From the NCBI RefSeq assembly GCF_018139565.1, contig NZ_JAGSPK010000005.1, positions 1 to 64,000 of the forward strand: DNA of 64,000 nucleotides, read 5' to 3'. Positions 1 through 64,000 of this stretch are shown in pieces. The DNA is from Cognatundibacterium rivi (GTDB taxonomy: Bacteria; Pseudomonadota; Gammaproteobacteria; Burkholderiales; Burkholderiaceae_D). Position 1 is the stretch's first letter. Every line of letters begins with the position of its first letter. The notes beneath the pieces are model-generated. The model had not been told where the DNA came from and made no database searches. It saw nothing but the letters and a program-made list of their open reading frames with translations. Both the position numbers and the translations under genes were made by a program.

Positions 1-14
1 AATTGTTAAAGAAC
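1..14 (-). promoter_or_regulatory. boxA-like antitermination element of an rRNA leader
   Basis: Read on the minus strand the first bases give GTTCTTTAACAATT, close to the boxA antiterminator of bacterial rRNA leaders (core TGCTCTTTAACA). It lies about 85 bases downstream of a strong minus-strand promoter at 97-125, the arrangement expected between an rRNA promoter and a 16S gene. The 16S gene itself would lie beyond the left edge and is not seen, so the assignment is inference. Confidence 0.6.
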
Positions 15-96
15 CGCGAATCCTAAAATTCTTTTCCGCTTCACTCTTCCGAGTTTCGCTTCGCATCGTTGTGTGCGTCAGCAGCAGAGAAACGAG

Positions 97-125
97 ATTA
101 TGAAGCACTTCGCATTCACTGTCAA
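97..125 (-). promoter_or_regulatory. Strong sigma-70 promoter, probably of an rRNA operon leaving the window
   Basis: On the minus strand there is a perfect -35 TTGACA (120-125), a 17-base spacer and a -10 CATAAT (97-102, five of six consensus). A pyrimidine-rich start region follows, and a boxA-like element lies further downstream at 1-14. No protein gene reads left from here. The promoter quality plus boxA point to an rRNA (rrn) operon whose 16S gene is just outside the window. Confidence 0.7.
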
Positions 126-331
126 CTACCTTCATCCTTTCGCTTCGCTTTTCTTGCTTTCGCTAAAATAGCTGCCCAACTATGGGTAATTGGCTTGATA
201 TGGCAATTCCAGTTCTGGATAAGGCTTGCATGTTTGCCGCTTACAACTCAAAAATCTCGAGGCGGTCATTAATATTGAGAGTTCACACAGATGCAGTAAA
301 CTATTCAGCCTCTCCAAGCAAGACGGAAAAC

Positions 332-766
332 ATGATGATTTGGGATTACCCGCAGCCTTTCACGCTCAAGCTCACGCCAACAAGCAGCGACATCGATGGC
401 CTCCAACACACAAACAACGCCGTATATGTTCAATGGTGTGAAGTGATCGGTTGGGCGCACTCAGAACAACTGGGTCTCAGTCTCAACAACTATCAAGCAC
501 TGAATCGTGCGATGGCGATACGCCATGCCGCATACGATTATCTATTACCTTCAGTTATGGGCGACGAACTCATACTCGGCACCTGGATTGTTGCCAGCGA
601 CGGAAAGCTGAATATGGAAAGGCGTTTTCAATTGATCCGGGAAGCTGATGAGGCCGTAATTATGCGCGGTCAATGGAATCTGGTTTGCATAGAAATCAGT
701 ACTGGTAAAGCCAAAAGAATGCCCGCGGAATTTTGCGATATCTATCTGCCAGCAATTGCGAAATAA
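332..766 (+). CDS. Hot-dog fold acyl-CoA thioesterase (4HBT/YbgC-like)
   Basis: A 144-residue protein, the usual size of single-domain 4-hydroxybenzoyl-CoA-type thioesterases, which hydrolyse acyl-CoA thioesters in the cytoplasm. The segment at residues 20-36 (D-I-D-G-L-Q-H-x-N-N-A-x-Y-x-x-W) matches the family signature with its catalytic Asp and the G-x-x-H-x-N stretch at the start of the central helix. ATG at 332 or 335 was chosen because homology begins immediately after it; the frame stays open to 182, but that stretch overlaps the rRNA promoter region and has no family features. The acyl substrate cannot be told from sequence. It stands alone, followed by 357 bases without a gene. Confidence 0.8.
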   Translation: MMIWDYPQPFTLKLTPTSSDIDGLQHTNNAVYVQWCEVIGWAHSEQLGLSLNNYQALNRAMAIRHAAYDYLLPSVMGDELILGTWIVASDGKLNMERRFQLIREADEAVIMRGQWNLVCIEISTGKAKRMPAEFCDIYLPAIAK

Positions 767-1123
767 TGCATTGAGCAGAGCAACGAGCACTAACCGAAAA
801 CTTATCAAGTTCACATAAATTTACTTTTTACAAAAGTATTCTATGTAATCCTAACAGGCAATTATTAATAAAAATCACTATTCACGTTTGCTTTTGATCA
901 AAACAAATTCTGAGCGCAGTTGTTAGATTCAGTCGAGAGACGCCGAGATAACGACCAGGTGAAATAGTGATTAATTTAAATATGTTCGCCGAGTGATATC
1001 TTCGCCATCGCAACAAAAACAATAATAAATAATAGGGCTACTGAAAAACACAGATGTAAATCAGAAACAGAGAAGTAACTGAATCGGCGTACATACAGCA
1101 ACAAACATTTTTTAAGGTTCTTT
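767..1123. other. Intergenic region without a recognisable gene
   Basis: AT-rich stretch of 357 bases between the thioesterase and the diguanylate cyclase. It contains a 12-base perfect palindrome TTTTGATCAAAA at 892-903 that could be an operator, and presumably the promoter of the downstream gene. No RNA gene, strong terminator or clear -35/-10 pair was recognised. Confidence 0.5.
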
Positions 1124-3208
1124 ATGTTGATTCACACACCGACAATGTTTTTGGTGATCGTAACGACGAGCTTTACGCTGGCATTAGCAATTGCCTGGAT
1201 TTCGTATCGTAAAAATAATTCGCTGTTTAATCCGCTTTTCATGTGGTCGCTGGCTCTGGCTCTTCATGGTGCAGCCTATTTGCTATTCAGCTTGCGAGGC
1301 AACATCAATGATGTAGTTTCGATCGTCGTCGGCAATTCATTTCTTTCCGCTGGCTTTGCCGTGTTTGGTGAAGCCATTTATCGATTTCATGATGAAAAAC
1401 CAAACCGCTTAACTTTGTGGGTGCCAGTTGTATTTATCGCCCTCAGTTTTAGCATGCTGCTGGATAACCAACAAACTCGCCTGGTTATCAGCGCCCTGGT
1501 CTTTACTTTACAAAGTGCGGCCTTACTGGCATTTGCCATAAAGATGCGAAATAACACGATTGGACGCGGTCAATATATTATTGAAACAGGGCTGGTCTCA
1601 GTCATTGCAGCCATGGTCTTAAGAGTCGTCAGTTTTCTTATGGGGTCGATCAAATTAACATCGATCGCCGAATCCAATTCTATCCAGAGCTATACATTTA
1701 TAACGGTGCTGATCAGCCTGCTGTTACTCTCGATTGGGTTTGTTCTCATGACGCACGAGCGGGCAGAAAAACGCGCATTGGATAATCAGGCATTCACAAA
1801 ATTCAGCAATAAAATCCTTGATCTTCTTTCGCTTAACCGACCTCTCGAGGAAATTTTGAATGCCATCGTCAATGGCATTGAACGGCTTCATCCGGAAATG
1901 TTATGCAGTATCCTGTTACTTGATAAGCGCGGCAAATTCCTGAGCCGCATCTTTGCTCCCAGTCTGCCAGAGTTTTACAACAGCGCTATTCAAGGGGTTG
2001 AAATAGGTTTGGGCGTTGGCTCTTGTGGCACCGCTGCATATACAAAACAGCGGGTGATTGCAGAAAAAATTGCAACCCATCCTTACTGGGTCGCTTATAA
2101 AGAACTGGCACTACAAGCGGGGTTGGCATCATGCTGGTCACAGCCAGTGCTATCCTCCAACCAGAAAGTGCTTGGCACATTTGCCATTTATCACCACGAT
2201 GAACACGCCCCCGAGAGTAACGATATTGAGCTTATCGAAGCAGTTGCAAAACTAGCCAGCGTTGCCATTGAACGCAGTTCTTCCGTAGAACAACTCAGAG
2301 AAAGTGAGAAACATTATCGCTTGCTGATCGAAACGGCGAACGAAGGTATTTGTGTCGTCAATGACGGTATTTTGCGTTACGCCAACCCGAAACTCTGTGA
2401 GTTGACCGGGTATGACGCAAATATACTGACCAACAAATCCATCATCGACCTCATCTATCACGAAGATCAGGCGATGGTGATAGAGAATCAGAAGAAATTA
2501 CTCCAGACAACAGTCGACGATCTGAAATATGCTATCCGCATTTCGACCAGACACCGCGGCGTCCGCTGGTTTGAACTGAGCGGTGTCGCGTTCGAGTGGC
2601 ACGGCGACAATGCCAGCCTGAATTTCCTGACAGACATACATGACCGCAAGCTGATGGACGAAAAAATCCAGCAACTCGCTTATCTCGATGCATTAACACA
2701 ACTACCTAACCGGCGCTTACTGATAGAACATCTGAAGCAAGCATTAGCGCGGAATATACGCAATGCGAGTTATAGCGCACTGCTGTTTTTAGATCTGGAT
2801 AATTTCAAGCCGCTGAACGACAAGCACGGTCACAACGTTGGCGATATGTTGCTGATTGAGGTCGCACGTCGTCTGCAATTGTGCGTGCGTCAAACCGATA
2901 CCGTCGCCCGCTTTGGCGGTGATGAATTTGTGATACTGATTACCGACATGGATGCAGATGAATCAAGCGCGCACACACAGGCAGAAAATATCGCAAAAAA
3001 AATTCTATCTGCTGTGGCTGATCCTTATTTGCTACAGACTGACAACAACGGAACAACAATCACTGTCGAGCACCGATGCACAGCCAGTATCGGCGTCATC
3101 ACCTTTAATAATGGCGATAGCAGCGGTGAGAAATTATTAGATCGGGCAGATGCCGCAATGTATCGGGCAAAACAGGAAGGTCGCAACACCATCCGTTTTT
3201 ATGAATAA
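1124..3208 (+). CDS. Membrane diguanylate cyclase with GAF, PAS and GGDEF domains
   Basis: A 694-residue signalling protein predicted to make cyclic di-GMP from two GTP. The first ~215 residues form about seven hydrophobic segments (an integral membrane sensor), followed by a GAF-like domain (~235-390), a PAS domain (~395-520) and a C-terminal GGDEF domain. The active-site motif GGDEF is intact at residues 598-602, and an RxxD inhibitory I-site (RQTD, 589-592) lies exactly five residues before it, so the enzyme should be active and product-inhibited. The ATG at 1124 has a modest AAGG ribosome site. It is monocistronic and convergent with the histidine kinase gene that follows. The input signal is unknown. 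Confidence 0.9.
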   Translation: MLIHTPTMFLVIVTTSFTLALAIAWISYRKNNSLFNPLFMWSLALALHGAAYLLFSLRGNINDVVSIVVGNSFLSAGFAVFGEAIYRFHDEKPNRLTLWVPVVFIALSFSMLLDNQQTRLVISALVFTLQSAALLAFAIKMRNNTIGRGQYIIETGLVSVIAAMVLRVVSFLMGSIKLTSIAESNSIQSYTFITVLISLLLLSIGFVLMTHERAEKRALDNQAFTKFSNKILDLLSLNRPLEEILNAIVNGIERLHPEMLCSILLLDKRGKFLSRIFAPSLPEFYNSAIQGVEIGLGVGSCGTAAYTKQRVIAEKIATHPYWVAYKELALQAGLASCWSQPVLSSNQKVLGTFAIYHHDEHAPESNDIELIEAVAKLASVAIERSSSVEQLRESEKHYRLLIETANEGICVVNDGILRYANPKLCELTGYDANILTNKSIIDLIYHEDQAMVIENQKKLLQTTVDDLKYAIRISTRHRGVRWFELSGVAFEWHGDNASLNFLTDIHDRKLMDEKIQQLAYLDALTQLPNRRLLIEHLKQALARNIRNASYSALLFLDLDNFKPLNDKHGHNVGDMLLIEVARRLQLCVRQTDTVARFGGDEFVILITDMDADESSAHTQAENIAKKILSAVADPYLLQTDNNGTTITVEHRCTASIGVITFNNGDSSGEKLLDRADAAMYRAKQEGRNTIRFYE

Positions 3209-3438
3209 GCTGTGAGTGCGCTTGTCTGATTCAGAATTTCAGCTGGGGAAACGCCTAACTGCATGAGTCCGGGTTGAAATAAGCGTTCAGGCACAGGTCT
3301 TCTGATGCAGACACAATAAAATTTGTGCCAATTCAGCACCTGTGCAGCAATCACGATAGCCGCCTTTTTTCTGCATTTATTACCTCGGTAATTACATCAA
3401 TACACGCAACAGATTAAAACCCTGCAAGTTCCCATCTT

Positions 3439-6384
3439 TCATCTGGAAAGCGTTTCGTTTTCAACAGAGTATGCCTTGTATTTATTCAGCACTTCAGCAA
3501 TAACACTCATCAACTTTTCACCTCTCACCGGCTTGGATATGTACCCATCCATACCCGCATTCAGACATAATTCCTTATCCTCGCTCATGGCATTCGCCGT
3601 CATAGCAATAATCGGAATATGGCCGCCACTGACACGTTCCTTGTTTCGTATATTCACGGTCGCCTCAACCCCACCCATGACAGGCATTTGCATGTCCATC
3701 AAGATCAGATCAAATATCCGCTGATCAAGCAATTCCAGCGCGAGCGCACCGTTGCCACACACCTGTATCTGATGTCCGGCCTTTTCCAGAATAACGGTTG
3801 CAATGCGCTGATTTATTTCGTTATCTTCAACCAACAAAATGCTCAGGTGGCTTTGTTGTTGCAACTGATCTTCCGCGGAATTTTCAGCAGAAGATAAGGC
3901 TCGTACATCACGATCAATCAATAACTGACCGATAGCCGCTTTTAACTCCATCATTGAAAACGGCTTATTCAGATAAGCTAAATTCATCGACTGGCAAATA
4001 TCAATGTCCTGAGGCGTCAACGCCGACGTCAGCAGCAATATTTTCGGCATTTTTTTCGGCTGCGCCTTATCGCCAACCGCGTTGCATGTCTTGATCAGCT
4101 CAAAGCTGTTCCTATCGGACATGTGTGCATCCAACACCAGTAAATCAATTTCTCGCCCGGCATCAGCGAGTTTGACAAACGCATCCAAAAACGTCTGACC
4201 ATTGCAAGCCTGTGTGACTTGCATCCCAGATTGACGCAAAGCATCTGCCATCAGATTCAAGTGGGTTTGATTGTCATCCGCAACCAGTACCTGCAAATCT
4301 TGGAACAAGGTTTGGGGTAGTAAGCGGCTGGCGTCGGGCGCGGATTGGAATGGCAAAGTAAAACTAAATTTACTACCAATGCCAACTTTACTTTCAACAG
4401 ACAAGGTTCCGCCCATCAGCTCGACCAGACGGGAAGAAATAGACAGTCCCAAACCTGTTCCACCATATTTACGGGTGATCGAATTATCCGCCTGGGAAAA
4501 TAAATCAAAGATACTTCTGATTTTGTCTTCAGCAATACCTATGCCGGTGTCGATAATATTGAAATACAAATCAGCCTGTCGCCGCTCATGCTGCGTATAT
4601 CGCACCTGAACGATGATCTCACCTTTCGTGGTGAATTTAATCGCATTGCCAAGGATATTGAGTAAGATTTGTTTCAGTCTGCCAGCATCACCGATCACAA
4701 ACCGGCAGATATCTGGCTGAATATCCAGAATCAATTCAACGCCTTTTTTTTCTGCCTGCAAACCAAGCGGCTTAATCACCTCATCCAGTACCCGGAATAA
4801 ATCGAAATTCAGGCTTTCAAGATCAATCTTACCTGCATCAATTTTCGATGAATCGAGAATATCGTTGATCAGCACCAGCAAAGAATCTGCCGATGCTTTG
4901 ATCATATTCACATATTCTCTTTGCTGCGGATTTAATTCCGTCTCCAGAACCAGCTCTGTCATTCCAATCACGCCATTCATCGGGGTGCGGATCTCATGCG
5001 ACATTGAGGCAAGGAACAAGCTTTTAGCAACATTGGCTGCCTCAGCCAATTCCTTCGCTTTCATTAATTCTGCTTCATGTTGCTTTTGCTCTGTAATATC
5101 CTGAACGATCCCCATCACTCTCATGGGCTGTTGTTCATCCGGCTTGTTCATTTTTCCGATTGCCAGTATCCATCTTTCTGCACCGTCTGTCGGTCTGATG
5201 ATTCTGTATTCCCTTCGGAAAGTACCACTATTGAGCCGGACTTCGCGCATCGTCTTACGTTCATCTTCAAGGTCAGATGGATGAAGCAGCTTCAACCAGG
5301 CATCATAGGTTTTATCCGTATCGGGAGTAAGGCCAAATATCTCATCCATATTTGGCGAACTCTCAAAACGAAAAGTATTCAGATCAAAAGAGTAACTGCC
5401 AATACGCCCGACTTCTTGCGATTGCCGCAAAATTTCTTCCCGCTCTTCCAGCTTCAACTGTGCAGTATTTTTTTCGTTAAACGCCCGAAATAACATGAAA
5501 AACAGCAAAGCGCTGATCAGGCTGAAGACGCTCGCAATAACCAGAACATTTCTCTTTGTGACCTGATACGGTACCAAGATGCCAGCGACAGATTCTCCGG
5601 TGATAAAGATCATCTGATATTCAGGCAAGCGCTGGTAACCGTAGATACGCTCTACGCCGTCTATTCTGGAGATAAGCTGAAAATTTCCCTGAGAAGGAAT
5701 CCGGTCGTCTACAAACCGACTGACATCAATCATTATTCCTTTGCTCAGATCAATATCCGGTGAGCGAGCCACTACAAAGCCATTTTCTCTCGCCACAGTA
5801 ATAGTAGCGTTGGAATTAATTTTTTCTGCAAATTTAGTGAACATATCGGGGCTGACAGAAATCACCAGAACACCGTTGAACTGTCCATCTTTGAAGATAG
5901 GCCGCGTAAACTGTATCGACCATTTTCCCGAAATTTTCCCCTTCAATGGCTTGCTGATAAAAAAATTGTCTTTATCCGGTGCAAGTTGATGAACACGAAA
6001 ATGTTCACGCTCGCTCAGATCGACACGCTCAGTTGGTTTGGCCAGATTCGAAAACTGCATAATGCCATCTTTATCAATGACGGCGACCTGAAAAGAAATG
6101 TCGTGAATAATGTCCTGCCGATGCTGAACCAATTCGGCGAACTCCTTCCAATCGCCCCGCCACGCTCTGCGAAGATCCAGCAGCGCCTCATTGAGACGCT
6201 TGATATTGGATGAAGAGTATTCCGCAAAAATCTGTGCTTCCTCGGTGTTACGTATCTTTGCCTCGTTGAATACTGATTGATAACTGCGATTCATCTCATA
6301 AAAAGCAACAACCCACACCAATATCAACATCAGAACGAATAACAAAAAAAGTTGTAGCCGCAAACGCTTTTTTGCCGTTTTCAT
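3439..6384 (-). CDS. Hybrid sensor histidine kinase: Cache-like sensor, PAS, HisKA/HATPase, two receivers
   Basis: A 981-residue inner-membrane kinase. A transmembrane helix at ~10-30 and a second at ~280-305 bracket a periplasmic segment resembling a double-Cache sensor. Then come a PAS domain with PAC-like end (~325-440), the phospho-acceptor H-box (S-H-E-I-R-T-P, His463), a HATPase with N and G boxes, and two receivers with acceptor aspartates at Asp752 and Asp897. Architecture matches BarA/ArcB-like phosphorelay kinases, but no C-terminal Hpt domain is visible, so phosphate must pass to a separate Hpt protein or the second receiver acts as output. No response regulator gene adjoins; the ligand is unknown. 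Confidence 0.9.
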   Translation of the reverse strand: MKTAKKRLRLQLFLLFVLMLILVWVVAFYEMNRSYQSVFNEAKIRNTEEAQIFAEYSSSNIKRLNEALLDLRRAWRGDWKEFAELVQHRQDIIHDISFQVAVIDKDGIMQFSNLAKPTERVDLSEREHFRVHQLAPDKDNFFISKPLKGKISGKWSIQFTRPIFKDGQFNGVLVISVSPDMFTKFAEKINSNATITVARENGFVVARSPDIDLSKGIMIDVSRFVDDRIPSQGNFQLISRIDGVERIYGYQRLPEYQMIFITGESVAGILVPYQVTKRNVLVIASVFSLISALLFFMLFRAFNEKNTAQLKLEEREEILRQSQEVGRIGSYSFDLNTFRFESSPNMDEIFGLTPDTDKTYDAWLKLLHPSDLEDERKTMREVRLNSGTFRREYRIIRPTDGAERWILAIGKMNKPDEQQPMRVMGIVQDITEQKQHEAELMKAKELAEAANVAKSLFLASMSHEIRTPMNGVIGMTELVLETELNPQQREYVNMIKASADSLLVLINDILDSSKIDAGKIDLESLNFDLFRVLDEVIKPLGLQAEKKGVELILDIQPDICRFVIGDAGRLKQILLNILGNAIKFTTKGEIIVQVRYTQHERRQADLYFNIIDTGIGIAEDKIRSIFDLFSQADNSITRKYGGTGLGLSISSRLVELMGGTLSVESKVGIGSKFSFTLPFQSAPDASRLLPQTLFQDLQVLVADDNQTHLNLMADALRQSGMQVTQACNGQTFLDAFVKLADAGREIDLLVLDAHMSDRNSFELIKTCNAVGDKAQPKKMPKILLLTSALTPQDIDICQSMNLAYLNKPFSMMELKAAIGQLLIDRDVRALSSAENSAEDQLQQQSHLSILLVEDNEINQRIATVILEKAGHQIQVCGNGALALELLDQRIFDLILMDMQMPVMGGVEATVNIRNKERVSGGHIPIIAMTANAMSEDKELCLNAGMDGYISKPVRGEKLMSVIAEVLNKYKAYSVENETLSR

Positions 6385-6623
6385 GATGAGTGATAACCGT
6401 ATGATATTGAGGTAAGAGTGGTTGAAATGACGTCAGAAGGCGATGCTCAATGCAGATGAAATTCTGTATAACTAAGCGATCCAACAAAACTAAAAGAGAA
6501 CTCAAAAGAGAATAATGAGCGCCTGATTACTGCCGCAGGTTAGCATGAAATTTCGACCTGAAAATGGTGCTTAATCATTATTTACATTCCTGATAGCAAC
6601 ACATTCAGTATGCAGATACAAGC

Positions 6624-8189
6624 TTAAGAATCAAGCTGCAAGCTGATCTGGCGCGCTGCATCCAATACCGCTATCGCTTTGGCAATAATTTCGTCTGCTT
6701 TATTGCCGCCACCATTAATTTCATTCACATCGCTCAATGCCGCCGTGATGAGGCGTGCACTCAGGCACAGGCGCAAGGCACTGACAGGAATCTGCTGCTG
6801 GACGCCACAAGTCACGGGTTGCCCCACTTGCATTTGCTTTTCATTTTGTAAGCGACGGTACACCGACATGGTCTGCTCACGACTTAATGGCACACCGGAT
6901 GCGTGATGTAATACAAACGGAAAAATCGTCGGCCATTGATCCCAGCCAGGCGTTGCCGCTAACACTTGTCTGTCGGGCATAGGAACCGGTAACAACGTCA
7001 GACCGGGATGCGCATCAAAATACGTCAATACCGCATGGCGGAAGGCTTGCACAAACTGATTGATCGCGTCGTCAGACAAACTGCGGAATGCCCGCAATTC
7101 TGCCATCGCGGCCACCCAGCGTACCAGTAATCCGACATTCGCCTTCTTTTGCAAATCTTCCATCCCAGTCCAGGATGCAGGCCAGTCGGCACGACTGGAA
7201 TACGCATACAAACCTGCCGGCGCGGTTTGTTGCCGGTATCTGATTACCGCATCCGAAGGGAAAAATAAGGCACCTGAAAAACTGGGGCCAGAGATAAATT
7301 TTGATCCGGTCACCGCAACTAAAAACTGCTGTTCCAGATAAGCGTTCAGCGTCGCATTGGTCAGCCTGAACTGGCAGGCATCAACCAGCACCTCAAGCTG
7401 ATCGGGAAATTGATTCCGTAAGGTCAATGCACATTGCACAGACGGCCCTATCATGCCGGTTTTGGTCACGTCAGCCAACACCAGCAACACGCGCTTATTC
7501 TGACCACACGCGGTGGTGATCAGCAACTCGATTTCTTTGTCAATCTCATCGGCAGTGCGCGGCTCTCCATCTGCGTCGCGCAACGCGACGTTGACCAATT
7601 CAGAGGCTACAGCCTGTCCCACTTGCTGCCCGGGATTCACGGGCTCACCCAGCGCTGCACAATCGCTGAAATGCAAACCCTGCAACGCCGCTGGCACCGA
7701 ACTTCCGGTCTCACCCGGCTCCACCATCACTATCAGCGAAGGGGTGGACGATGCACCAGCAAATAACTGTGAAGCGATTAAATGCAAATCGGTGCCGGAG
7801 GCGGCAAATACGACATCCACCGCATCGCCGGTCTGACACAACTGCTTTAATTCCTGACGCAGGTTCTGCATTTCTTGTTCATACACGGAATACAGCGAAG
7901 ACTGCGAGGACTCCATTTCGTCGCGATACGCTTGCACGATCTTCTGATAGACATCATCTGCCGCAGCAAAACCGTGTTGAGAAATCGTTGATGCAGTTGC
8001 CGAGCCAAATGCAAACAAGCTCTCTTCGGCACTTTGCGGCGCGACGCTACAGCCGTACTTATTTACACCATGCGTATCCAGCGCGATGCGCGAATCACCG
8101 CCATTCACCAGCAATTGCGCCAGCGACGGAATCTTCGTGCCAGACGCGCATGCAGGTCTCACAGCAGATGACATAGCATCGTTGCTCAT
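6624..8189 (-). CDS. Class V aminotransferase-like PLP-dependent enzyme
   Basis: A 521-residue fold-type I PLP protein. The cofactor-binding signatures are visible: Asp270 and Gln273 in V-D-A-C-Q-F-R (the D-A-x-Q motif contacting the PLP ring) and the Schiff-base Lys297 in G-S-K-F-I-S-G-P followed by S-F-S-G, as in cysteine desulfurase/aminotransferase class V enzymes. The N-terminus carries N-K-Y-G-C-S-x-x-P, resembling a substrate-loop motif of the same class. The specific reaction is not recognisable. It is the third gene of a tight operon: its ATG overlaps the TGA of the ATP-grasp gene by four bases, implying translational coupling. It probably modifies or breaks down the same small molecule as its two partners. 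Confidence 0.75.
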   Translation of the reverse strand: MSNDAMSSAVRPACASGTKIPSLAQLLVNGGDSRIALDTHGVNKYGCSVAPQSAEESLFAFGSATASTISQHGFAAADDVYQKIVQAYRDEMESSQSSLYSVYEQEMQNLRQELKQLCQTGDAVDVVFAASGTDLHLIASQLFAGASSTPSLIVMVEPGETGSSVPAALQGLHFSDCAALGEPVNPGQQVGQAVASELVNVALRDADGEPRTADEIDKEIELLITTACGQNKRVLLVLADVTKTGMIGPSVQCALTLRNQFPDQLEVLVDACQFRLTNATLNAYLEQQFLVAVTGSKFISGPSFSGALFFPSDAVIRYRQQTAPAGLYAYSSRADWPASWTGMEDLQKKANVGLLVRWVAAMAELRAFRSLSDDAINQFVQAFRHAVLTYFDAHPGLTLLPVPMPDRQVLAATPGWDQWPTIFPFVLHHASGVPLSREQTMSVYRRLQNEKQMQVGQPVTCGVQQQIPVSALRLCLSARLITAALSDVNEINGGGNKADEIIAKAIAVLDAARQISLQLDS

Positions 8190-9442
8190 GCGTCGTCTGA
8201 AGACTGCAGACCCAATGCCGCGGTGGATGCACGCTTGATTAACAAATCTCTGAATGCCGCAAACAGTTTTTTCATCGTCGCCTGTTTATAGGGAAACATC
8301 TCCACCGGATCCATTGCATGCACTATCATGTCGCTATCCACTTCAAATATCAGCAGCTTACCGTCCGGCGTTTCGCCACAATCAATGCCGACATAATCCA
8401 AGCCCAATTTATCGTAAATTTCTTGCAGCGCCAGTGTATGACGCGGCACAAATTCCGTATCAAAACTTGCCATAAAGCGCTGTTCTTCCGCGCGCTTTTC
8501 AGCACTTTCTGCCATACCGGCATTCAGATAATGAATCATCCAATGCTGAGAAATACCCATGTGCGCAATATACGGTTTGCCGTCAATCAGCATGACACGG
8601 TATTTTCTGAACTGGCCATCGGCGCTGCGATAGTCAACAAAGCGGGCGATGTAGAATTCGTCACTCTGTATTTCCTGCAGATACGCTGCGATTTCTGCTG
8701 GTGACACCAGCTTCTCAAGACCATGACCCGCATGTGAATCGAGTGGCCGCACGATGATGGGAAAATCATCACCGGGCAATAAATCGCTGACAGATAATTC
8801 ACCACGCCCGATTTGCTCCAGCATCTGACGGCTGATCCGGCGTGACATCGGCATTTCAACACCACGCGCCGCTTGCAATTGCAGATACGCGCGGTCACGT
8901 CCCAGATGGGCAATACGTTCCGGCTGATTGATCACAGGGCGCGGCCATTGTGAGATGATTTCCTGCAAATCGAGCAGCAGAGCATGCTTGGCGTCGGCCT
9001 CGCCAATCGCCACAAACATCACATCATGTTCAGGCAATTGCTCCAGCGCAGGAATGCCCTGCCCCACGTACAACAAATCCAGATCGATATCCGAATCCTC
9101 CACCAGAAAATCGACTGGCGTATTCGCCATCAGATCACCGTCAGTCAACAGCGCCAGCAATTTGATTTTTGCCGGATGCGCCGCGGGTACCGAATACAAA
9201 GGCTGCTTTTTTAACGCTTCCATTTGTGTGGTTGCTGCCAACTCAGCGTGGCCGAGCAAGAGCAGCACCGTCGATAAATCCAGCATCGCGTTCGCATCGT
9301 CTGGATACTGCTGCGCCCGCGCAATCAAACTGTTTGCCAGCGGTTTTAAATCTTCCCCGGCAAATGCCCGCCGCATCAAAGGTGCGAGGCCGGTGTACGA
9401 ACTATGTTGAGAACTTTGCTGCGCTTCGTTAAGAGTCGTCAT
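8186..9442 (-). CDS. ATP-grasp ligase with TPR-like N-terminus, unknown substrate
   Basis: A 418-residue protein. Residues ~20-95 look like tetratricopeptide helices; the rest resembles a RimK/glutathione synthetase-type ATP-grasp fold, with the nucleotide-binding segment I-I-V-R-P-L-D-S-H-A-G-H-G and the late Mg-binding segment F-E-V-D-S-D-M. Such enzymes join a carboxylate to an amine through an acyl-phosphate. It sits between two PLP enzymes: 14 bases after the decarboxylase gene and overlapping the class V enzyme gene by four. A carboxylate-amine ligation of an amine made by the decarboxylase is a reasonable inference, but no substrate can be named. No precursor peptide gene was seen in the operon. 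Confidence 0.75.
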   Translation of the reverse strand: MTTLNEAQQSSQHSSYTGLAPLMRRAFAGEDLKPLANSLIARAQQYPDDANAMLDLSTVLLLLGHAELAATTQMEALKKQPLYSVPAAHPAKIKLLALLTDGDLMANTPVDFLVEDSDIDLDLLYVGQGIPALEQLPEHDVMFVAIGEADAKHALLLDLQEIISQWPRPVINQPERIAHLGRDRAYLQLQAARGVEMPMSRRISRQMLEQIGRGELSVSDLLPGDDFPIIVRPLDSHAGHGLEKLVSPAEIAAYLQEIQSDEFYIARFVDYRSADGQFRKYRVMLIDGKPYIAHMGISQHWMIHYLNAGMAESAEKRAEEQRFMASFDTEFVPRHTLALQEIYDKLGLDYVGIDCGETPDGKLLIFEVDSDMIVHAMDPVEMFPYKQATMKKLFAAFRDLLIKRASTAALGLQSSDDA

Positions 9443-9456
9443 ATCTGAAACCAGGT

Positions 9457-10914
9457 TTATTGAGCGGTTTGCGCCAGCAGGTCGCCCTGCGCAATGGCGG
9501 CATTAATCAGAGCATCGATATCTTCGACCCGGGTGCGGTGATTTACGATCGCCGCGCGAATTGCCAGTTGCCCGCGAATGTATGTCGTTGATGGCGCGCA
9601 GATGCCGCCCTCATGCAAGGCGACAACGATATCGCCGTTCAGTGCATCCAGATCTGCGCTACGCTCGCTGAGGTAACGGAAGCAAACGATATTGAGATTC
9701 ACCGGTGCAAGTAATTCCAGCTTGGGATGTGCCTCCACCTGTTGCTTCAGGTATTGTGCCAGTTCGCAGGTGTGCGCAATCATTTTCCCCAGACGTTCTG
9801 TGCCATAGACCTGCAAAGTGAACCATGTTTTCAGTGCGCGGAAACCACGCGACAAATCCGGCCCGAAATCGCAAGGCCACGGCGAGCCGCCAGCCAGCCC
9901 TCTGGTTTCCCGCCGCAAATAGCCGACCGGCGTGGCAAACGTCGCCAAATGCGCCTCGCGATCCCTGATCAGAATAAAGCCGGCATCGTAAGGCACCTGC
10001 ATCCATTTATGAAAATCAAACGCGACTGAATCTGCGCGTTCCATGCCCGCCAGCCGCGGTGCCAGCACTGGCGACAACATTGCCAGCGCACCGAAAGCGC
10101 CATCAATATGGAACCAGATTTTTTCTTCCGCAGCGATATCAGCAAGCGTAGTCAGATCATCTATCGCGCCGACATCGACCGACCCTGCAGTGCCTGCGAT
10201 GAAAAATGGTGTCAGCCCGGCTGCCCGATCTGCCGCCATCGTCTCGCGCAAAACAGCGGTATCCATTTCAAATGCGCTGGTCATGGGAATCATGCGCAAA
10301 GCATCTCTGCCTATGCCGGAAATATCCATCGCCTGCGCGATACAGCCATGCGCACCCGCCGAAGCGTAGGCAACCAGACGCTGCTCGCACGAAGCCAAGC
10401 CTGTTTTCCGCACCGCTGTTCCCAGTGCCACCGAACGCGCCACCAGCACGGCGATGAAATTCGCCATCGATGTGCCCGTTACAAATAAGCCACTCGCGCT
10501 TTCTGGAAAACCCAGCAAGGTACTGACCCAGCGACAGACCTGACGCTCGACTTCAATCGGAATATGATTGCGCCCACCCAGATTCGCATTCAAGCCAGCT
10601 GCCAGCATCTCCGCCAGCGTGCCGACAGGATTACCGCCGCCCTGCACCCAGCCCATGAAACCGGGATGACTGTTTCCCACCGAGTACGGCAAAATATCCT
10701 GCATAAACTGCTGATGCACCGCCGCCAGATCGCCCTCGCCCTGCGGCAAGTCCTGCTGAAATTTCGCCCGCACCTCATCCGGAATCGGCTGCCATACTGG
10801 CCGCTCGCGAATATGCTCTGCGTAATCAAGAATATCGTCCAGCATGCGATGCCCCTGGGCGCGCAGCGCGCTCCAGTCAGCCGGGTCCAGCGTAGTTGAA
10901 GTTGGTGTTGCCAT
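9457..10914 (-). CDS. Group II PLP-dependent amino acid decarboxylase
   Basis: A 485-residue enzyme of the aromatic-L-amino-acid / glutamate / 2,4-diaminobutyrate decarboxylase family, converting an L-amino acid to its amine plus CO2. Visible signatures are H-I-D-G-A-F-G (PLP-ring Asp) and the Schiff-base Lys303 in F-D-F-H-K-W, with the upstream T-G-T-S-M-A-N phosphate-binding segment. The reading frame extends upstream to a TTG at 11010, but homology starts at the ATG at 10914 (M-A-T-P-T-S). It is the first gene of the three-gene operon running to 6624. The substrate (aromatic, acidic or diamino) cannot be read from the sequence with confidence. Confidence 0.85.
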   Translation of the reverse strand: MATPTSTTLDPADWSALRAQGHRMLDDILDYAEHIRERPVWQPIPDEVRAKFQQDLPQGEGDLAAVHQQFMQDILPYSVGNSHPGFMGWVQGGGNPVGTLAEMLAAGLNANLGGRNHIPIEVERQVCRWVSTLLGFPESASGLFVTGTSMANFIAVLVARSVALGTAVRKTGLASCEQRLVAYASAGAHGCIAQAMDISGIGRDALRMIPMTSAFEMDTAVLRETMAADRAAGLTPFFIAGTAGSVDVGAIDDLTTLADIAAEEKIWFHIDGAFGALAMLSPVLAPRLAGMERADSVAFDFHKWMQVPYDAGFILIRDREAHLATFATPVGYLRRETRGLAGGSPWPCDFGPDLSRGFRALKTWFTLQVYGTERLGKMIAHTCELAQYLKQQVEAHPKLELLAPVNLNIVCFRYLSERSADLDALNGDIVVALHEGGICAPSTTYIRGQLAIRAAIVNHRTRVEDIDALINAAIAQGDLLAQTAQ

Positions 10915-11140
10915 TATCTGTTCATCATAGATTGTTCTGATGAACGCATTATCTCTGAGACTCGGCGAATTTAAGCCAGAAACAAGCGATCTTTTGCGGT
11001 CTTTATTCAAATTACGGCCAATTCCCGCCGAATCCCGTCGCTACACGCAAGCAACTTGCGCCGCAACATCAGACAGGCACCAACGTCAGACACATCGCGC
11101 ACCGCTTCAGAATGCCTGTTTTTGCCTGTCAATAATGAAA

Positions 11141-11252
11141 ATATACTAGGGGGGAGTATTTTTAAACGCCCTTATTTTCTGCTGAGAATAAGGCATTTTT
11201 GACGCATACTCCCCGATTTTTGCAGAAAATGACGTTTTTGGATGTGCTCAAA
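11141..11252. repeat. Intergenic hairpin repeat, copy A
   Basis: Contains ATATACTAGGGGGGAGTAT (11141-11159), a stem-loop (11168-11194, arms GCCCTTATT / AATAAGGC around a TGCT loop) and a second arm CATACTCCCC (11205-11214). It ends with a block starting GACGTTT and ending GCTCAAA (11231-11252), identical at 17 of 22 positions to the end of copy B. It lies in the 384-base gap between the KAP NTPase gene and the decarboxylase gene, about 230 bases upstream of the latter. No gene was seen in the rest of the gap. Confidence 0.65.
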
Positions 11253-11298
11253 GGTGAAAAGTAGTCGAGAGATGCTGGGATGCCCAATCATTTTTCGC

Positions 11299-12813
11299 TT
11301 AATTAAATCCCCCTGAAAATCTTACGATGTCTACGTACTTGTCAATGTTTTGCTTCCATATGCTCTCACTACCAGCAGTAGCGCCGTGGAATAAGCATCG
11401 TATTAAATTTTTGGGGAAATCATCGCTTCTTATATTATTCAGACCCAAGGCCTCTTCGGTCGTTTCATCTTTAACTCCTAAAAAAATAGTCGCAATTTCA
11501 GGAATAGAAACATATTTTTTTGCTGGGGAAAATCCCCTGCCTAAGTGAGAGTCATACATCTCAATGCTAAAACTACCGATTGCGGGGTTAAGTTTTAGCG
11601 TCTGAAAACCTGTTCTATCGGATAGATTTCCGTACTCAGTAACCGAGTTAAAAATTGTTGATGACCTGTGATACAGCATTGCAAAAAATAACAATAAATG
11701 AATGTTTATCTGGTTGTGCTGTAAATAGATAAATGCTGATTCAATAATTTTTATTATTTGAATTTGATCCCTCAGTCCGCATTCGAAATAGTCAGAATAG
11801 TGCTTAAACAACATAGGGAGAATATCATTGCTATCGACTGATAAACTTTGTGAGTTTAATCCTGTATACAACAAGCTACTTTCCGGGCATTGAATACCGC
11901 TAAAGAGATGCTTTGCAAAGGCAAAACGATCTGGCTCTGGCAAAGTATATTCAAGATCAAAAAACCGCTTCAAATATCTCGCGCCATCAAACCCCGCACC
12001 GTAGACAGCTTTGACCGATTCTGAAAGTTGATCAATATTAGTAGCAACTACAAAATATATGCCTTTGACACCAAATAGATGTTTTATACCCTCCAGTAAC
12101 TCTATGGCGTAATCTGGACGACATCTATCTAATTCATCCACCAAGATAAATATTGGCAGTTCAACCCCAGTACTCTTCTCAAGTGCGTCAATCAGCAGTG
12201 TGAGTTTTCCTTTGAATTCCTCAATAGCTGCTTTTGTCGTCTTATGTTCTTTCAGTGACTCGGCAACCATTTTTTCTAACGCTTTCGTGGTGCTCTCTAA
12301 CGAAGCGTGTTTGGTGCTACTGTCTGTTTCTATATCGACCTCATCAGCGTCACCATCTGAAAATAAGTCGTGTATTTTCTCAGCGCTTAAACCGGCAATT
12401 TGTTTAAGTAATGCCATTCCAATGATTTGGATCGAAGGTTTAATTAATTTTTTTACTTTCCCCATCGCACCGTTGAGAGCTCTTTTTGCTGCGGGAATTT
12501 TAGTAAATGAGGGCTTTAATCCATTGTCAATTTCGGAAATAAACGCAATAAGAGGCTCTGGAGTGAAATCATTTTTCCAAGCATCAAAATATACTACTGG
12601 ATAATTTTTTGACTCTAATTCGTCCCTCCAACACTGAAGCATGAAGGTTTTACCGAAGCCCCACTCTGCATTAACAGCAAGAACAAATCCGCTTTCCGTA
12701 GGCTTGGCGTGATATCGATTAGTGAGATACTTCTCAAGATTTGCAGCAACCTGCTTTCTACCTAGTTGATCACCTTCCCAGTGTTCAGACAATTTTTTGA
12801 CTTGCGTTTGCAT
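11299..12813 (-). CDS. KAP-family P-loop NTPase
   Basis: A 504-residue predicted ATPase of the KAP family. The Walker A loop is clear (W-G-F-G-K-T, residues 51-56) and the Walker B has the KAP-type acidic run I-L-V-D-E-L-D-R-C (Asp226, Glu227, Asp229). Family members are membrane-associated NTPases; some are parts of phage-defence systems such as Qat, others are unassigned. This one has a single weak hydrophobic segment (~140-160) and an uncharacterised C-terminal half. It stands alone with no partner genes, uses more AT-rich codons than its neighbours and lies 267 bases from the 3' end of tRNA-Ser, all suggesting horizontal acquisition. Function is not assigned. Confidence 0.8.
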   Translation of the reverse strand: MQTQVKKLSEHWEGDQLGRKQVAANLEKYLTNRYHAKPTESGFVLAVNAEWGFGKTFMLQCWRDELESKNYPVVYFDAWKNDFTPEPLIAFISEIDNGLKPSFTKIPAAKRALNGAMGKVKKLIKPSIQIIGMALLKQIAGLSAEKIHDLFSDGDADEVDIETDSSTKHASLESTTKALEKMVAESLKEHKTTKAAIEEFKGKLTLLIDALEKSTGVELPIFILVDELDRCRPDYAIELLEGIKHLFGVKGIYFVVATNIDQLSESVKAVYGAGFDGARYLKRFFDLEYTLPEPDRFAFAKHLFSGIQCPESSLLYTGLNSQSLSVDSNDILPMLFKHYSDYFECGLRDQIQIIKIIESAFIYLQHNQINIHLLLFFAMLYHRSSTIFNSVTEYGNLSDRTGFQTLKLNPAIGSFSIEMYDSHLGRGFSPAKKYVSIPEIATIFLGVKDETTEEALGLNNIRSDDFPKNLIRCLFHGATAGSESIWKQNIDKYVDIVRFSGGFN

Positions 12814-13079
12814 AGGTCAACTCAACAGAGTTATTTTCAATGTTTTATTTTAAGTAATTATTAAACATTCGGGAATGTATCTTTTATCAATACGACCATG
12901 AATTAATAAAACACTAAAGATAACTTTCTCACCATACCAATTTGGATGCACTGCCGTCTGAGTAAAGTAACAAAAGTTATTTATAAAATCAGATGACGAA
13001 TGACAAATTTCGACCACCACAAAAGAAAAAAGACCGCATTTAGCGGTCTTTTCAAATCTGCGGAAACCCGCGTGAATGC

Positions 13080-13169
13080 TGGCGGAGAGGGGGGGATTCG
13101 AACCCCCGATACCTGTTACAGTACGCCTGATTTCGAGTCAGGTACATTCAACCACTCTGCCACCTCTCC
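13080..13169 (-). tRNA. tRNA-Ser(CGA)
   Basis: The minus strand folds as a 90-base class II tRNA with long variable arm: acceptor GGAGAGG pairs with CCTCTCC before an encoded CCA, anticodon loop CTCGAAA gives CGA (serine UCG codons), and the T loop reads GGTTCGAATCC. Its 3' end faces the KAP NTPase gene. Confidence 0.97.
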
Positions 13170-13401
13170 GGCTTTGGTTGTTCGTTATAAAACGAAGCCG
13201 CTGATTATAGCAAAGAAATCTATGCTTTCCTAGCAAAGTGCGATTCGATCACGCATCCATTCGATGGTGCGGATGTTAATTTATTCCCATAAAGCAATAA
13301 TGACACGCGCTTGTCATATCAACTATTTATATTGTTGCTATTGATTGTTTTTGCGTCTGCAGCCTGAAAAGCCAGCGGCGCGTTTTTGGGAAAGCCGCCG
13401 A

Positions 13402-15276
13402 ATGAACAGCGCAGCGTCTGAGGAAAGAATGGCCATCGTGCATCAGCACCTGGCAAACGCCAATATTCCGGCCAATATTGCAGCCGGTGTGGCGGCGGCG
13501 GATGATGCCGATGCGATGACGCTGGCGCATCTACAGCGCATCATCGAACAACGCTCGCTGACGGCGCGTTTTCAACCTATCGTTGAAATGCAGAATGGCG
13601 ATATTCTGGGCTATGAGGGATTGATACGCGGCCCTTCTGACAGCCCGCTGCATTCGCCGATTAATTTATTTAAAGCCGCATCGGCGCACAATTTAACGGT
13701 CGTGGTTGAACATCTGTGCCGCAAAATCGTGCTGGAAGAATTTTTCGTACAAAATCTGCCGGGCAAGCTGTTTCTGAATGTCAGCCCTGAATGCCTGATC
13801 CAGCGCGATGTGCGCTATGGTGAAACGCTGGATTACATTCATCAGTTGGGCGTAAATCCAGACCGCGTCATCATCGAGCTGACCGAATATCAGCCGACGC
13901 ATGATTACGCTTTGCTGTCGGAGGCGGTGATTCATTATCGCAGCATGGGTTTTGAAATTGCGATTGATGATCTGGGCGAGGGATTTTCGAGTCTGCGCTT
14001 ATGGTCAGAATTAAAGCCGGATTACGTAAAAATCGACATGCACTTTATCCAGGGCATCGATCATGATCCGGTGAAGGCGCAGTTTGTCCGCTCGATACAA
14101 AGCATTGCAGAGAAATCAGCAACGCGGGTCATTGCCGAGGGCATAGAAACGCATGCAGAATTGCTGATGGTGCGCGATATCGGCGTGGCTTGCGGTCAGG
14201 GCTATCATATCGCCCGCCCCCACCCGACGCCGAGCAAGGCGATTCCGGCGGAGGTGGCAAAGGCGCTGGTATCGCATCATCAGCATCCGTCACGCCGGGC
14301 CTCGGGTTTCTTTGAGCAAACCGCAGCCGTTGAAAAAATTCTGAAAGAAGCGCCATCAATACCATCAAGTATGCTGAATAATCAGGTCGATGATATTTTT
14401 CTGCAGAACCCGAAATTGCAAATGATACCGGTGGTCGATCACGGCACGCCTATCGGCATCATCAACCGCTATCACATGATTGATCGCTTCGCGCGCCCAT
14501 ATCAGCGCGAGTTGTACGGCAAAAAATCCTGCAAGGTGTTTATGGACCCGCATCCGGTGGTGGTCGATAAAAATACCAGCATGCAGGATGTCAGCCACAT
14601 CATTGTGGAAGCAAATCCTGAGCATCTGATCAACGGCATTATCATTACCGATCAGGGACAATATCTGGGTATTTGCACCGGGCCTGATCTGATGCGCGAA
14701 ATCACACAAATGCAGATCACTGCCGCGCGCTATGCGAATCCGCTGACGCAGTTACCGGGCAATGTGCCGATCAACGAACACATTGATCAGTTACTGCAAA
14801 AGCAGCAGAGGTTCAGCGCCTGTTATTGCGATCTCGATCATTTCAAGCCGTTTAATGACGTATATGGTTACCGGCGCGGCGACGATATTATTCAGATGAC
14901 GGGCGATGTGCTGAAACGGCATTGTGATTCGCAGATGGATTTTATCGGTCACATCGGCGGCGATGATTTTATTATTCTGTTTCGCAGCGATGACTGGGAG
15001 CAGCGTTGCAGCGATATTCTGGAAAGCTTTGCAACCGAGATTCAGGATTTTTATAACAATGAAGATCGCGAACGCGGCGGTTATCTGAGTGAAGACCGGC
15101 AAGGTAAAAAAGTGTTTTATCCGTTGGTGAGTCTGTCGCTGGGTGTGGTGAAATCGAGCCCGAATCAGTTTTATTCGCACCATCAGATTTCGATTGCGGC
15201 CTCCGAAGCAAAAAAACAGGCGAAGAAAATTCACGGCAACAGCTTGTTTGTGGATCGCCGCGCCGAAGTGAAATAG
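13402..15276 (+). CDS. EAL phosphodiesterase with CBS pair and degenerate GGDEF domain
   Basis: A 624-residue cytoplasmic cyclic di-GMP protein. Order: EAL domain (~40-290) with E-G-L-I-R-G in place of E-A-L-L-R, but conserved N-V-S, E-L-T-E, D-D-L-G-E-G, K-I-D and A-E-G-I-E-T elements; a CBS-domain pair (~310-450); and a GGDEF domain (~460-615) whose signature reads G-G-D-D-F. The EAL catalytic acidic residues appear present, so c-di-GMP hydrolysis is likely. The GGDDF change suggests a weak cyclase or a GTP/c-di-GMP sensing domain, as known for other EAL-GGDEF hybrids. The CBS pair could sense adenine nucleotides. ATG 13402 is chosen over an upstream in-frame TTG at 13345. Confidence 0.88.
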   Translation: MNSAASEERMAIVHQHLANANIPANIAAGVAAADDADAMTLAHLQRIIEQRSLTARFQPIVEMQNGDILGYEGLIRGPSDSPLHSPINLFKAASAHNLTVVVEHLCRKIVLEEFFVQNLPGKLFLNVSPECLIQRDVRYGETLDYIHQLGVNPDRVIIELTEYQPTHDYALLSEAVIHYRSMGFEIAIDDLGEGFSSLRLWSELKPDYVKIDMHFIQGIDHDPVKAQFVRSIQSIAEKSATRVIAEGIETHAELLMVRDIGVACGQGYHIARPHPTPSKAIPAEVAKALVSHHQHPSRRASGFFEQTAAVEKILKEAPSIPSSMLNNQVDDIFLQNPKLQMIPVVDHGTPIGIINRYHMIDRFARPYQRELYGKKSCKVFMDPHPVVVDKNTSMQDVSHIIVEANPEHLINGIIITDQGQYLGICTGPDLMREITQMQITAARYANPLTQLPGNVPINEHIDQLLQKQQRFSACYCDLDHFKPFNDVYGYRRGDDIIQMTGDVLKRHCDSQMDFIGHIGGDDFIILFRSDDWEQRCSDILESFATEIQDFYNNEDRERGGYLSEDRQGKKVFYPLVSLSLGVVKSSPNQFYSHHQISIAASEAKKQAKKIHGNSLFVDRRAEVK

Positions 15277-15280
15277 AGAT

Positions 15281-15322
15281 AAAAAAATCCCGCGTCGTTA
15301 AATATGACGCGGGATTTTTTTT
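15281..15322. terminator. Bidirectional rho-independent terminator
   Basis: Perfect 10-base stem ATCCCGCGTC / GACGCGGGAT (15287-15296 with 15306-15315) flanked by an A run on the left and a T run on the right. It separates the convergent EAL gene and serS and can stop transcription in both directions. Confidence 0.9.
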
Positions 15323-15347
15323 GATCAGGTCAGCGCTACAAACTTAA

Positions 15348-16934
<1,587 letters not shown>

Positions 16935-16970
16935 ACCTGATCAAGCGCATCAGCAAATCGACGGGCGCGG

Positions 16971-18275
16971 TTAAACGCCGTCCGCCTCGTCATCCAACCG
17001 CCGTAAATACGCCAGCTTTTCTGCAATTTTGATTTCCAGTCCGCGCGGCACGGGGTGATACCAGGATTCGCCTTCCAAGCCTTCCGGCAAATAAGTTTCG
17101 CCAGCCGCATACGCATCCGGCTCGTCGTGCGCGTAGCGATACAGTTTGCCATAGCCGAGTTGCTTCATTAACTTGGTCGGCGCATTACGCAAATGTTCAG
17201 GCACAACACGCGATTTATCTTTCGCCACCAGCGCCCTGACCGCGTTATAGGCTTTATAAACAGCGTTCGATTTCGCCGCACACGCAAGGTAAATCACTGC
17301 CTCTGCCAGCGCTAACTCGCCTTCCGGCGAGCCCAGACGCTCATAGGTTTCAGCTGCATCCAGACAAATACGCAAAGCCCGCGGATCAGCCAGACCAATA
17401 TCCTCCGACGCCATACGAACGATGCGGCGCGCCATATAGCGTGGATCAGCGCCACCATCGATCATGCGCACCAGCCAGTACAGCGCCGCATCAGGATTCG
17501 ACCCACGCACCGATTTATGCAAGGCGGAAATCTGATCATAAAACGCATCACCGCCTTTATCAAAGCGTCGCAAAGCATCACCTAGACATTCGCTGAGCAA
17601 GGCTGGATCAACAACAGTCAGATTTTTAGCGATCGCAGCATGTGCCACGATATCGAGGTTATTTAATAATTTGCGACCATCACCATCGGCGCTCGATACC
17701 AGACTGGCTTTGGCTTCGGGCAGCATCTGCAAACCATCGAGCTGACGCTCGCAGGCACGATCGACCATCAGCGCAAGATCATCATCCGTCAGTGATTTCA
17801 ACACATAAACAGCAGCCCGCGACAGCAAGGCGCTGTTGACTTCAAACGAGGGGTTTTCGGTCGTTGCGCCGATGAAGGTAAACAAACCACTTTCCACATG
17901 CGGCAAAAAAGCGTCTTGCTGACTCTTATTGAAACGATGTACTTCATCAACAAACAGAATGGTGCGGCGTTGCGAAGTGGCCTGCAGAATCTGTGCGCGC
18001 TCAACCGCTTCGCGGATATCTTTAATGCCCGACAAAACGGCGGACAAGGCAATAAATTCGCAATGGAAAGCATCTGCCATCAGGCGCGCCAGCGTGGTTT
18101 TCCCCACACCCGGCGGACCCCACAAGATCATCGAATGCGGCTCGCCAGACTGAAACGCAACCCGTAGCGGTTTGCCCTCACCCAGAATATGCTGCTGCCC
18201 AATCACATCATCCAGCGTCGCCGGACGCATGCGCTCGGCCAGCGGCGCAAGCTTCTTACGTGGTGCGTTCATCAT
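16971..18275 (-). CDS. rarA: Replication-associated recombination protein A (RarA/MgsA ATPase)
   Basis: A 434-residue AAA+ ATPase related to clamp-loader subunits and eukaryotic WRNIP1, acting at stalled replication forks. Walker A is G-P-P-G-V-G-K-T, Walker B F-V-D-E-V-H-R-F, followed by sensor 1 (G-A-T-T-E-N-P-S) and the C-terminal tetramerisation region with the family's Y-x-Y-x-H-D and Y-x-P/L-E motifs. It begins 28 bases after lolA on the same strand, the order common in beta- and gammaproteobacteria. Two adjacent ATGs (18275, 18272) are equally plausible starts. Confidence 0.95.
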   Translation of the reverse strand: MMNAPRKKLAPLAERMRPATLDDVIGQQHILGEGKPLRVAFQSGEPHSMILWGPPGVGKTTLARLMADAFHCEFIALSAVLSGIKDIREAVERAQILQATSQRRTILFVDEVHRFNKSQQDAFLPHVESGLFTFIGATTENPSFEVNSALLSRAAVYVLKSLTDDDLALMVDRACERQLDGLQMLPEAKASLVSSADGDGRKLLNNLDIVAHAAIAKNLTVVDPALLSECLGDALRRFDKGGDAFYDQISALHKSVRGSNPDAALYWLVRMIDGGADPRYMARRIVRMASEDIGLADPRALRICLDAAETYERLGSPEGELALAEAVIYLACAAKSNAVYKAYNAVRALVAKDKSRVVPEHLRNAPTKLMKQLGYGKLYRYAHDEPDAYAAGETYLPEGLEGESWYHPVPRGLEIKIAEKLAYLRRLDDEADGV

Positions 18276-18303
18276 GCAATCTCATTTATCAAGACTACTG
18301 GCA

Positions 18304-18987
18304 TTACTGACGGAACACATCTGCCCCGGCGGGGACGACGAACTTAAACTGATCTGCTTTCAAAGCGGGATTTTTTTCCATGCTTTTGAGCGTCACCAGC
18401 GACACCTGACCAAACTGGTCGCGCAGTTCCAAGGCATAAGGAACGCCGTCTTTCATACCGATGCCGATATGATCAAACTGGCTGCCTTTGGCTTTCGCGG
18501 TTGCTTCCAGCCATTCCATGCCCTGCTTCGATGACACATCTTTGAGGACGAAATTTTTATCCAGATCGGCAGCACCAGCGCTGCCAAACAAAATCGCTGC
18601 CGGGCTGGAACCCAAAGCATTGCCTAGTTCTTTGATCGTTACCTGGTTTAAATCTTTATCAAAGATGAAGAGCTTCTCACCATCGGCCTGCAATACTTGT
18701 TCGTAGGGTTTTTGGTAGGTCCAGATGAATTTACCCGGACGGGCGAAGACGAATGCGCCGCTGAAGGTTTTGGAGACTTTGGGGTTGCCATCCACCATTT
18801 TGATCTGCTGCTGAACGAATTCACCTTTGGCACTTTTGGTGTTCGAGACAAAGGATTTAAATTGATCGACCGCAGACGCCATCGCGATTGCGGGTAACAG
18901 CGTGGTGGCAACAACACATGCCAGCAGACCACTTACTACTTTAACTACTTTACTTTGCTTCTTCACTGATTTTCCTTGATTGCTCAT
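18304..18987 (-). CDS. lolA: Outer-membrane lipoprotein carrier protein
   Basis: A 227-residue periplasmic chaperone that takes lipoproteins from the LolCDE complex and delivers them to LolB. A long basic n-region (rich in Lys) precedes a hydrophobic core and an A-M-A-S-A cleavage site at about residue 38. The mature part has typical LolA sequence: F-x-Q-x-Q initial strand, S-G-x-F-V-F-A-R-P-G-K-F-x-W-x-Y, and a C-terminal F-x-F-V-x-P-x-G-x-D. It lies between ftsK (54 bases upstream) and rarA and is probably co-transcribed with them. Confidence 0.95.
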   Translation of the reverse strand: MSNQGKSVKKQSKVVKVVSGLLACVVATTLLPAIAMASAVDQFKSFVSNTKSAKGEFVQQQIKMVDGNPKVSKTFSGAFVFARPGKFIWTYQKPYEQVLQADGEKLFIFDKDLNQVTIKELGNALGSSPAAILFGSAGAADLDKNFVLKDVSSKQGMEWLEATAKAKGSQFDHIGIGMKDGVPYALELRDQFGQVSLVTLKSMEKNPALKADQFKFVVPAGADVFRQ

Positions 18988-19040
18988 CCGTGCTACTTAT
19001 CATAACGACCGCTTGATCCGCCTGTGGCGGCTATCCATGG

Positions 19041-21386
19041 CTACTCAGCATTTCCAACCGGAACCAGAATTTCACGGTTACCGTTCGACTGCATCGTCGA
19101 TACGACACCGCTTTGTTCCATTTGTTCCAGCAAGCGGGCAGCGCGATTGTAACCAATACGCAAATGCCGCTGTACCAGCGAAATCGAAGCGCGGCGGTTT
19201 TTCAGCACGATCGCCACAGCCTGATCGTACAAGGCATCGGCCTCGCCACCACCGGCAATCTCGCCCGCAGCGCCGCCTTCGCCCCCCTCTTCCAGCGTTC
19301 CGCCTTCGAGTATGCCTTCGATATAGTTAGGCTCACCCTGGGCTTTCAAATGCTCGACCACACGATGCACTTCTTCATCCGACACAAACGCACCGTGTAC
19401 CCGCACCGGCAAACCGGTTCCGGGCGGCATGTACAACATATCGCCCATACCGAGCAGCGTTTCCGCGCCCATCTGATCGAGAATCGTGCGCGAGTCAATT
19501 TTACTGCTGACCTGAAACGCGATACGGGTAGGAATATTCGCTTTGATCAGGCCGGTAATCACGTCCACCGATGGTCGCTGCGTCGCCAGAATCAAATGTA
19601 TACCCGCCGCGCGCGCTTTTTGCGCAATGCGGGCGATTAACTCTTCGACTTTTTTACCGACCACCATCATCAGGTCGGCCAGCTCATCGATGATGATGAC
19701 GATGGTCGGCAATTTGTCGAGCGGCTCCGGCGCATCCGGCGTGAGACTGAATGGATTCGGAATATGCTGTTCTTTCTTTGCCGCCTCAGCAATTTTGACG
19801 TTATAACCAGCCAGATTACGCACACCCAGTTTCGACATCAGCTTATAGCGGCGTTCCATTTCGGCCACCGCCCAGTTCAATGCATGCCCAGCCTGGCGCA
19901 TATCGGTCACCACCGGTGCCAGCAAATGCGGAATGCCTTCATAGACCGACATTTCCAGCATCTTAGGATCGATCAATATCATGCGCACGTCGTTAGGATC
20001 AGACTTGTACAGCAGCGACAATATCGTTGCATTAATGCCGACAGACTTACCGGAACCGGTCGTACCGGCCACCAGTAAATGCGGCATTTTTGCCAGATCG
20101 GCACAAATCGGGTTACCGGCAATATCTTTGCCAAGCGCCACGGTCAGGCTGGAAGCGCTGTCGTGATATATCTTAGAGCCGAGAATTTCGGTCAGGCGGA
20201 CAATCTGCCTTTTAGGATTCGGTAATTCCAACCCCATGTAATTTTTACCGGGAATGGTTTCCACCACGCGTATCGAGGTCAGCGACAATGAGCGCGCCAG
20301 ATCGCGCGCCAGATTGACGATCTGACTACCCTTCACACCGGTTGCAGGTTCAATTTCATAACGGGTAATCACCGGCCCCGGATAAGCGGCCACGACCTTG
20401 GCATCGACCCCGAAATCGGAGAGTTTTTTCTCTATCAGACGGCTGGTAAATTCCAACGTCTGCACACTGACGGTTTCTTGCACCGGCGGCGCATCATCGA
20501 GCAAAGAAAGCGGTGGCAAATTCGTGTCTGGCAGTTCATTGAACAGAGAAACCTGTTTCTCTTTTTCCACGCGCTCAGAACGCTGCACGGCAACCACCTG
20601 AGGCTCGATACGTATCGGTGATGCTTCCACAATCTTCGCACGTTCCTGCACGACCACTTCTTCGCGCTTGACTGCGGCTGTCTGACCAACACGGCGGTCT
20701 TCTGCTGCTGAATATTTATTTTGTATGAACACAAAAACGGTTTCTATCGCCGCACCGGTTTTTTCTGCAATCGTCAGCCAAGACACTTGAAAATACAAGC
20801 TGATACCTAAGGCCATCGCCATCAGTAACACCAGTGTCGCGCCAGTAAAACCCATGGCGCTGTATGCGGCAGAACCAATTACATTGCCGAGTACACCGCC
20901 GGGAGCCAATGGTAATGGCAGGCTCAGCGTGTGCATGCGCAAAAACTCCAGCCCCATGCTGCCGCAAATCAACAGGGCAAATCCGGTGATGCGCGCCAGC
21001 AGGTAAGGCAAGCCTTCCTCTTCACCAGTTTTCGTTTCGACTTGCATCGATAGCCGATCAGCCAGACGCCGATAAGATTTCACGACCTGACGCAAGCAAA
21101 CGACGCTCCACCACCAGGCAGAAAAACCGAACACGTACAAAACGACATCGGCCAGCCAGGCACCGAATCTTCCGCCCACGTTATGGATTTTAGGAACGAT
21201 GCTCGACTGTGACCAGCCTGGGTCCGCTTTTGAATAGCTGGCGAGTATCAATATCAGGCAAACGCTTAAAGCAGCGAAAACGAGCCAGCGCGCCTCCATC
21301 AGCAACACCACCATTTTATTTGGCAGTGGCGGGGGCGGCGGGCTTTTACTGCTACGGGTGTAGGCTTCGCTGTTACTTGTAGTCAT
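19041..21386 (-). CDS. ftsK: DNA translocase FtsK
   Basis: A 781-residue septal DNA pump coordinating chromosome segregation with division. Four hydrophobic segments occupy ~25-220, a short variable linker follows (~225-310), then the motor with Walker A G-T-T-G-S-G-K-S and Walker [12 protein letters not shown], and a C-terminal winged-helix gamma domain ([10 protein letters not shown]) that reads KOPS sites and activates XerCD. The linker is much shorter than in E. coli FtsK, as in many betaproteobacteria. It is first in the ftsK-lolA-rarA-serS series and divergent from trxB. Confidence 0.96.
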
Positions 21387-21521
21387 AAATCAGGAAAATG
21401 TTCATCCAGACAACCAAAGACTGACAAGATAGCATGTTAGAGGCCGCTCGCCAAACACTGGGCGCCTCACGCAGCGCCAGAGGATAGACTATAATTTGCG
21501 CTGATCTGCAGATGGAAATGA

Positions 21522-22580
<1,059 letters not shown>

Positions 22581-22594
22581 TCAGGACGAAAGCC

Positions 22595-23230
22595 ATGTCG
22601 TCGCTGAAAAATTTTGCTGACCTAAAATCTCTGGGTCAGCAACTCAAAACACAACAGGAAGCCAAACTGCGCGCTGAAGCAGAACGTCTGGAGCAGGAAA
22701 AGAAAACAAAAGCAGAAGCGAATATTTTCCGCTCCAGCATAGGTTCGGTTGAGCCATTGAAAGTGGCGGTCAAGCATCAGGCAACTCCAGTACGCCCGGC
22801 ACCAATACCATTTCAATACATCGCCGATGAGAAAGCAGCATTACAAGAATCGCTTTCTGATGAATTCGATGCGGATTCATTACTGGAAACCGATGAAAAT
22901 TTGAGCTACACCCGTCCCGGAGTTGGGGTCGATGTCGTCAGAAAATTACGCAAGGGGCACTGGGTGATCCAGGCGCAATTAGATTTGCATGGTCTGCGCC
23001 GCGATCAGGCCAGAGACAGTCTGGGTGACTTTCTGCGGCGATGCGGTAGAAATGGAGTCCGTTGCGTACGAATCATTCATGGAAAAGGCCTGGGTTCTGT
23101 CAATAAAGAACCCGTACTGAAACATAAAGTACGGAACTGGCTGATTCAGAAGGATGAGGTGCTGGCGTTTAGTCAGGCGACTGCAGCAGATGGTGGATCA
23201 GGTGCTCTGATCGTATTATTAAAGGCCTGA
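22595..23230 (+). CDS. Smr-domain protein (possible DNA endonuclease)
   Basis: A 211-residue protein with a charged, coiled-coil-like N-terminus (~10-45, rich in Gln, Lys and Glu) and a C-terminal Smr domain (~125-208) showing L-D-L-H-G-L and I-I-H-G-K-G-L-G-S. Smr domains, also found at the end of MutS2, are nicking endonucleases or RNA-acting nucleases. Stand-alone proteobacterial versions (SmrA/SmrB type) have this size; SmrB acts on collided ribosomes in E. coli, but which role applies here is not known. Ribosome site AGGACG precedes the ATG. It forms a two-gene unit with trxB and ends in the terminator at 23221-23250. Confidence 0.9.
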   Translation: MSSLKNFADLKSLGQQLKTQQEAKLRAEAERLEQEKKTKAEANIFRSSIGSVEPLKVAVKHQATPVRPAPIPFQYIADEKAALQESLSDEFDADSLLETDENLSYTRPGVGVDVVRKLRKGHWVIQAQLDLHGLRRDQARDSLGDFLRRCGRNGVRCVRIIHGKGLGSVNKEPVLKHKVRNWLIQKDEVLAFSQATAADGGSGALIVLLKA

Positions 23231-23250
23231 GTTTCCTCAGGCCTTTTTTT
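23221..23250. terminator. Rho-independent terminator overlapping the Smr stop
   Basis: Stem AAGGCCTGAG / CTCAGGCCTT (23221-23230 with 23235-23244) around a four-base loop, followed by a T run. The left arm includes the last codons and TGA of the Smr gene; the hairpin can also serve the convergent solute-binding protein gene. Confidence 0.9.
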
Positions 23251-23251
23251 A

Positions 23252-24391
23252 TCAGTTCTTGAATTTTCCGTCTTTGCCTATCATGGTCATATCAACAAAT
23301 TTTGAACCATTGTGATTCGACGATGAAAAGTTAATATCAAAACCACCTGCATCGTAACTCTTAGTGTTCAACGACTCTAAAGAGGAAATCAATTTTTCGC
23401 GGGTCAAATTCTGGCCAGAACGACGCAAACCTTCTACAAATACCTTTGCCGCAATAAAACCTTCCAGACTGGAAAAATTCAGGTCTTTAATGCCGGCTTT
23501 ATTCATGATTTTCGTGTATTCACCTACGACAGTTGCGTTCGCTGCAGACCAAGGGAAAGGCACGACCTGCGATACAACAACACCGGAACCATCTTTACCC
23601 AACGCATCCGACAATGCCTGACTACCGACAAAAGAGACGTTATAAAACTGACCGGTATAACCCAATCGGCGCATCTCTTTAATTAACGCTGCAGAAGAAG
23701 AATAGGCACTGATCTGGATGATAACGTCGGGACGTTTTGCCATCATTTTTTCAACTGCTTTGGCAACATCAAGACTATTCCTCTCTACCGTTGCAGTATC
23801 AACAATAGGAAGATTTTTTTTCTTCAGCGCACGCTCTACACCGGTTAATCCTGCTTTGCCGTAGGCATCATTTTGATAGAACACAGCGATATTTTTAAGC
23901 CCGGTATTCACCAGACGATCAACCAGATGTTCGGTTTCGTCAAAATAGCTGGCTCGGACATTGAAGATCAACTTATTGAAAGGTTCACGCAAAGACTGAG
24001 CACCAGTATAAGGTGCAAAGAATGGCACTTTAGCTTGTGTGAATATCGGCGTTGCGGCGTTGCTGGTTGCCGTGCCGACATAGCCAAACAAGGCAAATAC
24101 ATCGTCAGTGTCTATCAGTGCCTTCGTGTTGGCAGCAGCAATGTCGGCCTCGTATTTATCGTCACGTTTAATGACTTCGATCTTACGACCAAATACGCCG
24201 CCAGTGCTATTCACGTGATCAAAATAGGCTTTCGCCCCTGCGTGCAACTGTATTCCCAGTTGCGCTGCAGGTCCCGAAAAAGCAGCAGACTGGCCGATAA
24301 TAATTTTGTGCTCACTAACGCCATTTTCCGCGACAGCTGGCATAGCCAACAGCGCTGCGAATACAGCCGTGAGTAATTTGGATGCCATCAT
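23252..24391 (-). CDS. Periplasmic ABC transporter substrate-binding protein, branched-chain amino acid (LivJ) type
   Basis: A 379-residue exported protein from ATG 24391: a signal peptide with hydrophobic core and A-V-A-E cleavage region, then a type I periplasmic binding fold opening with I-I-I-G-Q-S-A-A-F-S-G-P, typical of LivJ/HAAT receptors for branched-chain amino acids, amides or aromatic acids. The family normally pairs with LivH/LivM permeases and LivG/LivF ATPases, but none is near, so it is an orphan receptor here. It follows glnB by 28 bases, which suggests nitrogen-linked expression. An in-frame GTG further upstream lies inside glnB and is unlikely to be used. Confidence 0.88.
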   Translation of the reverse strand: MMASKLLTAVFAALLAMPAVAENGVSEHKIIIGQSAAFSGPAAQLGIQLHAGAKAYFDHVNSTGGVFGRKIEVIKRDDKYEADIAAANTKALIDTDDVFALFGYVGTATSNAATPIFTQAKVPFFAPYTGAQSLREPFNKLIFNVRASYFDETEHLVDRLVNTGLKNIAVFYQNDAYGKAGLTGVERALKKKNLPIVDTATVERNSLDVAKAVEKMMAKRPDVIIQISAYSSSAALIKEMRRLGYTGQFYNVSFVGSQALSDALGKDGSGVVVSQVVPFPWSAANATVVGEYTKIMNKAGIKDLNFSSLEGFIAAKVFVEGLRRSGQNLTREKLISSLESLNTKSYDAGGFDINFSSSNHNGSKFVDMTMIGKDGKFKN

Positions 24392-24419
24392 ATTGCTTGC
24401 ACTCAGTTTAAGTAATAAA

Positions 24420-24773
<354 letters not shown>

Positions 24774-26387
24774 TTAGTCTCTGAATTTTGAGGTGATCGG
24801 GTAGCGCCAGTCACGACCAAAAGCACGGTGAGTAATCCGCACACCGATGGGCGCCTGACGACGTTTGTATTCGTTAATTTTAATCAAACGCGTAATTCGT
24901 TCAACATCCTCTTCGCGATATCCTGCTGCGATAATATCGGCACGGGATTTATTTTGTTCCATGTACAACTGCATGATGCCGTCGAGTATTTCATAGGGCG
25001 GCAAAGAATCCTGATCGGTTTGATCTGGGCGCAGTTCGGCAGATGGCGGGCGCGTCAGAATCCGCTCAGGAATAATTTCTGTAATGCTGTTTCTGTACGC
25101 ACACAAACGGTATACCAGTGTTTTAGGAATATCCTTGATCACGGCGAAACCACCAGCCATATCCCCATACAAGGTGCAATAACCAACGGCCATTTCACTT
25201 TTATTGCCGGTCGTCAGCACGATGGAACCATACTTATTGGACAAGGCCATCAGTATCGTGCCGCGGATCCGCGCTTGAATATTTTCTTCTGTCGTATCTT
25301 CTTTTAAGCCAGCAAACTCTGCGCTCAGGGTGCTTCTGAATGCGTCAAAACAAGCTCCGATTGAAATTTCATCGTAACGTACAGCAAGACGCTCAACCAT
25401 ATCACGGGAGTCAAACAGAGAGATGTCTGCGGTGTACGGTGAAGGCATCATGATCGCCCTGACTTTTTCTGCACCTAATGCATCGACCGCAATCGCCAGG
25501 GTTAACGCAGAATCAACGCCACCGGACAACCCCAGCAAAACGCCGGGAAATCCATTTTTTGTCACATAGTCGCGCACGCCAAGTACCAGCGCATGATAAA
25601 CCTGCGATTCTGTTGAACCCAATTCAGGCAGTTGCTGAGGCACAGGCTGCGCACTGTCAAATTCTATGATTTGCAAAGCCGTTTCGCAGTGCGCCAACTG
25701 CGCGACGAGTTCCCCTTGCGAATTTAAAACAAAGGAATTTCCATCAAAAATCAGTTCATCCTGGCCGCCCAATAAATTTGCATAAACAAGTGACATGCCT
25801 GTAGTGCTGACATTCGCGCGCATCACATCAAGACGTTGCTGCTGCTTATCTATGTGAAATGGCGAGCCATTTGGCACCAACAATACCTGCGCCCCGGCAT
25901 TCCTGGCCGCCAGAGGAGCGTCTTTAAACCAGGTATCTTCACAAATATTGATACCAAAACGCACGCTTTTAACATCGAACACGCAAGCATCAGAACCCGC
26001 AGAAAAATATCTGACTTCATCGAATACCATGTCATTCGGCAGATTGCGCTTAAAGTAACATCCAATGACACTGCCATTAAGCAAAACGGAAACCGCATTA
26101 AAATGACGTCCATCTCTGGCTTCAGGATGCCCGACCAACACATAAATATCTTTGAATGCAGCAAGCTGCGCAGTCACATCAGATAACACCTGCTGTGTTT
26201 GCAAATAAAACCCGGCTCTTAACAGTAAATCCTCCGGAGGATAACCAACCAAAGACAGCTCAGGTGTAACAACAATATCGGCTCCCTGCTCAGCTGCCTG
26301 GCGGACATAATTTACTATTTTCGCGGCATTTCCGGCCAGATCACCGACCGTACTATTCATCTGAGCAATGGCAACTTTAAGCGTCAT
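24774..26387 (-). CDS. nadE: Glutamine-dependent NAD+ synthetase
   Basis: A 537-residue two-domain enzyme for the last NAD step: deamido-NAD + glutamine + ATP to NAD. The N-terminal nitrilase-like glutaminase has the Glu, Lys and Cys triad elements (V-T-P-E-L-S, F-K-R-N, N-I-C-E-D-T-W). The C-terminal synthetase has the PP-loop L-S-G-G-V-D-S-A and T-G-N-K-S-E-M-A-V-G-Y. ATG 26387 begins the conserved M-T-L-K-V-A-I-A-Q-M-N. Together with nadB, nadC and nadA near 52-55 kb the window encodes much of de novo NAD synthesis. It is divergent from the acyltransferase-like gene by only 27 bases. Confidence 0.96.
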   Translation of the reverse strand: MTLKVAIAQMNSTVGDLAGNAAKIVNYVRQAAEQGADIVVTPELSLVGYPPEDLLLRAGFYLQTQQVLSDVTAQLAAFKDIYVLVGHPEARDGRHFNAVSVLLNGSVIGCYFKRNLPNDMVFDEVRYFSAGSDACVFDVKSVRFGINICEDTWFKDAPLAARNAGAQVLLVPNGSPFHIDKQQQRLDVMRANVSTTGMSLVYANLLGGQDELIFDGNSFVLNSQGELVAQLAHCETALQIIEFDSAQPVPQQLPELGSTESQVYHALVLGVRDYVTKNGFPGVLLGLSGGVDSALTLAIAVDALGAEKVRAIMMPSPYTADISLFDSRDMVERLAVRYDEISIGACFDAFRSTLSAEFAGLKEDTTEENIQARIRGTILMALSNKYGSIVLTTGNKSEMAVGYCTLYGDMAGGFAVIKDIPKTLVYRLCAYRNSITEIIPERILTRPPSAELRPDQTDQDSLPPYEILDGIMQLYMEQNKSRADIIAAGYREEDVERITRLIKINEYKRRQAPIGVRITHRAFGRDWRYPITSKFRD

Positions 26388-26414
26388 AATTGTGCAATTT
26401 GAAAAAATCAAAAA

Positions 26415-27575
26415 ATGGAATTAGTTTCTATCGACCAGTATTATCGCATGGGCTTCGCAAGTTCTCTCTCTGATATTGGACAAGAACAATGGGACAATTT
26501 GCTGAAATCCGATCCGTCCGCCAATCCCTTTCTTTCGTATGCTTTTTTGCACGCCTTACACTCATCCGGATCGGCCTCGGCAAAAACTGGCTGGTATCCA
26601 TATTATTTAACGATATGGCAAGATAAAACCTTGGTTGGCGCTTGCCCGCTTTATCAGAAAACACACTCTTATGGTGAATATGTGTTTGACTGGTCATGGG
26701 CACAGGCATATCAACAGCATGGGTTGCCGTACTACCCCAAGCTACTGTCTGCGATACCATTCACTCCTGTGACTGGCAGCAGAATTATTGCGAGCGATAG
26801 TACGGTCAGAAACTTGTTGCTGGAAAGTCTGAAAAATCTCACTCTGTCAGGGGACTTTTCCTCGTGTCATATTCTGTTTCCTGATGAAAATCAAATAACA
26901 CCGCTGAAAAACGCAGGTTTTTTGATCAGAGCGGGAGTACAATTTCATTGGCAAAATGCTCAGCATTCTGACTTCGACAGCTTTCTGAATACGCTGAGTA
27001 AGAAAAAACGCAAAAATATCCGCGCCGAGCGAAAAAAAGTACAAGAACTCGGAATTGTTTTCTCGCATATTCAAGGCCTGGATGCGAACGAGGAAGACTG
27101 GCTTTTTTTCAAACGCTGTTACGATGCCACGTATGAAAATCATCACTCAAAACCTTACCTGAATCTTGAGTTTTTCACACAAATTGGCCGCACAATGCCG
27201 CAGCACATTCATCTTATTTTTGCGATTAAAGATGGAAAGAAAATTGCAGCGTCGTTGTTAATATTCAATCAGAGCAAAGTTTATGGTCGTTACTGGGGTT
27301 GTATTGAGCATTATCCTTGCCTGCATTTCGAGACGGCTTATTATCAGGCAATAGAATTTTGCATTCAAAAGCATATCCAGACCTTTGAAGGCGGAGCCCA
27401 GGGGGAACACAAGATGGCCAGAGGATTTCTGCCGCAAAAGACTGCATCGGCGCATTTTCTGAAACACCCCGAGTTCAGCAACGCTGTAGCAAATTTTCTG
27501 CAAAGAGAAACAAACGGCATAGAACTCTATCTGGATGATTTAAATGAACATAATCCGTATAAACAATCCACTTGA
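26415..27575 (+). CDS. GNAT/FemAB-like acyltransferase family protein (COG3146 type)
   Basis: A 386-residue protein recognised as the proteobacterial COG3146 family, related to FemAB/GNAT acyltransferases: it starts with a W-x-x-L-L region and S-Y-A-F-L-H-A-L-H, contains a Lys/Arg-rich N-I-R-A-E-R-K-K-V stretch mid-protein, and has the family's C-terminal F-E-G-G-A-Q-G-E-H-K-M-A-R-G-F-L-P motif. The family is annotated as possibly linked to peptidoglycan biosynthesis, without firm biochemical proof. No signal peptide is visible. ATG 26415 lacks a clear ribosome site; 26448 is an alternative start. The kinase gene follows after 31 bases. Confidence 0.85.
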   Translation: MELVSIDQYYRMGFASSLSDIGQEQWDNLLKSDPSANPFLSYAFLHALHSSGSASAKTGWYPYYLTIWQDKTLVGACPLYQKTHSYGEYVFDWSWAQAYQQHGLPYYPKLLSAIPFTPVTGSRIIASDSTVRNLLLESLKNLTLSGDFSSCHILFPDENQITPLKNAGFLIRAGVQFHWQNAQHSDFDSFLNTLSKKKRKNIRAERKKVQELGIVFSHIQGLDANEEDWLFFKRCYDATYENHHSKPYLNLEFFTQIGRTMPQHIHLIFAIKDGKKIAASLLIFNQSKVYGRYWGCIEHYPCLHFETAYYQAIEFCIQKHIQTFEGGAQGEHKMARGFLPQKTASAHFLKHPEFSNAVANFLQRETNGIELYLDDLNEHNPYKQST

Positions 27576-27606
27576 AATTTAAGAGGCATCAAGGCATCCT
27601 GCTGGC

Positions 27607-28644
27607 ATGCAAAAAAATAAAACAACATCCGATAATCCGAGTAACGCAATGAATATGCACAAACGCGCTGGTCGCTTTTACCTGACTGAAAAGCTAGGCA
27701 CAGGATCGAATGGCACCGTCTTTCGGGGTCATGATCCCGTCATCGACCGGGATGTTGCCATCAAAATACTGAACGCGACCGGGAACGCGGCGGACAAGAA
27801 ACAGCGCGAACAACAGTTCATCAACGAAGCGCGGGCAGCCGGCAGGCTTTCCCATCCGAATATTGTAACAATCTTCGATGCTTCCAGCGAAGGAGGTACG
27901 ACATTTATCGCGATGGAATTCCTTGGTGGACAAGATTTAAAAATGATGCTGGCTGCGGGACGCACTTTCGACTCCATTGAAACTACAGATATCATTCAAA
28001 GAATTGCGGATGCGCTTGCCTATGCCCATGAAAAAGCAGTTATTCACAGAGATATCAAACCTGGCAATATTTTTATTCTGACGAATAATCAACCGAAAGT
28101 AGTCGACTTTGGTATCGCCCGCGCACCGAATCGCTTGCTGGATGAAAACCAACCAGCAAATGTAACGCTGTTCAATAATAATATTCTCGGTACACCTAAC
28201 TACATGTCTCCGGAACAGGCCTTGGGAAAACAGGTGAATGCGCAGACAGATATATACTCCCTCGGCGCAGTCATGTACGAAATGCTGACCTTGCAAAAAC
28301 CATTTCAAAGTAACGACATAGATAAACTGCTAAATCAGATCGCGTATAAAACACCGAAGGCACCGTCAGAAATCAATCCAGCGATACCTGAATCACTCTC
28401 AAGAATCGTAATGAAAGCAATGCAAAAAGAGCTGAGTGATCGCTACCAGACCGCACGCGAGATGGCTGATGATTTACAAAAAGTACTGGATCGGGATAAA
28501 AGACTGAAACGCAAGAGAGGGAAAATCAGTCCTGACGGTGTAGAGAACAACACCAGCGCGGAGAGCAATACTCTTCTCTGGCTTAGTCTGGCTGCGATAC
28601 TGATTGCAATTGCCTTTGCGGTCATACTAAACCTGCCACGCTAA
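27607..28644 (+). CDS. Membrane-anchored Hanks-type serine/threonine protein kinase
   Basis: A 345-residue PknB-like kinase. The catalytic domain (~20-290) is complete: Gly-loop G-T-G-S-N-G-T-V, V-A-I-K lysine, H-R-D-I-K-P-G-N catalytic loop, V-D-F-G-I-A metal site and G-T-P-N-Y-M-S-P-E-Q activation segment. A basic linker leads to one C-terminal transmembrane helix (~322-342) ending three residues before the C-terminus, so there is no extracytoplasmic sensor domain such as PASTA repeats. No cognate phosphatase or FHA protein adjoins. It may be co-transcribed with the acyltransferase-like gene upstream. Alternative starts exist at 27649 and 27655, before the kinase domain. Confidence 0.92.
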   Translation: MQKNKTTSDNPSNAMNMHKRAGRFYLTEKLGTGSNGTVFRGHDPVIDRDVAIKILNATGNAADKKQREQQFINEARAAGRLSHPNIVTIFDASSEGGTTFIAMEFLGGQDLKMMLAAGRTFDSIETTDIIQRIADALAYAHEKAVIHRDIKPGNIFILTNNQPKVVDFGIARAPNRLLDENQPANVTLFNNNILGTPNYMSPEQALGKQVNAQTDIYSLGAVMYEMLTLQKPFQSNDIDKLLNQIAYKTPKAPSEINPAIPESLSRIVMKAMQKELSDRYQTAREMADDLQKVLDRDKRLKRKRGKISPDGVENNTSAESNTLLWLSLAAILIAIAFAVILNLPR

Positions 28645-28702
28645 GGTCTTGTCAGTGTTGGTTTTGTATGCAATTGCAAACAAAACCCTATTGATTCTGA
28701 AT

Positions 28703-28733
28703 AAAAAACGCGGCCAGAATAACCGCGTTTTTT
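28703..28733. terminator. Bidirectional rho-independent terminator
   Basis: Stem AAAAAACGCGG / CCGCGTTTTTT (28703-28713 with 28723-28733) between the convergent kinase gene and ppa, with A and T runs suited to both directions. Confidence 0.9.
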
Positions 28734-28752
28734 GAGGGTAACTTAATTATTT

Positions 28753-29283
28753 CTATAGCTTTTTGAAATTTTCAACGCCGTCAAGAATCTCTTTTTTCGC
28801 CGCTTCCGGGCCGCCCCAACCTTCGACTTTCACCCATTTGCCTTTTTCCAAATCTTTGTAGTGTTCAAAGAAATGTTGAATCTGTTTCAGGCGCAGCTCA
28901 TTCATATCTTCAGGTTTTTGCCAATGTGTGTAAATCGGCAAAATTTTATCGACAGGAACTGCCAATACTTTCGCATCCTCACCACCTTCGTCCGTCATTT
29001 GCAATACGCCAATGGCGCGGCAACGAACAACAACCCCTGGAATCAAAGGAAATGGTGTAATCACCAATACGTCAACCGGATCGCCATCACCAGCAATCGT
29101 CTGCGGAACATAACCATAATTACATGGGTAGTGCATTGCAGTACCCATGAAACGATCAACAAAAATGGCGCCAGTTTCTTTATCGACCTCGTATTTGATC
29201 GGATCTGCATTCATTGGAATTTCAATGACGACGTTAAAGTCATTTGGCAGATCACGACCTGCTGGTACGTTATTCAAGCTCAT
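28753..29283 (-). CDS. ppa: Inorganic pyrophosphatase, family I
   Basis: A 176-residue cytoplasmic, Mg-dependent enzyme splitting pyrophosphate to drive biosynthesis. It has the family I signature with the aspartate cluster D-G-D-P-V-D-V-L, the upstream Y-P-C-N-Y-G-Y substrate segment, and K-Y-E-V-D near the N-terminus. Length and motif spacing match bacterial hexameric enzymes. It lies between the kinase terminator and the hem gene group and appears monocistronic, 101 bases downstream of hemY. Confidence 0.97.
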
Positions 29284-29384
29284 GTCACTCTTTCTTAATA
29301 GATATCAATAAATTCAATTTACCGGGCAAAATTATATCGGGTTTATCGCTATATTTGTGCGGCGCAAAAGATAAGCCAGCCAAA

Positions 29385-30581
29385 TTACAGCGTCGTAGCT
29401 ATTGCACATTGCCGGTAATGGTAGGCAGCCTCTTCATCTTGTCCAAGCGCCTCGTGCAACTGTGCCAATTTCAGATTCGATTCTGTCACCGTCCGGGCTG
29501 AAACCGCGTCAGACAAGGCTTGCTCCATGTGTCGTTGTGCCTTGCCCCATAATTTTTGACGCAAGCAAAGCACACCCAGCGTTAACGCCAGTTCAGGATC
29601 AGTCGGGTGATTCAGTGACCATTTTTCGCAATGTTCAATCTGAGATAACAATGCGGCCGAACCCTCTGCAGCGGCGGCATCGCGATAAGCCCGCAACAGG
29701 CGCTCATCCCAATCCTCTGTCAGCGCTTTCTCAACGATAGAACGTGCCTCATCAAACAAACCTCTGGCATTAAAAGCGTTCGCTGCCTGATATGCGATAA
29801 AGGCTGATTTTCTGTCATTTGCAGGGATTTCAAACCAGACGCGCCGCAGAGACTCAGCGTCATGGTCATGTCCCTTTAACAAATCCTCGTAGGCTAATTC
29901 CTTCAGCCGTTTCGAGAGCGCCGGATGCAGGGCATGATGTTTGTCGAGAGTACGAACCAGTTTCAGTACATCTCCCCACTTCTTCGCCTGCTGATTTGCT
30001 TTCAACGCCCAACGCAGCACCTGGATATGGCGACTACCATTGGCATGTAGCTCTTTAACTGCTTCAAGCGCCTTATCTGACTGATGCTGATCAACCAACA
30101 GCTCAGTCGCACTGACCAGTCTGGCGACTTTATAGTTGTTGTCAGCTTCAATTCCCGCCAGCCACAGATCTCTGCGCTCAAATTGCCCCATGTGATGCGC
30201 CGCACGCGCACCAATCAGTGCGGCCACCCCAGCATTGTCTTGTAGTTCAGCTGCACGGATCGCCGCTTTCTCAGCATATCCAAAACGTCCTTCAAACAAA
30301 GTCTTGAGCGACTCACGCAAAGCCTTGTTGCCATCACGTTCACGCTTCTGCTGGCGGTAAGCTGCCACTTTCTTTGGCATCTTACGAGTGGTGACGATTG
30401 CTCCAAAAATCGCATAGACAATCAGAAACAGCACTGCCACCAAAAAGAGAAATAAATTTAAAGATAAATCGATTCTGTAAGGCGGATAAAACAATACGAC
30501 GTTTCCTGGATTGAAACGCGCACCTATCGCCAGACCAACGGCAAGAGAAAACAGAATCAGAAGCCGGATAAAAATTCGCAT
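29385..30581 (-). CDS. hemY: HemY-type haem-biosynthesis-associated membrane/TPR protein
   Basis: A 398-residue inner-membrane protein with two N-terminal transmembrane helices (~3-22 and ~40-62) followed by a long helical TPR-like region. This is the proteobacterial HemY of the hemCDXY operon, not the Bacillus protoporphyrinogen oxidase of the same name. Its role is poorly defined; work in E. coli suggests it helps coordinate haem-pathway enzymes. The four-residue gap to hemX and the conserved gene order support the name. Confidence 0.88.
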   Translation of the reverse strand: MRIFIRLLILFSLAVGLAIGARFNPGNVVLFYPPYRIDLSLNLFLFLVAVLFLIVYAIFGAIVTTRKMPKKVAAYRQQKRERDGNKALRESLKTLFEGRFGYAEKAAIRAAELQDNAGVAALIGARAAHHMGQFERRDLWLAGIEADNNYKVARLVSATELLVDQHQSDKALEAVKELHANGSRHIQVLRWALKANQQAKKWGDVLKLVRTLDKHHALHPALSKRLKELAYEDLLKGHDHDAESLRRVWFEIPANDRKSAFIAYQAANAFNARGLFDEARSIVEKALTEDWDERLLRAYRDAAAAEGSAALLSQIEHCEKWSLNHPTDPELALTLGVLCLRQKLWGKAQRHMEQALSDAVSARTVTESNLKLAQLHEALGQDEEAAYHYRQCAIATTL

Positions 30582-30584
30582 ACG

Positions 30585-31748
30585 TTAAGGCTTCACTTTG
30601 TAGTTGCGTACTGCATTTAAACTTTCTGACAGATTCGGCATTTCTATCGACAGATTGCTACCCTGAACCTGGCGCAATAAGGCTTGTGCATTCTGCGTCT
30701 GCTTCGCTCTGGTATCGAAATACTTTGAAATCGCATCTTGCGCAGAGACTAAGTCACTACGGAAAACGCTCTCATTTCTGGCCAGCAAGGCAAGTCTGGC
30801 ATTCAGCAAACGCAATTTAAGATTCTCCCGCGCAAAATAGGATTGCGTCGGCGTCAACAGCAAAGCATCAGGCGTTTCCACACTACGGACACGAATCAGT
30901 TGCTTAACCTCACCCCACATCTCACTGGAAAAACTCTGCCATGCATCTTGTAAACGCATAGAGAAAGTACTCTCCTCAACCTCGGCCACTTTCTTGTCCT
31001 GCTTATCCTGCTTCGATACACGCTGAGTTTTTGGAATAATTCTCAATGGTGCTTTTGGCGGCGTTGGAGAAACCACTGACTTCTCATCTGCCCACAAAGG
31101 AATATGATCAACCTGTGTAATGACGCTGTCGAGGCGTAACGCAATACCTGGCAAATCAAGTGCCGGCAAAGACTTCAGACGATCAATGTCTTTCGCGATT
31201 GCTCTTCTGATCGTAATGAACTGAGGCTTGTCAGATTTAGCCAGACGCCCGTCTGCATTCTGCAATGCAATCAACGCACCCTGAACATTACCTGCCAACT
31301 GCAATTGCTGACTGGCTGTCGCCAATACCTGTTCAATTTCTGCCAATGCCCACTCGTCGCGATTTTTTGACAGATCCTGATACAACTGCTCCAAAGCCAG
31401 TTGCTGGCTTTGGGATTCAATTTGTTTGCTTTCAATCAAAAGAACTTTGGCCTGAATTTCTTTTGTCGTTTCCTGCACATTTTTAGCCAGCAACTTCGTT
31501 TCATTGCTTGCCGTGTCAGTACTCAGCAAACGTCGCGCAACCTCCTCTTTCAGAGCACTGATCTGATTTTGAGAAGACCACCATTGCGCAGCCAACAATA
31601 CGGCTAAGACGCCTGAAATCAGAAAGGCAGGATGAGTCCAACTGCTTGACGAAGAAGCCGGAAGTGAATTGGCCGCAGTTGCGACCGCGGATTGATCAGG
31701 GCTTTGAGAAGGCAAAGAACCCCCTGTGTTTGTTTGCTGTTCATTCAT
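30585..31748 (-). CDS. hemX: HemX-family membrane protein
   Basis: A 387-residue protein with a disordered Gln/Ser/Pro-rich N-terminus, one transmembrane helix (~37-60) and a long coiled-coil/helical periplasmic part. HemX proteins were labelled uroporphyrinogen-III C-methyltransferases from early annotation, but the family lacks the SAM-dependent methyltransferase fold; none is visible here. It sits two bases downstream of hemD and just before hemY in the conserved hemC-hemD-hemX-hemY operon, and probably works with HemY as a membrane accessory of haem synthesis. Confidence 0.88.
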   Translation of the reverse strand: MNEQQTNTGGSLPSQSPDQSAVATAANSLPASSSSSWTHPAFLISGVLAVLLAAQWWSSQNQISALKEEVARRLLSTDTASNETKLLAKNVQETTKEIQAKVLLIESKQIESQSQQLALEQLYQDLSKNRDEWALAEIEQVLATASQQLQLAGNVQGALIALQNADGRLAKSDKPQFITIRRAIAKDIDRLKSLPALDLPGIALRLDSVITQVDHIPLWADEKSVVSPTPPKAPLRIIPKTQRVSKQDKQDKKVAEVEESTFSMRLQDAWQSFSSEMWGEVKQLIRVRSVETPDALLLTPTQSYFARENLKLRLLNARLALLARNESVFRSDLVSAQDAISKYFDTRAKQTQNAQALLRQVQGSNLSIEMPNLSESLNAVRNYKVKP

Positions 31749-31750
31749 AC

Positions 31751-32518
31751 TCAGGATTGTAACGCGACAAGTACCTGTTCGTCGCCTGATGCGGTTAAAG
31801 TGATGAAATGAAACCCCAGCGCCTGCGCCGTTTCGGCAATACGGACGTGGGGAACGATAATGTGTTGATGTTGGATTTTTGCCACGGCATTGTCTAGGGG
31901 CAATTGCTCACACCAGAAAATGAGCGTTCGCAATGCCTCAGAACTGGTAATCACCCAATCATTATCAGACTGAAGTAACACTTCTAACTGCTTCTTCACA
32001 GAAATACTGAATTCGGGAGCAGAACGCCGGTAAGCAGCCAGTTGCGTCACATGAATGCCACGGGAACGAAATGTTTCAGCCAAAAATTCCCGACCTGTTG
32101 TTCCTCGCACGATCAACACCTGCTGATCAGCCAGTGCCGCAAAATCGATCTCTGCCGCCAGCGCCTCAGAATCCGTTTTCAGTTTATTCGAGGGACTGAT
32201 GATCGTCGCATTATCAGAATGAAGACCGTAGCGCGCCAAAGCAAGCCTACTCCCCTCTCCGACAACACCAATCGGAATCTGTGTCGGCCATTGCCTGATA
32301 TGCGAAAAAAAAGCATCAATCGCATTCGGACTGACAAAAACAACTAACCCGTAACTATTGAGATTAGCCACTTTGTCGCTAATCTCAGTCTGATTCTCTA
32401 AGTGATGTATTTCGATCAAGGGAAACAATTGGCACGGACGCGAAAGAGCCTGAAGTTGAGCTGCAAAATCTTGAGCCTGTGCCAGTGGGCGCGTGATAAT
32501 CACATTCCTGCGCGACAT
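31751..32518 (-). CDS. hemD: Uroporphyrinogen-III synthase
   Basis: A 255-residue enzyme that closes hydroxymethylbilane with inversion of ring D to give uroporphyrinogen III. Sequence conservation in the family is low; supporting features are the opening V-I-I-T-R-P, the V-F-V-S-P-N-A-I-D-A-F-F segment, the I-V-R-G-T-T-G-R-E-F-L-A hinge and the D-N-D-W-V-I-T-S-S-E-A-L-R-T-L end. ATG 32518 is the family-consistent start; a longer frame would extend deep into hemC. Seven bases separate it from hemC and two from hemX. Confidence 0.93.
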   Translation of the reverse strand: MSRRNVIITRPLAQAQDFAAQLQALSRPCQLFPLIEIHHLENQTEISDKVANLNSYGLVVFVSPNAIDAFFSHIRQWPTQIPIGVVGEGSRLALARYGLHSDNATIISPSNKLKTDSEALAAEIDFAALADQQVLIVRGTTGREFLAETFRSRGIHVTQLAAYRRSAPEFSISVKKQLEVLLQSDNDWVITSSEALRTLIFWCEQLPLDNAVAKIQHQHIIVPHVRIAETAQALGFHFITLTASGDEQVLVALQS

Positions 32519-32525
32519 AAGAGAA

Positions 32526-33473
32526 TTACTCGACAATCTGTGCTTTACACAAAGCCAGTATGCCCTCAGCATCCTGGGCAGACAAGGCCTGCGCCAGTTG
32601 CAAACCCAGTGTTCCAGGCTCAGACGCATCGCCGAAAACCTCGGCACTCGCTACTCGCTGTCCATCCGGGGTAGCCACCATCCCGCGTAAATGCATTTTT
32701 TGATCAGCTACGGTCGCGAACGCCGCCAGTGGTATCTGACAACTGCCACCAAAAACCTTGGACACCGTCCGCTCCGCAATAACAGACTGTGACGTCGCCA
32801 GGTGATTTAACGGCGCAAGTAAGGCAAGTAAATCAGGACGCGAATCCGATACTTCTATCGCCATCGCCCCCTGTCCGGCTGCAGGCAAGCTTGCTTCAGG
32901 CTCTAAAAATCCGCGTATACGCTGAGGTAATCCGAGACGTTTTAATCCTGCTGCTGCAAGAATAATCGCAGCGTATTCACCTTCGTCCAGCTTACGCAAA
33001 CGGGTATCAAGATTACCCCGCAAAGGACGAATTACCAGATGCGGGAAACGGGCTGAAATAAAGGCCTGACGCCGCAGACTACTGGTACCAACGACGGCGC
33101 CATCAGGCAAGCTGTGAAGCGATTCATAATCATTGGAAACAAAAGCATCCCGCGGATCTTCACGTTCTAAAATCGCGGCCAAAGTGAAACCTTCGGGCAG
33201 TTCCATCGGAACATCTTTAAGAGAATGCACAGCCAGATCAGCACGACCTTCAGCCATCGCCACTTCCAACTCTTTAACGAATAAACCTTTCCCGCCGACT
33301 TTAGATAAAGCACGGTCTAAAATCTGATCGCCGCGCGTAGTCATTCCAAGAATATCGACCTGGCAATCGGGATATAAGGATAACAAGCGGTCACGAACAT
33401 GCTCAGCCTGCCACATTGCCAACCGGCTTTCCCTGGAAGCAATAACCAATTTTTTTGGAGAAACTGCAGTCAA
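32526..33473 (-). CDS. hemC: Porphobilinogen deaminase (hydroxymethylbilane synthase)
   Basis: A 315-residue enzyme that polymerises four porphobilinogens. It shows the opening [12 protein letters not shown], the [11 protein letters not shown] segment with the catalytic Asp, R-R-Q and R-G-N-L-D-T-R substrate-binding arginines, and the cofactor-attachment Cys in G-G-S-C-Q-I-P-L-A. The start appears to be TTG at 33473 (M-T-A-V-S-P-K-K): it is the first start codon in the frame and no ATG occurs before the conserved core, which may mean modest translation. It leads the hemCDXY operon and is divergent from trpS. Confidence 0.96.
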
Positions 33474-33670
33474 AATAATTTTCTTTCTAAGTATTCAGGC
33501 AATCAGATGTCATCTGGTAAATCGAGTGTGCCGAATTTTACCATTCAGAAATCATGATTTCGTCGGTTAAACTATTGAAAATTTGCAGACATTTTGATCA
33601 ATCTAAGCAAACTTGACACATAATCGGCGGTGACGGCATCATAACGTCTTGATTAGACGCACATATTCAA

Positions 33671-33699
33671 AATGCCGCCACAATTGAGCGGCATTTTTT
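33671..33699 (+). terminator. Terminator-like hairpin in the trpS leader
   Basis: Stem AATGCCGC / GCGGCATT (33671-33678 with 33688-33695) followed by a T run, 24 bases before the trpS start. Upstream genes are divergent, so this hairpin cannot end a plus-strand gene and is most simply a leader attenuator. A smaller hairpin GTCT-TGATT-AGAC (33646-33658) lies just upstream. No Trp-rich leader peptide was seen. Confidence 0.55.
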
Positions 33700-33723
33700 A
33701 CGCACGTAAACAACGGAATTTTT

Positions 33724-34746
33724 ATGCAAGCAAGTACAACTGAAAATAAAAACCACACTATTCTGACTGGCGATCGCCCTACTGGCCCTCTTCATCTGGG
33801 ACATTTTGTTGGCAGTCTGCGCAACCGCGTCAAATATCAACATCAATATCAGCAGTACATCATGCTCGCCGATGCACAGGCATTGACCGACAATATGGAC
33901 AATCCGGCCAAAGTTCATGACAACGTACTTGAGGTTGCACTGGATTACCTTGCCGTTGGCATTGACCCCACTAAATCCACGATCTTTATTCAGTCGCAAA
34001 TTCCTGAACTGACAGAATTAACGTTCTACTATCTGAATCTGGTTTCGGTTGCCCGCCTGGAACGCAATCCGACGATCAAACAAGAGATTATTCTGCGTAA
34101 TTTTGAGCGCGACATTCCTGCTGGCTTTCTGACATACCCGGTCAGTCAGGCTGCTGACATTACTGCATTCAAAGCAAGTCTGGTACCAGTAGGCGAAGAC
34201 CAGATCCCTATGATTGAACAGACAAACGAAATCGTTCGCCGATTCAATCGTCTGGCAAAGAAAGATATTCTGGTTGAGTGTCAGGCATTGGTGCCAGAGA
34301 TCGGTCGTTTGCCGGGTATCGACGGAAAAGCCAAAATGAGTAAATCCCTCGGGAACACGATCAACCTCGGCGCCAGCCCCGCAGAGATAAAAGCGGCAGT
34401 ACGCAATGTCTATACAGATCCATTGCATCTGCGCGTCAGCGATCCTGGCCATCTGGAAGATAACGTCGCCTTTATTTATCTGGATGCGTTCGATGAAGAC
34501 AAAATTGGATTGCAAACAATGAAAGACCACTACACACGCGGCGGTTTGGGCGACAGCGTAGTCAAGGCACGCCTTGAGGGAATATTGCAGGATTTGCTTG
34601 CACCAATTCGTGAGCGTCGCGAGGAATACGCCAAAGATCGCGGCCAGGTTCTGCAAATGCTCAAAGAGGGAACCCAAAAAGCGCGGGAAATTGCAGCGAA
34701 AACAACCGATGAAGTGAAAGCGGCGATAGGATTAAAGCATTTCTGA
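33724..34746 (+). CDS. trpS: Tryptophanyl-tRNA synthetase
   Basis: A 340-residue class I synthetase charging tRNA-Trp. The HIGH-type motif is L-H-L-G-H-F-V-G near residue 25 after T-G-D-R-P-T-G, and the KMSKS loop is intact (A-K-M-S-K-S-L-G-N, ~204). Length is the bacterial norm. It starts at ATG 33724 behind a CGGAA ribosome site and a terminator-like leader hairpin, and is divergent from hemC. It stands alone, with a weak stem (CCCCCTC/GAGGGGG, ~34770-34796, no T run) after its stop. Confidence 0.96.
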
Positions 34747-34839
34747 AAAAGATGCTGCACATCATTACCCCCTCACTCCTCACTCAAGAGGGGGAACTAT
34801 CTGCAGAATGGATCAACGCGTGATTAACCACCTGAAAAC

Positions 34840-34853
34840 TTGTTATTAATCAA
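34840..34853 (+). promoter_or_regulatory. FNR/CRP-like box upstream of a universal stress protein gene
   Basis: TTGTTATTAATCAA matches the FNR consensus TTGAT-N4-ATCAA with one mismatch. It lies 59 bases before the stress-protein ATG. A CATCAT hexamer (34875-34880) lies near the distance for class II activation; a better GATAAT at 34868 is closer and would instead put the box over the -35. Whether it activates or represses is open. Confidence 0.5.
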
Positions 34854-34912
34854 ACGCACATTCCTCAGATAATCCATCATGAAGGTTCGATCTGTCATCA
34901 CTGAAAGGAAGA

Positions 34913-35371
34913 ATGATGTATAGCAAAATTCTTATGCCGACCGATGGGTCTGAGCTAGCCAATGCCAGCATTCAAGCGGGTATTGAGTTTGCAAAAAAAG
35001 TAAATGCCAAGGTAGTGGGAATTTTTGTAGCTGCGAATTATCAGTATCCTATTTACATAGACATCATTCCACCAAACACCCCGACTGAAGAAGAATACCA
35101 GGCGGCGATGCGTGCCTTTGGCGAGTCTTACCTTGAGCCAGCAAGAGTCGCTGCGCATAAGGAGGGCCTTGAGTTTGAAAGTGTTGTCAAGTTTAGCGAT
35201 GCTCCTGCAAAGGAAATCGTCTATACAGCACAGCAATATGCTTGCGACCTGATCTTTATCGCTTCACACGGACGCAGTGGTGTCGGCCAATTACTGCTGG
35301 GTAGCACGACAAGCAAAGTTTTATCGATGTGTGATATTCCAGTTCTGGTGCACAGAGTCAAAAAACACTGA
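34913..35371 (+). CDS. Universal stress protein (UspA family), single domain
   Basis: A 152-residue Usp protein beginning Y-S-K-I-L-M-P-T-D-G-S-E and ending with the ATP-binding signature G-x-H-G-R-S-G-V-G-Q-L-L-L-G-S-T-T-S-K-V-L, so it is probably an ATP-binding Usp. These small cytoplasmic proteins are induced by growth arrest, redox or oxygen stress. A good AAAGGAAG ribosome site precedes paired ATGs at 34913/34916. The FNR-like box upstream and the neighbouring regulators suggest control by oxygen limitation. Confidence 0.92.
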   Translation: MMYSKILMPTDGSELANASIQAGIEFAKKVNAKVVGIFVAANYQYPIYIDIIPPNTPTEEEYQAAMRAFGESYLEPARVAAHKEGLEFESVVKFSDAPAKEIVYTAQQYACDLIFIASHGRSGVGQLLLGSTTSKVLSMCDIPVLVHRVKKH

Positions 35372-35411
35372 GCTGTTAGCCTCTAACATAGGCAATAAGC
35401 AACTAATCGGG

Positions 35412-35424
35412 TTGTACAGTACAA
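35412..35424. promoter_or_regulatory. Perfect 13-base palindrome upstream of the NarL-type regulator
   Basis: TTGTACAGTACAA is a perfect inverted repeat with a single central base, 54 bases before the regulator start. It has the look of a dimeric operator and could be an autoregulatory site, but no matching second site was found nearby and the binding protein is unknown. Confidence 0.35.
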
Positions 35425-35477
35425 TAGTGCATGCCTTGCGACTCAGCTTGCACAAAATCTAACTGCACCACTGATCA

Positions 35478-36119
35478 ATGATTAGAATTCTTATTGCCGA
35501 TGACCACACTATCATGCGTGAAGGACTCAAGCGCATACTTGATGGAAATGACGACATACGTGTGGTTGCAGAAGCTGTCGATGGCTTTGACACGTTGGAA
35601 AAAGTGAGAAGCACACAGTTTGATGTTCTGTTAATGGATCTGTCCATGCCAGGGCGGAGCGGCGTTGACCTGATACGTCAGATCAAAGATGAATTCCCCA
35701 AGCTCCCCATCCTGATTCTCACCATGCATGAAGAAGAGCAATACGCTGTGCGTGCGATCAGAGCAGGCGCAAGAGGGTATCTGACAAAAGAAAGTGCGGG
35801 TACACAACTGGTAACTGCACTGCGCAAAGTAGCGTCGGGGCGTCCTTATATCAGTATAGAAGTGGCAGAGCAGTTAGCCATGAATGCGATGCCTGCCGAC
35901 GATAACCTTCCGCATACCAGCCTTTCCGACAGGGAATTTGAGGTTTTCAGCCATATCGTCAAGGGAAAAACGATTACAGAAATCGGCGATCTGCTACATC
36001 TCAGTGTCAAAACAGTCAGCACACATAAGATGCGGATTATGCAAAAAATGAATATGAGCAACATTTCTGACCTAGTTCAGTACGCTGTCGCCCATAATCT
36101 TCTCGTTCCTAACGCCTGA
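35478..36119 (+). CDS. NarL/FixJ-type response regulator (receiver plus LuxR HTH)
   Basis: A 213-residue transcription regulator: a receiver (1-120) with acidic pair Asp-Asp at 8-9, phospho-acceptor Asp54 (L-L-M-D-L-S-M-P-G), conserved Thr and Lys105-region (Y-L-T-K-E), then a LuxR-type HTH (~148-205) with L-S-D-R-E-F-E-V-F and I-T-E-I-G-D-L-L-H-L-S-V-K-T-V-S-T-H. The likely partner is the HisKA_3-type kinase encoded 2.5 kb downstream (38670-40610), since that kinase class normally pairs with NarL regulators. It lies in the stress-protein/FNR group, pointing to redox or respiratory control; target genes are not known. Confidence 0.92.
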   Translation: MIRILIADDHTIMREGLKRILDGNDDIRVVAEAVDGFDTLEKVRSTQFDVLLMDLSMPGRSGVDLIRQIKDEFPKLPILILTMHEEEQYAVRAIRAGARGYLTKESAGTQLVTALRKVASGRPYISIEVAEQLAMNAMPADDNLPHTSLSDREFEVFSHIVKGKTITEIGDLLHLSVKTVSTHKMRIMQKMNMSNISDLVQYAVAHNLLVPNA

Positions 36120-36200
36120 CTACGCACTTCCATCATCACTATCTTGTAGGAATATTCCTATAAGATCAGCCTCAAATCTGACAATTCAAATCAGCATTAC

Positions 36201-36214
36201 CTGATTTAAATCAA
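36201..36214 (+). promoter_or_regulatory. FNR/CRP-like box upstream of the lone receiver gene
   Basis: CTGATTTAAATCAA matches TTGAT-N4-ATCAA with one mismatch. A TGTGATAAT extended -10-like element lies 11-19 bases downstream, spacing similar to the box before the first stress-protein gene. At that spacing the box covers the -35 region, which would suit repression; activation from a weaker, more distal -10 is also possible. Confidence 0.5.
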
Positions 36215-36253
36215 AAAGCGAAGCCGTGATAATAGACATCAAGCAAACAAGCG

Positions 36254-36658
36254 ATGTCTTACATCACGCGCACCATGAATTTATTTATCGTTGAAGATTC
36301 GGTTTTAATTCAAAACCGACTCGTTCGTTTCATAGAAGAAATACCAGGAATGCACGTTATCGGTGTTTCTGGCGACATCGATACCGCCTACGACAGTGTT
36401 ATCAATAGCGACACTGACGCAATGATTCTCGACTTGCAATTAGGTGACAAAAATGGCTTGCAACTTTTGAAAGATGTGAAGCAAAATAAACCAGAGGTCA
36501 AGATTGTCATTCTCACGAATCACTCAACTGAGGACAATCGCGTGCATGCTATGCGCGCTGGTGCAGACGGTTTTCTCGACAAATCTACTGACTTCGACCA
36601 GATACAGAATTTTCTGTACAACTGGGAAAGTCCAAATGCGTCGAAACAAGTTAATTAA
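36254..36658 (+). CDS. Stand-alone receiver domain response regulator
   Basis: A 134-residue single-domain response regulator with the acidic pair E-D near the start, acceptor Asp60 (M-I-L-D-L-Q-L-G-D), switch Thr (I-L-T-N-H) and Lys (F-L-D-K-S). It has no output domain, so it acts as a phosphate relay, a sink, or through protein contact like CheY/DivK. It is 24 bases upstream of the FNR-like gene and probably co-transcribed with it. Start could be ATG 36254 or 36275; neither has a clear ribosome site. Confidence 0.88.
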   Translation: MSYITRTMNLFIVEDSVLIQNRLVRFIEEIPGMHVIGVSGDIDTAYDSVINSDTDAMILDLQLGDKNGLQLLKDVKQNKPEVKIVILTNHSTEDNRVHAMRAGADGFLDKSTDFDQIQNFLYNWESPNASKQVN

Positions 36659-36682
36659 TTTTCGTTTATCCAGGAGACTCAC

Positions 36683-37567
36683 ATGACAACAGTTGCCCAA
36701 TCATCCCGCCCAGTCAGCCAACATATTGCAGCAAACAAAGCGATGCTTCCAGTGATGTCAAACGAGGCAGGATGGCGTTGCCACGGTAATTTGTGGTCAG
36801 ACTTGAGTCAGGTCTGTGATCTGTTAAATATTCCTACGCCTATCAACTCAACGGATGAAGAAGCCTTATTTCAGCATGTTCGCTTTAAAGCTGGTCAGCG
36901 CATCCATACGATAGGACAGAATTTTGAAGCACTGTATGTTGTCAACTCGGGATTCCTGAAAACTGTATTGATTGATGAATACGGCAACGAACAAGTACTG
37001 AGCTTTCCGATGAAAGGTGATCTGCTCGGAATCGATGGTATCCATAATCAACAACACGCCTCAGAAGCTGTTGCCCTGTCAGATTGCGACATCATTATTC
37101 TGCCTTACAAGGCTTTTGCAAATCTTGGTCGCAGCTATGTTGAATTAGAACATGCAATGTTCAGCGTCATGAGCCGCGAACTGGTTCGTGAACAATTAAT
37201 GATAGGCATGCTCAGCGCACTTAGCGCAGAAGCCAAAGTTGCCCGTTTTCTGACAACACTGGGCGAACGCTTCAGCCAGTTAGGTTATTCTGGTAAGTCG
37301 TTTAACCTGCGTATGACTCGCCACGAAATCGGCAGCTACCTTGGCTTAACATTAGAAACCGTTAGCCGGACGCTGTCTGCATTTAACGAAATGGGATTAA
37401 TCAGTGTCGATCAACGTGAAATATGCTTACTTGATACGACTGCGTTGAAAACTCTGCGTCGTCTGCCACCAGCAAAAACCCGAAATAAAGTCAGCGAAAA
37501 AGTATCTGTAATAGTTGGAAAAAAACTACTTCCACAATGGGGAAGTGAAACAGCGATTGCCGTATAA
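36683..37567 (+). CDS. Crp/Fnr-family transcription regulator, FNR-like recognition helix
   Basis: A 294-residue regulator with an N-terminal extension (~1-55), a cyclic-nucleotide-binding fold (~60-170) and a C-terminal winged helix whose recognition helix reads L-T-L-E-T-V-S-R-T-L, carrying the E-x-x-S-R residues that read TTGAT half sites. The cluster cysteines of FNR are not in canonical spacing: only Cys33 and Cys45 occur N-terminally plus Cys135 at the position resembling the fourth ligand, so oxygen sensing by a standard 4Fe-4S cluster is doubtful. A CAGGAGA ribosome site precedes ATG 36683. TTGAT-type boxes occur before neighbouring genes and ccoN, its plausible targets. Confidence 0.9.
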   Translation: MTTVAQSSRPVSQHIAANKAMLPVMSNEAGWRCHGNLWSDLSQVCDLLNIPTPINSTDEEALFQHVRFKAGQRIHTIGQNFEALYVVNSGFLKTVLIDEYGNEQVLSFPMKGDLLGIDGIHNQQHASEAVALSDCDIIILPYKAFANLGRSYVELEHAMFSVMSRELVREQLMIGMLSALSAEAKVARFLTTLGERFSQLGYSGKSFNLRMTRHEIGSYLGLTLETVSRTLSAFNEMGLISVDQREICLLDTTALKTLRRLPPAKTRNKVSEKVSVIVGKKLLPQWGSETAIAV

Positions 37568-37692
37568 AATATTTAAGCTAGAATCTGGCAACTTATACAA
37601 AAATTGGCGTCGCCGATTTTGATTCATTACCGATTTTTCTCTCAGAGTTTTTTAAGCTCTGACGCGAAGATAAAATTAACAGGAGCAATGAC

Positions 37693-38532
37693 ATGACATA
37701 TAAAACCATACTTGTGCACGTTGATGAATCAGAGCGATCCAATTTAAGAGTCAAATTTGCAGCGGAAATTGCTAAAGCTGAAGATGCGCATTTAATCGGG
37801 ACAGCAGTCACCGGCGTTTCACGTTTTATCTATCAGGACGGAAACATCAGTGCCAGCGATCCGAATTTGACGATCCATCTCAATTTCCTCAGAGAACGCG
37901 CTGAAAAAGCCGTCGCCAATTTCAATCGCGAAGTAGAAACGATTGGGGTTTCATCACATGAAAGTATGGTTGCAAATGATGAGGCTGGTGGTGGAATTGG
38001 ACTTCAAGCCAGATATAGTGACCTGGTGGTCATAGGACAAACCAATCACGATGAGCCCTCGCCTTCTGTATTACCAGATTTTCCTGAATATATTGTGATG
38101 AACTCCGGGCGCCCGGTACTCATCATTCCATATGCAGGAGATTTTAATACGATCGCAAAACGTCCCTTAATCTCTTGGGATGCAAGCCGTGAATCGACCC
38201 GTGCAGTTACTGATGCACTGCCCTTATTAAAAAAGGCAGATGTAGTTCAGGTTGCCATTTTTAATCCAAAATCCACGCCTGATGCTCACGGCGAGCAACC
38301 CGGCGCGGATATCGCTCTATACTTGGCAAGACACGGCGTTAAAGTCGAGGTTTCAGTGCACAAAACTTCCACTGACATCGGTAACGCATTGCTCTCATTA
38401 GCACATGACCTCGATAGCGATATGATAGTGATGGGTGGTTACGGACATTCCCGCTTCAGGGAAATGATCATGGGTGGCGTAACTAAGACCATTCTTGAAA
38501 GTATGACTGTCCCTGTATTTATGTCTCATTGA
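37693..38532 (+). CDS. Tandem universal stress protein (two Usp domains)
   Basis: A 279-residue protein with two Usp repeats (~1-140 and ~150-279). The second repeat ends with the ATP-binding type motif G-G-Y-G-H-S-R-F-R-E-M-I-M-G-G-V-T; the first lacks it, a usual division in tandem Usp proteins. An AGGAG ribosome site lies six bases before ATG 37693. No clear FNR box was found in its 125-base upstream region. It ends in a strong terminator. Confidence 0.92.
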   Translation: MTYKTILVHVDESERSNLRVKFAAEIAKAEDAHLIGTAVTGVSRFIYQDGNISASDPNLTIHLNFLRERAEKAVANFNREVETIGVSSHESMVANDEAGGGIGLQARYSDLVVIGQTNHDEPSPSVLPDFPEYIVMNSGRPVLIIPYAGDFNTIAKRPLISWDASRESTRAVTDALPLLKKADVVQVAIFNPKSTPDAHGEQPGADIALYLARHGVKVEVSVHKTSTDIGNALLSLAHDLDSDMIVMGGYGHSRFREMIMGGVTKTILESMTVPVFMSH

Positions 38533-38566
38533 TCATTTCTGGCTTCAGGTTCACCACCTTAGCAAT

Positions 38567-38598
38567 AATGGCACCCTTGAATGGGTGCCATTTTTTTT
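38567..38598 (+). terminator. Rho-independent terminator after the tandem Usp gene
   Basis: Stem AATGGCACCC / GGGTGCCATT (38567-38576 with 38583-38592) with a run of eight T. Confidence 0.92.
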
Positions 38599-38669
38599 AC
38601 CAAAACATCAGTACCAGCTGATTTCAGCCCTTAAAATACACAGATATCATCTCACTGTCATTTAGTCAC

Positions 38670-40610
38670 ATGTCATCAAACCCAATCTCGTTAACATCAA
38701 GACTATCCGAAGCGCGTTGGATCGCAGGGCTCCTGTTTGTACTTTCCTGTTTTTTATGGATAGACCAGGAGCGCCTCTCCGTCTTCGTTGTACCAGCGCC
38801 TCTCCCAGTACATACTTTTCTGGAGACAGTGACCATCGTTATTTTTGCATCGGTGTTTATCGTTTGCTGGAATGCATTTGGTGAAGTACGTAAAAAAAGT
38901 AGTGTGATACTGGCAGTCGCATTTCTCTGCACAGCAATATTGGGATTTTTTCATACCCTCACATTTCAAGGTATGCCTGGATTCGAAGCCGCAGGAGACA
39001 TGCATAAATCAATGAGTTTCTGGCTTATTTCGAGATCAATAATCGCAACAACTTTGCTAGGGCTTGCGTTTGATCCGGAAGATTCAGAAATAAGTCAGAT
39101 GCAATCATATGGGGTTTTGAGCGCCGGCTTACTGGCTACATTAGGCTGGGGCATTCTGGTTTTTGCATTTCCCAATTTAATTCCCCTGACGTTCATTCAG
39201 GGAGCGGGTCAGACATCTTTCAAAGTCGCCTGCGAAACCTCATTAATTGCAGCACATGTCTTAGCTGCGGTTTTATTTTACAGACACGCGCTACGCTTCC
39301 AGATCGATAAGTCTGCGGAGCATTTACATATCGACAGAGTGCCATTGTTTCTGGCCACCGTATTGATGGCAATGTCTGAAGTCTACTTCTCCATCTATGC
39401 AGAAACCAGTGACGTCAATGTCGTCATCGGACATACGTTTCTACTATTTTCCGCGATCGCGATTTACCGCAGCATGGTCGCGCTCAACATCCATACACCT
39501 TATGCAAGTCTCGCTGCTTCTACTAATAATCTGGCAAAGTCTGCTGAAGAATTAAAACTGGAACGCCAACGTCTGAGTCGCATGATCGATACTGCAATTG
39601 ATGGCATCATCACTGTTGACGATAAGCAGGAAATCATTTTGGTCAATCCCGCCGCTGCGTTAATTTTCGGCTATGACGTCAATGAATTAGTCGGAACATC
39701 CCTTAACCGTTTAATTCCTGCACGCCATCGCGAGACACATAAAAGTCATGTGCAGCAATTTGGTGAGGCCGGTATCACCCGTCGCAAGATGGGTACCCAT
39801 TTTGAAGATTTTTATGTCACTGGATGTCGCGCATCTGGTGAAGAGTTTCCGATTGAGGCTTCGATCGCTCACCAGCTGGAAAATGGAAAACGCTACTACA
39901 CGGTCATCTTCAGGGACATCACTGACCGTAAAGTGGCAAAAGAGAAAATGGCAAAGTATCACGAGCAACTTAGCCAGCTCTCGGCCACCCTGCAATCAAT
40001 CCGCGAAGAAGAGCGTAAGCATATTGCGCGTGAACTTCATGACGATCTGGGCCAACTACTTGCAGCACTGAGAATGGATTTATCTTTACTTCAACGAGAC
40101 CCTTCTTTTTTAGAAAGAAACAAACCCACCATCAACAGCATGGATCAATTGATATTGACTGCGATTACTACGCTCCGGCGTATCGCCACGGATCTGCGTC
40201 CACGGGCACTGGATGAGGGTGGACTGTTCTTTGCGCTACAGACATTACAGAGAGATTTCTCTCACCGACACCGCATTAATTGCGAATTGATTGCTGACGA
40301 AGATCAACTGATATTAGACGATGCGCGAAGCACGGCCATTTTCCGCATTATTCAGGAGTCATTGACCAATGTCGCCCGTCACGCTGAAGCCAGCGATGTG
40401 CAGATAGAATTTCAACGCTCTCACACAGAACTTAAATTGAATATAAACGACAATGGAAAAGGAATTGTTGAAGAAGACATGGGTAAAACCAGCTCATTCG
40501 GCTTGGTAGGTATGCGGGAAAGAATTAAAGCAATGGACGGAGAATTTCAGGTTCTGAGCACACCTGGAGAAGGTACTACTCTGGAAATAAGATTACCGCT
40601 GGCAGATTAA
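38670..40610 (+). CDS. MASE3-like membrane sensor histidine kinase (PAS, HisKA_3)
   Basis: A 646-residue kinase. The first ~280 residues form about eight hydrophobic helices resembling the MASE3 sensor (including the F-H-T-L-T-F-Q-G-M-P-G-F element). A PAS domain follows (~305-425), then a NarX/DegS-type HisKA_3 dimerisation region with phospho-acceptor His457 (A-R-E-L-H-D-D-L-G-Q) and a HATPase with N-D-N-G-K-G and G-L-V-G-M-R-E-R motifs. This class phosphorylates NarL/FixJ regulators; the one at 35478-36119 is the probable partner. It is preceded by its own gap after a terminator. Confidence 0.9.
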   Translation: MSSNPISLTSRLSEARWIAGLLFVLSCFLWIDQERLSVFVVPAPLPVHTFLETVTIVIFASVFIVCWNAFGEVRKKSSVILAVAFLCTAILGFFHTLTFQGMPGFEAAGDMHKSMSFWLISRSIIATTLLGLAFDPEDSEISQMQSYGVLSAGLLATLGWGILVFAFPNLIPLTFIQGAGQTSFKVACETSLIAAHVLAAVLFYRHALRFQIDKSAEHLHIDRVPLFLATVLMAMSEVYFSIYAETSDVNVVIGHTFLLFSAIAIYRSMVALNIHTPYASLAASTNNLAKSAEELKLERQRLSRMIDTAIDGIITVDDKQEIILVNPAAALIFGYDVNELVGTSLNRLIPARHRETHKSHVQQFGEAGITRRKMGTHFEDFYVTGCRASGEEFPIEASIAHQLENGKRYYTVIFRDITDRKVAKEKMAKYHEQLSQLSATLQSIREEERKHIARELHDDLGQLLAALRMDLSLLQRDPSFLERNKPTINSMDQLILTAITTLRRIATDLRPRALDEGGLFFALQTLQRDFSHRHRINCELIADEDQLILDDARSTAIFRIIQESLTNVARHAEASDVQIEFQRSHTELKLNINDNGKGIVEEDMGKTSSFGLVGMRERIKAMDGEFQVLSTPGEGTTLEIRLPLAD

Positions 40611-40685
40611 ATATTGTAAAACACGTCGTGATGCAAAAAATACGGGATACACTTTGCATATGGCAATATTTTCAAAGGAAAGCTG

Positions 40686-41009
40686 ATGCTATCTTCTATT
40701 TTGAGCAATGGGCTGTCAGGTATGCGCGCAAATCAGACAGCCTTAGATGTTTCCAGTCACAATGTGGCGAATGCGGAAACACAAGGCTTTATACCTCAGC
40801 AAGCTGAGTTTCAAGAGGCAAGCAATGGTGGTGTGACTGTCAGCGTCAGCCAGCAGGGCTTCAAGATGGCAGCACAAGAGGCAAGTGGCACTGATCTTAC
40901 GAAAGAGATAGTGCAGTCCATTCAGTACCAAGCTGGATTTGACATTAACGCAAAAATGGTAAAAACCGCTGATGAATTATTAGGAACGCTGATCAATACC
41001 AAGGCGTAG
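40686..41009 (+). CDS. Mini flagellar-rod-like protein (FlgB/FlgC family ends joined)
   Basis: A 107-residue protein with the flagellar basal-body rod N-terminal motif (residues ~4-36: L-S-G-M-x-A-N-x-x-A-L-D-V-x-S-H-N-V-A-N-A-E-T-x-G-F) and the C-terminal motif (~72-107: Q-Y-Q-A-G-F-D-I-N-A-K-M-V-K-T-A-D-E-L-L-G-T-L). The central domain of FlgC/FlgG is absent, so only the two coiled-coil-forming ends remain. A strong AAAGGAAA ribosome site argues it is expressed, not a decayed fragment. No other flagellar structural gene is in the window. A function outside or accessory to the flagellar rod is possible. Confidence 0.8.
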   Translation: MLSSILSNGLSGMRANQTALDVSSHNVANAETQGFIPQQAEFQEASNGGVTVSVSQQGFKMAAQEASGTDLTKEIVQSIQYQAGFDINAKMVKTADELLGTLINTKA

Positions 41010-41034
41010 TCGCCACGCTGACACCTATAGAACG

Positions 41035-41796
41035 CTATCGATCAGGCAAGACGCAAAGAAAACCGGGCATCTGCTGCATATCTGAATACCAGAGTCCGAT
41101 CAATCCTATTCCTATGAGTACGAACGCGCCGGCGTATTTCAATGTCGCAGGCACTCTCACCTTACTGACAGCATTAAATATGCCCTGACTTAGCAACAGA
41201 TGTGGCATCGCACTCAAGCCGAATAACAACATCAGTATTGCACCCGAAAATGCATCTCCGGACAGCAAAGCAAAAGGTGCCATCCCCCAAAGCAGGCCAC
41301 AAGGCAGACATCCCCAAGCCATACCGATAAAGAATGGATAATCAATACTTTGTTTTAGCGGCGGTGCAAAAAAAAACAATGCTTGCTGCAGGCGCGAAAA
41401 ATAAGGACTCAGGGAATTTATGTGAAAACGAAACCCGATGACTTTGAGACCCAAAATAACCAGCGCAAGATTACCCATGACAAACAAAACCTGATGAACC
41501 GGAAAGTATGGCTTTAAAATCATACCTGCACTTCCCAAACCACCAAACACTGCGCCAATCATCATGTATGTGGAAAGTCTGCCGGCCTGTAGCAAAGCCT
41601 GAAAACGAATACCACTATTTATCGAGACTTGCGACTGGTTTTCAGTATCATCACTCCGACTGATAGGAATCACTTTTCGTCCGGTGCTCCCGGCACGACT
41701 AAGCATCGAAGATATGCCCCCGCACATCCCGACACAATGCACCCCTCCCGCGATACCGGCGGTGACAGCAGCAAGTATCAGGGGCAGAGTCAGCAT
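41035..41796 (-). CDS. Sulfite exporter TauE/SafE-family membrane protein
   Basis: A 253-residue integral membrane protein with about six hydrophobic helices and the family signature G-G-V-H-C-V-G-M-C-G-G-I near the N-terminus and G-C-L-P-C-G-L-L-W-G later, the two Cys-containing turns typical of COG2836 proteins found beside cbb3 oxidase assembly genes. A role in copper delivery or cytochrome assembly has been suggested for such neighbours; sulfite export is only the family label. It is downstream of ccoG-fixH on the same strand and probably belongs to that unit. Confidence 0.85.
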   Translation of the reverse strand: MLTLPLILAAVTAGIAGGVHCVGMCGGISSMLSRAGSTGRKVIPISRSDDTENQSQVSINSGIRFQALLQAGRLSTYMMIGAVFGGLGSAGMILKPYFPVHQVLFVMGNLALVILGLKVIGFRFHINSLSPYFSRLQQALFFFAPPLKQSIDYPFFIGMAWGCLPCGLLWGMAPFALLSGDAFSGAILMLLFGLSAMPHLLLSQGIFNAVSKVRVPATLKYAGAFVLIGIGLIGLWYSDMQQMPGFLCVLPDR

Positions 41797-41938
41797 AGCA
41801 ATAATACAAATAGGAATGAAAGCGAGATAATAAATAAATCTCGCTTAAGAGATGAAACTGAAACGCATTGCGCAGCAGAGTATTCAAGCGCTACACACCT
41901 TTGAATACAGATGTATAGCAGACGGGTCTGAAACGTAG

Positions 41939-42196
41939 TTAATGAGCTTTCTGTACCAGTAAAGCAGTCAAACCGCTGGAGAGAATGCCTAACAGCCAGA
42001 ACATGAAGAAACCGATTGTGTACACGCCCGTAAGATGCAACTGCAAACGCTGATCAAATATAATCAACTCCATAGGATCAACGAGACTAAAAAACAATCC
42101 TGTTGCAGCACATGCCATTAGAAATGCGGGCCACAACACTATCATCAACATTGGCCGTAAATAAGCTTTGCTGTGAGCTGAATTCTGATGTTCCAA
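41939..42196 (-). CDS. Small two-helix membrane protein in the cbb3 assembly cluster
   Basis: An 85-residue protein with two hydrophobic helices (~16-38 and ~55-80), not assigned to a known family here. Start is probably TTG at 42196 behind an AAAGGGGAC ribosome site; ATG at 42151 would shorten it to 70 residues and keep both helices. Position between fixH and the SafE-like gene on the same strand suggests a link to cytochrome oxidase assembly. It is not CcoS by sequence: it lacks the short single-helix form and the family N-terminus. Confidence 0.7.
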   Translation of the reverse strand: MEHQNSAHSKAYLRPMLMIVLWPAFLMACAATGLFFSLVDPMELIIFDQRLQLHLTGVYTIGFFMFWLLGILSSGLTALLVQKAH

Positions 42197-42254
42197 TCTC
42201 GTCCCCTTTAGTGATTATTCAACTGATCAGTCAACAAATCATAGGGATGCGCAA

Positions 42255-42794
42255 TTATTTTGCCATACCTAATTGCGCGACCTTTTGCTCTGGTTCAAAC
42301 CAATCCCCGGTCAGTCGCCAATCAGTCGTTTCTAATTTAATATGAAACAATTTAACAGAGCTTGAGAAAATACTCGAGACTAACTTTAAGTCCCCCTCAT
42401 AAATCCCAGGGCTAACTTGTACCATTGGCAACCGATGAACAACTTCGCTGACAGATGTCGCACCTTCAGCGGCATTAGCAAGACTGAGCTTCACAGTGTC
42501 AGGCAACAAACCGTCACCTTTCAACTGCATACGAAGTTTTCCAGAGGGCGCGTCGAGACTCAGCGTTGCACCTAAATGCAATTCCCTTGATTTCGCATCA
42601 CGCTGAATATCTTTATTGATCATTAGGCCTTGCTTGTAATAATCTTCAGCAACAACCTTATCCGCCCCACGGAATGCAATAGCCCCCGTAAAAATACTCG
42701 CGCAAACAACGATTGCAGGTCCACCCGCAACCAACAAAAGCCAAGGTTCTTTAAACCATTTATCTCTTTTTTTTGAAATCAGGATTGCATCCAT
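42255..42794 (-). CDS. fixH: FixH/CcoH-family cbb3 oxidase assembly protein
   Basis: A 179-residue membrane protein with one N-terminal helix (~17-40) and a periplasmic domain carrying the FixH signature A-E-D-Y-Y-K-Q-G-L-M-I-N. FixH/CcoH is needed for assembly or stability of the cbb3 oxidase. ATG 42794 is chosen because AAGGAG lies five bases upstream; an in-frame GTG at 42800 is less likely. The gene starts 10 bases after ccoG. The copper ATPase gene ccoI (fixI) and ccoS, usually next, are absent from the window. Confidence 0.9.
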   Translation of the reverse strand: MDAILISKKRDKWFKEPWLLLVAGGPAIVVCASIFTGAIAFRGADKVVAEDYYKQGLMINKDIQRDAKSRELHLGATLSLDAPSGKLRMQLKGDGLLPDTVKLSLANAAEGATSVSEVVHRLPMVQVSPGIYEGDLKLVSSIFSSSVKLFHIKLETTDWRLTGDWFEPEQKVAQLGMAK

Positions 42795-42803
42795 AACCAC
42801 TCC

Positions 42804-44216
42804 TTACCGGGGAACAATAAACACAGCTTTTTCAGTGACGGAAACATCAGGTGCATCGAGATCTTTAACGACAAAACGAATTCGATTAGAACCTGTCTGA
42901 AGCACATTCGCCGGAACTCGTACACGCACCGGAAAAGCTTTTGCTGCGGCAGATTTAACGTCGATATCCACATTATTCAAAATTGTTGCGCCCTGAACAC
43001 CCTGAATTTCTACCGAATACCTGCGAGCAGATTCCTGCGTATTCATGACTTGCAGGCGGTAAACATTTTCTATCTCGCCATTTTCGGTAATTTTCGGCAT
43101 ACCGCGATCCCGAATTACATCCACTTTTAATGGTACGTGATAGACCAGAGAAACTGCTGCGACTAAGATAATCAATCCCAAAATACCGCTGTAAACCAAG
43201 GTACGTAAGCGGAATACCCGCTTCCACATTGCCTTGTTATCTAATTTACCTGTCAGTGCATGTTCAGTTGTATAGCGGATCAATCCACGTTCATAACCCA
43301 TTTTATCCATGACCTGATCACAACCATCAATACACAAACCACAAGCAATACACTCGTATTGCAAGCCGTTACGAATATCAATTCCAGTCGGGCAAACCTG
43401 AACACAGATACCACAATCAACGCAGGAGCCCAGACCCGCAGCTTTAAAATCAACCTTCTTGTTGCGCGAACCACGTGGTTCACCGCGCTCGGTATCGTAA
43501 GTCACAATCAATGTGTCTTTATCGAACATTGCGCTTTGGAAGCGTGCGTAAGGGCACATATATTTGCAGACCTGCTCGCGCATCCAGCCTGCGTTGCCAT
43601 AGGTGGCAAAACCATAGAAAAGGAACCAGAATGTTTCCCATGGACCCAAGGTGAAGGAGCCAACAGAGATAGCTAATTCACGTATAGGCGTGAAATAGCC
43701 AACAAAGGTAAAACCCGTCCACAAGCTTAAAATCAGCCATAAAAAGTGTTTAACGAATTTTAAAGAGAATTTGCGAGCAGTTAATGAACCTGTATCGAGT
43801 TTGATACGCGCATTACGGTCACCTTCTACCTTGCGCTCTATCCATAAAAAGATTTCGGTGTATACCGTTTGCGGGCAGGCGTAGCCACAGAATAAACGTC
43901 CCGCAACTGCAGTAAATAAAAACAAGGACAACGCTGAAATTACCAGCAACACCGCGAGATAAATAAAATCCTGCGGCCAGAAAACAATTCCAAATATATA
44001 AAACTTACGTGCAACCAGATCAAACAATACCGCTTGTCTGTCATTCCAGTTGAGCCAGGCAGTGCCGTAAAACAGTAACTGCGTAAAAGCCACCATTACC
44101 CAGCGCCAGGATGCAAACCAGCCCTTTTGTGTACGAGGATAAACTTTCTTACGTTCCTCAAATAGAGCCAGTTCTACTTCATCCATCGGCACCGGAGTAA
44201 TGGGGATATGCTTCAT
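42804..44216 (-). CDS. ccoG: Cytochrome c oxidase accessory protein CcoG (FixG/RdxA)
   Basis: A 470-residue inner-membrane protein with about five transmembrane helices and two 4Fe-4S clusters: C-V-D-C-G-I-C-V-Q-V-C-P and C-I-A-C-G-L-C-I-D-G-C, following a C-G-Y-A-C-P-Q-T-V-Y segment near the first helices and a C-K-Y-M-C-P motif. CcoG is a cupric reductase supporting CuB insertion into cbb3 oxidase. The C-terminal ~110 residues form an Ig-like periplasmic domain. It follows ccoP by 42 bases. Confidence 0.95.
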   Translation of the reverse strand: MKHIPITPVPMDEVELALFEERKKVYPRTQKGWFASWRWVMVAFTQLLFYGTAWLNWNDRQAVLFDLVARKFYIFGIVFWPQDFIYLAVLLVISALSLFLFTAVAGRLFCGYACPQTVYTEIFLWIERKVEGDRNARIKLDTGSLTARKFSLKFVKHFLWLILSLWTGFTFVGYFTPIRELAISVGSFTLGPWETFWFLFYGFATYGNAGWMREQVCKYMCPYARFQSAMFDKDTLIVTYDTERGEPRGSRNKKVDFKAAGLGSCVDCGICVQVCPTGIDIRNGLQYECIACGLCIDGCDQVMDKMGYERGLIRYTTEHALTGKLDNKAMWKRVFRLRTLVYSGILGLIILVAAVSLVYHVPLKVDVIRDRGMPKITENGEIENVYRLQVMNTQESARRYSVEIQGVQGATILNNVDIDVKSAAAKAFPVRVRVPANVLQTGSNRIRFVVKDLDAPDVSVTEKAVFIVPR

Positions 44217-44258
44217 TTTAAAACTTCGTCTTTCTTATTTAAACAAATGCTCTTACGC

Positions 44259-45266
44259 TTATTTTACGGCGTTATCCGCAGCTGGTACAACAGCGGTAGC
44301 AATTTGCTTGATGCTCTTAGCTTCAGAATCAGATACTTTCCCTGCCTCTGTATTGTTTGACAAACCCCAGACATACGCTGCTAACAGATGAATTTTTCCT
44401 TCTGTCAGTATAGTCTTATGTGCAGGCATCTGGTTAGTGCGGCCTTTATTGATCGTTTCCATTATGGTATCGATACTGCCACCATACAACCAGGTTTTAT
44501 CTGTCAGATTCGGAGCACCCAAAGCCTGATTTCCCTTACCATCAGCACCATGACATGCGGCGCAAGCAGCGAACTTTGGCTTACCTATCGCTGCTTTGAT
44601 AGGATCGTGTGCAGAATTAGACAAACTCAATACATAGTTAGCCACGTTACGAACATCATCATCGCTACCAATTGCAGCACCCATTGGTGGCATCATACCG
44701 TTACGACCATGAGTGATGGTAGTCTTGATGACTTCAGGATCACCACCATACAGCCAGTCGCTATCTGTAAGGTTTGGATAACCTTTACCGCCTTGGGCAT
44801 CAGATCCATGGCATTGAGCACAAGTATTCAGGAAAAGGCGCTGACCGATTTCACGTGCTTGCGGGTCTTTCGCTACATCCTTGATATCCATTGCCAGGTA
44901 CTTATTGAAAATCGGGCCGTATTGCGCCTCACCATCTTTCATTTCTTTTTCATAAGCACCGACCTGGCTCCAGCCGAACGACCCTTGATTTCCACCAAAA
45001 CCTGGGTAGACAATCAAATAACCCACACTGAAGACGATCGTCAGATAGAACAACCATTTCCACCACTGTGGAAGCGGGTTATTTTGCTCCATCAAAGTAC
45101 CATCCCATACGTGACCAGTGGTTTCTGCTGGCAAAGGCTTACCATCAGCACCAACCTTCACCTTCACTTTCGACTGCGACCACAACAGCACAACGCAAAA
45201 GACCATGCCGAGAGCCACGATGGTGGCGATACCTATGCCCCACCATTCATTAAAAAAATCTGCCAT
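44259..45266 (-). CDS. ccoP: cbb3-type cytochrome c oxidase subunit III (dihaem)
   Basis: A 335-residue membrane-anchored dihaem cytochrome c carrying electrons to CcoO/CcoN. An N-terminal helix and a second at ~77-97 precede two cytochrome c domains with haem sites C-A-Q-C-H-G and C-A-A-C-H-G and their distal methionines (G-M-M-P-P-M and N-Q-M-P-A-H regions). The ATG lies two bases after the ccoQ stop, so the two are translationally linked. The Ala-rich end is not conserved. Confidence 0.95.
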   Translation of the reverse strand: MADFFNEWWGIGIATIVALGMVFCVVLLWSQSKVKVKVGADGKPLPAETTGHVWDGTLMEQNNPLPQWWKWLFYLTIVFSVGYLIVYPGFGGNQGSFGWSQVGAYEKEMKDGEAQYGPIFNKYLAMDIKDVAKDPQAREIGQRLFLNTCAQCHGSDAQGGKGYPNLTDSDWLYGGDPEVIKTTITHGRNGMMPPMGAAIGSDDDVRNVANYVLSLSNSAHDPIKAAIGKPKFAACAACHGADGKGNQALGAPNLTDKTWLYGGSIDTIMETINKGRTNQMPAHKTILTEGKIHLLAAYVWGLSNNTEAGKVSDSEAKSIKQIATAVVPAADNAVK

Positions 45267-45268
45267 GA

Positions 45269-45415
45269 CTATTTTCCATTCTCATTATCAATTGGCAAGC
45301 GAGCCAGTTTTTCGAAGCGCTCCTTGTTACCGGAACTAAACGCCCAGTAGACGATGCCCAGAAATACAAACAGGCTAATCAACGTCACCACACTGCTCAG
45401 GATCGTGAAATTCAT
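45269..45415 (-). CDS. ccoQ: cbb3-type oxidase subunit IV, small membrane protein
   Basis: A 48-residue single-helix protein encoded between ccoO and ccoP. It starts M-N-F-T-I-L-S-S-V-V-T, has one hydrophobic helix (~4-24, ending V-Y-W-A-F), then a charged tail with K-E-R-F-E-K-L-A-R-L-P, all typical of CcoQ/FixQ, which stabilises CcoP in the complex. Position, size and the two-base gap to ccoP complete the classical ccoNOQP order. Confidence 0.92.
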   Translation of the reverse strand: MNFTILSSVVTLISLFVFLGIVYWAFSSGNKERFEKLARLPIDNENGK

Positions 45416-45456
45416 AATTTACCCTTTCAAAAAGTGATAACCCAAGGAGCCACTCT

Positions 45457-46074
45457 TTAGTTTTTATTTTTAATCGCTGTTCCAAGAACCTGCAGATAGG
45501 CAATCAAAGCATCTTGCTCGGATTTATTTGCCAGTTCTGCCGGACCTGCTTTGATTTGCTCGTCAGTGTATGGAACACCTAAAGTTTTCATTGCATTCAG
45601 TTTTGGAACGATGCTATTTGGATCCAGCGGAGTTTTTGCCAACCATGGATAAGCAGGCATATTCGACTCAACAACAACTGAGCGTGGATCATTTAAGTGA
45701 TCACGATGCCAGTTATCACTGTAACGACCGCCGACACGTGCCAGATCAGGACCAGTACGTTTACTACCCCATTGGAAAGGATGGTCATAGACAGACTCAC
45801 CCGCTACAGAATAGTGACCATAGCGCTCAGTTTCAGCACGGAAAGGGCGAATCATCTGTGAATGGCAGCCGTAGCAACCTTCACGCAGATAAATATCACG
45901 CCCCGCCAATTGCAATGGCGTATAAGGCTGCATTCCCTGAACAGGTTGCGTTGTCGATTTCTGAAAAAACAGCGGAACAATTTCAACCAGACCACCGAAG
46001 CTGATCGTCAGAATGGTCAGCACCAGCAGCAAGCCTACGTTACGCTCAATCAGATCATGAGTAAAATTACGCAT
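45457..46074 (-). CDS. ccoO: cbb3-type cytochrome c oxidase subunit II (monohaem)
   Basis: A 205-residue monohaem cytochrome c with one N-terminal helix (~12-34) and the haem site [12 protein letters not shown], followed by the family's [12 protein letters not shown] and the distal-Met segment [11 protein letters not shown] 46074 is preceded at six bases by AGGAGA, better than the TTG three bases earlier. It lies 18 bases after ccoN. Confidence 0.96.
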
Positions 46075-46092
46075 CAAATTTCTCCTGTTGAT

Positions 46093-47532
46093 TTAAGCAT
46101 GAGCGGAATTAGCAGACAACGCAGGTATCGCGTTATTCACTGGTTTCGCGGCCATCAATGTTTTCGCAACGTTGTATGCCATGATAATCATGCCACTCAG
46201 ATACATTGCACCACCTGTTAAACGGATGACGTAGTAAGGGAATGTCGCTTTAACAGACTCAACGAAAGAATAAGTCAAAGTACCGTCTTCATTCACAGCA
46301 CGCCACATCAGACCTTGCATCACACCTGCGATCCACATAGAAGCGATGTACAAAACAACGCCGATAGTCGCAACCCAGAAATGAATCTCGATCAGACGCT
46401 TGCTGTACATTTGTGTCTGTCCAAACAAACGTGGAATCAGGTAATACAAACTACCGATGGAAATAAAGCCAACCCAACCCAAAGCACCGGAGTGAACGTG
46501 ACCAACAGTCCAGTCAGTGTAGTGTGACAAGGCATTCACGGTTTTGATCGCCATCATAGGACCTTCAAATGTCGACATACCGTAGAAGGACAGAGACACA
46601 ATCAGGAAGCGCAGGATAGGATCTGAACGCAATTTACTCCAGGCACCAGACAAAGTCATAATACCGTTGACCATACCACCCCATGATGGAGCCAGCAGAA
46701 TCAGGGAGAACACCATACCGATGGACTGCGCCCAGTCAGGCAATGCTGTGTAGTGCAAATGATGCGGACCCGCCCACATGTAGGTAAAAATCAATGCCCA
46801 GAAGTGAACGATCGACAAACGATAGGAGTACACAGGACGCTCGATTTGCTTAGGAACGAAGTAATACATCATTCCCAGAAAACCGGCAGTCAGGAAGAAA
46901 CCAACCGCATTATGACCGTACCACCACTGAACCATCGCATCCTGCACACCAGCATAAGCTGAGTAGGACTTAGTCAGCGAAACTGGCAATGCAGCACTAT
47001 TTACGATATGCAACACTGCAACGGCGAGAATAAACGCGCCGTAAAACCAGTTTGCAACATAAATATGTTCTACCTTACGTTTAGCCAGCGTACCGAAAAA
47101 TACAATCGCGTAAGCAACCCAAACGACCGCAATCAGCAAATCAATTGGCCATTCCAGTTCAGCGTATTCTTTACCCTGAGTAAAACCCAGAGGCAGAGAA
47201 ACGGCTGCAGCAACGATCACCAGTTGCCAACCCCAGAAAGTAAACTCAGCCAAACCATCAGAAAACAAACGTACGTTGGAAGTACGCTGAACTACATAAT
47301 AAGATGTCGCCATCAGCGCACATCCACCAAACGCAAAAATTACTGCATTAGTATGCAAGGGTCGCAAGCGCCCATAGCTAAGCCAAGGTATCCCTGTTAA
47401 AAATTCTGGAAAGGCCAGTTGAGTAGCAATCACCACGCCCACAAGCATGCCGACTATTCCCCAAACTACAGCCATGACAGAAAATTGGCGTACAACCCGA
47501 TAGTTGTATGAGTTTTCTTTAGTTATCGTCAT
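46093..47532 (-). CDS. ccoN: cbb3-type cytochrome c oxidase subunit I
   Basis: A 479-residue catalytic subunit with twelve predicted helices, holding haem b, haem b3 and CuB for high-affinity oxygen reduction. Visible His ligand segments include the early [24 protein letters not shown] and [14 protein letters not shown] regions. ATG 47532 is preceded by GAGTGAG; the longer frame extends into the promoter. It leads ccoNOQPG-fixH under an exact FNR box. Confidence 0.97.
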
Positions 47533-47562
47533 GATCTCACTCTGTTGTAAAAATACACTGAA

Positions 47563-47604
47563 AGAATAACAACCGCACTGCACAACTACATTGATACATA
47601 TCAA
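47563..47604 (-). promoter_or_regulatory. FNR-type class II promoter of the cbb3 operon
   Basis: On the minus strand the exact FNR consensus TTGATACATATCAA (47591-47604) is followed after 22 bases by a -10-like TATTCT (47563-47568). That spacing centres the box near -41.5, the canonical activating position, about 60 bases upstream of the ccoN start. It predicts induction of the high-affinity oxidase at low oxygen. Confidence 0.85.
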
Positions 47605-47677
47605 ATATTACCGGAATCTGCGCCTGCTTCATGCTATTCGCAACAGCCTCAAGAATAACGCCGATTAACGGTTTGCG

Positions 47678-47710
47678 CAAAAAAAAACGGCACCGTTCCG
47701 GCACCGTTTT
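47678..47710 (-). terminator. Rho-independent terminator of ppiD
   Basis: The minus-strand RNA can form a nine-pair stem over 47687-47707 (two G-U pairs, GAA loop) followed by a U run from the A-rich stretch 47679-47687. On the opposite strand the G-U pairs become C-A mismatches, so it is selective for minus-strand transcripts. It lies 18 bases after the ppiD stop. Confidence 0.75.
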
Positions 47711-47727
47711 ATGGTCATCTTTTTTGA

Positions 47728-49650
47728 TTACTGAACTGCTTGAACCGGAGCTACCAAAGCCGATTTATTGACGCTGACTTTCGCCTTTTTCTTCAACAAT
47801 TCTATGTAAGTCAAAAGATCCTGCTGCGACTGCATACTGGCAATTTGCTGTGCGTCTGACGCACGTTTTGCCGTATCTGGAACACCAGCACTTACCTTGG
47901 AAATACGGAAGATACTATAACCACCGCCGCCGAGCGCCACACCAACATAAGCTGGCAATTTTTGCGTATCCGCCTTCATTACCTGCACAAATGCTGCAGC
48001 CGGAATATCTTGCGGCTTCGCACGGGAAATCACTTTCACATCCGAGAATCCGGCAACAGAATCCGCCGTTTTCAACGCAGCCAGTTTAGCCTTACCTTCT
48101 TTTTCAGCCAGAGCCTCAGCTTCAGACTGCGTAAGCTTCGCAACGATCGTCGGTTTTACTTCTTCCAACGGACGCTTGCTAGCCGCTTTGTATTCCAGAA
48201 TGCGACCTGCAATCAGCGTATTTGGCGCGACCTCAACCGCTTCTGTGTTGTGTTTTTTCTTCACAGCACCATCAGCAAAAATAGCCGTCAGAAATTTAGC
48301 ATTATTCGTCAACACAGAAGCCGGCAAAGCCTTATTCGGTTCGCGCATCAAACCATCAGCGACTTCTATTTTAAGTTTCAGCTTATCCGCAACCGGTTTC
48401 AGACTGTCCGCCTGCTCATAAACTGTATTACCGAAAGTTTCCGCTGCCTCAGCATACGCCTTTGCTGCCTTTTGCTTTTTAATATCCGCAGTAATCTGCG
48501 CCCTCACCTCATCCAAAGGCTTAACCATGGCAGGCTTTATTTCAGTCAATTGAATGATATGAAAACCAAAATCTGATTGCACAACATCGCTGACTTCACC
48601 TTGCTTAAGCTTGTAAGCAGCATCCTCAAAAGGCTTCACCATCGCGCCTTTACCGAAGAAGTCAAGATCACCACCACGCTCTGCTGAGCCGGGATCCTGA
48701 GAATTCTCTTTCGCCAGCTTTGCGAATGAAGCAGGATTTTTACGTACTTCCGCCAACAATGTTTCAGCTTTCGCTTTTGCCTTCGCTTTTTCGGCATCAC
48801 TGGCGTCTTTTTTCGCTGCGATCAGAATATGACTGGCACGGCGCTGCTCATCAATACTGTAGGCTTTCGCATTGTTTTTATAAAACTCCTGCACTTCTGC
48901 ATCAGAAACAGTAACCTGCGCCTGCAATACATCATTATTCAAGACAACATATTCGGCCTTGATTGACTCAGGAATTTCGAATTGTGCCGCATTTTTATCG
49001 TAATAAGCTTTCACCATTTCATCAGTGACTCTTACCTGCGAGGTAAAATCAGCCGTTTTAAAGTTCAACATCTGAACTTCACGCTCCTGCTCACTGATCA
49101 ACGCAATACGATCCACGACCGTTTTTGGAATAAAACTCGTGTTCTGCACAGCACCAGCCAATTGCTCTACCGTCAGATCCTGGCGCATACGCTGATCGAA
49201 AATCGCCTGCGTCATCCCTTGCGACGCAAGATAATTCAGATAGCGCTCTTTGTCGAAACTACCGTCTGCCTTCAGCAGACCAGGCAAAGCCAGAATCTGT
49301 TGCTGCAAAGTCTGATCAGTCACCGTCAGTTTGCTATTTTTAATTTCAGCAGCAACAGCTTTACGCGCAATCAACTCATCCAGAACATTTTTCTTCATTT
49401 CCGGCGTGTTCATCGCTTTAGAATCAAACTGCGGACCGTAGCTCTGGCGGAACTTATCCAACTGTTCGCGCAACGCGGCATCCAGTTCCTGCTGAGTGAC
49501 CGCCTGACCTGCAACAGTTGCAACGGTCGCACCGGCAGTCGCTTGAGATCGGGTATAACTCTCGATACCAAAAAAGGCGAACGAAGGAAAAATAATCAGC
49601 AACAATAAAAATTGCATTAAGCGCTGATGGGTACGAATAAATTCAAACAT
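47728..49650 (-). CDS. ppiD: Periplasmic folding chaperone / peptidyl-prolyl isomerase PpiD
   Basis: A 640-residue protein anchored by one N-terminal helix (~12-32), with a SurA-like chaperone region (~35-230) and a parvulin PPIase domain (~265-360: R-R-A-S-H-I-L-I-A and [16 protein letters not shown]). It assists folding of newly exported proteins at the SecYEG exit. ATG 49650 (M-F-E-F-I-R) is the family start; upstream in-frame codons fall in the terminator region. The HU gene and two tRNA genes lie upstream on the same strand, echoing the hupB-ppiD order of other proteobacteria. Confidence 0.95.
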
Positions 49651-49696
49651 GTTCAACCTATCGTATGACGAAGAATAACAATCACAAAATTGCAAA

Positions 49697-49728
49697 TATA
49701 AAAAAAGGCGAACTTTCGTTCGCCTTTT
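49697..49728 (-). terminator. Rho-independent terminator after tRNA-Asp
   Basis: Perfect 11-base stem AAAAGGCGAAC / GTTCGCCTTTT (49703-49713 with 49718-49728). On the minus strand it follows tRNA-Asp by nine bases and ends the HU gene-tRNA transcript before ppiD. Confidence 0.88.
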
Positions 49729-49736
49729 CAGTTTTC

Positions 49737-49813
49737 TGGCGGAGCGGACGGGGCTCGAACCCGCGACCCCCGGCGTGACAGGCCGGTATTCTAACCAACT
49801 GAACTACCACTCC
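49737..49813 (-). tRNA. tRNA-Asp(GTC)
   Basis: 77 bases including encoded CCA. Acceptor GGAGTGG pairs imperfectly with CCGCTCC, anticodon loop CTGTCAC gives GTC, T arm GGGTTCGAGCCCC. It lies directly downstream of tRNA-Val on the minus strand. Confidence 0.97.
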
Positions 49814-49839
49814 TTTTTTACTACTATTTATAAATTAAC

Positions 49840-49915
49840 TGGTGGGCGCTGAGAGGCTCGAACTCCCGACCTAAGCCTTGTAAGGGCTCCGCTCTACCAA
49901 CTGAGCTAAGCGCCC
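49840..49915 (-). tRNA. tRNA-Val(TAC)
   Basis: 76 bases including encoded CCA. Acceptor GGGCGCT pairs with AGCGCCC, anticodon loop CTTACAA gives TAC, D arm TAGCTCAGTTGGTAGAGC. It lies between the HU gene and tRNA-Asp, probably in one transcript. Confidence 0.97.
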
Positions 49916-49967
49916 GCACCTGCAATTTACACTCGCGTCACCATTGTCACGGCGCCGCGAAAGATCA

Positions 49968-50240
49968 TTAGTTTACAGCATCTTTCAATGCTTTGCCAGG
50001 TTTAAATTTAGGAACCTTAGCCGCTTTGATTTTAATTGCTTCTCCGGTGCGTGGATTACGGCCAGTTCTTGCTGCACGTTTACCGACGGAGAAAGTACCA
50101 AAACCAACCAGTGTGACTGTACCGTTTTTCTTCAGCGTTGTTTTTACCGCACCGATCAAAGCGTCCAGAGCGCGGGAAGAAGCCGCTTTTGAAATATCCG
50201 CTGTTTTCGCAATATGATCGATCAACTCAGTTTTATTCAC
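49968..50240 (-). CDS. hupB: DNA-binding protein HU
   Basis: A 90-residue nucleoid protein of standard HU length with the signature [21 protein letters not shown] (residues ~46-66, the DNA-binding arm with its Pro). HU bends and compacts DNA. The start is GTG at 50240 behind GAGGGG; no ATG is available before the conserved N-K-T-E-L-I-D. Downstream on the same strand are tRNA-Val, tRNA-Asp and then ppiD. Confidence 0.95.
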
Positions 50241-50553
50241 TTAAAGCCCCCTCACAAAAATTTGAATTTCGCGACGATGTATTCGATTGTTTCTCAGTCT
50301 CGCATCTATCACGGCAAGCAGGAAATCTGCATCCGGTATTAAAACAAGCCGGAAAGCCTTGTGTCAAGCGGTTTTACAAGCTTTCATTGCAATCTTAAAG
50401 ATTAAGTTTGACTTTACTCAGTATAATTTCACCTTGATATCGTTGCTGGCTTTCTGTTAACGGTAAATCGACTCAACCGCGCATTACTGAAATAAGCGAA
50501 AGCCACATGCTGGTGGCGACGACAAAATTACACAAAAACTATCAGACATAAAT
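50241..50553. other. Divergent promoter region between the HU gene and purT
   Basis: A 313-base gap without a recognisable gene, holding the promoters of the divergent HU and purT genes. No riboswitch fold, terminator or long inverted repeat was recognised; purine control of purT, if any, is not evident. Confidence 0.5.
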
Positions 50554-51765
50554 ATGAAACCGATTCAAATTTTAGGCACACCACTCTCCGCTTCCGCAAC
50601 CAAAGTTATGCTGCTGGGCTCAGGTGAACTGGGAAAAGAAGTCATCATTTCACTGCAGCGACTGGGAGTCGAAGTGATTGCTGTGGATCGCTATGAAAAT
50701 GCGCCGGGTCATCAGGTCGCACATCGCGCTTACGTTATCGATATGACAGATGGCGCAGCATTGGCAGCCCTGATTGAAGTCGAGCAGCCGGATCTGGTTG
50801 TTCCTGAAATCGAAGCCATCGCTACTCCAACGTTGGTCGAACTCGAAAACGCTGGCAAGGTGCAAGTGATTCCAACGGCGCGTGCAGCATGGCTGACGAT
50901 GAATCGCGAAGGCATACGCCGCCTTGCCGCAGAAACATTAGGTCTGGCGACATCGCCGTATCGTTTTGCCGACAGTCTGGAAGAGTTGCGCGTTGCATGC
51001 ACCGAAATTGGTTTTCCCTGCATCGTTAAACCAGTTATGTCATCGTCCGGCAAAGGACAATCCAAACTCGACAGCGCCGCCGACGTAGAAACCGCATGGA
51101 ACTACGCTGCGGCGGGCGGGCGCGTGAATGCCGGTCGCGTCATCGTTGAGGGTTTCATCGATTTCGACTACGAGATTACACAACTGACCGTGCGTGTGAT
51201 CGGCAAGAATGGCGAAATTCAGACGCATTTCTGCGAGCCTATCGGTCACGTTCAAGTGCAAGGCGACTATGTCGAATCCTGGCAACCACAGGCCATGCAC
51301 CCGCAGGCGCTGCAACGTGCACGTGATATCGCCAAGAAAATTACCGATAATCTCGGCGGTCTAGGTTTGTTTGGGGTGGAGTTATTCGTCAAAAACGAGA
51401 TGGTCTGGTTCTCCGAAGTCAGCCCGCGTCCACACGACACAGGCATGGTCACCATGTCGAGTCAGGTCCAGAATGAATTCGAGTTGCATGCCAAAGCCAT
51501 ACTGGCCTTGCCGGTAGATGTTTCATTGCGCACACCCGCAGCATCTGCAGTGATTTACGGTCAGCACGAAGCAAAAGGCATCGCATTTGAAGGCGTGGCA
51601 GATGCTTTGCAAGTACCGGGAATAGATATCCGCCTGTTCGGCAAACCCGAATCTTTCGCGCGCCGACGCATGGGAGTAGCTTTAGCGACAGCGGGCGATA
51701 CCGACACAGCGCGCCGTCTGGCCAAAGAAGCCGCCGCTAAAGTGAAACCTGTCGTCTTAAAATAA
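50554..51765 (+). CDS. purT: Formate-dependent phosphoribosylglycinamide formyltransferase
   Basis: A 403-residue ATP-grasp enzyme that makes formylglycinamide ribonucleotide from GAR, formate and ATP, an alternative to the folate-dependent PurN step. It has the N-terminal G-S-G-E-L-G-K-E, the ATP-grasp phosphate loop M-S-S-S-G-K-G-Q-S, and the late [15 protein letters not shown] motif shared by PurT and PurK. Length is standard. It is monocistronic, with nadB starting 121 bases later. Confidence 0.96.
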
Positions 51766-51886
51766 CTAATTTAATAGATCATTTCAATAAACGCTGACCT
51801 ATCAGCACATCTGCCGCGACTGAAAAATCGCGGCCATTCAACAACAAGATGGCGCAACAAGACAGCGCGTTTTTATAAAGCACCTT

Positions 51887-53494
51887 ATGAAGAATTTCGA
51901 TGTAGTCATCGTTGGCAGCGGTCTGGCGGGCTTATCCGTCGCCTTGCATCTGGCACAAACACGCAAGGTCGCCATCATCTCCAAACGCGAGTTACTGGAC
52001 GGTGCCAGCAATTGGGCTCAGGGTGGCATTGCAGCAGTTCTGGATTCGCATGACAGCCATGATCAGCATATTTCAGACACACTGATCGCGGGTGGCGGCC
52101 TGTGCGATGAAGGAGCCACCCGTTATATTGTTGAGCATGGGCGTGAAGCGATCGATTGGCTGATAGAACAAGGCGTGCCTTTCACAAGGGACGAGGAAGC
52201 GGAGCTCGGCTTTCATCTGACGCGCGAAGGCGGTCATAGTCAGCGTCGCATTATCCACGCGGCCGATGCGACCGGACATGCGGTGCAGGTCACGCTGGAA
52301 CAAAAGGTGCGCAATCACCCCAACATCGCACTGTTTGAACATCATTACGCGATTGACGTCATCACCTCCGCCAAGCTTGGCGACACCTCGCCAACACCAC
52401 GCTGCCTCGGCTTGTATGTGCAAGACGTTAAAACCGGCAAAGTCGATACCTTCGCGGCCCAGCATACCGTGATGGCAACCGGTGGCGCAGGCAAGGTTTA
52501 TCTGTACACCACGAATCCGGATACAGCGACAGGCGATGGGATAGCGATGGCATGGCGCGCAGGCTGCCGCGTCGGCAATATGGAATTCATACAGTTTCAC
52601 CCGACCTGCCTGTATCACCCGTTTGCCAAATCTTTCCTGATCACGGAAGCAGTGCGTGGCGAAGGTGGGATTTTAAAATTGCCCGCCGAAGCAGGTGCCT
52701 CGGCTGGCAAGCGTTTCATGGCCGATCATGATGAGCGTCTGGAACTGGCTCCACGTGATGTCGTGGCGCGCGCGATCGACTTTGAAATGAAAAAACGCGG
52801 CCTCGATTATGTAGAGCTAGACATCAGCCATCAATCACCAGAATTTCTGCAAGAGCATTTCCCGACGATTTATGCGCGCTGTCTGGAACTCGGCATCGAC
52901 ATTACCAAGCAAGGCATTCCGGTCGTGCCGGCGGTACATTTCACCTGTGGTGGCATTGTCACCGACACCGATGGCAGAACCGATCTGCACGGTTTGTATG
53001 CGGTCGGCGAAACAGCTTACACTGGCTTGCATGGAGCAAATCGCCTTGCCAGCAATTCCCTGCTTGAATGTCTGGTCGTTGGTCGCGCTGCGGCAAAACA
53101 CATAGAAAGTCAGGAAAGAATCACACCGATCGCCTTACCAGACTGGGATGAAAGCCGCGTTTCTGACGCCGATGAAGAAGTCGTGATCGCCCACAACTGG
53201 GATGAATTACGCCGCTTTATGTGGAATTACGTCGGCATCGTACGCACTACCAAACGGCTGGAGCGCGCGAAGCACAGGATACGTTTATTGAAAGAGGAAA
53301 TCGACGAGTATTACGCCAACTTCCGCATTTCCAATCACTTACTGGAATTGCGCAACCTGGTTGAAGTCGCGTCGCTCATCGTCAACAGTGCCTTGTCACG
53401 CCGCGAAAGTCGTGGCCTGCATTTCAGTCGCGATTATCCCGACACTTTGCCAAAAGCGTTGCCAACAGTGCTGACGCCTAAGCGCAAAAAATAA
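51887..53494 (+). CDS. nadB: L-aspartate oxidase
   Basis: A 535-residue flavoenzyme oxidising aspartate to iminoaspartate, the first de novo NAD step. It has the FAD motif [11 protein letters not shown], the [11 protein letters not shown] segment, the catalytic R-E-G-G-H-S and [10 protein letters not shown] regions, and the C-terminal helical domain of the succinate dehydrogenase flavoprotein family. It converges on nadC-nadA, its pathway partners, across a strong terminator. Confidence 0.96.
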
Positions 53495-53545
53495 GCTGCA
53501 TGTGAATTAACTTTGCCTGGACATCAGGCAAATCACAAAAAACTA

Positions 53546-53584
53546 TGCCGCCACAGCCCAATATCCATGCGGGCTCTGGCGGCA
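53546..53584. terminator. Terminator hairpin between nadB and nadC
   Basis: Long stem TGCCGCCACAGCCC / GGGCTCTGGCGGCA (53546-53559 with 53571-53584, one mismatch) in the gap between convergent nadB and nadC. T-rich stretches after it are short, so efficiency is uncertain, but position and strength fit a bidirectional terminator. Confidence 0.7.
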
Positions 53585-53623
53585 TTGCTTTATACGGAAA
53601 AGGAACGAAAAACCTGTCCGCGC

Positions 53624-54490
53624 TCAGATAATCCGTAAGGAATAATCCGTCGCCTTGATATCTTTGGTCAGACTGCCGATGGAAATACGGTCAACACCGG
53701 TTTCGGCAATCGCACGAACGGTAACATGATCGATGCCGCCGGATGCTTCCAGTAAAGCACGTCCAGCATTGATCGCCACCGCTTCGCGCATCATTGCGGT
53801 ATCGAAGTTATCCAGCAAAATCGATGTCGCACCGGCTTGCAATGCAGTCTGCAATTGCTCCAGCGTTTCCACTTCTATCTGTATGCTGACGCCGGCATTC
53901 AGGCTCAGCGCCTGCTGCATGGCGGCGGCAACACCACCGGCAGCCGCAATATGATTTTCCTTAATCAGGATGCCGTCATACAAAGCCAGACGCTGGTTTT
54001 TTCCACCGCCGACCCGCACTGCGTATTTTTGCGCCAGACGCAATCCTGGCAAGGTTTTGCGCGTATCGAGGATCGCCGCTTTCGTGCCGGCAATAATGGC
54101 GACATACTTGCTGGTCGCCGTTGCCACTGCGGACAACAACTGCAGGAAATTCAGTGCAGAACGTTCCGCCGTCAGCAAAGCGCGGGCTGGAGCCTTGATT
54201 TTGCAAACCACCGTGTTAGCTTTCATCGCGTCGCCTTCAGCGTATTGCCAATCCACTTCGATAGAGGCATCCAGCGTCATCATCACGGCATCGAACCACG
54301 GCGCGCCGCACAGAATGGCATCTTCGCGCACGATGACCTGCGCCTGTACGATTTCATCGGCAGGCACCAGCAAACCAGTCAGGTCAGCGGCACCGACATC
54401 TTCCGCCAGCGCATCGCGGATATTGCGTTCAAACGCCTTTTGCAGATCGGCATCAAAAGGCAAGTGAGAATTTTTTAAATTACTAGGCAT
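53624..54490 (-). CDS. nadC: Nicotinate-nucleotide pyrophosphorylase (quinolinate phosphoribosyltransferase)
   Basis: A 288-residue enzyme converting quinolinate and PRPP to nicotinate mononucleotide with CO2 release. Signatures are E-D-V-G-A-A-D-L-T-G near the start, L-N-F-L-Q-L-L-S-A-V-A-T, D-T-R-K-T-L-P-G-L-R and R-V-G-G-G-K-N-Q-R-L-A-L-Y-D, and the late E-A-S-G-G-I and D-R-I-S-I-G-S-L-T. It follows nadA by 27 bases, forming a nadA-nadC operon. Confidence 0.96.
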   Translation of the reverse strand: MPSNLKNSHLPFDADLQKAFERNIRDALAEDVGAADLTGLLVPADEIVQAQVIVREDAILCGAPWFDAVMMTLDASIEVDWQYAEGDAMKANTVVCKIKAPARALLTAERSALNFLQLLSAVATATSKYVAIIAGTKAAILDTRKTLPGLRLAQKYAVRVGGGKNQRLALYDGILIKENHIAAAGGVAAAMQQALSLNAGVSIQIEVETLEQLQTALQAGATSILLDNFDTAMMREAVAINAGRALLEASGGIDHVTVRAIAETGVDRISIGSLTKDIKATDYSLRII

Positions 54491-54517
54491 GAGTACACAA
54501 TCCTGAGCAGAGTTCAG

Positions 54518-55654
54518 TTAAGCCGGACCAATACCGGAAAATAAGCTGGCTTCTTTTGCCAGATCAGATGACGGGCGCACATTGGCTTTTTTCGCTGCCG
54601 CGAAATCCAGCATGCGATCAATACAGACCCGCGCTTTTTGCCCGACCACAGGATCAACATGAATTTCGTGATCGCCGTTTTCCAGCACGTGCAGCAGATT
54701 ACGCAAGCCATTCATCGCCATCCACGGGCAATGCGCGCAGCTCTTGCAAGTGGCACTATTGCCGGCAGTCGGCGCAACGATAAAGCGTTTGCCCGGCGCA
54801 GCCATTTGCATTTTGTGCAGAATGCCGTTGTCGGTGGCGACGATGAATTCCTGCGCATCCATGGTTTGCGCTGCATGAATCAGTTGCGAGGTGGAACCGA
54901 CCACATCGGCCTGCACCACTACAGACGCCGGCGATTCCGGATGCACCAGAACTTTGGCGTTCGGATATTCAGCCTTCATCACATCCAGTTCCACGCCTTT
55001 GAATTCATCATGCACCAGACAGGAACCCTGCCACAGCAGCATGTCGGCGCCGGTTTCTTTCTGGATGTAGCTGCCCAGATGTTTATCCGGTGCCCACAGA
55101 ATTTTTTTGCCTTGTGCATGCAGGTGGCGCACGATGTCCAGACCGATGCTGGAAGTCACCATCCAGTCGGCACGCGCTTTGACGGCGGCGCTGGTATTGG
55201 CGTAGACGACCACAGTACGATCAGGATGGGCGTCGCAAAATGCCGCAAACTCATCGACAGGACACCCGAGATCGAGCGAGCAGGTCGCATCCAGATCCGG
55301 CATCAGTATCGTTTTTTCAGGGCTAAGAATTTTGGCGGTTTCGCCCATGAATTTCACACCCGCGACGATCAGTGTTTTGGCTGCGTGATCACGCCCGAAA
55401 CGCGCCATTTCCAATGAATCCGACACACAACCACCGGTTTCCTCGGCCAGATCCTGCAAGTCTGCATCGACATAGTAATGCGCGACCAGCACCGCCTGCT
55501 TTTCTTTCAGCAAAGCGCGGATACGGTTTTTCAGGGCGATTTTTTCTTCCGGTGTCGGCATATCCGGCACTTTGGCCCAGGCATTGGCGACACAACTGCT
55601 GCCTTCTTCCATTAAAGGACGTTCAAATTCAACGACTTTGGTAGCTTCCATCAT
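54518..55654 (-). CDS. nadA: Quinolinate synthase
   Basis: A 378-residue 4Fe-4S enzyme condensing iminoaspartate with dihydroxyacetone phosphate to quinolinate. Cluster cysteines are recognisable in G-G-C-V-S-D-S-L-E, the [11 protein letters not shown] segment and [13 protein letters not shown] near the C-terminus. Substrate residues occur in A-H-Y-Y-V-D and V-V-V-Y-A-N-T-S-A. Two adjacent ATGs (55654, 55651) could start it. Repeat copy C begins about 47 bases upstream, in or next to its promoter. Confidence 0.96.
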
Positions 55655-55701
55655 TCTCTGCCTATCGCCGGAAGCACGCTGGAAGGCGTTCCGGCATCAA
55701 A

Positions 55702-55783
55702 ATATACTCCCCGGGGTATATAAAAAGGCCCATTGTTTATGCTGACAATAGGCCGATTTTGGCATATACCCCCTGTTTTTCAG
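55702..55783. repeat. Intergenic hairpin repeat, copy C
   Basis: Near-perfect palindrome ATATACTCCCCGGGGTATAT (55702-55721), then a stem-loop with ten-base arms GGCCCATTGT / ACAATAGGCC (55727-55736 with 55745-55754, one mismatch) and a further arm CATATACCCCC (55763-55773). The order palindrome, hairpin, CATA-C-rich arm is the same as in copy A. It lies just upstream of nadA. Confidence 0.7.
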
Positions 55784-55794
55784 GGAAATTGAGG

Positions 55795-55833
55795 ATAAAA
55801 AACGTCGGTTGCGCTGTGGGCGAAACCGACGTT
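55795..55833 (-). terminator. Rho-independent terminator of the M13 peptidase gene
   Basis: Perfect ten-base stem AACGTCGGTT / AACCGACGTT (55801-55810 with 55824-55833) followed on the minus strand by a T run. It lies 32 bases after the peptidase stop. Confidence 0.88.
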
Positions 55834-55864
55834 GGGATCACAGCAAAGGCGACAGTATACGCTG

Positions 55865-57916
55865 TTACCAGATGTTCACGCGCTTCGCGCCCTGACGCAA
55901 TGGCGAACGATCGCCCTTGCATTGGAATGCCTCCGCAAATTCCGGCATGTTTGCCAGTGGTGCAATGACACGGTATTTGTCCGGTGCATGCGGGTCTGTG
56001 GCTAGTTTCATGCGCAACATTTCATCACGAATCAGGCTGCGGAAACTTTGTGCATTCGCTACAAAAAAACGCTGATCCGGCGTCAGACCATCAATTTCTG
56101 CGGCCTGTGGTTTGGTCTTCAGCGATTGACGTAAGGCTTGTAACGCGATTTTCAAACCGCCCAGATCGGCGATATTTTCACCGGCCGTCAGCTTGCCGTT
56201 AATGTGCAACTGATCGATAGGATTAAATTCATCGAACTGACGCTCAATCGCCTTGGCGCGCAACAGGAATTTTTTCTCATCCTGCGGCGTCCACCAGCTT
56301 TTCAGATTGCCCTGTGCGTCGAACTGCCGCCCTTCATCATCAAAACCATGCGTGAGTTCATGCCCTATCGTCGCGCCGGTATTGCCGTAATTCGCTGCCG
56401 GATCGGCATTCACATGGTACAGCGGCGGTTGCAATATCCCAGCCGGAAAGACCATTTCATTCATGGTCGGGTTGTAATAGGCGTTCACCGTTTGCGGCGT
56501 CATACCCCATTCGTTACGGTCAATAGGCTTACCCAATTTTGCCAGCACACGCTTGAATTCGAATTCAGAAGCGCGTGCGATATTGTCCACATACGAGCCT
56601 TTGTCAATCTGCATGCCAGAGTAATCGCGCCAGACATCGGGGTAGCCGATTTTCACCATCACCGTATCGAGTTTTTTATACGATTGCTGCTTGGTCACAT
56701 CCGACATCCACTCCAGCTTACTGATACTGTCGCGCATCGCTGCTTTGATATTTACCACCATTTCCTGTACTCCGGCTTTTGCTTCCGGCCCGAAGAACTG
56801 CGCCACATACAGCTCACCCATGGCCTCGCCAGCATGGGCATCGATGCTTGCCAGCACCCGCTTCCAGCGCGGTTGCAGCTCTTTCGTCCCGGCCAGAGTT
56901 TTACCGTAAAAATCAAAATGCGCATTGACCAGCACAGAGTTGAGTGCCGATGCCCGCGTATTCAGCAATTCCCAGCGCAGATAGGTTTTCCATTGTTCGA
57001 GAGGTACACGATCAAGCAGGCGATCCGCTTCTGCGAAAAATTTTGGATGGGCGATATTGATCTGCCCCGGCTGCGTTAAACCCACACCTGAAAAATAGCT
57101 GGTCCATGGCGTGGCTTTCGCCACCTTCTGCAGCCCAGCGAGGTCGGACAAATGATAGCTGGCCTGCGGATCACGTAACTCAACCTTGGTCAGAGATACC
57201 TTGGCGAGACGGGTTTCCAGCGCCAGCACATCCGCTGCATTTTTGGCTGCAACATCAGGTTTATCGCCGAGAAAACCAAACATCTGCGTCATGTAAGACA
57301 GGTATTTAGCGCGAATCTCTTTGGTTTTTGCATCGTTTTTCAGATAGTAATCACGATCCGGCAAACCCAGACCACCTTGCATCAGTTGTGGAATATAACG
57401 GCTCGCATTTTTCGCATCCTGATCGATCGTAAAGCCAAATAAGGGGTTGATGCCTTGTTTATGCAATACAGCAATCATGGAAATCAACTGCTGTTTATCA
57501 CCGATAGCCTTAATTGGCGCCAGCGTCGCATCCAGTGGATGAACACCCTCTTTTTCGATCTGCGCTTCATTCATACCGCTGGCGTAAAACGCACCAACCA
57601 GTTGCGCTGCGCGGTTTTGATCGTGACCCGCTGCAGCTGTTTCCGCGATCTTTTTCAAGGCAATCATATTGCGCTCAGTCACCTCGTCGAACGCGCTGTA
57701 ACGCGAGCGGTCTGCCGGAATGGGATTATTTTTCAACCATTCACCATTTGCGTATTCATAAAATTGTGTGCACGGATCTGCTTTCAAATCCATCGTTGCT
57801 GATTCAAGTACCAATTGGTTAGACGTGGCCGTTTGTGCCTGCAACGGCGCAGAGATACAAGCAAGGCTCACCAGCGTAGCGAGGGCGCTGCGTTTGAAGA
57901 ATTGAGGTGTGGACAT
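55865..57916 (-). CDS. Exported M13 (neprilysin/PepO) zinc metallopeptidase
   Basis: A 683-residue secreted endopeptidase. A signal peptide (hydrophobic core ~10-25, L-Q-A-Q-T end) precedes the long M13 N-terminal helical domain and the catalytic domain with zinc ligands His519 and His523 (H-E-L-T-H) and Glu580 (G-E-N-I-A-D-L-G-G), plus the substrate motif N-A-Y-Y. Such enzymes cut peptides up to about 40 residues. It starts 44 bases after the CocE-type gene, so both exported hydrolases probably share a transcript ending at the terminator at 55795. Confidence 0.95.
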   Translation of the reverse strand: MSTPQFFKRSALATLVSLACISAPLQAQTATSNQLVLESATMDLKADPCTQFYEYANGEWLKNNPIPADRSRYSAFDEVTERNMIALKKIAETAAAGHDQNRAAQLVGAFYASGMNEAQIEKEGVHPLDATLAPIKAIGDKQQLISMIAVLHKQGINPLFGFTIDQDAKNASRYIPQLMQGGLGLPDRDYYLKNDAKTKEIRAKYLSYMTQMFGFLGDKPDVAAKNAADVLALETRLAKVSLTKVELRDPQASYHLSDLAGLQKVAKATPWTSYFSGVGLTQPGQINIAHPKFFAEADRLLDRVPLEQWKTYLRWELLNTRASALNSVLVNAHFDFYGKTLAGTKELQPRWKRVLASIDAHAGEAMGELYVAQFFGPEAKAGVQEMVVNIKAAMRDSISKLEWMSDVTKQQSYKKLDTVMVKIGYPDVWRDYSGMQIDKGSYVDNIARASEFEFKRVLAKLGKPIDRNEWGMTPQTVNAYYNPTMNEMVFPAGILQPPLYHVNADPAANYGNTGATIGHELTHGFDDEGRQFDAQGNLKSWWTPQDEKKFLLRAKAIERQFDEFNPIDQLHINGKLTAGENIADLGGLKIALQALRQSLKTKPQAAEIDGLTPDQRFFVANAQSFRSLIRDEMLRMKLATDPHAPDKYRVIAPLANMPEFAEAFQCKGDRSPLRQGAKRVNIW

Positions 57917-57960
57917 AATTTTTCGTTTTATTGAAATAGAAGTGAATGTGATGCCAGCGC

Positions 57961-59910
57961 TTATTTCACCAACACTGGTACGGAGATACCGGAATACTGC
58001 CCAGGCGAGCGATAAACGCGTTGCGTCGCCTTTTGGAAATCGTCAGGATTTGCCTTAGGAATATCCATAAATTTTTGCGGATTTAAGTCGATCAACGGGA
58101 ACCATGAGCTTTGTACCTGCACCATGATTCTGTGCCCACGGCGAAACGTGTGATTGATATCCGGCATACGGTAGCTCACCGTATCGACTTTGCCCGGCGC
58201 AAACGGCATAGGTTTGTCAAAACCATGGCGGAACTTCCCACGCAAAGGTTCGCCACGGATTAATTGCTGATAACCAGCCATTTTTATCGCCGGAGGTGGC
58301 ACATCACTACCCCGGTCACGCGGTGCTTGTCGCTCAGGATAATCGTCAGGATAAACGTCGATCAGTTTCACAACCCAGTCAGCATCGGTACCGGATGTCG
58401 AAACAAATAGACGGGGACTGACGGGCCCCGCAATCGTCACATCGTCTTCCAGTACATCCGTCTGATACACCAGCACATCGGGACGGGTAGAAGCAAAACG
58501 CTGATCTAACACCATGTACTCGCGCGGTACGCCCGTTGCCACATACGAGATAAACGGCACAGGTTTTTTCGGATCGCTGATATATTCGTCAAAGGTGTTG
58601 AATTCTTCCTGCGGTTCTCTCCAGCTCAGCTTCCCATTCGCAGAGAAATACAAGGTACGGTTTTGTGCCTGCTGTGGTGGCCAGCTGGCGTATTCACGCC
58701 AGACATTGGTTCCGGTTTCAAAAACAGTCGCTTCTGCCAGCGCCTTCCCTTTTGCGTCTTTCAGATGCTGCTCAAAAAACGGAAACAGAATATTTTTACG
58801 GTAATACTCACCCGTTTTCACATCAAAGCTGACATTCCCTAATGACTTACCCTCAGCGCCAGCCCAGCCACCATGCGCCCACGGCCCCATCACGATGCCA
58901 TTAAAACTGCCTTTATTATTCGCTTTGATGGCCTGATAGGTTGTGAACGGCCCCTGCGCATCCTCGGCGTCATACCAACCGCCAACCGTCAGCACAGGCG
59001 TTTTAACGTTTTTCAGATGCGCCGCAATATTGCGCGACTTCCAGAAATCATCGTAACTGGTATGCGCAATGGTCGGCATCAGTAATTCGCGCTGTTTATC
59101 ACTGAGTTGTGCCGTGATATTCCCCAGCGTCAGATGCTGCAAAAAATACTGATAACTATCCTGCGTTCCATAGTCAAACTGCCCCCAGCTTTTCGGCAAA
59201 CGGGTAGGATTTTTTTCTGCTGTGAAATTGGAATAAAAATCAAAATTTGCCGACAACATGAAGGCGCCACCATGATAGGAATCATCGCCCATATACAAAT
59301 CCGTTACTGGCGCCTGCGGTGACGCCGCCTTGATTGCCGGATGCGAATCGATGATGCTGGCGGAAGTATAAAACCCAGGATAAGAAATACCCCAGATGCC
59401 GACTTTACCGTTATTACCCCGCACGTTTTTTAACAGCCATTCCACTGTGTCATACATATCCTGGCTTTCATTCCCTTCTCCGGGAGTGCGGTCAGATTTC
59501 GCATGGGGCGTCATTTCCTGCCACTTACCTTCTGACATATAGCGTCCGCGCACATCCTGATTCACGAAAATATAGCCGCTGTTTTCAAACTCTTTTGATG
59601 GGCCGACAGAACGCGGATAAAAATCCACACCATAATGCGACTCTTCACCATCATGCACACCGCTACCGTAAGGCGTTCTGACCATCAGAAACGGATAAGT
59701 TTTAGACGTATCTTTGGGAACATAGACCACCGTGAATAGACGCACACCATCACGCATAGGAATCTGATACTCATATTTGGTGTACAGCTCACGCACCGAG
59801 GGCTTGCTTTCAGCTTTTTCCGTTGCATCAGCGGCAGCCAGCGCAGAGCTAAGCGGATTAAACGTCAGCAGCGACGCACATAACAACGCTGAAAGTTTCA
59901 AACGAGTCAT
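57961..59910 (-). CDS. Exported CocE/NonD-family alpha/beta hydrolase (X-Pro dipeptidyl-peptidase S15 type)
   Basis: A 649-residue exported serine hydrolase. After a signal peptide (L-S-A-L-L-C-A-S-L-L core, A-L-A-A end) comes an alpha/beta-hydrolase domain with nucleophile Ser176 in G-I-S-Y-P-G and a C-terminal galactose-binding-like jelly roll (~430-640). Family members include cocaine esterase, glutaryl-7-ACA acylase and X-Pro peptidases, so ester, amide or peptide substrates are all possible. ATG 59910 has AAGGAT upstream. Its pairing with an M13 peptidase suggests peptide breakdown outside the cytoplasm. Confidence 0.92.
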   Translation of the reverse strand: MTRLKLSALLCASLLTFNPLSSALAAADATEKAESKPSVRELYTKYEYQIPMRDGVRLFTVVYVPKDTSKTYPFLMVRTPYGSGVHDGEESHYGVDFYPRSVGPSKEFENSGYIFVNQDVRGRYMSEGKWQEMTPHAKSDRTPGEGNESQDMYDTVEWLLKNVRGNNGKVGIWGISYPGFYTSASIIDSHPAIKAASPQAPVTDLYMGDDSYHGGAFMLSANFDFYSNFTAEKNPTRLPKSWGQFDYGTQDSYQYFLQHLTLGNITAQLSDKQRELLMPTIAHTSYDDFWKSRNIAAHLKNVKTPVLTVGGWYDAEDAQGPFTTYQAIKANNKGSFNGIVMGPWAHGGWAGAEGKSLGNVSFDVKTGEYYRKNILFPFFEQHLKDAKGKALAEATVFETGTNVWREYASWPPQQAQNRTLYFSANGKLSWREPQEEFNTFDEYISDPKKPVPFISYVATGVPREYMVLDQRFASTRPDVLVYQTDVLEDDVTIAGPVSPRLFVSTSGTDADWVVKLIDVYPDDYPERQAPRDRGSDVPPPAIKMAGYQQLIRGEPLRGKFRHGFDKPMPFAPGKVDTVSYRMPDINHTFRRGHRIMVQVQSSWFPLIDLNPQKFMDIPKANPDDFQKATQRVYRSPGQYSGISVPVLVK

Positions 59911-60164
59911 CACAGATCCTTTTTCTTATCGGATTTTCACGGAACATCATTTCTTTTGACAACTACTTACACGCATATTCATCTATTTACTAATTAAAAA
60001 TCACGCTTCATCGTGCAACATAAGGAAACAATAGATTTTCAGAATGCTGCTAATATGCAGTACATGAACATGATGGATCATCGCCATCTGTTACTGAGTG
60101 TTTTTTTTGCATTAAGTTTCGGAATTTTACTGAAACAGTCATTTATATGCTGAAGGTTGACATC

Positions 60165-60662
60165 ATGAAGGTACTCAAGCTGCTTTGCATGACCGGATTT
60201 ACTCTTTGTTTTTCCGCCAATGTGCTGGCGCAATCACACTCAAGCCCGGTCAGCTCTGTTCGTCACGGCTACTATGCCGGACGCCCATTCCCCGGATACT
60301 CCTATTACAGTCCCCGCCCGTATTACGGCAACCACGGCTATTACCGAGGGCATTACTCTTATTTTCCAGAGGTTCTTCTGGGATCAGTCGTCGTAGGCGC
60401 CATGCTCAGCGCGCCATCGGTCGTGTATAGCAACCAGACCTACACAACGTATGCGCCCTACCCAGCGTACGCAACGACCTATAGCACCTATTCCAGCCCA
60501 ACGTATAGTAGCGAACCGGTGACCAGTTATACCTATTCCGACCCCATCCCGGTAACAAGCAATAACGGCGACTGGCTGTACTGCAATCAACCAGATGGTT
60601 TTTACCCTGCCATTAAAGATTGCCCCGGTGGCTGGAGAAAAGTGCCCGCACAAGGACGCTAA
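60165..60662 (+). CDS. Small exported Tyr-rich protein of unknown function
   Basis: A 165-residue protein from ATG 60165: a signal peptide ending near A-L/V-L-A-Q, then a Tyr/Pro/Ser/Gly-rich mature part (Y-Y-S-P-R-P-Y-Y-G-N-H-G-Y-Y-R-G-H-Y), a short hydrophobic patch (~62-77, L-L-G-S-V-V-V-G-A-M) and a C-terminal motif W-L-Y-C-N-Q-P-D-G-F-Y-P-x-I-K-D-C-P-G-G-W-x-K-V-P. The two Cys of that motif may form a disulfide. This C-terminal motif recurs in small proteobacterial envelope proteins of unknown role. An in-frame ATG at 60147 is less likely as it precedes the signal peptide. Confidence 0.75.
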   Translation: MKVLKLLCMTGFTLCFSANVLAQSHSSPVSSVRHGYYAGRPFPGYSYYSPRPYYGNHGYYRGHYSYFPEVLLGSVVVGAMLSAPSVVYSNQTYTTYAPYPAYATTYSTYSSPTYSSEPVTSYTYSDPIPVTSNNGDWLYCNQPDGFYPAIKDCPGGWRKVPAQGR

Positions 60663-60724
60663 CATCGCCATCCATGTTCAATCCAAGGTGGCGACATCCG
60701 TCGCGCTGTAAATGAAGATATAAA

Positions 60725-60753
60725 AAAAGGACGCCAATACGGCGTCCTTTTTA
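60725..60753. terminator. Bidirectional rho-independent terminator
   Basis: Stem AAAAGGACGCC / GGCGTCCTTTT (60725-60735 with 60741-60751) between the convergent Tyr-rich protein gene and cheV. Confidence 0.9.
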
Positions 60754-60793
60754 CATAGCAAACTACTTCGCAACCAACAGCTGATTCACTATT

Positions 60794-61750
60794 TTATTTT
60801 TTCAAAATTTTCCTGATTGCTGCAGCCAGCTCTTCTGCCACAAACTTGGCGACGTAGGCGTCTGCACCAACACTCTTAATATGCTCCTCGTTCGTAGAAC
60901 CGGAAAGAGATGAGTGGATAATCACGGGTAAATTTTTATAGCGATCATCCTGCTTGATCTTACGTGTCAGGGTAAAACCATCCATTTCAGGCATTTCCAG
61001 ATCGGTAAGTATCATTGCCACTTTGTCGCTGGCAGGCTTCCCATCTGCAAGAGAGGCTGCCGTCATTGACTGCAATTTATCCCAGGCCTCTTTACCCGTT
61101 TTAGTCATGATAAACGGCGCACCTATCGCATTCAGCGCCTGTTCGATCAAGCTACGAGCCACGCCAGAATCATCCGCCGCCAGAATGACAGCGCCTTCTT
61201 TCATGAGCAACTTGTCGCCTATCGTATCCGGGTCAACATCTTTCGTGTCGGATGGCGTAATCTCACGCAGGATCTGCTCCACATCGAGCACCTGAGCCAG
61301 ACGGGTATTCTCAACATCACCATCCAGACGTGCAATACTGGTTACCATGCCACCTACAGCACTGTTTTCTGCTGACAGGACCTGACTCCAGTCAAGCCGG
61401 ACGATTTCCTCAACAGATTCGACCGCAAAACCCTGGGTGGTACGCGCATATTCAGTGACCAGCATAATATTCAGGCCTGTTTTCGGCGTACATCCGACAA
61501 CCGCAGGCAAATCAATCACTGGAATTATTTGCCCGCGCAAGTTCACCACACCCAGCATATGGGGAAGAGAGCCAGCAACAGCAGTAATCGCAGGCATCGC
61601 AACGATTTCACGCACTTTAAACACGTTGATACCAAACAATTCAGAGCGATCGCCATTTGTATCGCCACCTAATCGGAACAGCAGCAATTCAAATTTATTC
61701 GAACCTGTGAGATTGGTACGCTCGTCCACTTCCTGCTGTACTGTACTCAT
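60794..61750 (-). CDS. cheV: Chemotaxis coupling/receiver protein CheV
   Basis: A 318-residue protein with an N-terminal CheW domain (~20-160: L-G-V-V-N-L-R-G-Q-I-I-P-V-I-D-L) and a C-terminal receiver (~190-316) with acceptor Asp in I-L-T-D-L-E-M-P-E-M-D-G. CheV couples chemoreceptors to CheA and tunes adaptation through phosphorylation. No other chemotaxis gene is near. An AGAAGGAAA ribosome site precedes ATG 61750. Confidence 0.93.
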   Translation of the reverse strand: MSTVQQEVDERTNLTGSNKFELLLFRLGGDTNGDRSELFGINVFKVREIVAMPAITAVAGSLPHMLGVVNLRGQIIPVIDLPAVVGCTPKTGLNIMLVTEYARTTQGFAVESVEEIVRLDWSQVLSAENSAVGGMVTSIARLDGDVENTRLAQVLDVEQILREITPSDTKDVDPDTIGDKLLMKEGAVILAADDSGVARSLIEQALNAIGAPFIMTKTGKEAWDKLQSMTAASLADGKPASDKVAMILTDLEMPEMDGFTLTRKIKQDDRYKNLPVIIHSSLSGSTNEEHIKSVGADAYVAKFVAEELAAAIRKILKK

Positions 61751-61910
61751 AAATATTTCCTTCTAAATTAAAGAGAACTGGTTCGATGGTATGTTACCAA
61801 TTTCAACGGATAAGCCAAACAAATTTATCTTTCAATACAGGGAATTCACATCTTTTTGCAGTTCCTGAACAAAAATAAGACGATCAAAGCGCAAGTTCCC
61901 CGCATCTGTT

Positions 61911-63305
61911 TTATTTAATAATCCGATAACAAGGAGTGTACGCTTTCCCCGGCAATTTCATACGATTTTGTGCAACAAAAGAGCTTAATAAAGCATCCAT
62001 GGATTCCATGATGGCGGGGTCGCCACAGATTTCAAAATTTCCGTATTGTTCTATCGCCCTGATCCCCTGATTCTTCACATTGCCGGCAACCACTCCGGAA
62101 AACGCACGTCGCAGGTTGGCGGCCAGTATGTGCTGCGGCTGATTTTTATGAATTGCCAGATTGCGCATATTTTCATGACTGGGTTCAAATGGTCGCTGAA
62201 ACTCTTCATCGATCTTCAGCATCCAGTTGAAATAATAAGCGTCGCCCTTTTGTTTTCTGAATTCCCTGACCTGTTTTATCCCCTGCTCAACTGCGCTGGC
62301 AACCGCGACGGGATCATTCACAATAATCTGATAGTGCTGCTGCGCCTGAGTGCCCAAAGTGCTGGCGATAAACTGATCAATCTGATGAAAATATTCCGCG
62401 GCACCTTCCGGGCCTGTAAAAATCAAAGGAAACGGAATTCCCTCATTTTCTGGATGCAGCAAAATACCAAGCAAATACAGAATCTCTTCAGCCGTGCCAG
62501 CACCACCCGGAAAAACAATGACAGCATGCCCGATACGGACAAAAGCTTCGAGCCGTTTCTCAATATCGGGCAAAATGACCAGATCATTGACGATGGGATT
62601 CGGCGCCTCGGCAGCGATAATTCCCGGTTCGGTCAAACCTATGTAGCGGCTATGCGCAATACGTTGCTTGGCATGACCTATCGTCGCCCCTTTCATCGGC
62701 CCTTTCATCGCTCCCGGGCCGCAACCGGTGCAAATATCCAGGTTACGCAAGCCAAGCTGATAACCGACTTGCTTGGTGTAGTCATATTCATGGCCAGAAA
62801 TAGAGTGCCCACCCCAGCACACCACCAGATTCGGATTCACCTGAGGGCGTAACAAATTCGCGTTACGCAAAATATGGAACACCGCGTCAGTGATTCCCTC
62901 GCTGGAGTTCAGATTGAATTTATTTCTGTCTGCAATTCCCGTCGCGACACTGTTTTCCATTTCGGCATTCATAAACAAAATGTCGCGCAATACGGCGAAC
63001 AGATGCTCTTGAATTCCTTTGATCATGACCCCGTTGACAAAAGCCAGAGCAGGTGCGCCCTTGATATCCAGTTTAATTCCACGCTCACGCTGAACAATGC
63101 TGATATCAAAATTCTTATAACGCTCCAGCAATTCTTTGCCATCATCCAAACCGCTACCGCAATTCAATACCGCTAACGCACAGCTACGGAACACCTGATA
63201 CAAACCACCATGACTGTTATCGAGCAACTTACTGACTTCCGCTTTAGACAATACTTCCATGCGACCTTCCGGTGCAATCTGACTATCAATCACTTCATAT
63301 TCCAT
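61911..63305 (-). CDS. ppnN: Pyrimidine/purine nucleotide 5'-monophosphate nucleosidase (PpnN/YgdH, LOG family)
   Basis: A 464-residue enzyme cleaving nucleoside monophosphates to base and ribose 5-phosphate, regulated by (p)ppGpp in E. coli. The central Rossmann domain has the LOG-family signatures C-T-G-C-G-P-G-A-M-K-G-P-M-K-G and the catalytic V-I-F-P-G-G-A-G-T-A-E-E motif, flanked by the N- and C-terminal PpnN-specific domains. ATG 63305 (M-E-Y-E-V-I-D) is the family-like start. It is monocistronic and divergent from the initiator tRNA gene. Confidence 0.94.
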   Translation of the reverse strand: MEYEVIDSQIAPEGRMEVLSKAEVSKLLDNSHGGLYQVFRSCALAVLNCGSGLDDGKELLERYKNFDISIVQRERGIKLDIKGAPALAFVNGVMIKGIQEHLFAVLRDILFMNAEMENSVATGIADRNKFNLNSSEGITDAVFHILRNANLLRPQVNPNLVVCWGGHSISGHEYDYTKQVGYQLGLRNLDICTGCGPGAMKGPMKGATIGHAKQRIAHSRYIGLTEPGIIAAEAPNPIVNDLVILPDIEKRLEAFVRIGHAVIVFPGGAGTAEEILYLLGILLHPENEGIPFPLIFTGPEGAAEYFHQIDQFIASTLGTQAQQHYQIIVNDPVAVASAVEQGIKQVREFRKQKGDAYYFNWMLKIDEEFQRPFEPSHENMRNLAIHKNQPQHILAANLRRAFSGVVAGNVKNQGIRAIEQYGNFEICGDPAIMESMDALLSSFVAQNRMKLPGKAYTPCYRIIK

Positions 63306-63542
63306 CACTGCTTTTCTCCGATCAATCAAATTAATCCCGCACCTCAAACTCTCGACACCATGCTATTTCAGCACTGGCCTTCATACGTTGCCCATTATGC
63401 CTCGCAGCAAACCATTTATATCTTGCACATGATTTTAATCATTGAATTTCGATCAGAAACAACTTTACGGCGCTCGCGGAATTTATTTTCGTTGCGCACT
63501 TGTATATGGGCCGCTTGCCATGTATCATTCGCCCTCTTCAGA

Positions 63543-63619
<77 letters not shown>

Positions 63620-63851
63620 ATCAGCCTATCTCAGACCTGTCATGCCGACAGCGACTCGATTCAATCGAAAATCCCGGTGCAATCTTAGTCTGAGACATTC
63701 GGCACGCAACAGAATTGTTCTGGTGTATCACTTGTTTTATCAATATCCCATTAAAAAATCAGGGCAGTCATTCGTTTATGAATGTGGCATTCCTTGGTAA
63801 AGCTGATTATTTTTTTAAAAAAACTGACGCTACTGATTCAGACGAAGTCCG

Positions 63852-64000
63852 ATGAAAGATTACAAAGATAACGCGACAATGGAGTTACCCGGATTCGGTG
63901 AGCCTGCGTTTGAGGTTCCAGAGGTCAGAAAGGGCAATACCAAACCCCGACAGGGAAAAACCATCAGGCAAGAGCAACTTGATTTGCTTGCTGCACTGGG
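63852..64000 (+). CDS. 5' part of an unrecognised gene, cut by the window edge
   Basis: An open frame from ATG 63852 runs out of the window (49 codons seen). The sequence is charged and hydrophilic (M-K-D-Y-K-D-N-A-T-M-E-L-P-G-F-G-E; then P-R-Q-G-K-T-I-R-Q-E-Q-L-D-L-L). No family can be named from this piece. The upstream 232 bases after tRNA-fMet hold no other gene. A clear ribosome site is lacking, so the start may be elsewhere. Confidence 0.45.
   Translation, partial: MKDYKDNATMELPGFGEPAFEVPEVRKGNTKPRQGKTIRQEQLDLLAAL

Follow-up and report, generated by a model that had tools for sequence, protein, structure and literature searches.

Known flagellin modifications are mostly sugars, which are put on by glycosyltransferases. 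Two described systems bear on the locus reported here. The type B flagellin of C. difficile needs an ATP-grasp protein, CDR20291_0245, for its terminal amide-linked cap (PMC5207246), which is made up of taurine, alanine and glycine (PMC5207245). In the available portion of the former account, the locus (CDR20291_0242-0247) also encodes glycosyltransferases together with FemAB-like, ornithine cyclodeaminase-like and amino-sugar aminotransferase-like proteins, and that portion names no decarboxylase or class V PLP enzyme. In Caulobacter, FlmG has a TPR domain that binds flagellins (PMC7591256), and FlmG-type glycosyltransferases are built of an N-terminal TPR part followed by a catalytic domain. 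Flagellin modification in Shewanella, as far as the excerpted source goes, relies on other enzymes (PMC3765264).

The window, by which we mean the whole stretch of 64,000 nucleotides analysed, carries a tight minus-strand operon of three genes transcribed in the order A, B, C. Gene A (9457..10914, minus strand), the first in the operon, encodes a group II PLP-dependent decarboxylase (PF00282), with a TTG at 11010 as an alternative in-frame start; gene B (8186..9442, minus strand) encodes TPR-like helical hairpins joined to a RimK/LysX-type ATP-grasp ligase; and gene C (6624..8189, minus strand), which overlaps B by four bases (ATGA), encodes a remote class V-type fold type I PLP enzyme. A preliminary description made from the sequence had proposed a tight three-enzyme operon, these enzyme types and intact active-site motifs; the operon proved real, the family and fold assignments were correct for all three proteins, and the motif residues are kept across the relatives of A, B and C. 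Like the C. difficile type B locus, which lies in the flagellin region, the cassette includes an ATP-grasp enzyme; unlike that locus, it includes no glycosyltransferase among A, B and C.

The cassette is flanked by a KAP-type NTPase gene on one side and a hybrid histidine kinase gene on the other. A strong RNA hairpin (11130-11230 of the window, z -3.84) lies between the KAP NTPase gene and gene A, has a like sequence in the U. aquatile-like relative L031, and is probably the terminator of the KAP gene; an Rfam search with the RNA element upstream of the cassette gave no match. A role as a defence system was considered and dropped, since A, B and C gave zero PADLOC matches at an E value of 0.01. 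Among the matches listed, the open-licence text of PubMed Central, which leaves subscription journals uncovered, contained no description of the A-B-C gene set. Within that literature the earlier remark that the genes match no pathway stands, and a known cofactor or natural product pathway was set aside on the same listed matches.

Gene A scores 220 bits against PF00282, above the curated cut-off of 27, and shares with aromatic, diaminobutyrate and PanP-type group II decarboxylases the catalytic Lys, Asp and His. His189, Asp271, His302 and Lys303 are identical in 74 of 74 relatives, while Asn109, Asn111, Gly113 and Arg115 are kept in 73 of the 74, the remaining one having a gap. From family roles, we take Lys303 to be the catalytic lysine, Asp271 the PLP aspartate and His189 the stacking histidine. 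In contrast to the known group II enzymes, A falls far under every specific NCBIfam equivalog cut-off, with 175.5 of 900 bits for L-2,4-diaminobutyrate decarboxylase (its best score), 126.9 of 606.1 for PanP and 79 of 299.4 for MfnA. Its best solved relative by sequence is 4obu, the tryptophan decarboxylase of Ruminococcus gnavus, and as a guess Arg115 might suit a polar or acidic substrate. A by itself is not specific to the cassette, as relatives below 60% identity occur in 415 plasmid records.

Gene B is composed of helical hairpins at about residues 19-79 (four helices) and an ATP-grasp ligase domain at about 93-410, in which Arg232, His237, Lys280, Asp354 and Glu367 are kept in 68 of 68 related loci. 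The predicted model displays the hairpins at residues 19-79 even though the Pfam TPR score lies under its cut-off (TPR_20, 18.5 of 25 bits). Its nearest folds are RimK, which ligates glutamate to ribosomal protein S6, and LysX/ArgX, whose target is the carrier protein LysW. These are ligases acting on proteins, and we place B in their fold group, a kinship that the preliminary description did not include. B differs from them in its extra N-terminal helical domain and in sharing just 13-19% identity, and it scores 23.7 of 143.4 bits against TIGR00768 (RimK family alpha-L-glutamate ligase), below the cut-off. The architecture recalls that of the FlmG-type proteins, with the differences that the catalytic domain is a ligase instead of a glycosyltransferase and that the TPR-like part is short. 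The B-type ligase family holds at least 4209 proteins, mostly named "hypothetical protein" or generically among the 120 matches listed. At one locus (L141:6052-11352), two long proteins with TPR arrays or extra sequence fused to a B-like ATP-grasp domain stand immediately upstream of flhB-type, flhA-type and SRP-type GTPase genes, the GTPase being flhF-like by position. At two others (L191:8938-11303 and L139:5538-8287), B homologues are accompanied by a class V aminotransferase of another kind (SerC by annotation in Paraburkholderia sp. FT54), which hints at B and a class V enzyme as a recurring pair.

Gene C is assigned to the class V group of fold type I by its fold and its PLP-binding Lys and Asp, and it scores 12.6 of 21.5 bits against the class V aminotransferase family PF00266, under the Pfam cut-off. 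No solved relative was found by sequence, profile search included; in structural comparison it shares 8-18% identity with class V enzymes (C-DES cystine lyase, NifS, alanine-glyoxylate aminotransferase) over the 50 entries listed, the VIA-align fold lists omitting some families so that absence from them carries no meaning. Lys297, Asp270, Gln273, Lys243 and Arg473 are kept in 74 of 74 related loci. Unlike C-DES, NifS and alanine-glyoxylate aminotransferase, C has the invariant Lys243, and its only conserved cysteine is Cys272, which sits two residues past the PLP aspartate, is the sole invariant cysteine in 47 aligned proteins and is present in 71 of 74 in the wider set. Cysteine desulfurases have a conserved catalytic cysteine on a mobile loop. 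The lack of any suitable conserved cysteine other than Cys272 argues against a desulfurase, with the position of the desulfurase cysteine taken from the family, and this candidate was rejected. With residue roles assigned from their families, A, B and C all look catalytically intact.

The C family comprises at least 1606 proteins, and among the 120 matches listed most names are "hypothetical protein" or generic. In two members (L036:9024-11537 and P0116) a methyltransferase domain is fused to the C-terminus of C, which suggests that the cassette product is methylated in some cases. Divergent C genes at L118:7740-10586 and L119:4123-10641 lie near other ATP-grasp types in place of B (ATPgrasp_ST and a GARS_A-like type respectively, the latter with A in between).

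Searches for C retrieved it in 23 of 98 relatives, in 25 of 398 genomes across the phylum, in 39 of 300 genomes of the window's order (one a weak fragment) and in 10 of 239 genomes of the Bradyrhizobium order (two weak fragments), while B and A were found in 32 and 44 of the 98 relatives, distant paralogues counted in. We examined 75 C loci from 31 genera (the window, L029-L050, L109-L130 and L156-L185); outside this set are a C match in G293 and the fragments in G535, G757 and G871 (E 1e-4 to 9e-4). At 60 of the 75 loci the three genes follow one another directly on the same strand, their aligned domains being no more than 226 bases apart, in the orders A-B-C (53), C-B-A (5) and B-C-A (2). 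That the same partners recur in three arrangements indicates a functional linkage, and distance matrices over the 60 loci correlate (r = 0.78 for A-B, 0.86 for A-C and 0.82 for B-C). The co-occurrence that the preliminary description had put forward as a check is thus borne out, and A-B-C is a widespread co-inherited unit.

Stepwise loss is seen in Undibacterium, where some genomes (L131-L134, L143-L146) keep A-B and then A alone, still beside the same copy of flaG, and where an internal stop interrupts gene B in one of them (G010, L132). Such loci would be expected if the Undibacterium cassette were a decaying remnant in which A alone is useful, for instance in the production of a biogenic amine. 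This we consider very improbable, since the three genes of the window are intact with all catalytic residues present and the full set is retained at 60 of the 75 C loci.

What is new here, and absent from the preliminary description, is that the cassette is recurrently linked to flagellar genes, for the most part filament genes. The first sightings, by Pfam, were flagellin, FlgK and a FlgE-like protein in a Bradyrhizobium-type locus, FliD in L128 and FlaG in L033. In the five Bradyrhizobium-type loci the genes run in one direction as flgE-flgK-(FlgE-like)-C-B-A, and fliC then follows in four, those with a long enough contig. UniRef entries from Bradyrhizobium name the C protein of this lineage Bll5850, so that the C gene of Bradyrhizobium diazoefficiens appears to be bll5850 and, as we infer, its A and B genes would be bll5848 and bll5849; the filament genes fliC1-4 of this species are bll5843-bll5846 (PMC4823718). 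Elsewhere the order is fliC-flaG-fliD-A-B-C (L128) or, on a single strand, fliC-flaG-fliS-fliK-A-B-C (L050 and L160), and in L036 and L178 the cassette converges with fliC-flaG-fliD-fliS-fliK. A flaG copy adjoins A, A-B or A-B-C in 20 of 43 Undibacterium genomes, either upstream and co-directional or convergent beside C, and A is present in all 20 of these flaG-linked genomes vs 6 of the 23 others (Fisher p 2e-7). Between flaG and A, seven Undibacterium loci (L033:4601-5536; L034, L035, L131-L134) encode a protein of 311-328 residues with an HEFGH zinc-protease motif and a weak Peptidase_Mx1 match.

In a homology scan, flagellar genes lie within 10 kb at 27 of the 75 C loci and in 8 of the 31 genera, and within 2 kb at 22 of those 27; the scan seeds came partly from the same loci, where their own matches are circular and identities rest on Pfam, and the flanks examined were often shorter than 10 kb. 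Among the 30 loci collected after the flagellar idea had arisen, seven matched; there Pfam bore out both flagellin and FliD at L183, flagellin at L179, and rod/hook proteins at L166, L171 and L182. The flagellar neighbours in genus g294 and at L171 belong to the rod and hook and not to the filament. By genome-wide positions, flagellin, FliD or FlaG falls within 10 kb of the cassette in 20 of 46 C genomes (G293 scored as a miss) vs a chance expectation of at most 1.14, a figure that ignores kinship. Counting by genus weakens the statistics, the 8 of 31 having p values of 4e-4, 0.01 and 0.1 at null rates of 3%, 5% and 8%. On a tree of 74 C proteins (the truncated L030 excluded), the flagellar label switches 15 times, at least eight of the switches being forced by well-supported branches, which indicates that the association is recurrent and not one inherited place.

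A presence/absence link between C and flagella was discarded as too weak. All complete C genomes have flagellin, both in the phylum sample (21/21 vs 262/317 without C, p 0.02) and among the relatives (20/20 vs 54/67, p 0.02), and most of the Proteobacteria sampled have it in any case (330/398 and 82/98). A scan of 68 cassettes for sigma-28 promoters gave no clear general signal: sites scoring at least 10 of 12 stand upstream of 7 of them vs about 3% in shuffles, and the control, the fliC of the window's own genome, scored just 9, so that the scan is weak. In one genus (L050 and L160), a shared sigma-28-like site about 120 bases upstream of the aligned A start resembles the site before their fliC.

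No flagellar gene was present in the stretch examined at 48 of the 75 C loci, 20 of which have less than 5 kb on one side (contig ends or the edge of the stretch) and 28 of which do not. These loci favour a reading in which the product of A-B-C is a small free metabolite, an amide or peptide-like compound such as a signal, osmolyte, metallophore or antibiotic, with the flagellar location due to hitch-hiking or shared regulation. The same reading is helped by a relative of C that the preliminary description did not include: on plasmid pSMED03 of Sinorhizobium medicae, a C homologue (37% identity; L189:4723-6258) shares a four-base overlap with a giant NRPS gene, whose product has condensation, adenylation, carrier and thioesterase domains. 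It is further in keeping with the B-C-A set on a plasmid of Rhizobium tumorigenes, which has no annotated flagellar gene in the stretch shown, and with an EamA-type transporter upstream of one cassette (L127). By itself, however, a free metabolite leaves unexplained the links to flagellin, FlaG, FliD, FlgK, FliK and rod/hook genes in eight genera and the flaG copy beside the cassette in Undibacterium, and no transporter is found among A, B and C. We regard this metabolite reading as less likely than not. The pSMED03 locus also has a SagB-type dehydrogenase and a phosphopantetheinyl transferase nearby. Because C occurs beside either an NRPS or B, its general role is probably to provide or tailor an amino-acid unit, which either an ATP-grasp ligase or an NRPS can then join. 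Such a role agrees with a pathway that forms amides but need not concern the flagellum.

In the window, no flagellar gene lies close to the cassette, and the flagellin of the genome is on another contig. The two nearest relatives of this cassette on the C tree (L031 and L032) have no flagellar neighbour on contigs of just 12 and 4 kb, and the next nearest (L033-L035) are flaG-linked. This distance from flagellin, like the occurrence of B homologues beside other class V enzymes and glycosyltransferases, would suit a cassette that is co-regulated with motility and whose target is a surface structure other than the flagellum, be it lipopolysaccharide, capsule or an unrelated protein. We judge such a role improbable, as the neighbours that recur are genes of the filament, hook junction, hook length and rod/hook and not those of surface polysaccharide synthesis. 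In the window's genome, a TPR-GT41 glycosyltransferase (L149:6356-8560) adjoins fliC-flaG-fliD, and this protein, together with a nucleotide-sugar enzyme and a methyltransferase near fliC, indicates that the flagellin there is probably glycosylated.

In our best explanation, for and against which we find the case about evenly balanced, A-B-C is an autonomous amide-forming pathway whose product decorates the flagellar filament, the site being flagellin itself, the glycan on it or a partner, for example FlaG. The C. difficile and Caulobacter precedents make a filament modification plausible by analogy. A would turn an amino acid into an amine by decarboxylation, B would activate a carboxylate with ATP and then couple it to an amine, and C would supply or tailor the other amino-acid component through PLP chemistry; what we infer here is which substrates are used, in what order the steps run, what serves as the acceptor and how the filament is affected. 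The logic of the preliminary description, with an amine made and ligated and a second PLP enzyme acting, is possible. Since its nearest folds act on proteins and it has N-terminal TPR-like helices, with a parallel in the TPR part of FlmG, B would be expected to have a protein as its target, and a filament protein is the likeliest candidate. The amide-linked group may either be added by A-B-C to a glycan or be put directly on the filament protein. A specific form of the latter, in which B attaches an amino acid, decarboxylated or tailored by PLP chemistry, straight onto flagellin or FlaG while its TPR-like helices dock on that protein, as a non-glycan amide modification, strikes us as rather unlikely.

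If filament decoration by A-B-C is true, it would represent another kind of chemistry, based on amides, on a protein that ranks among the most abundant at the bacterial surface, recurring across Alphaproteobacteria (Bradyrhizobium) and several families of Burkholderiales. Such a modification could affect motility, adhesion, phage binding and plant immune recognition. It would also provide the first function for the C family and a lead for the larger family of B ligases.
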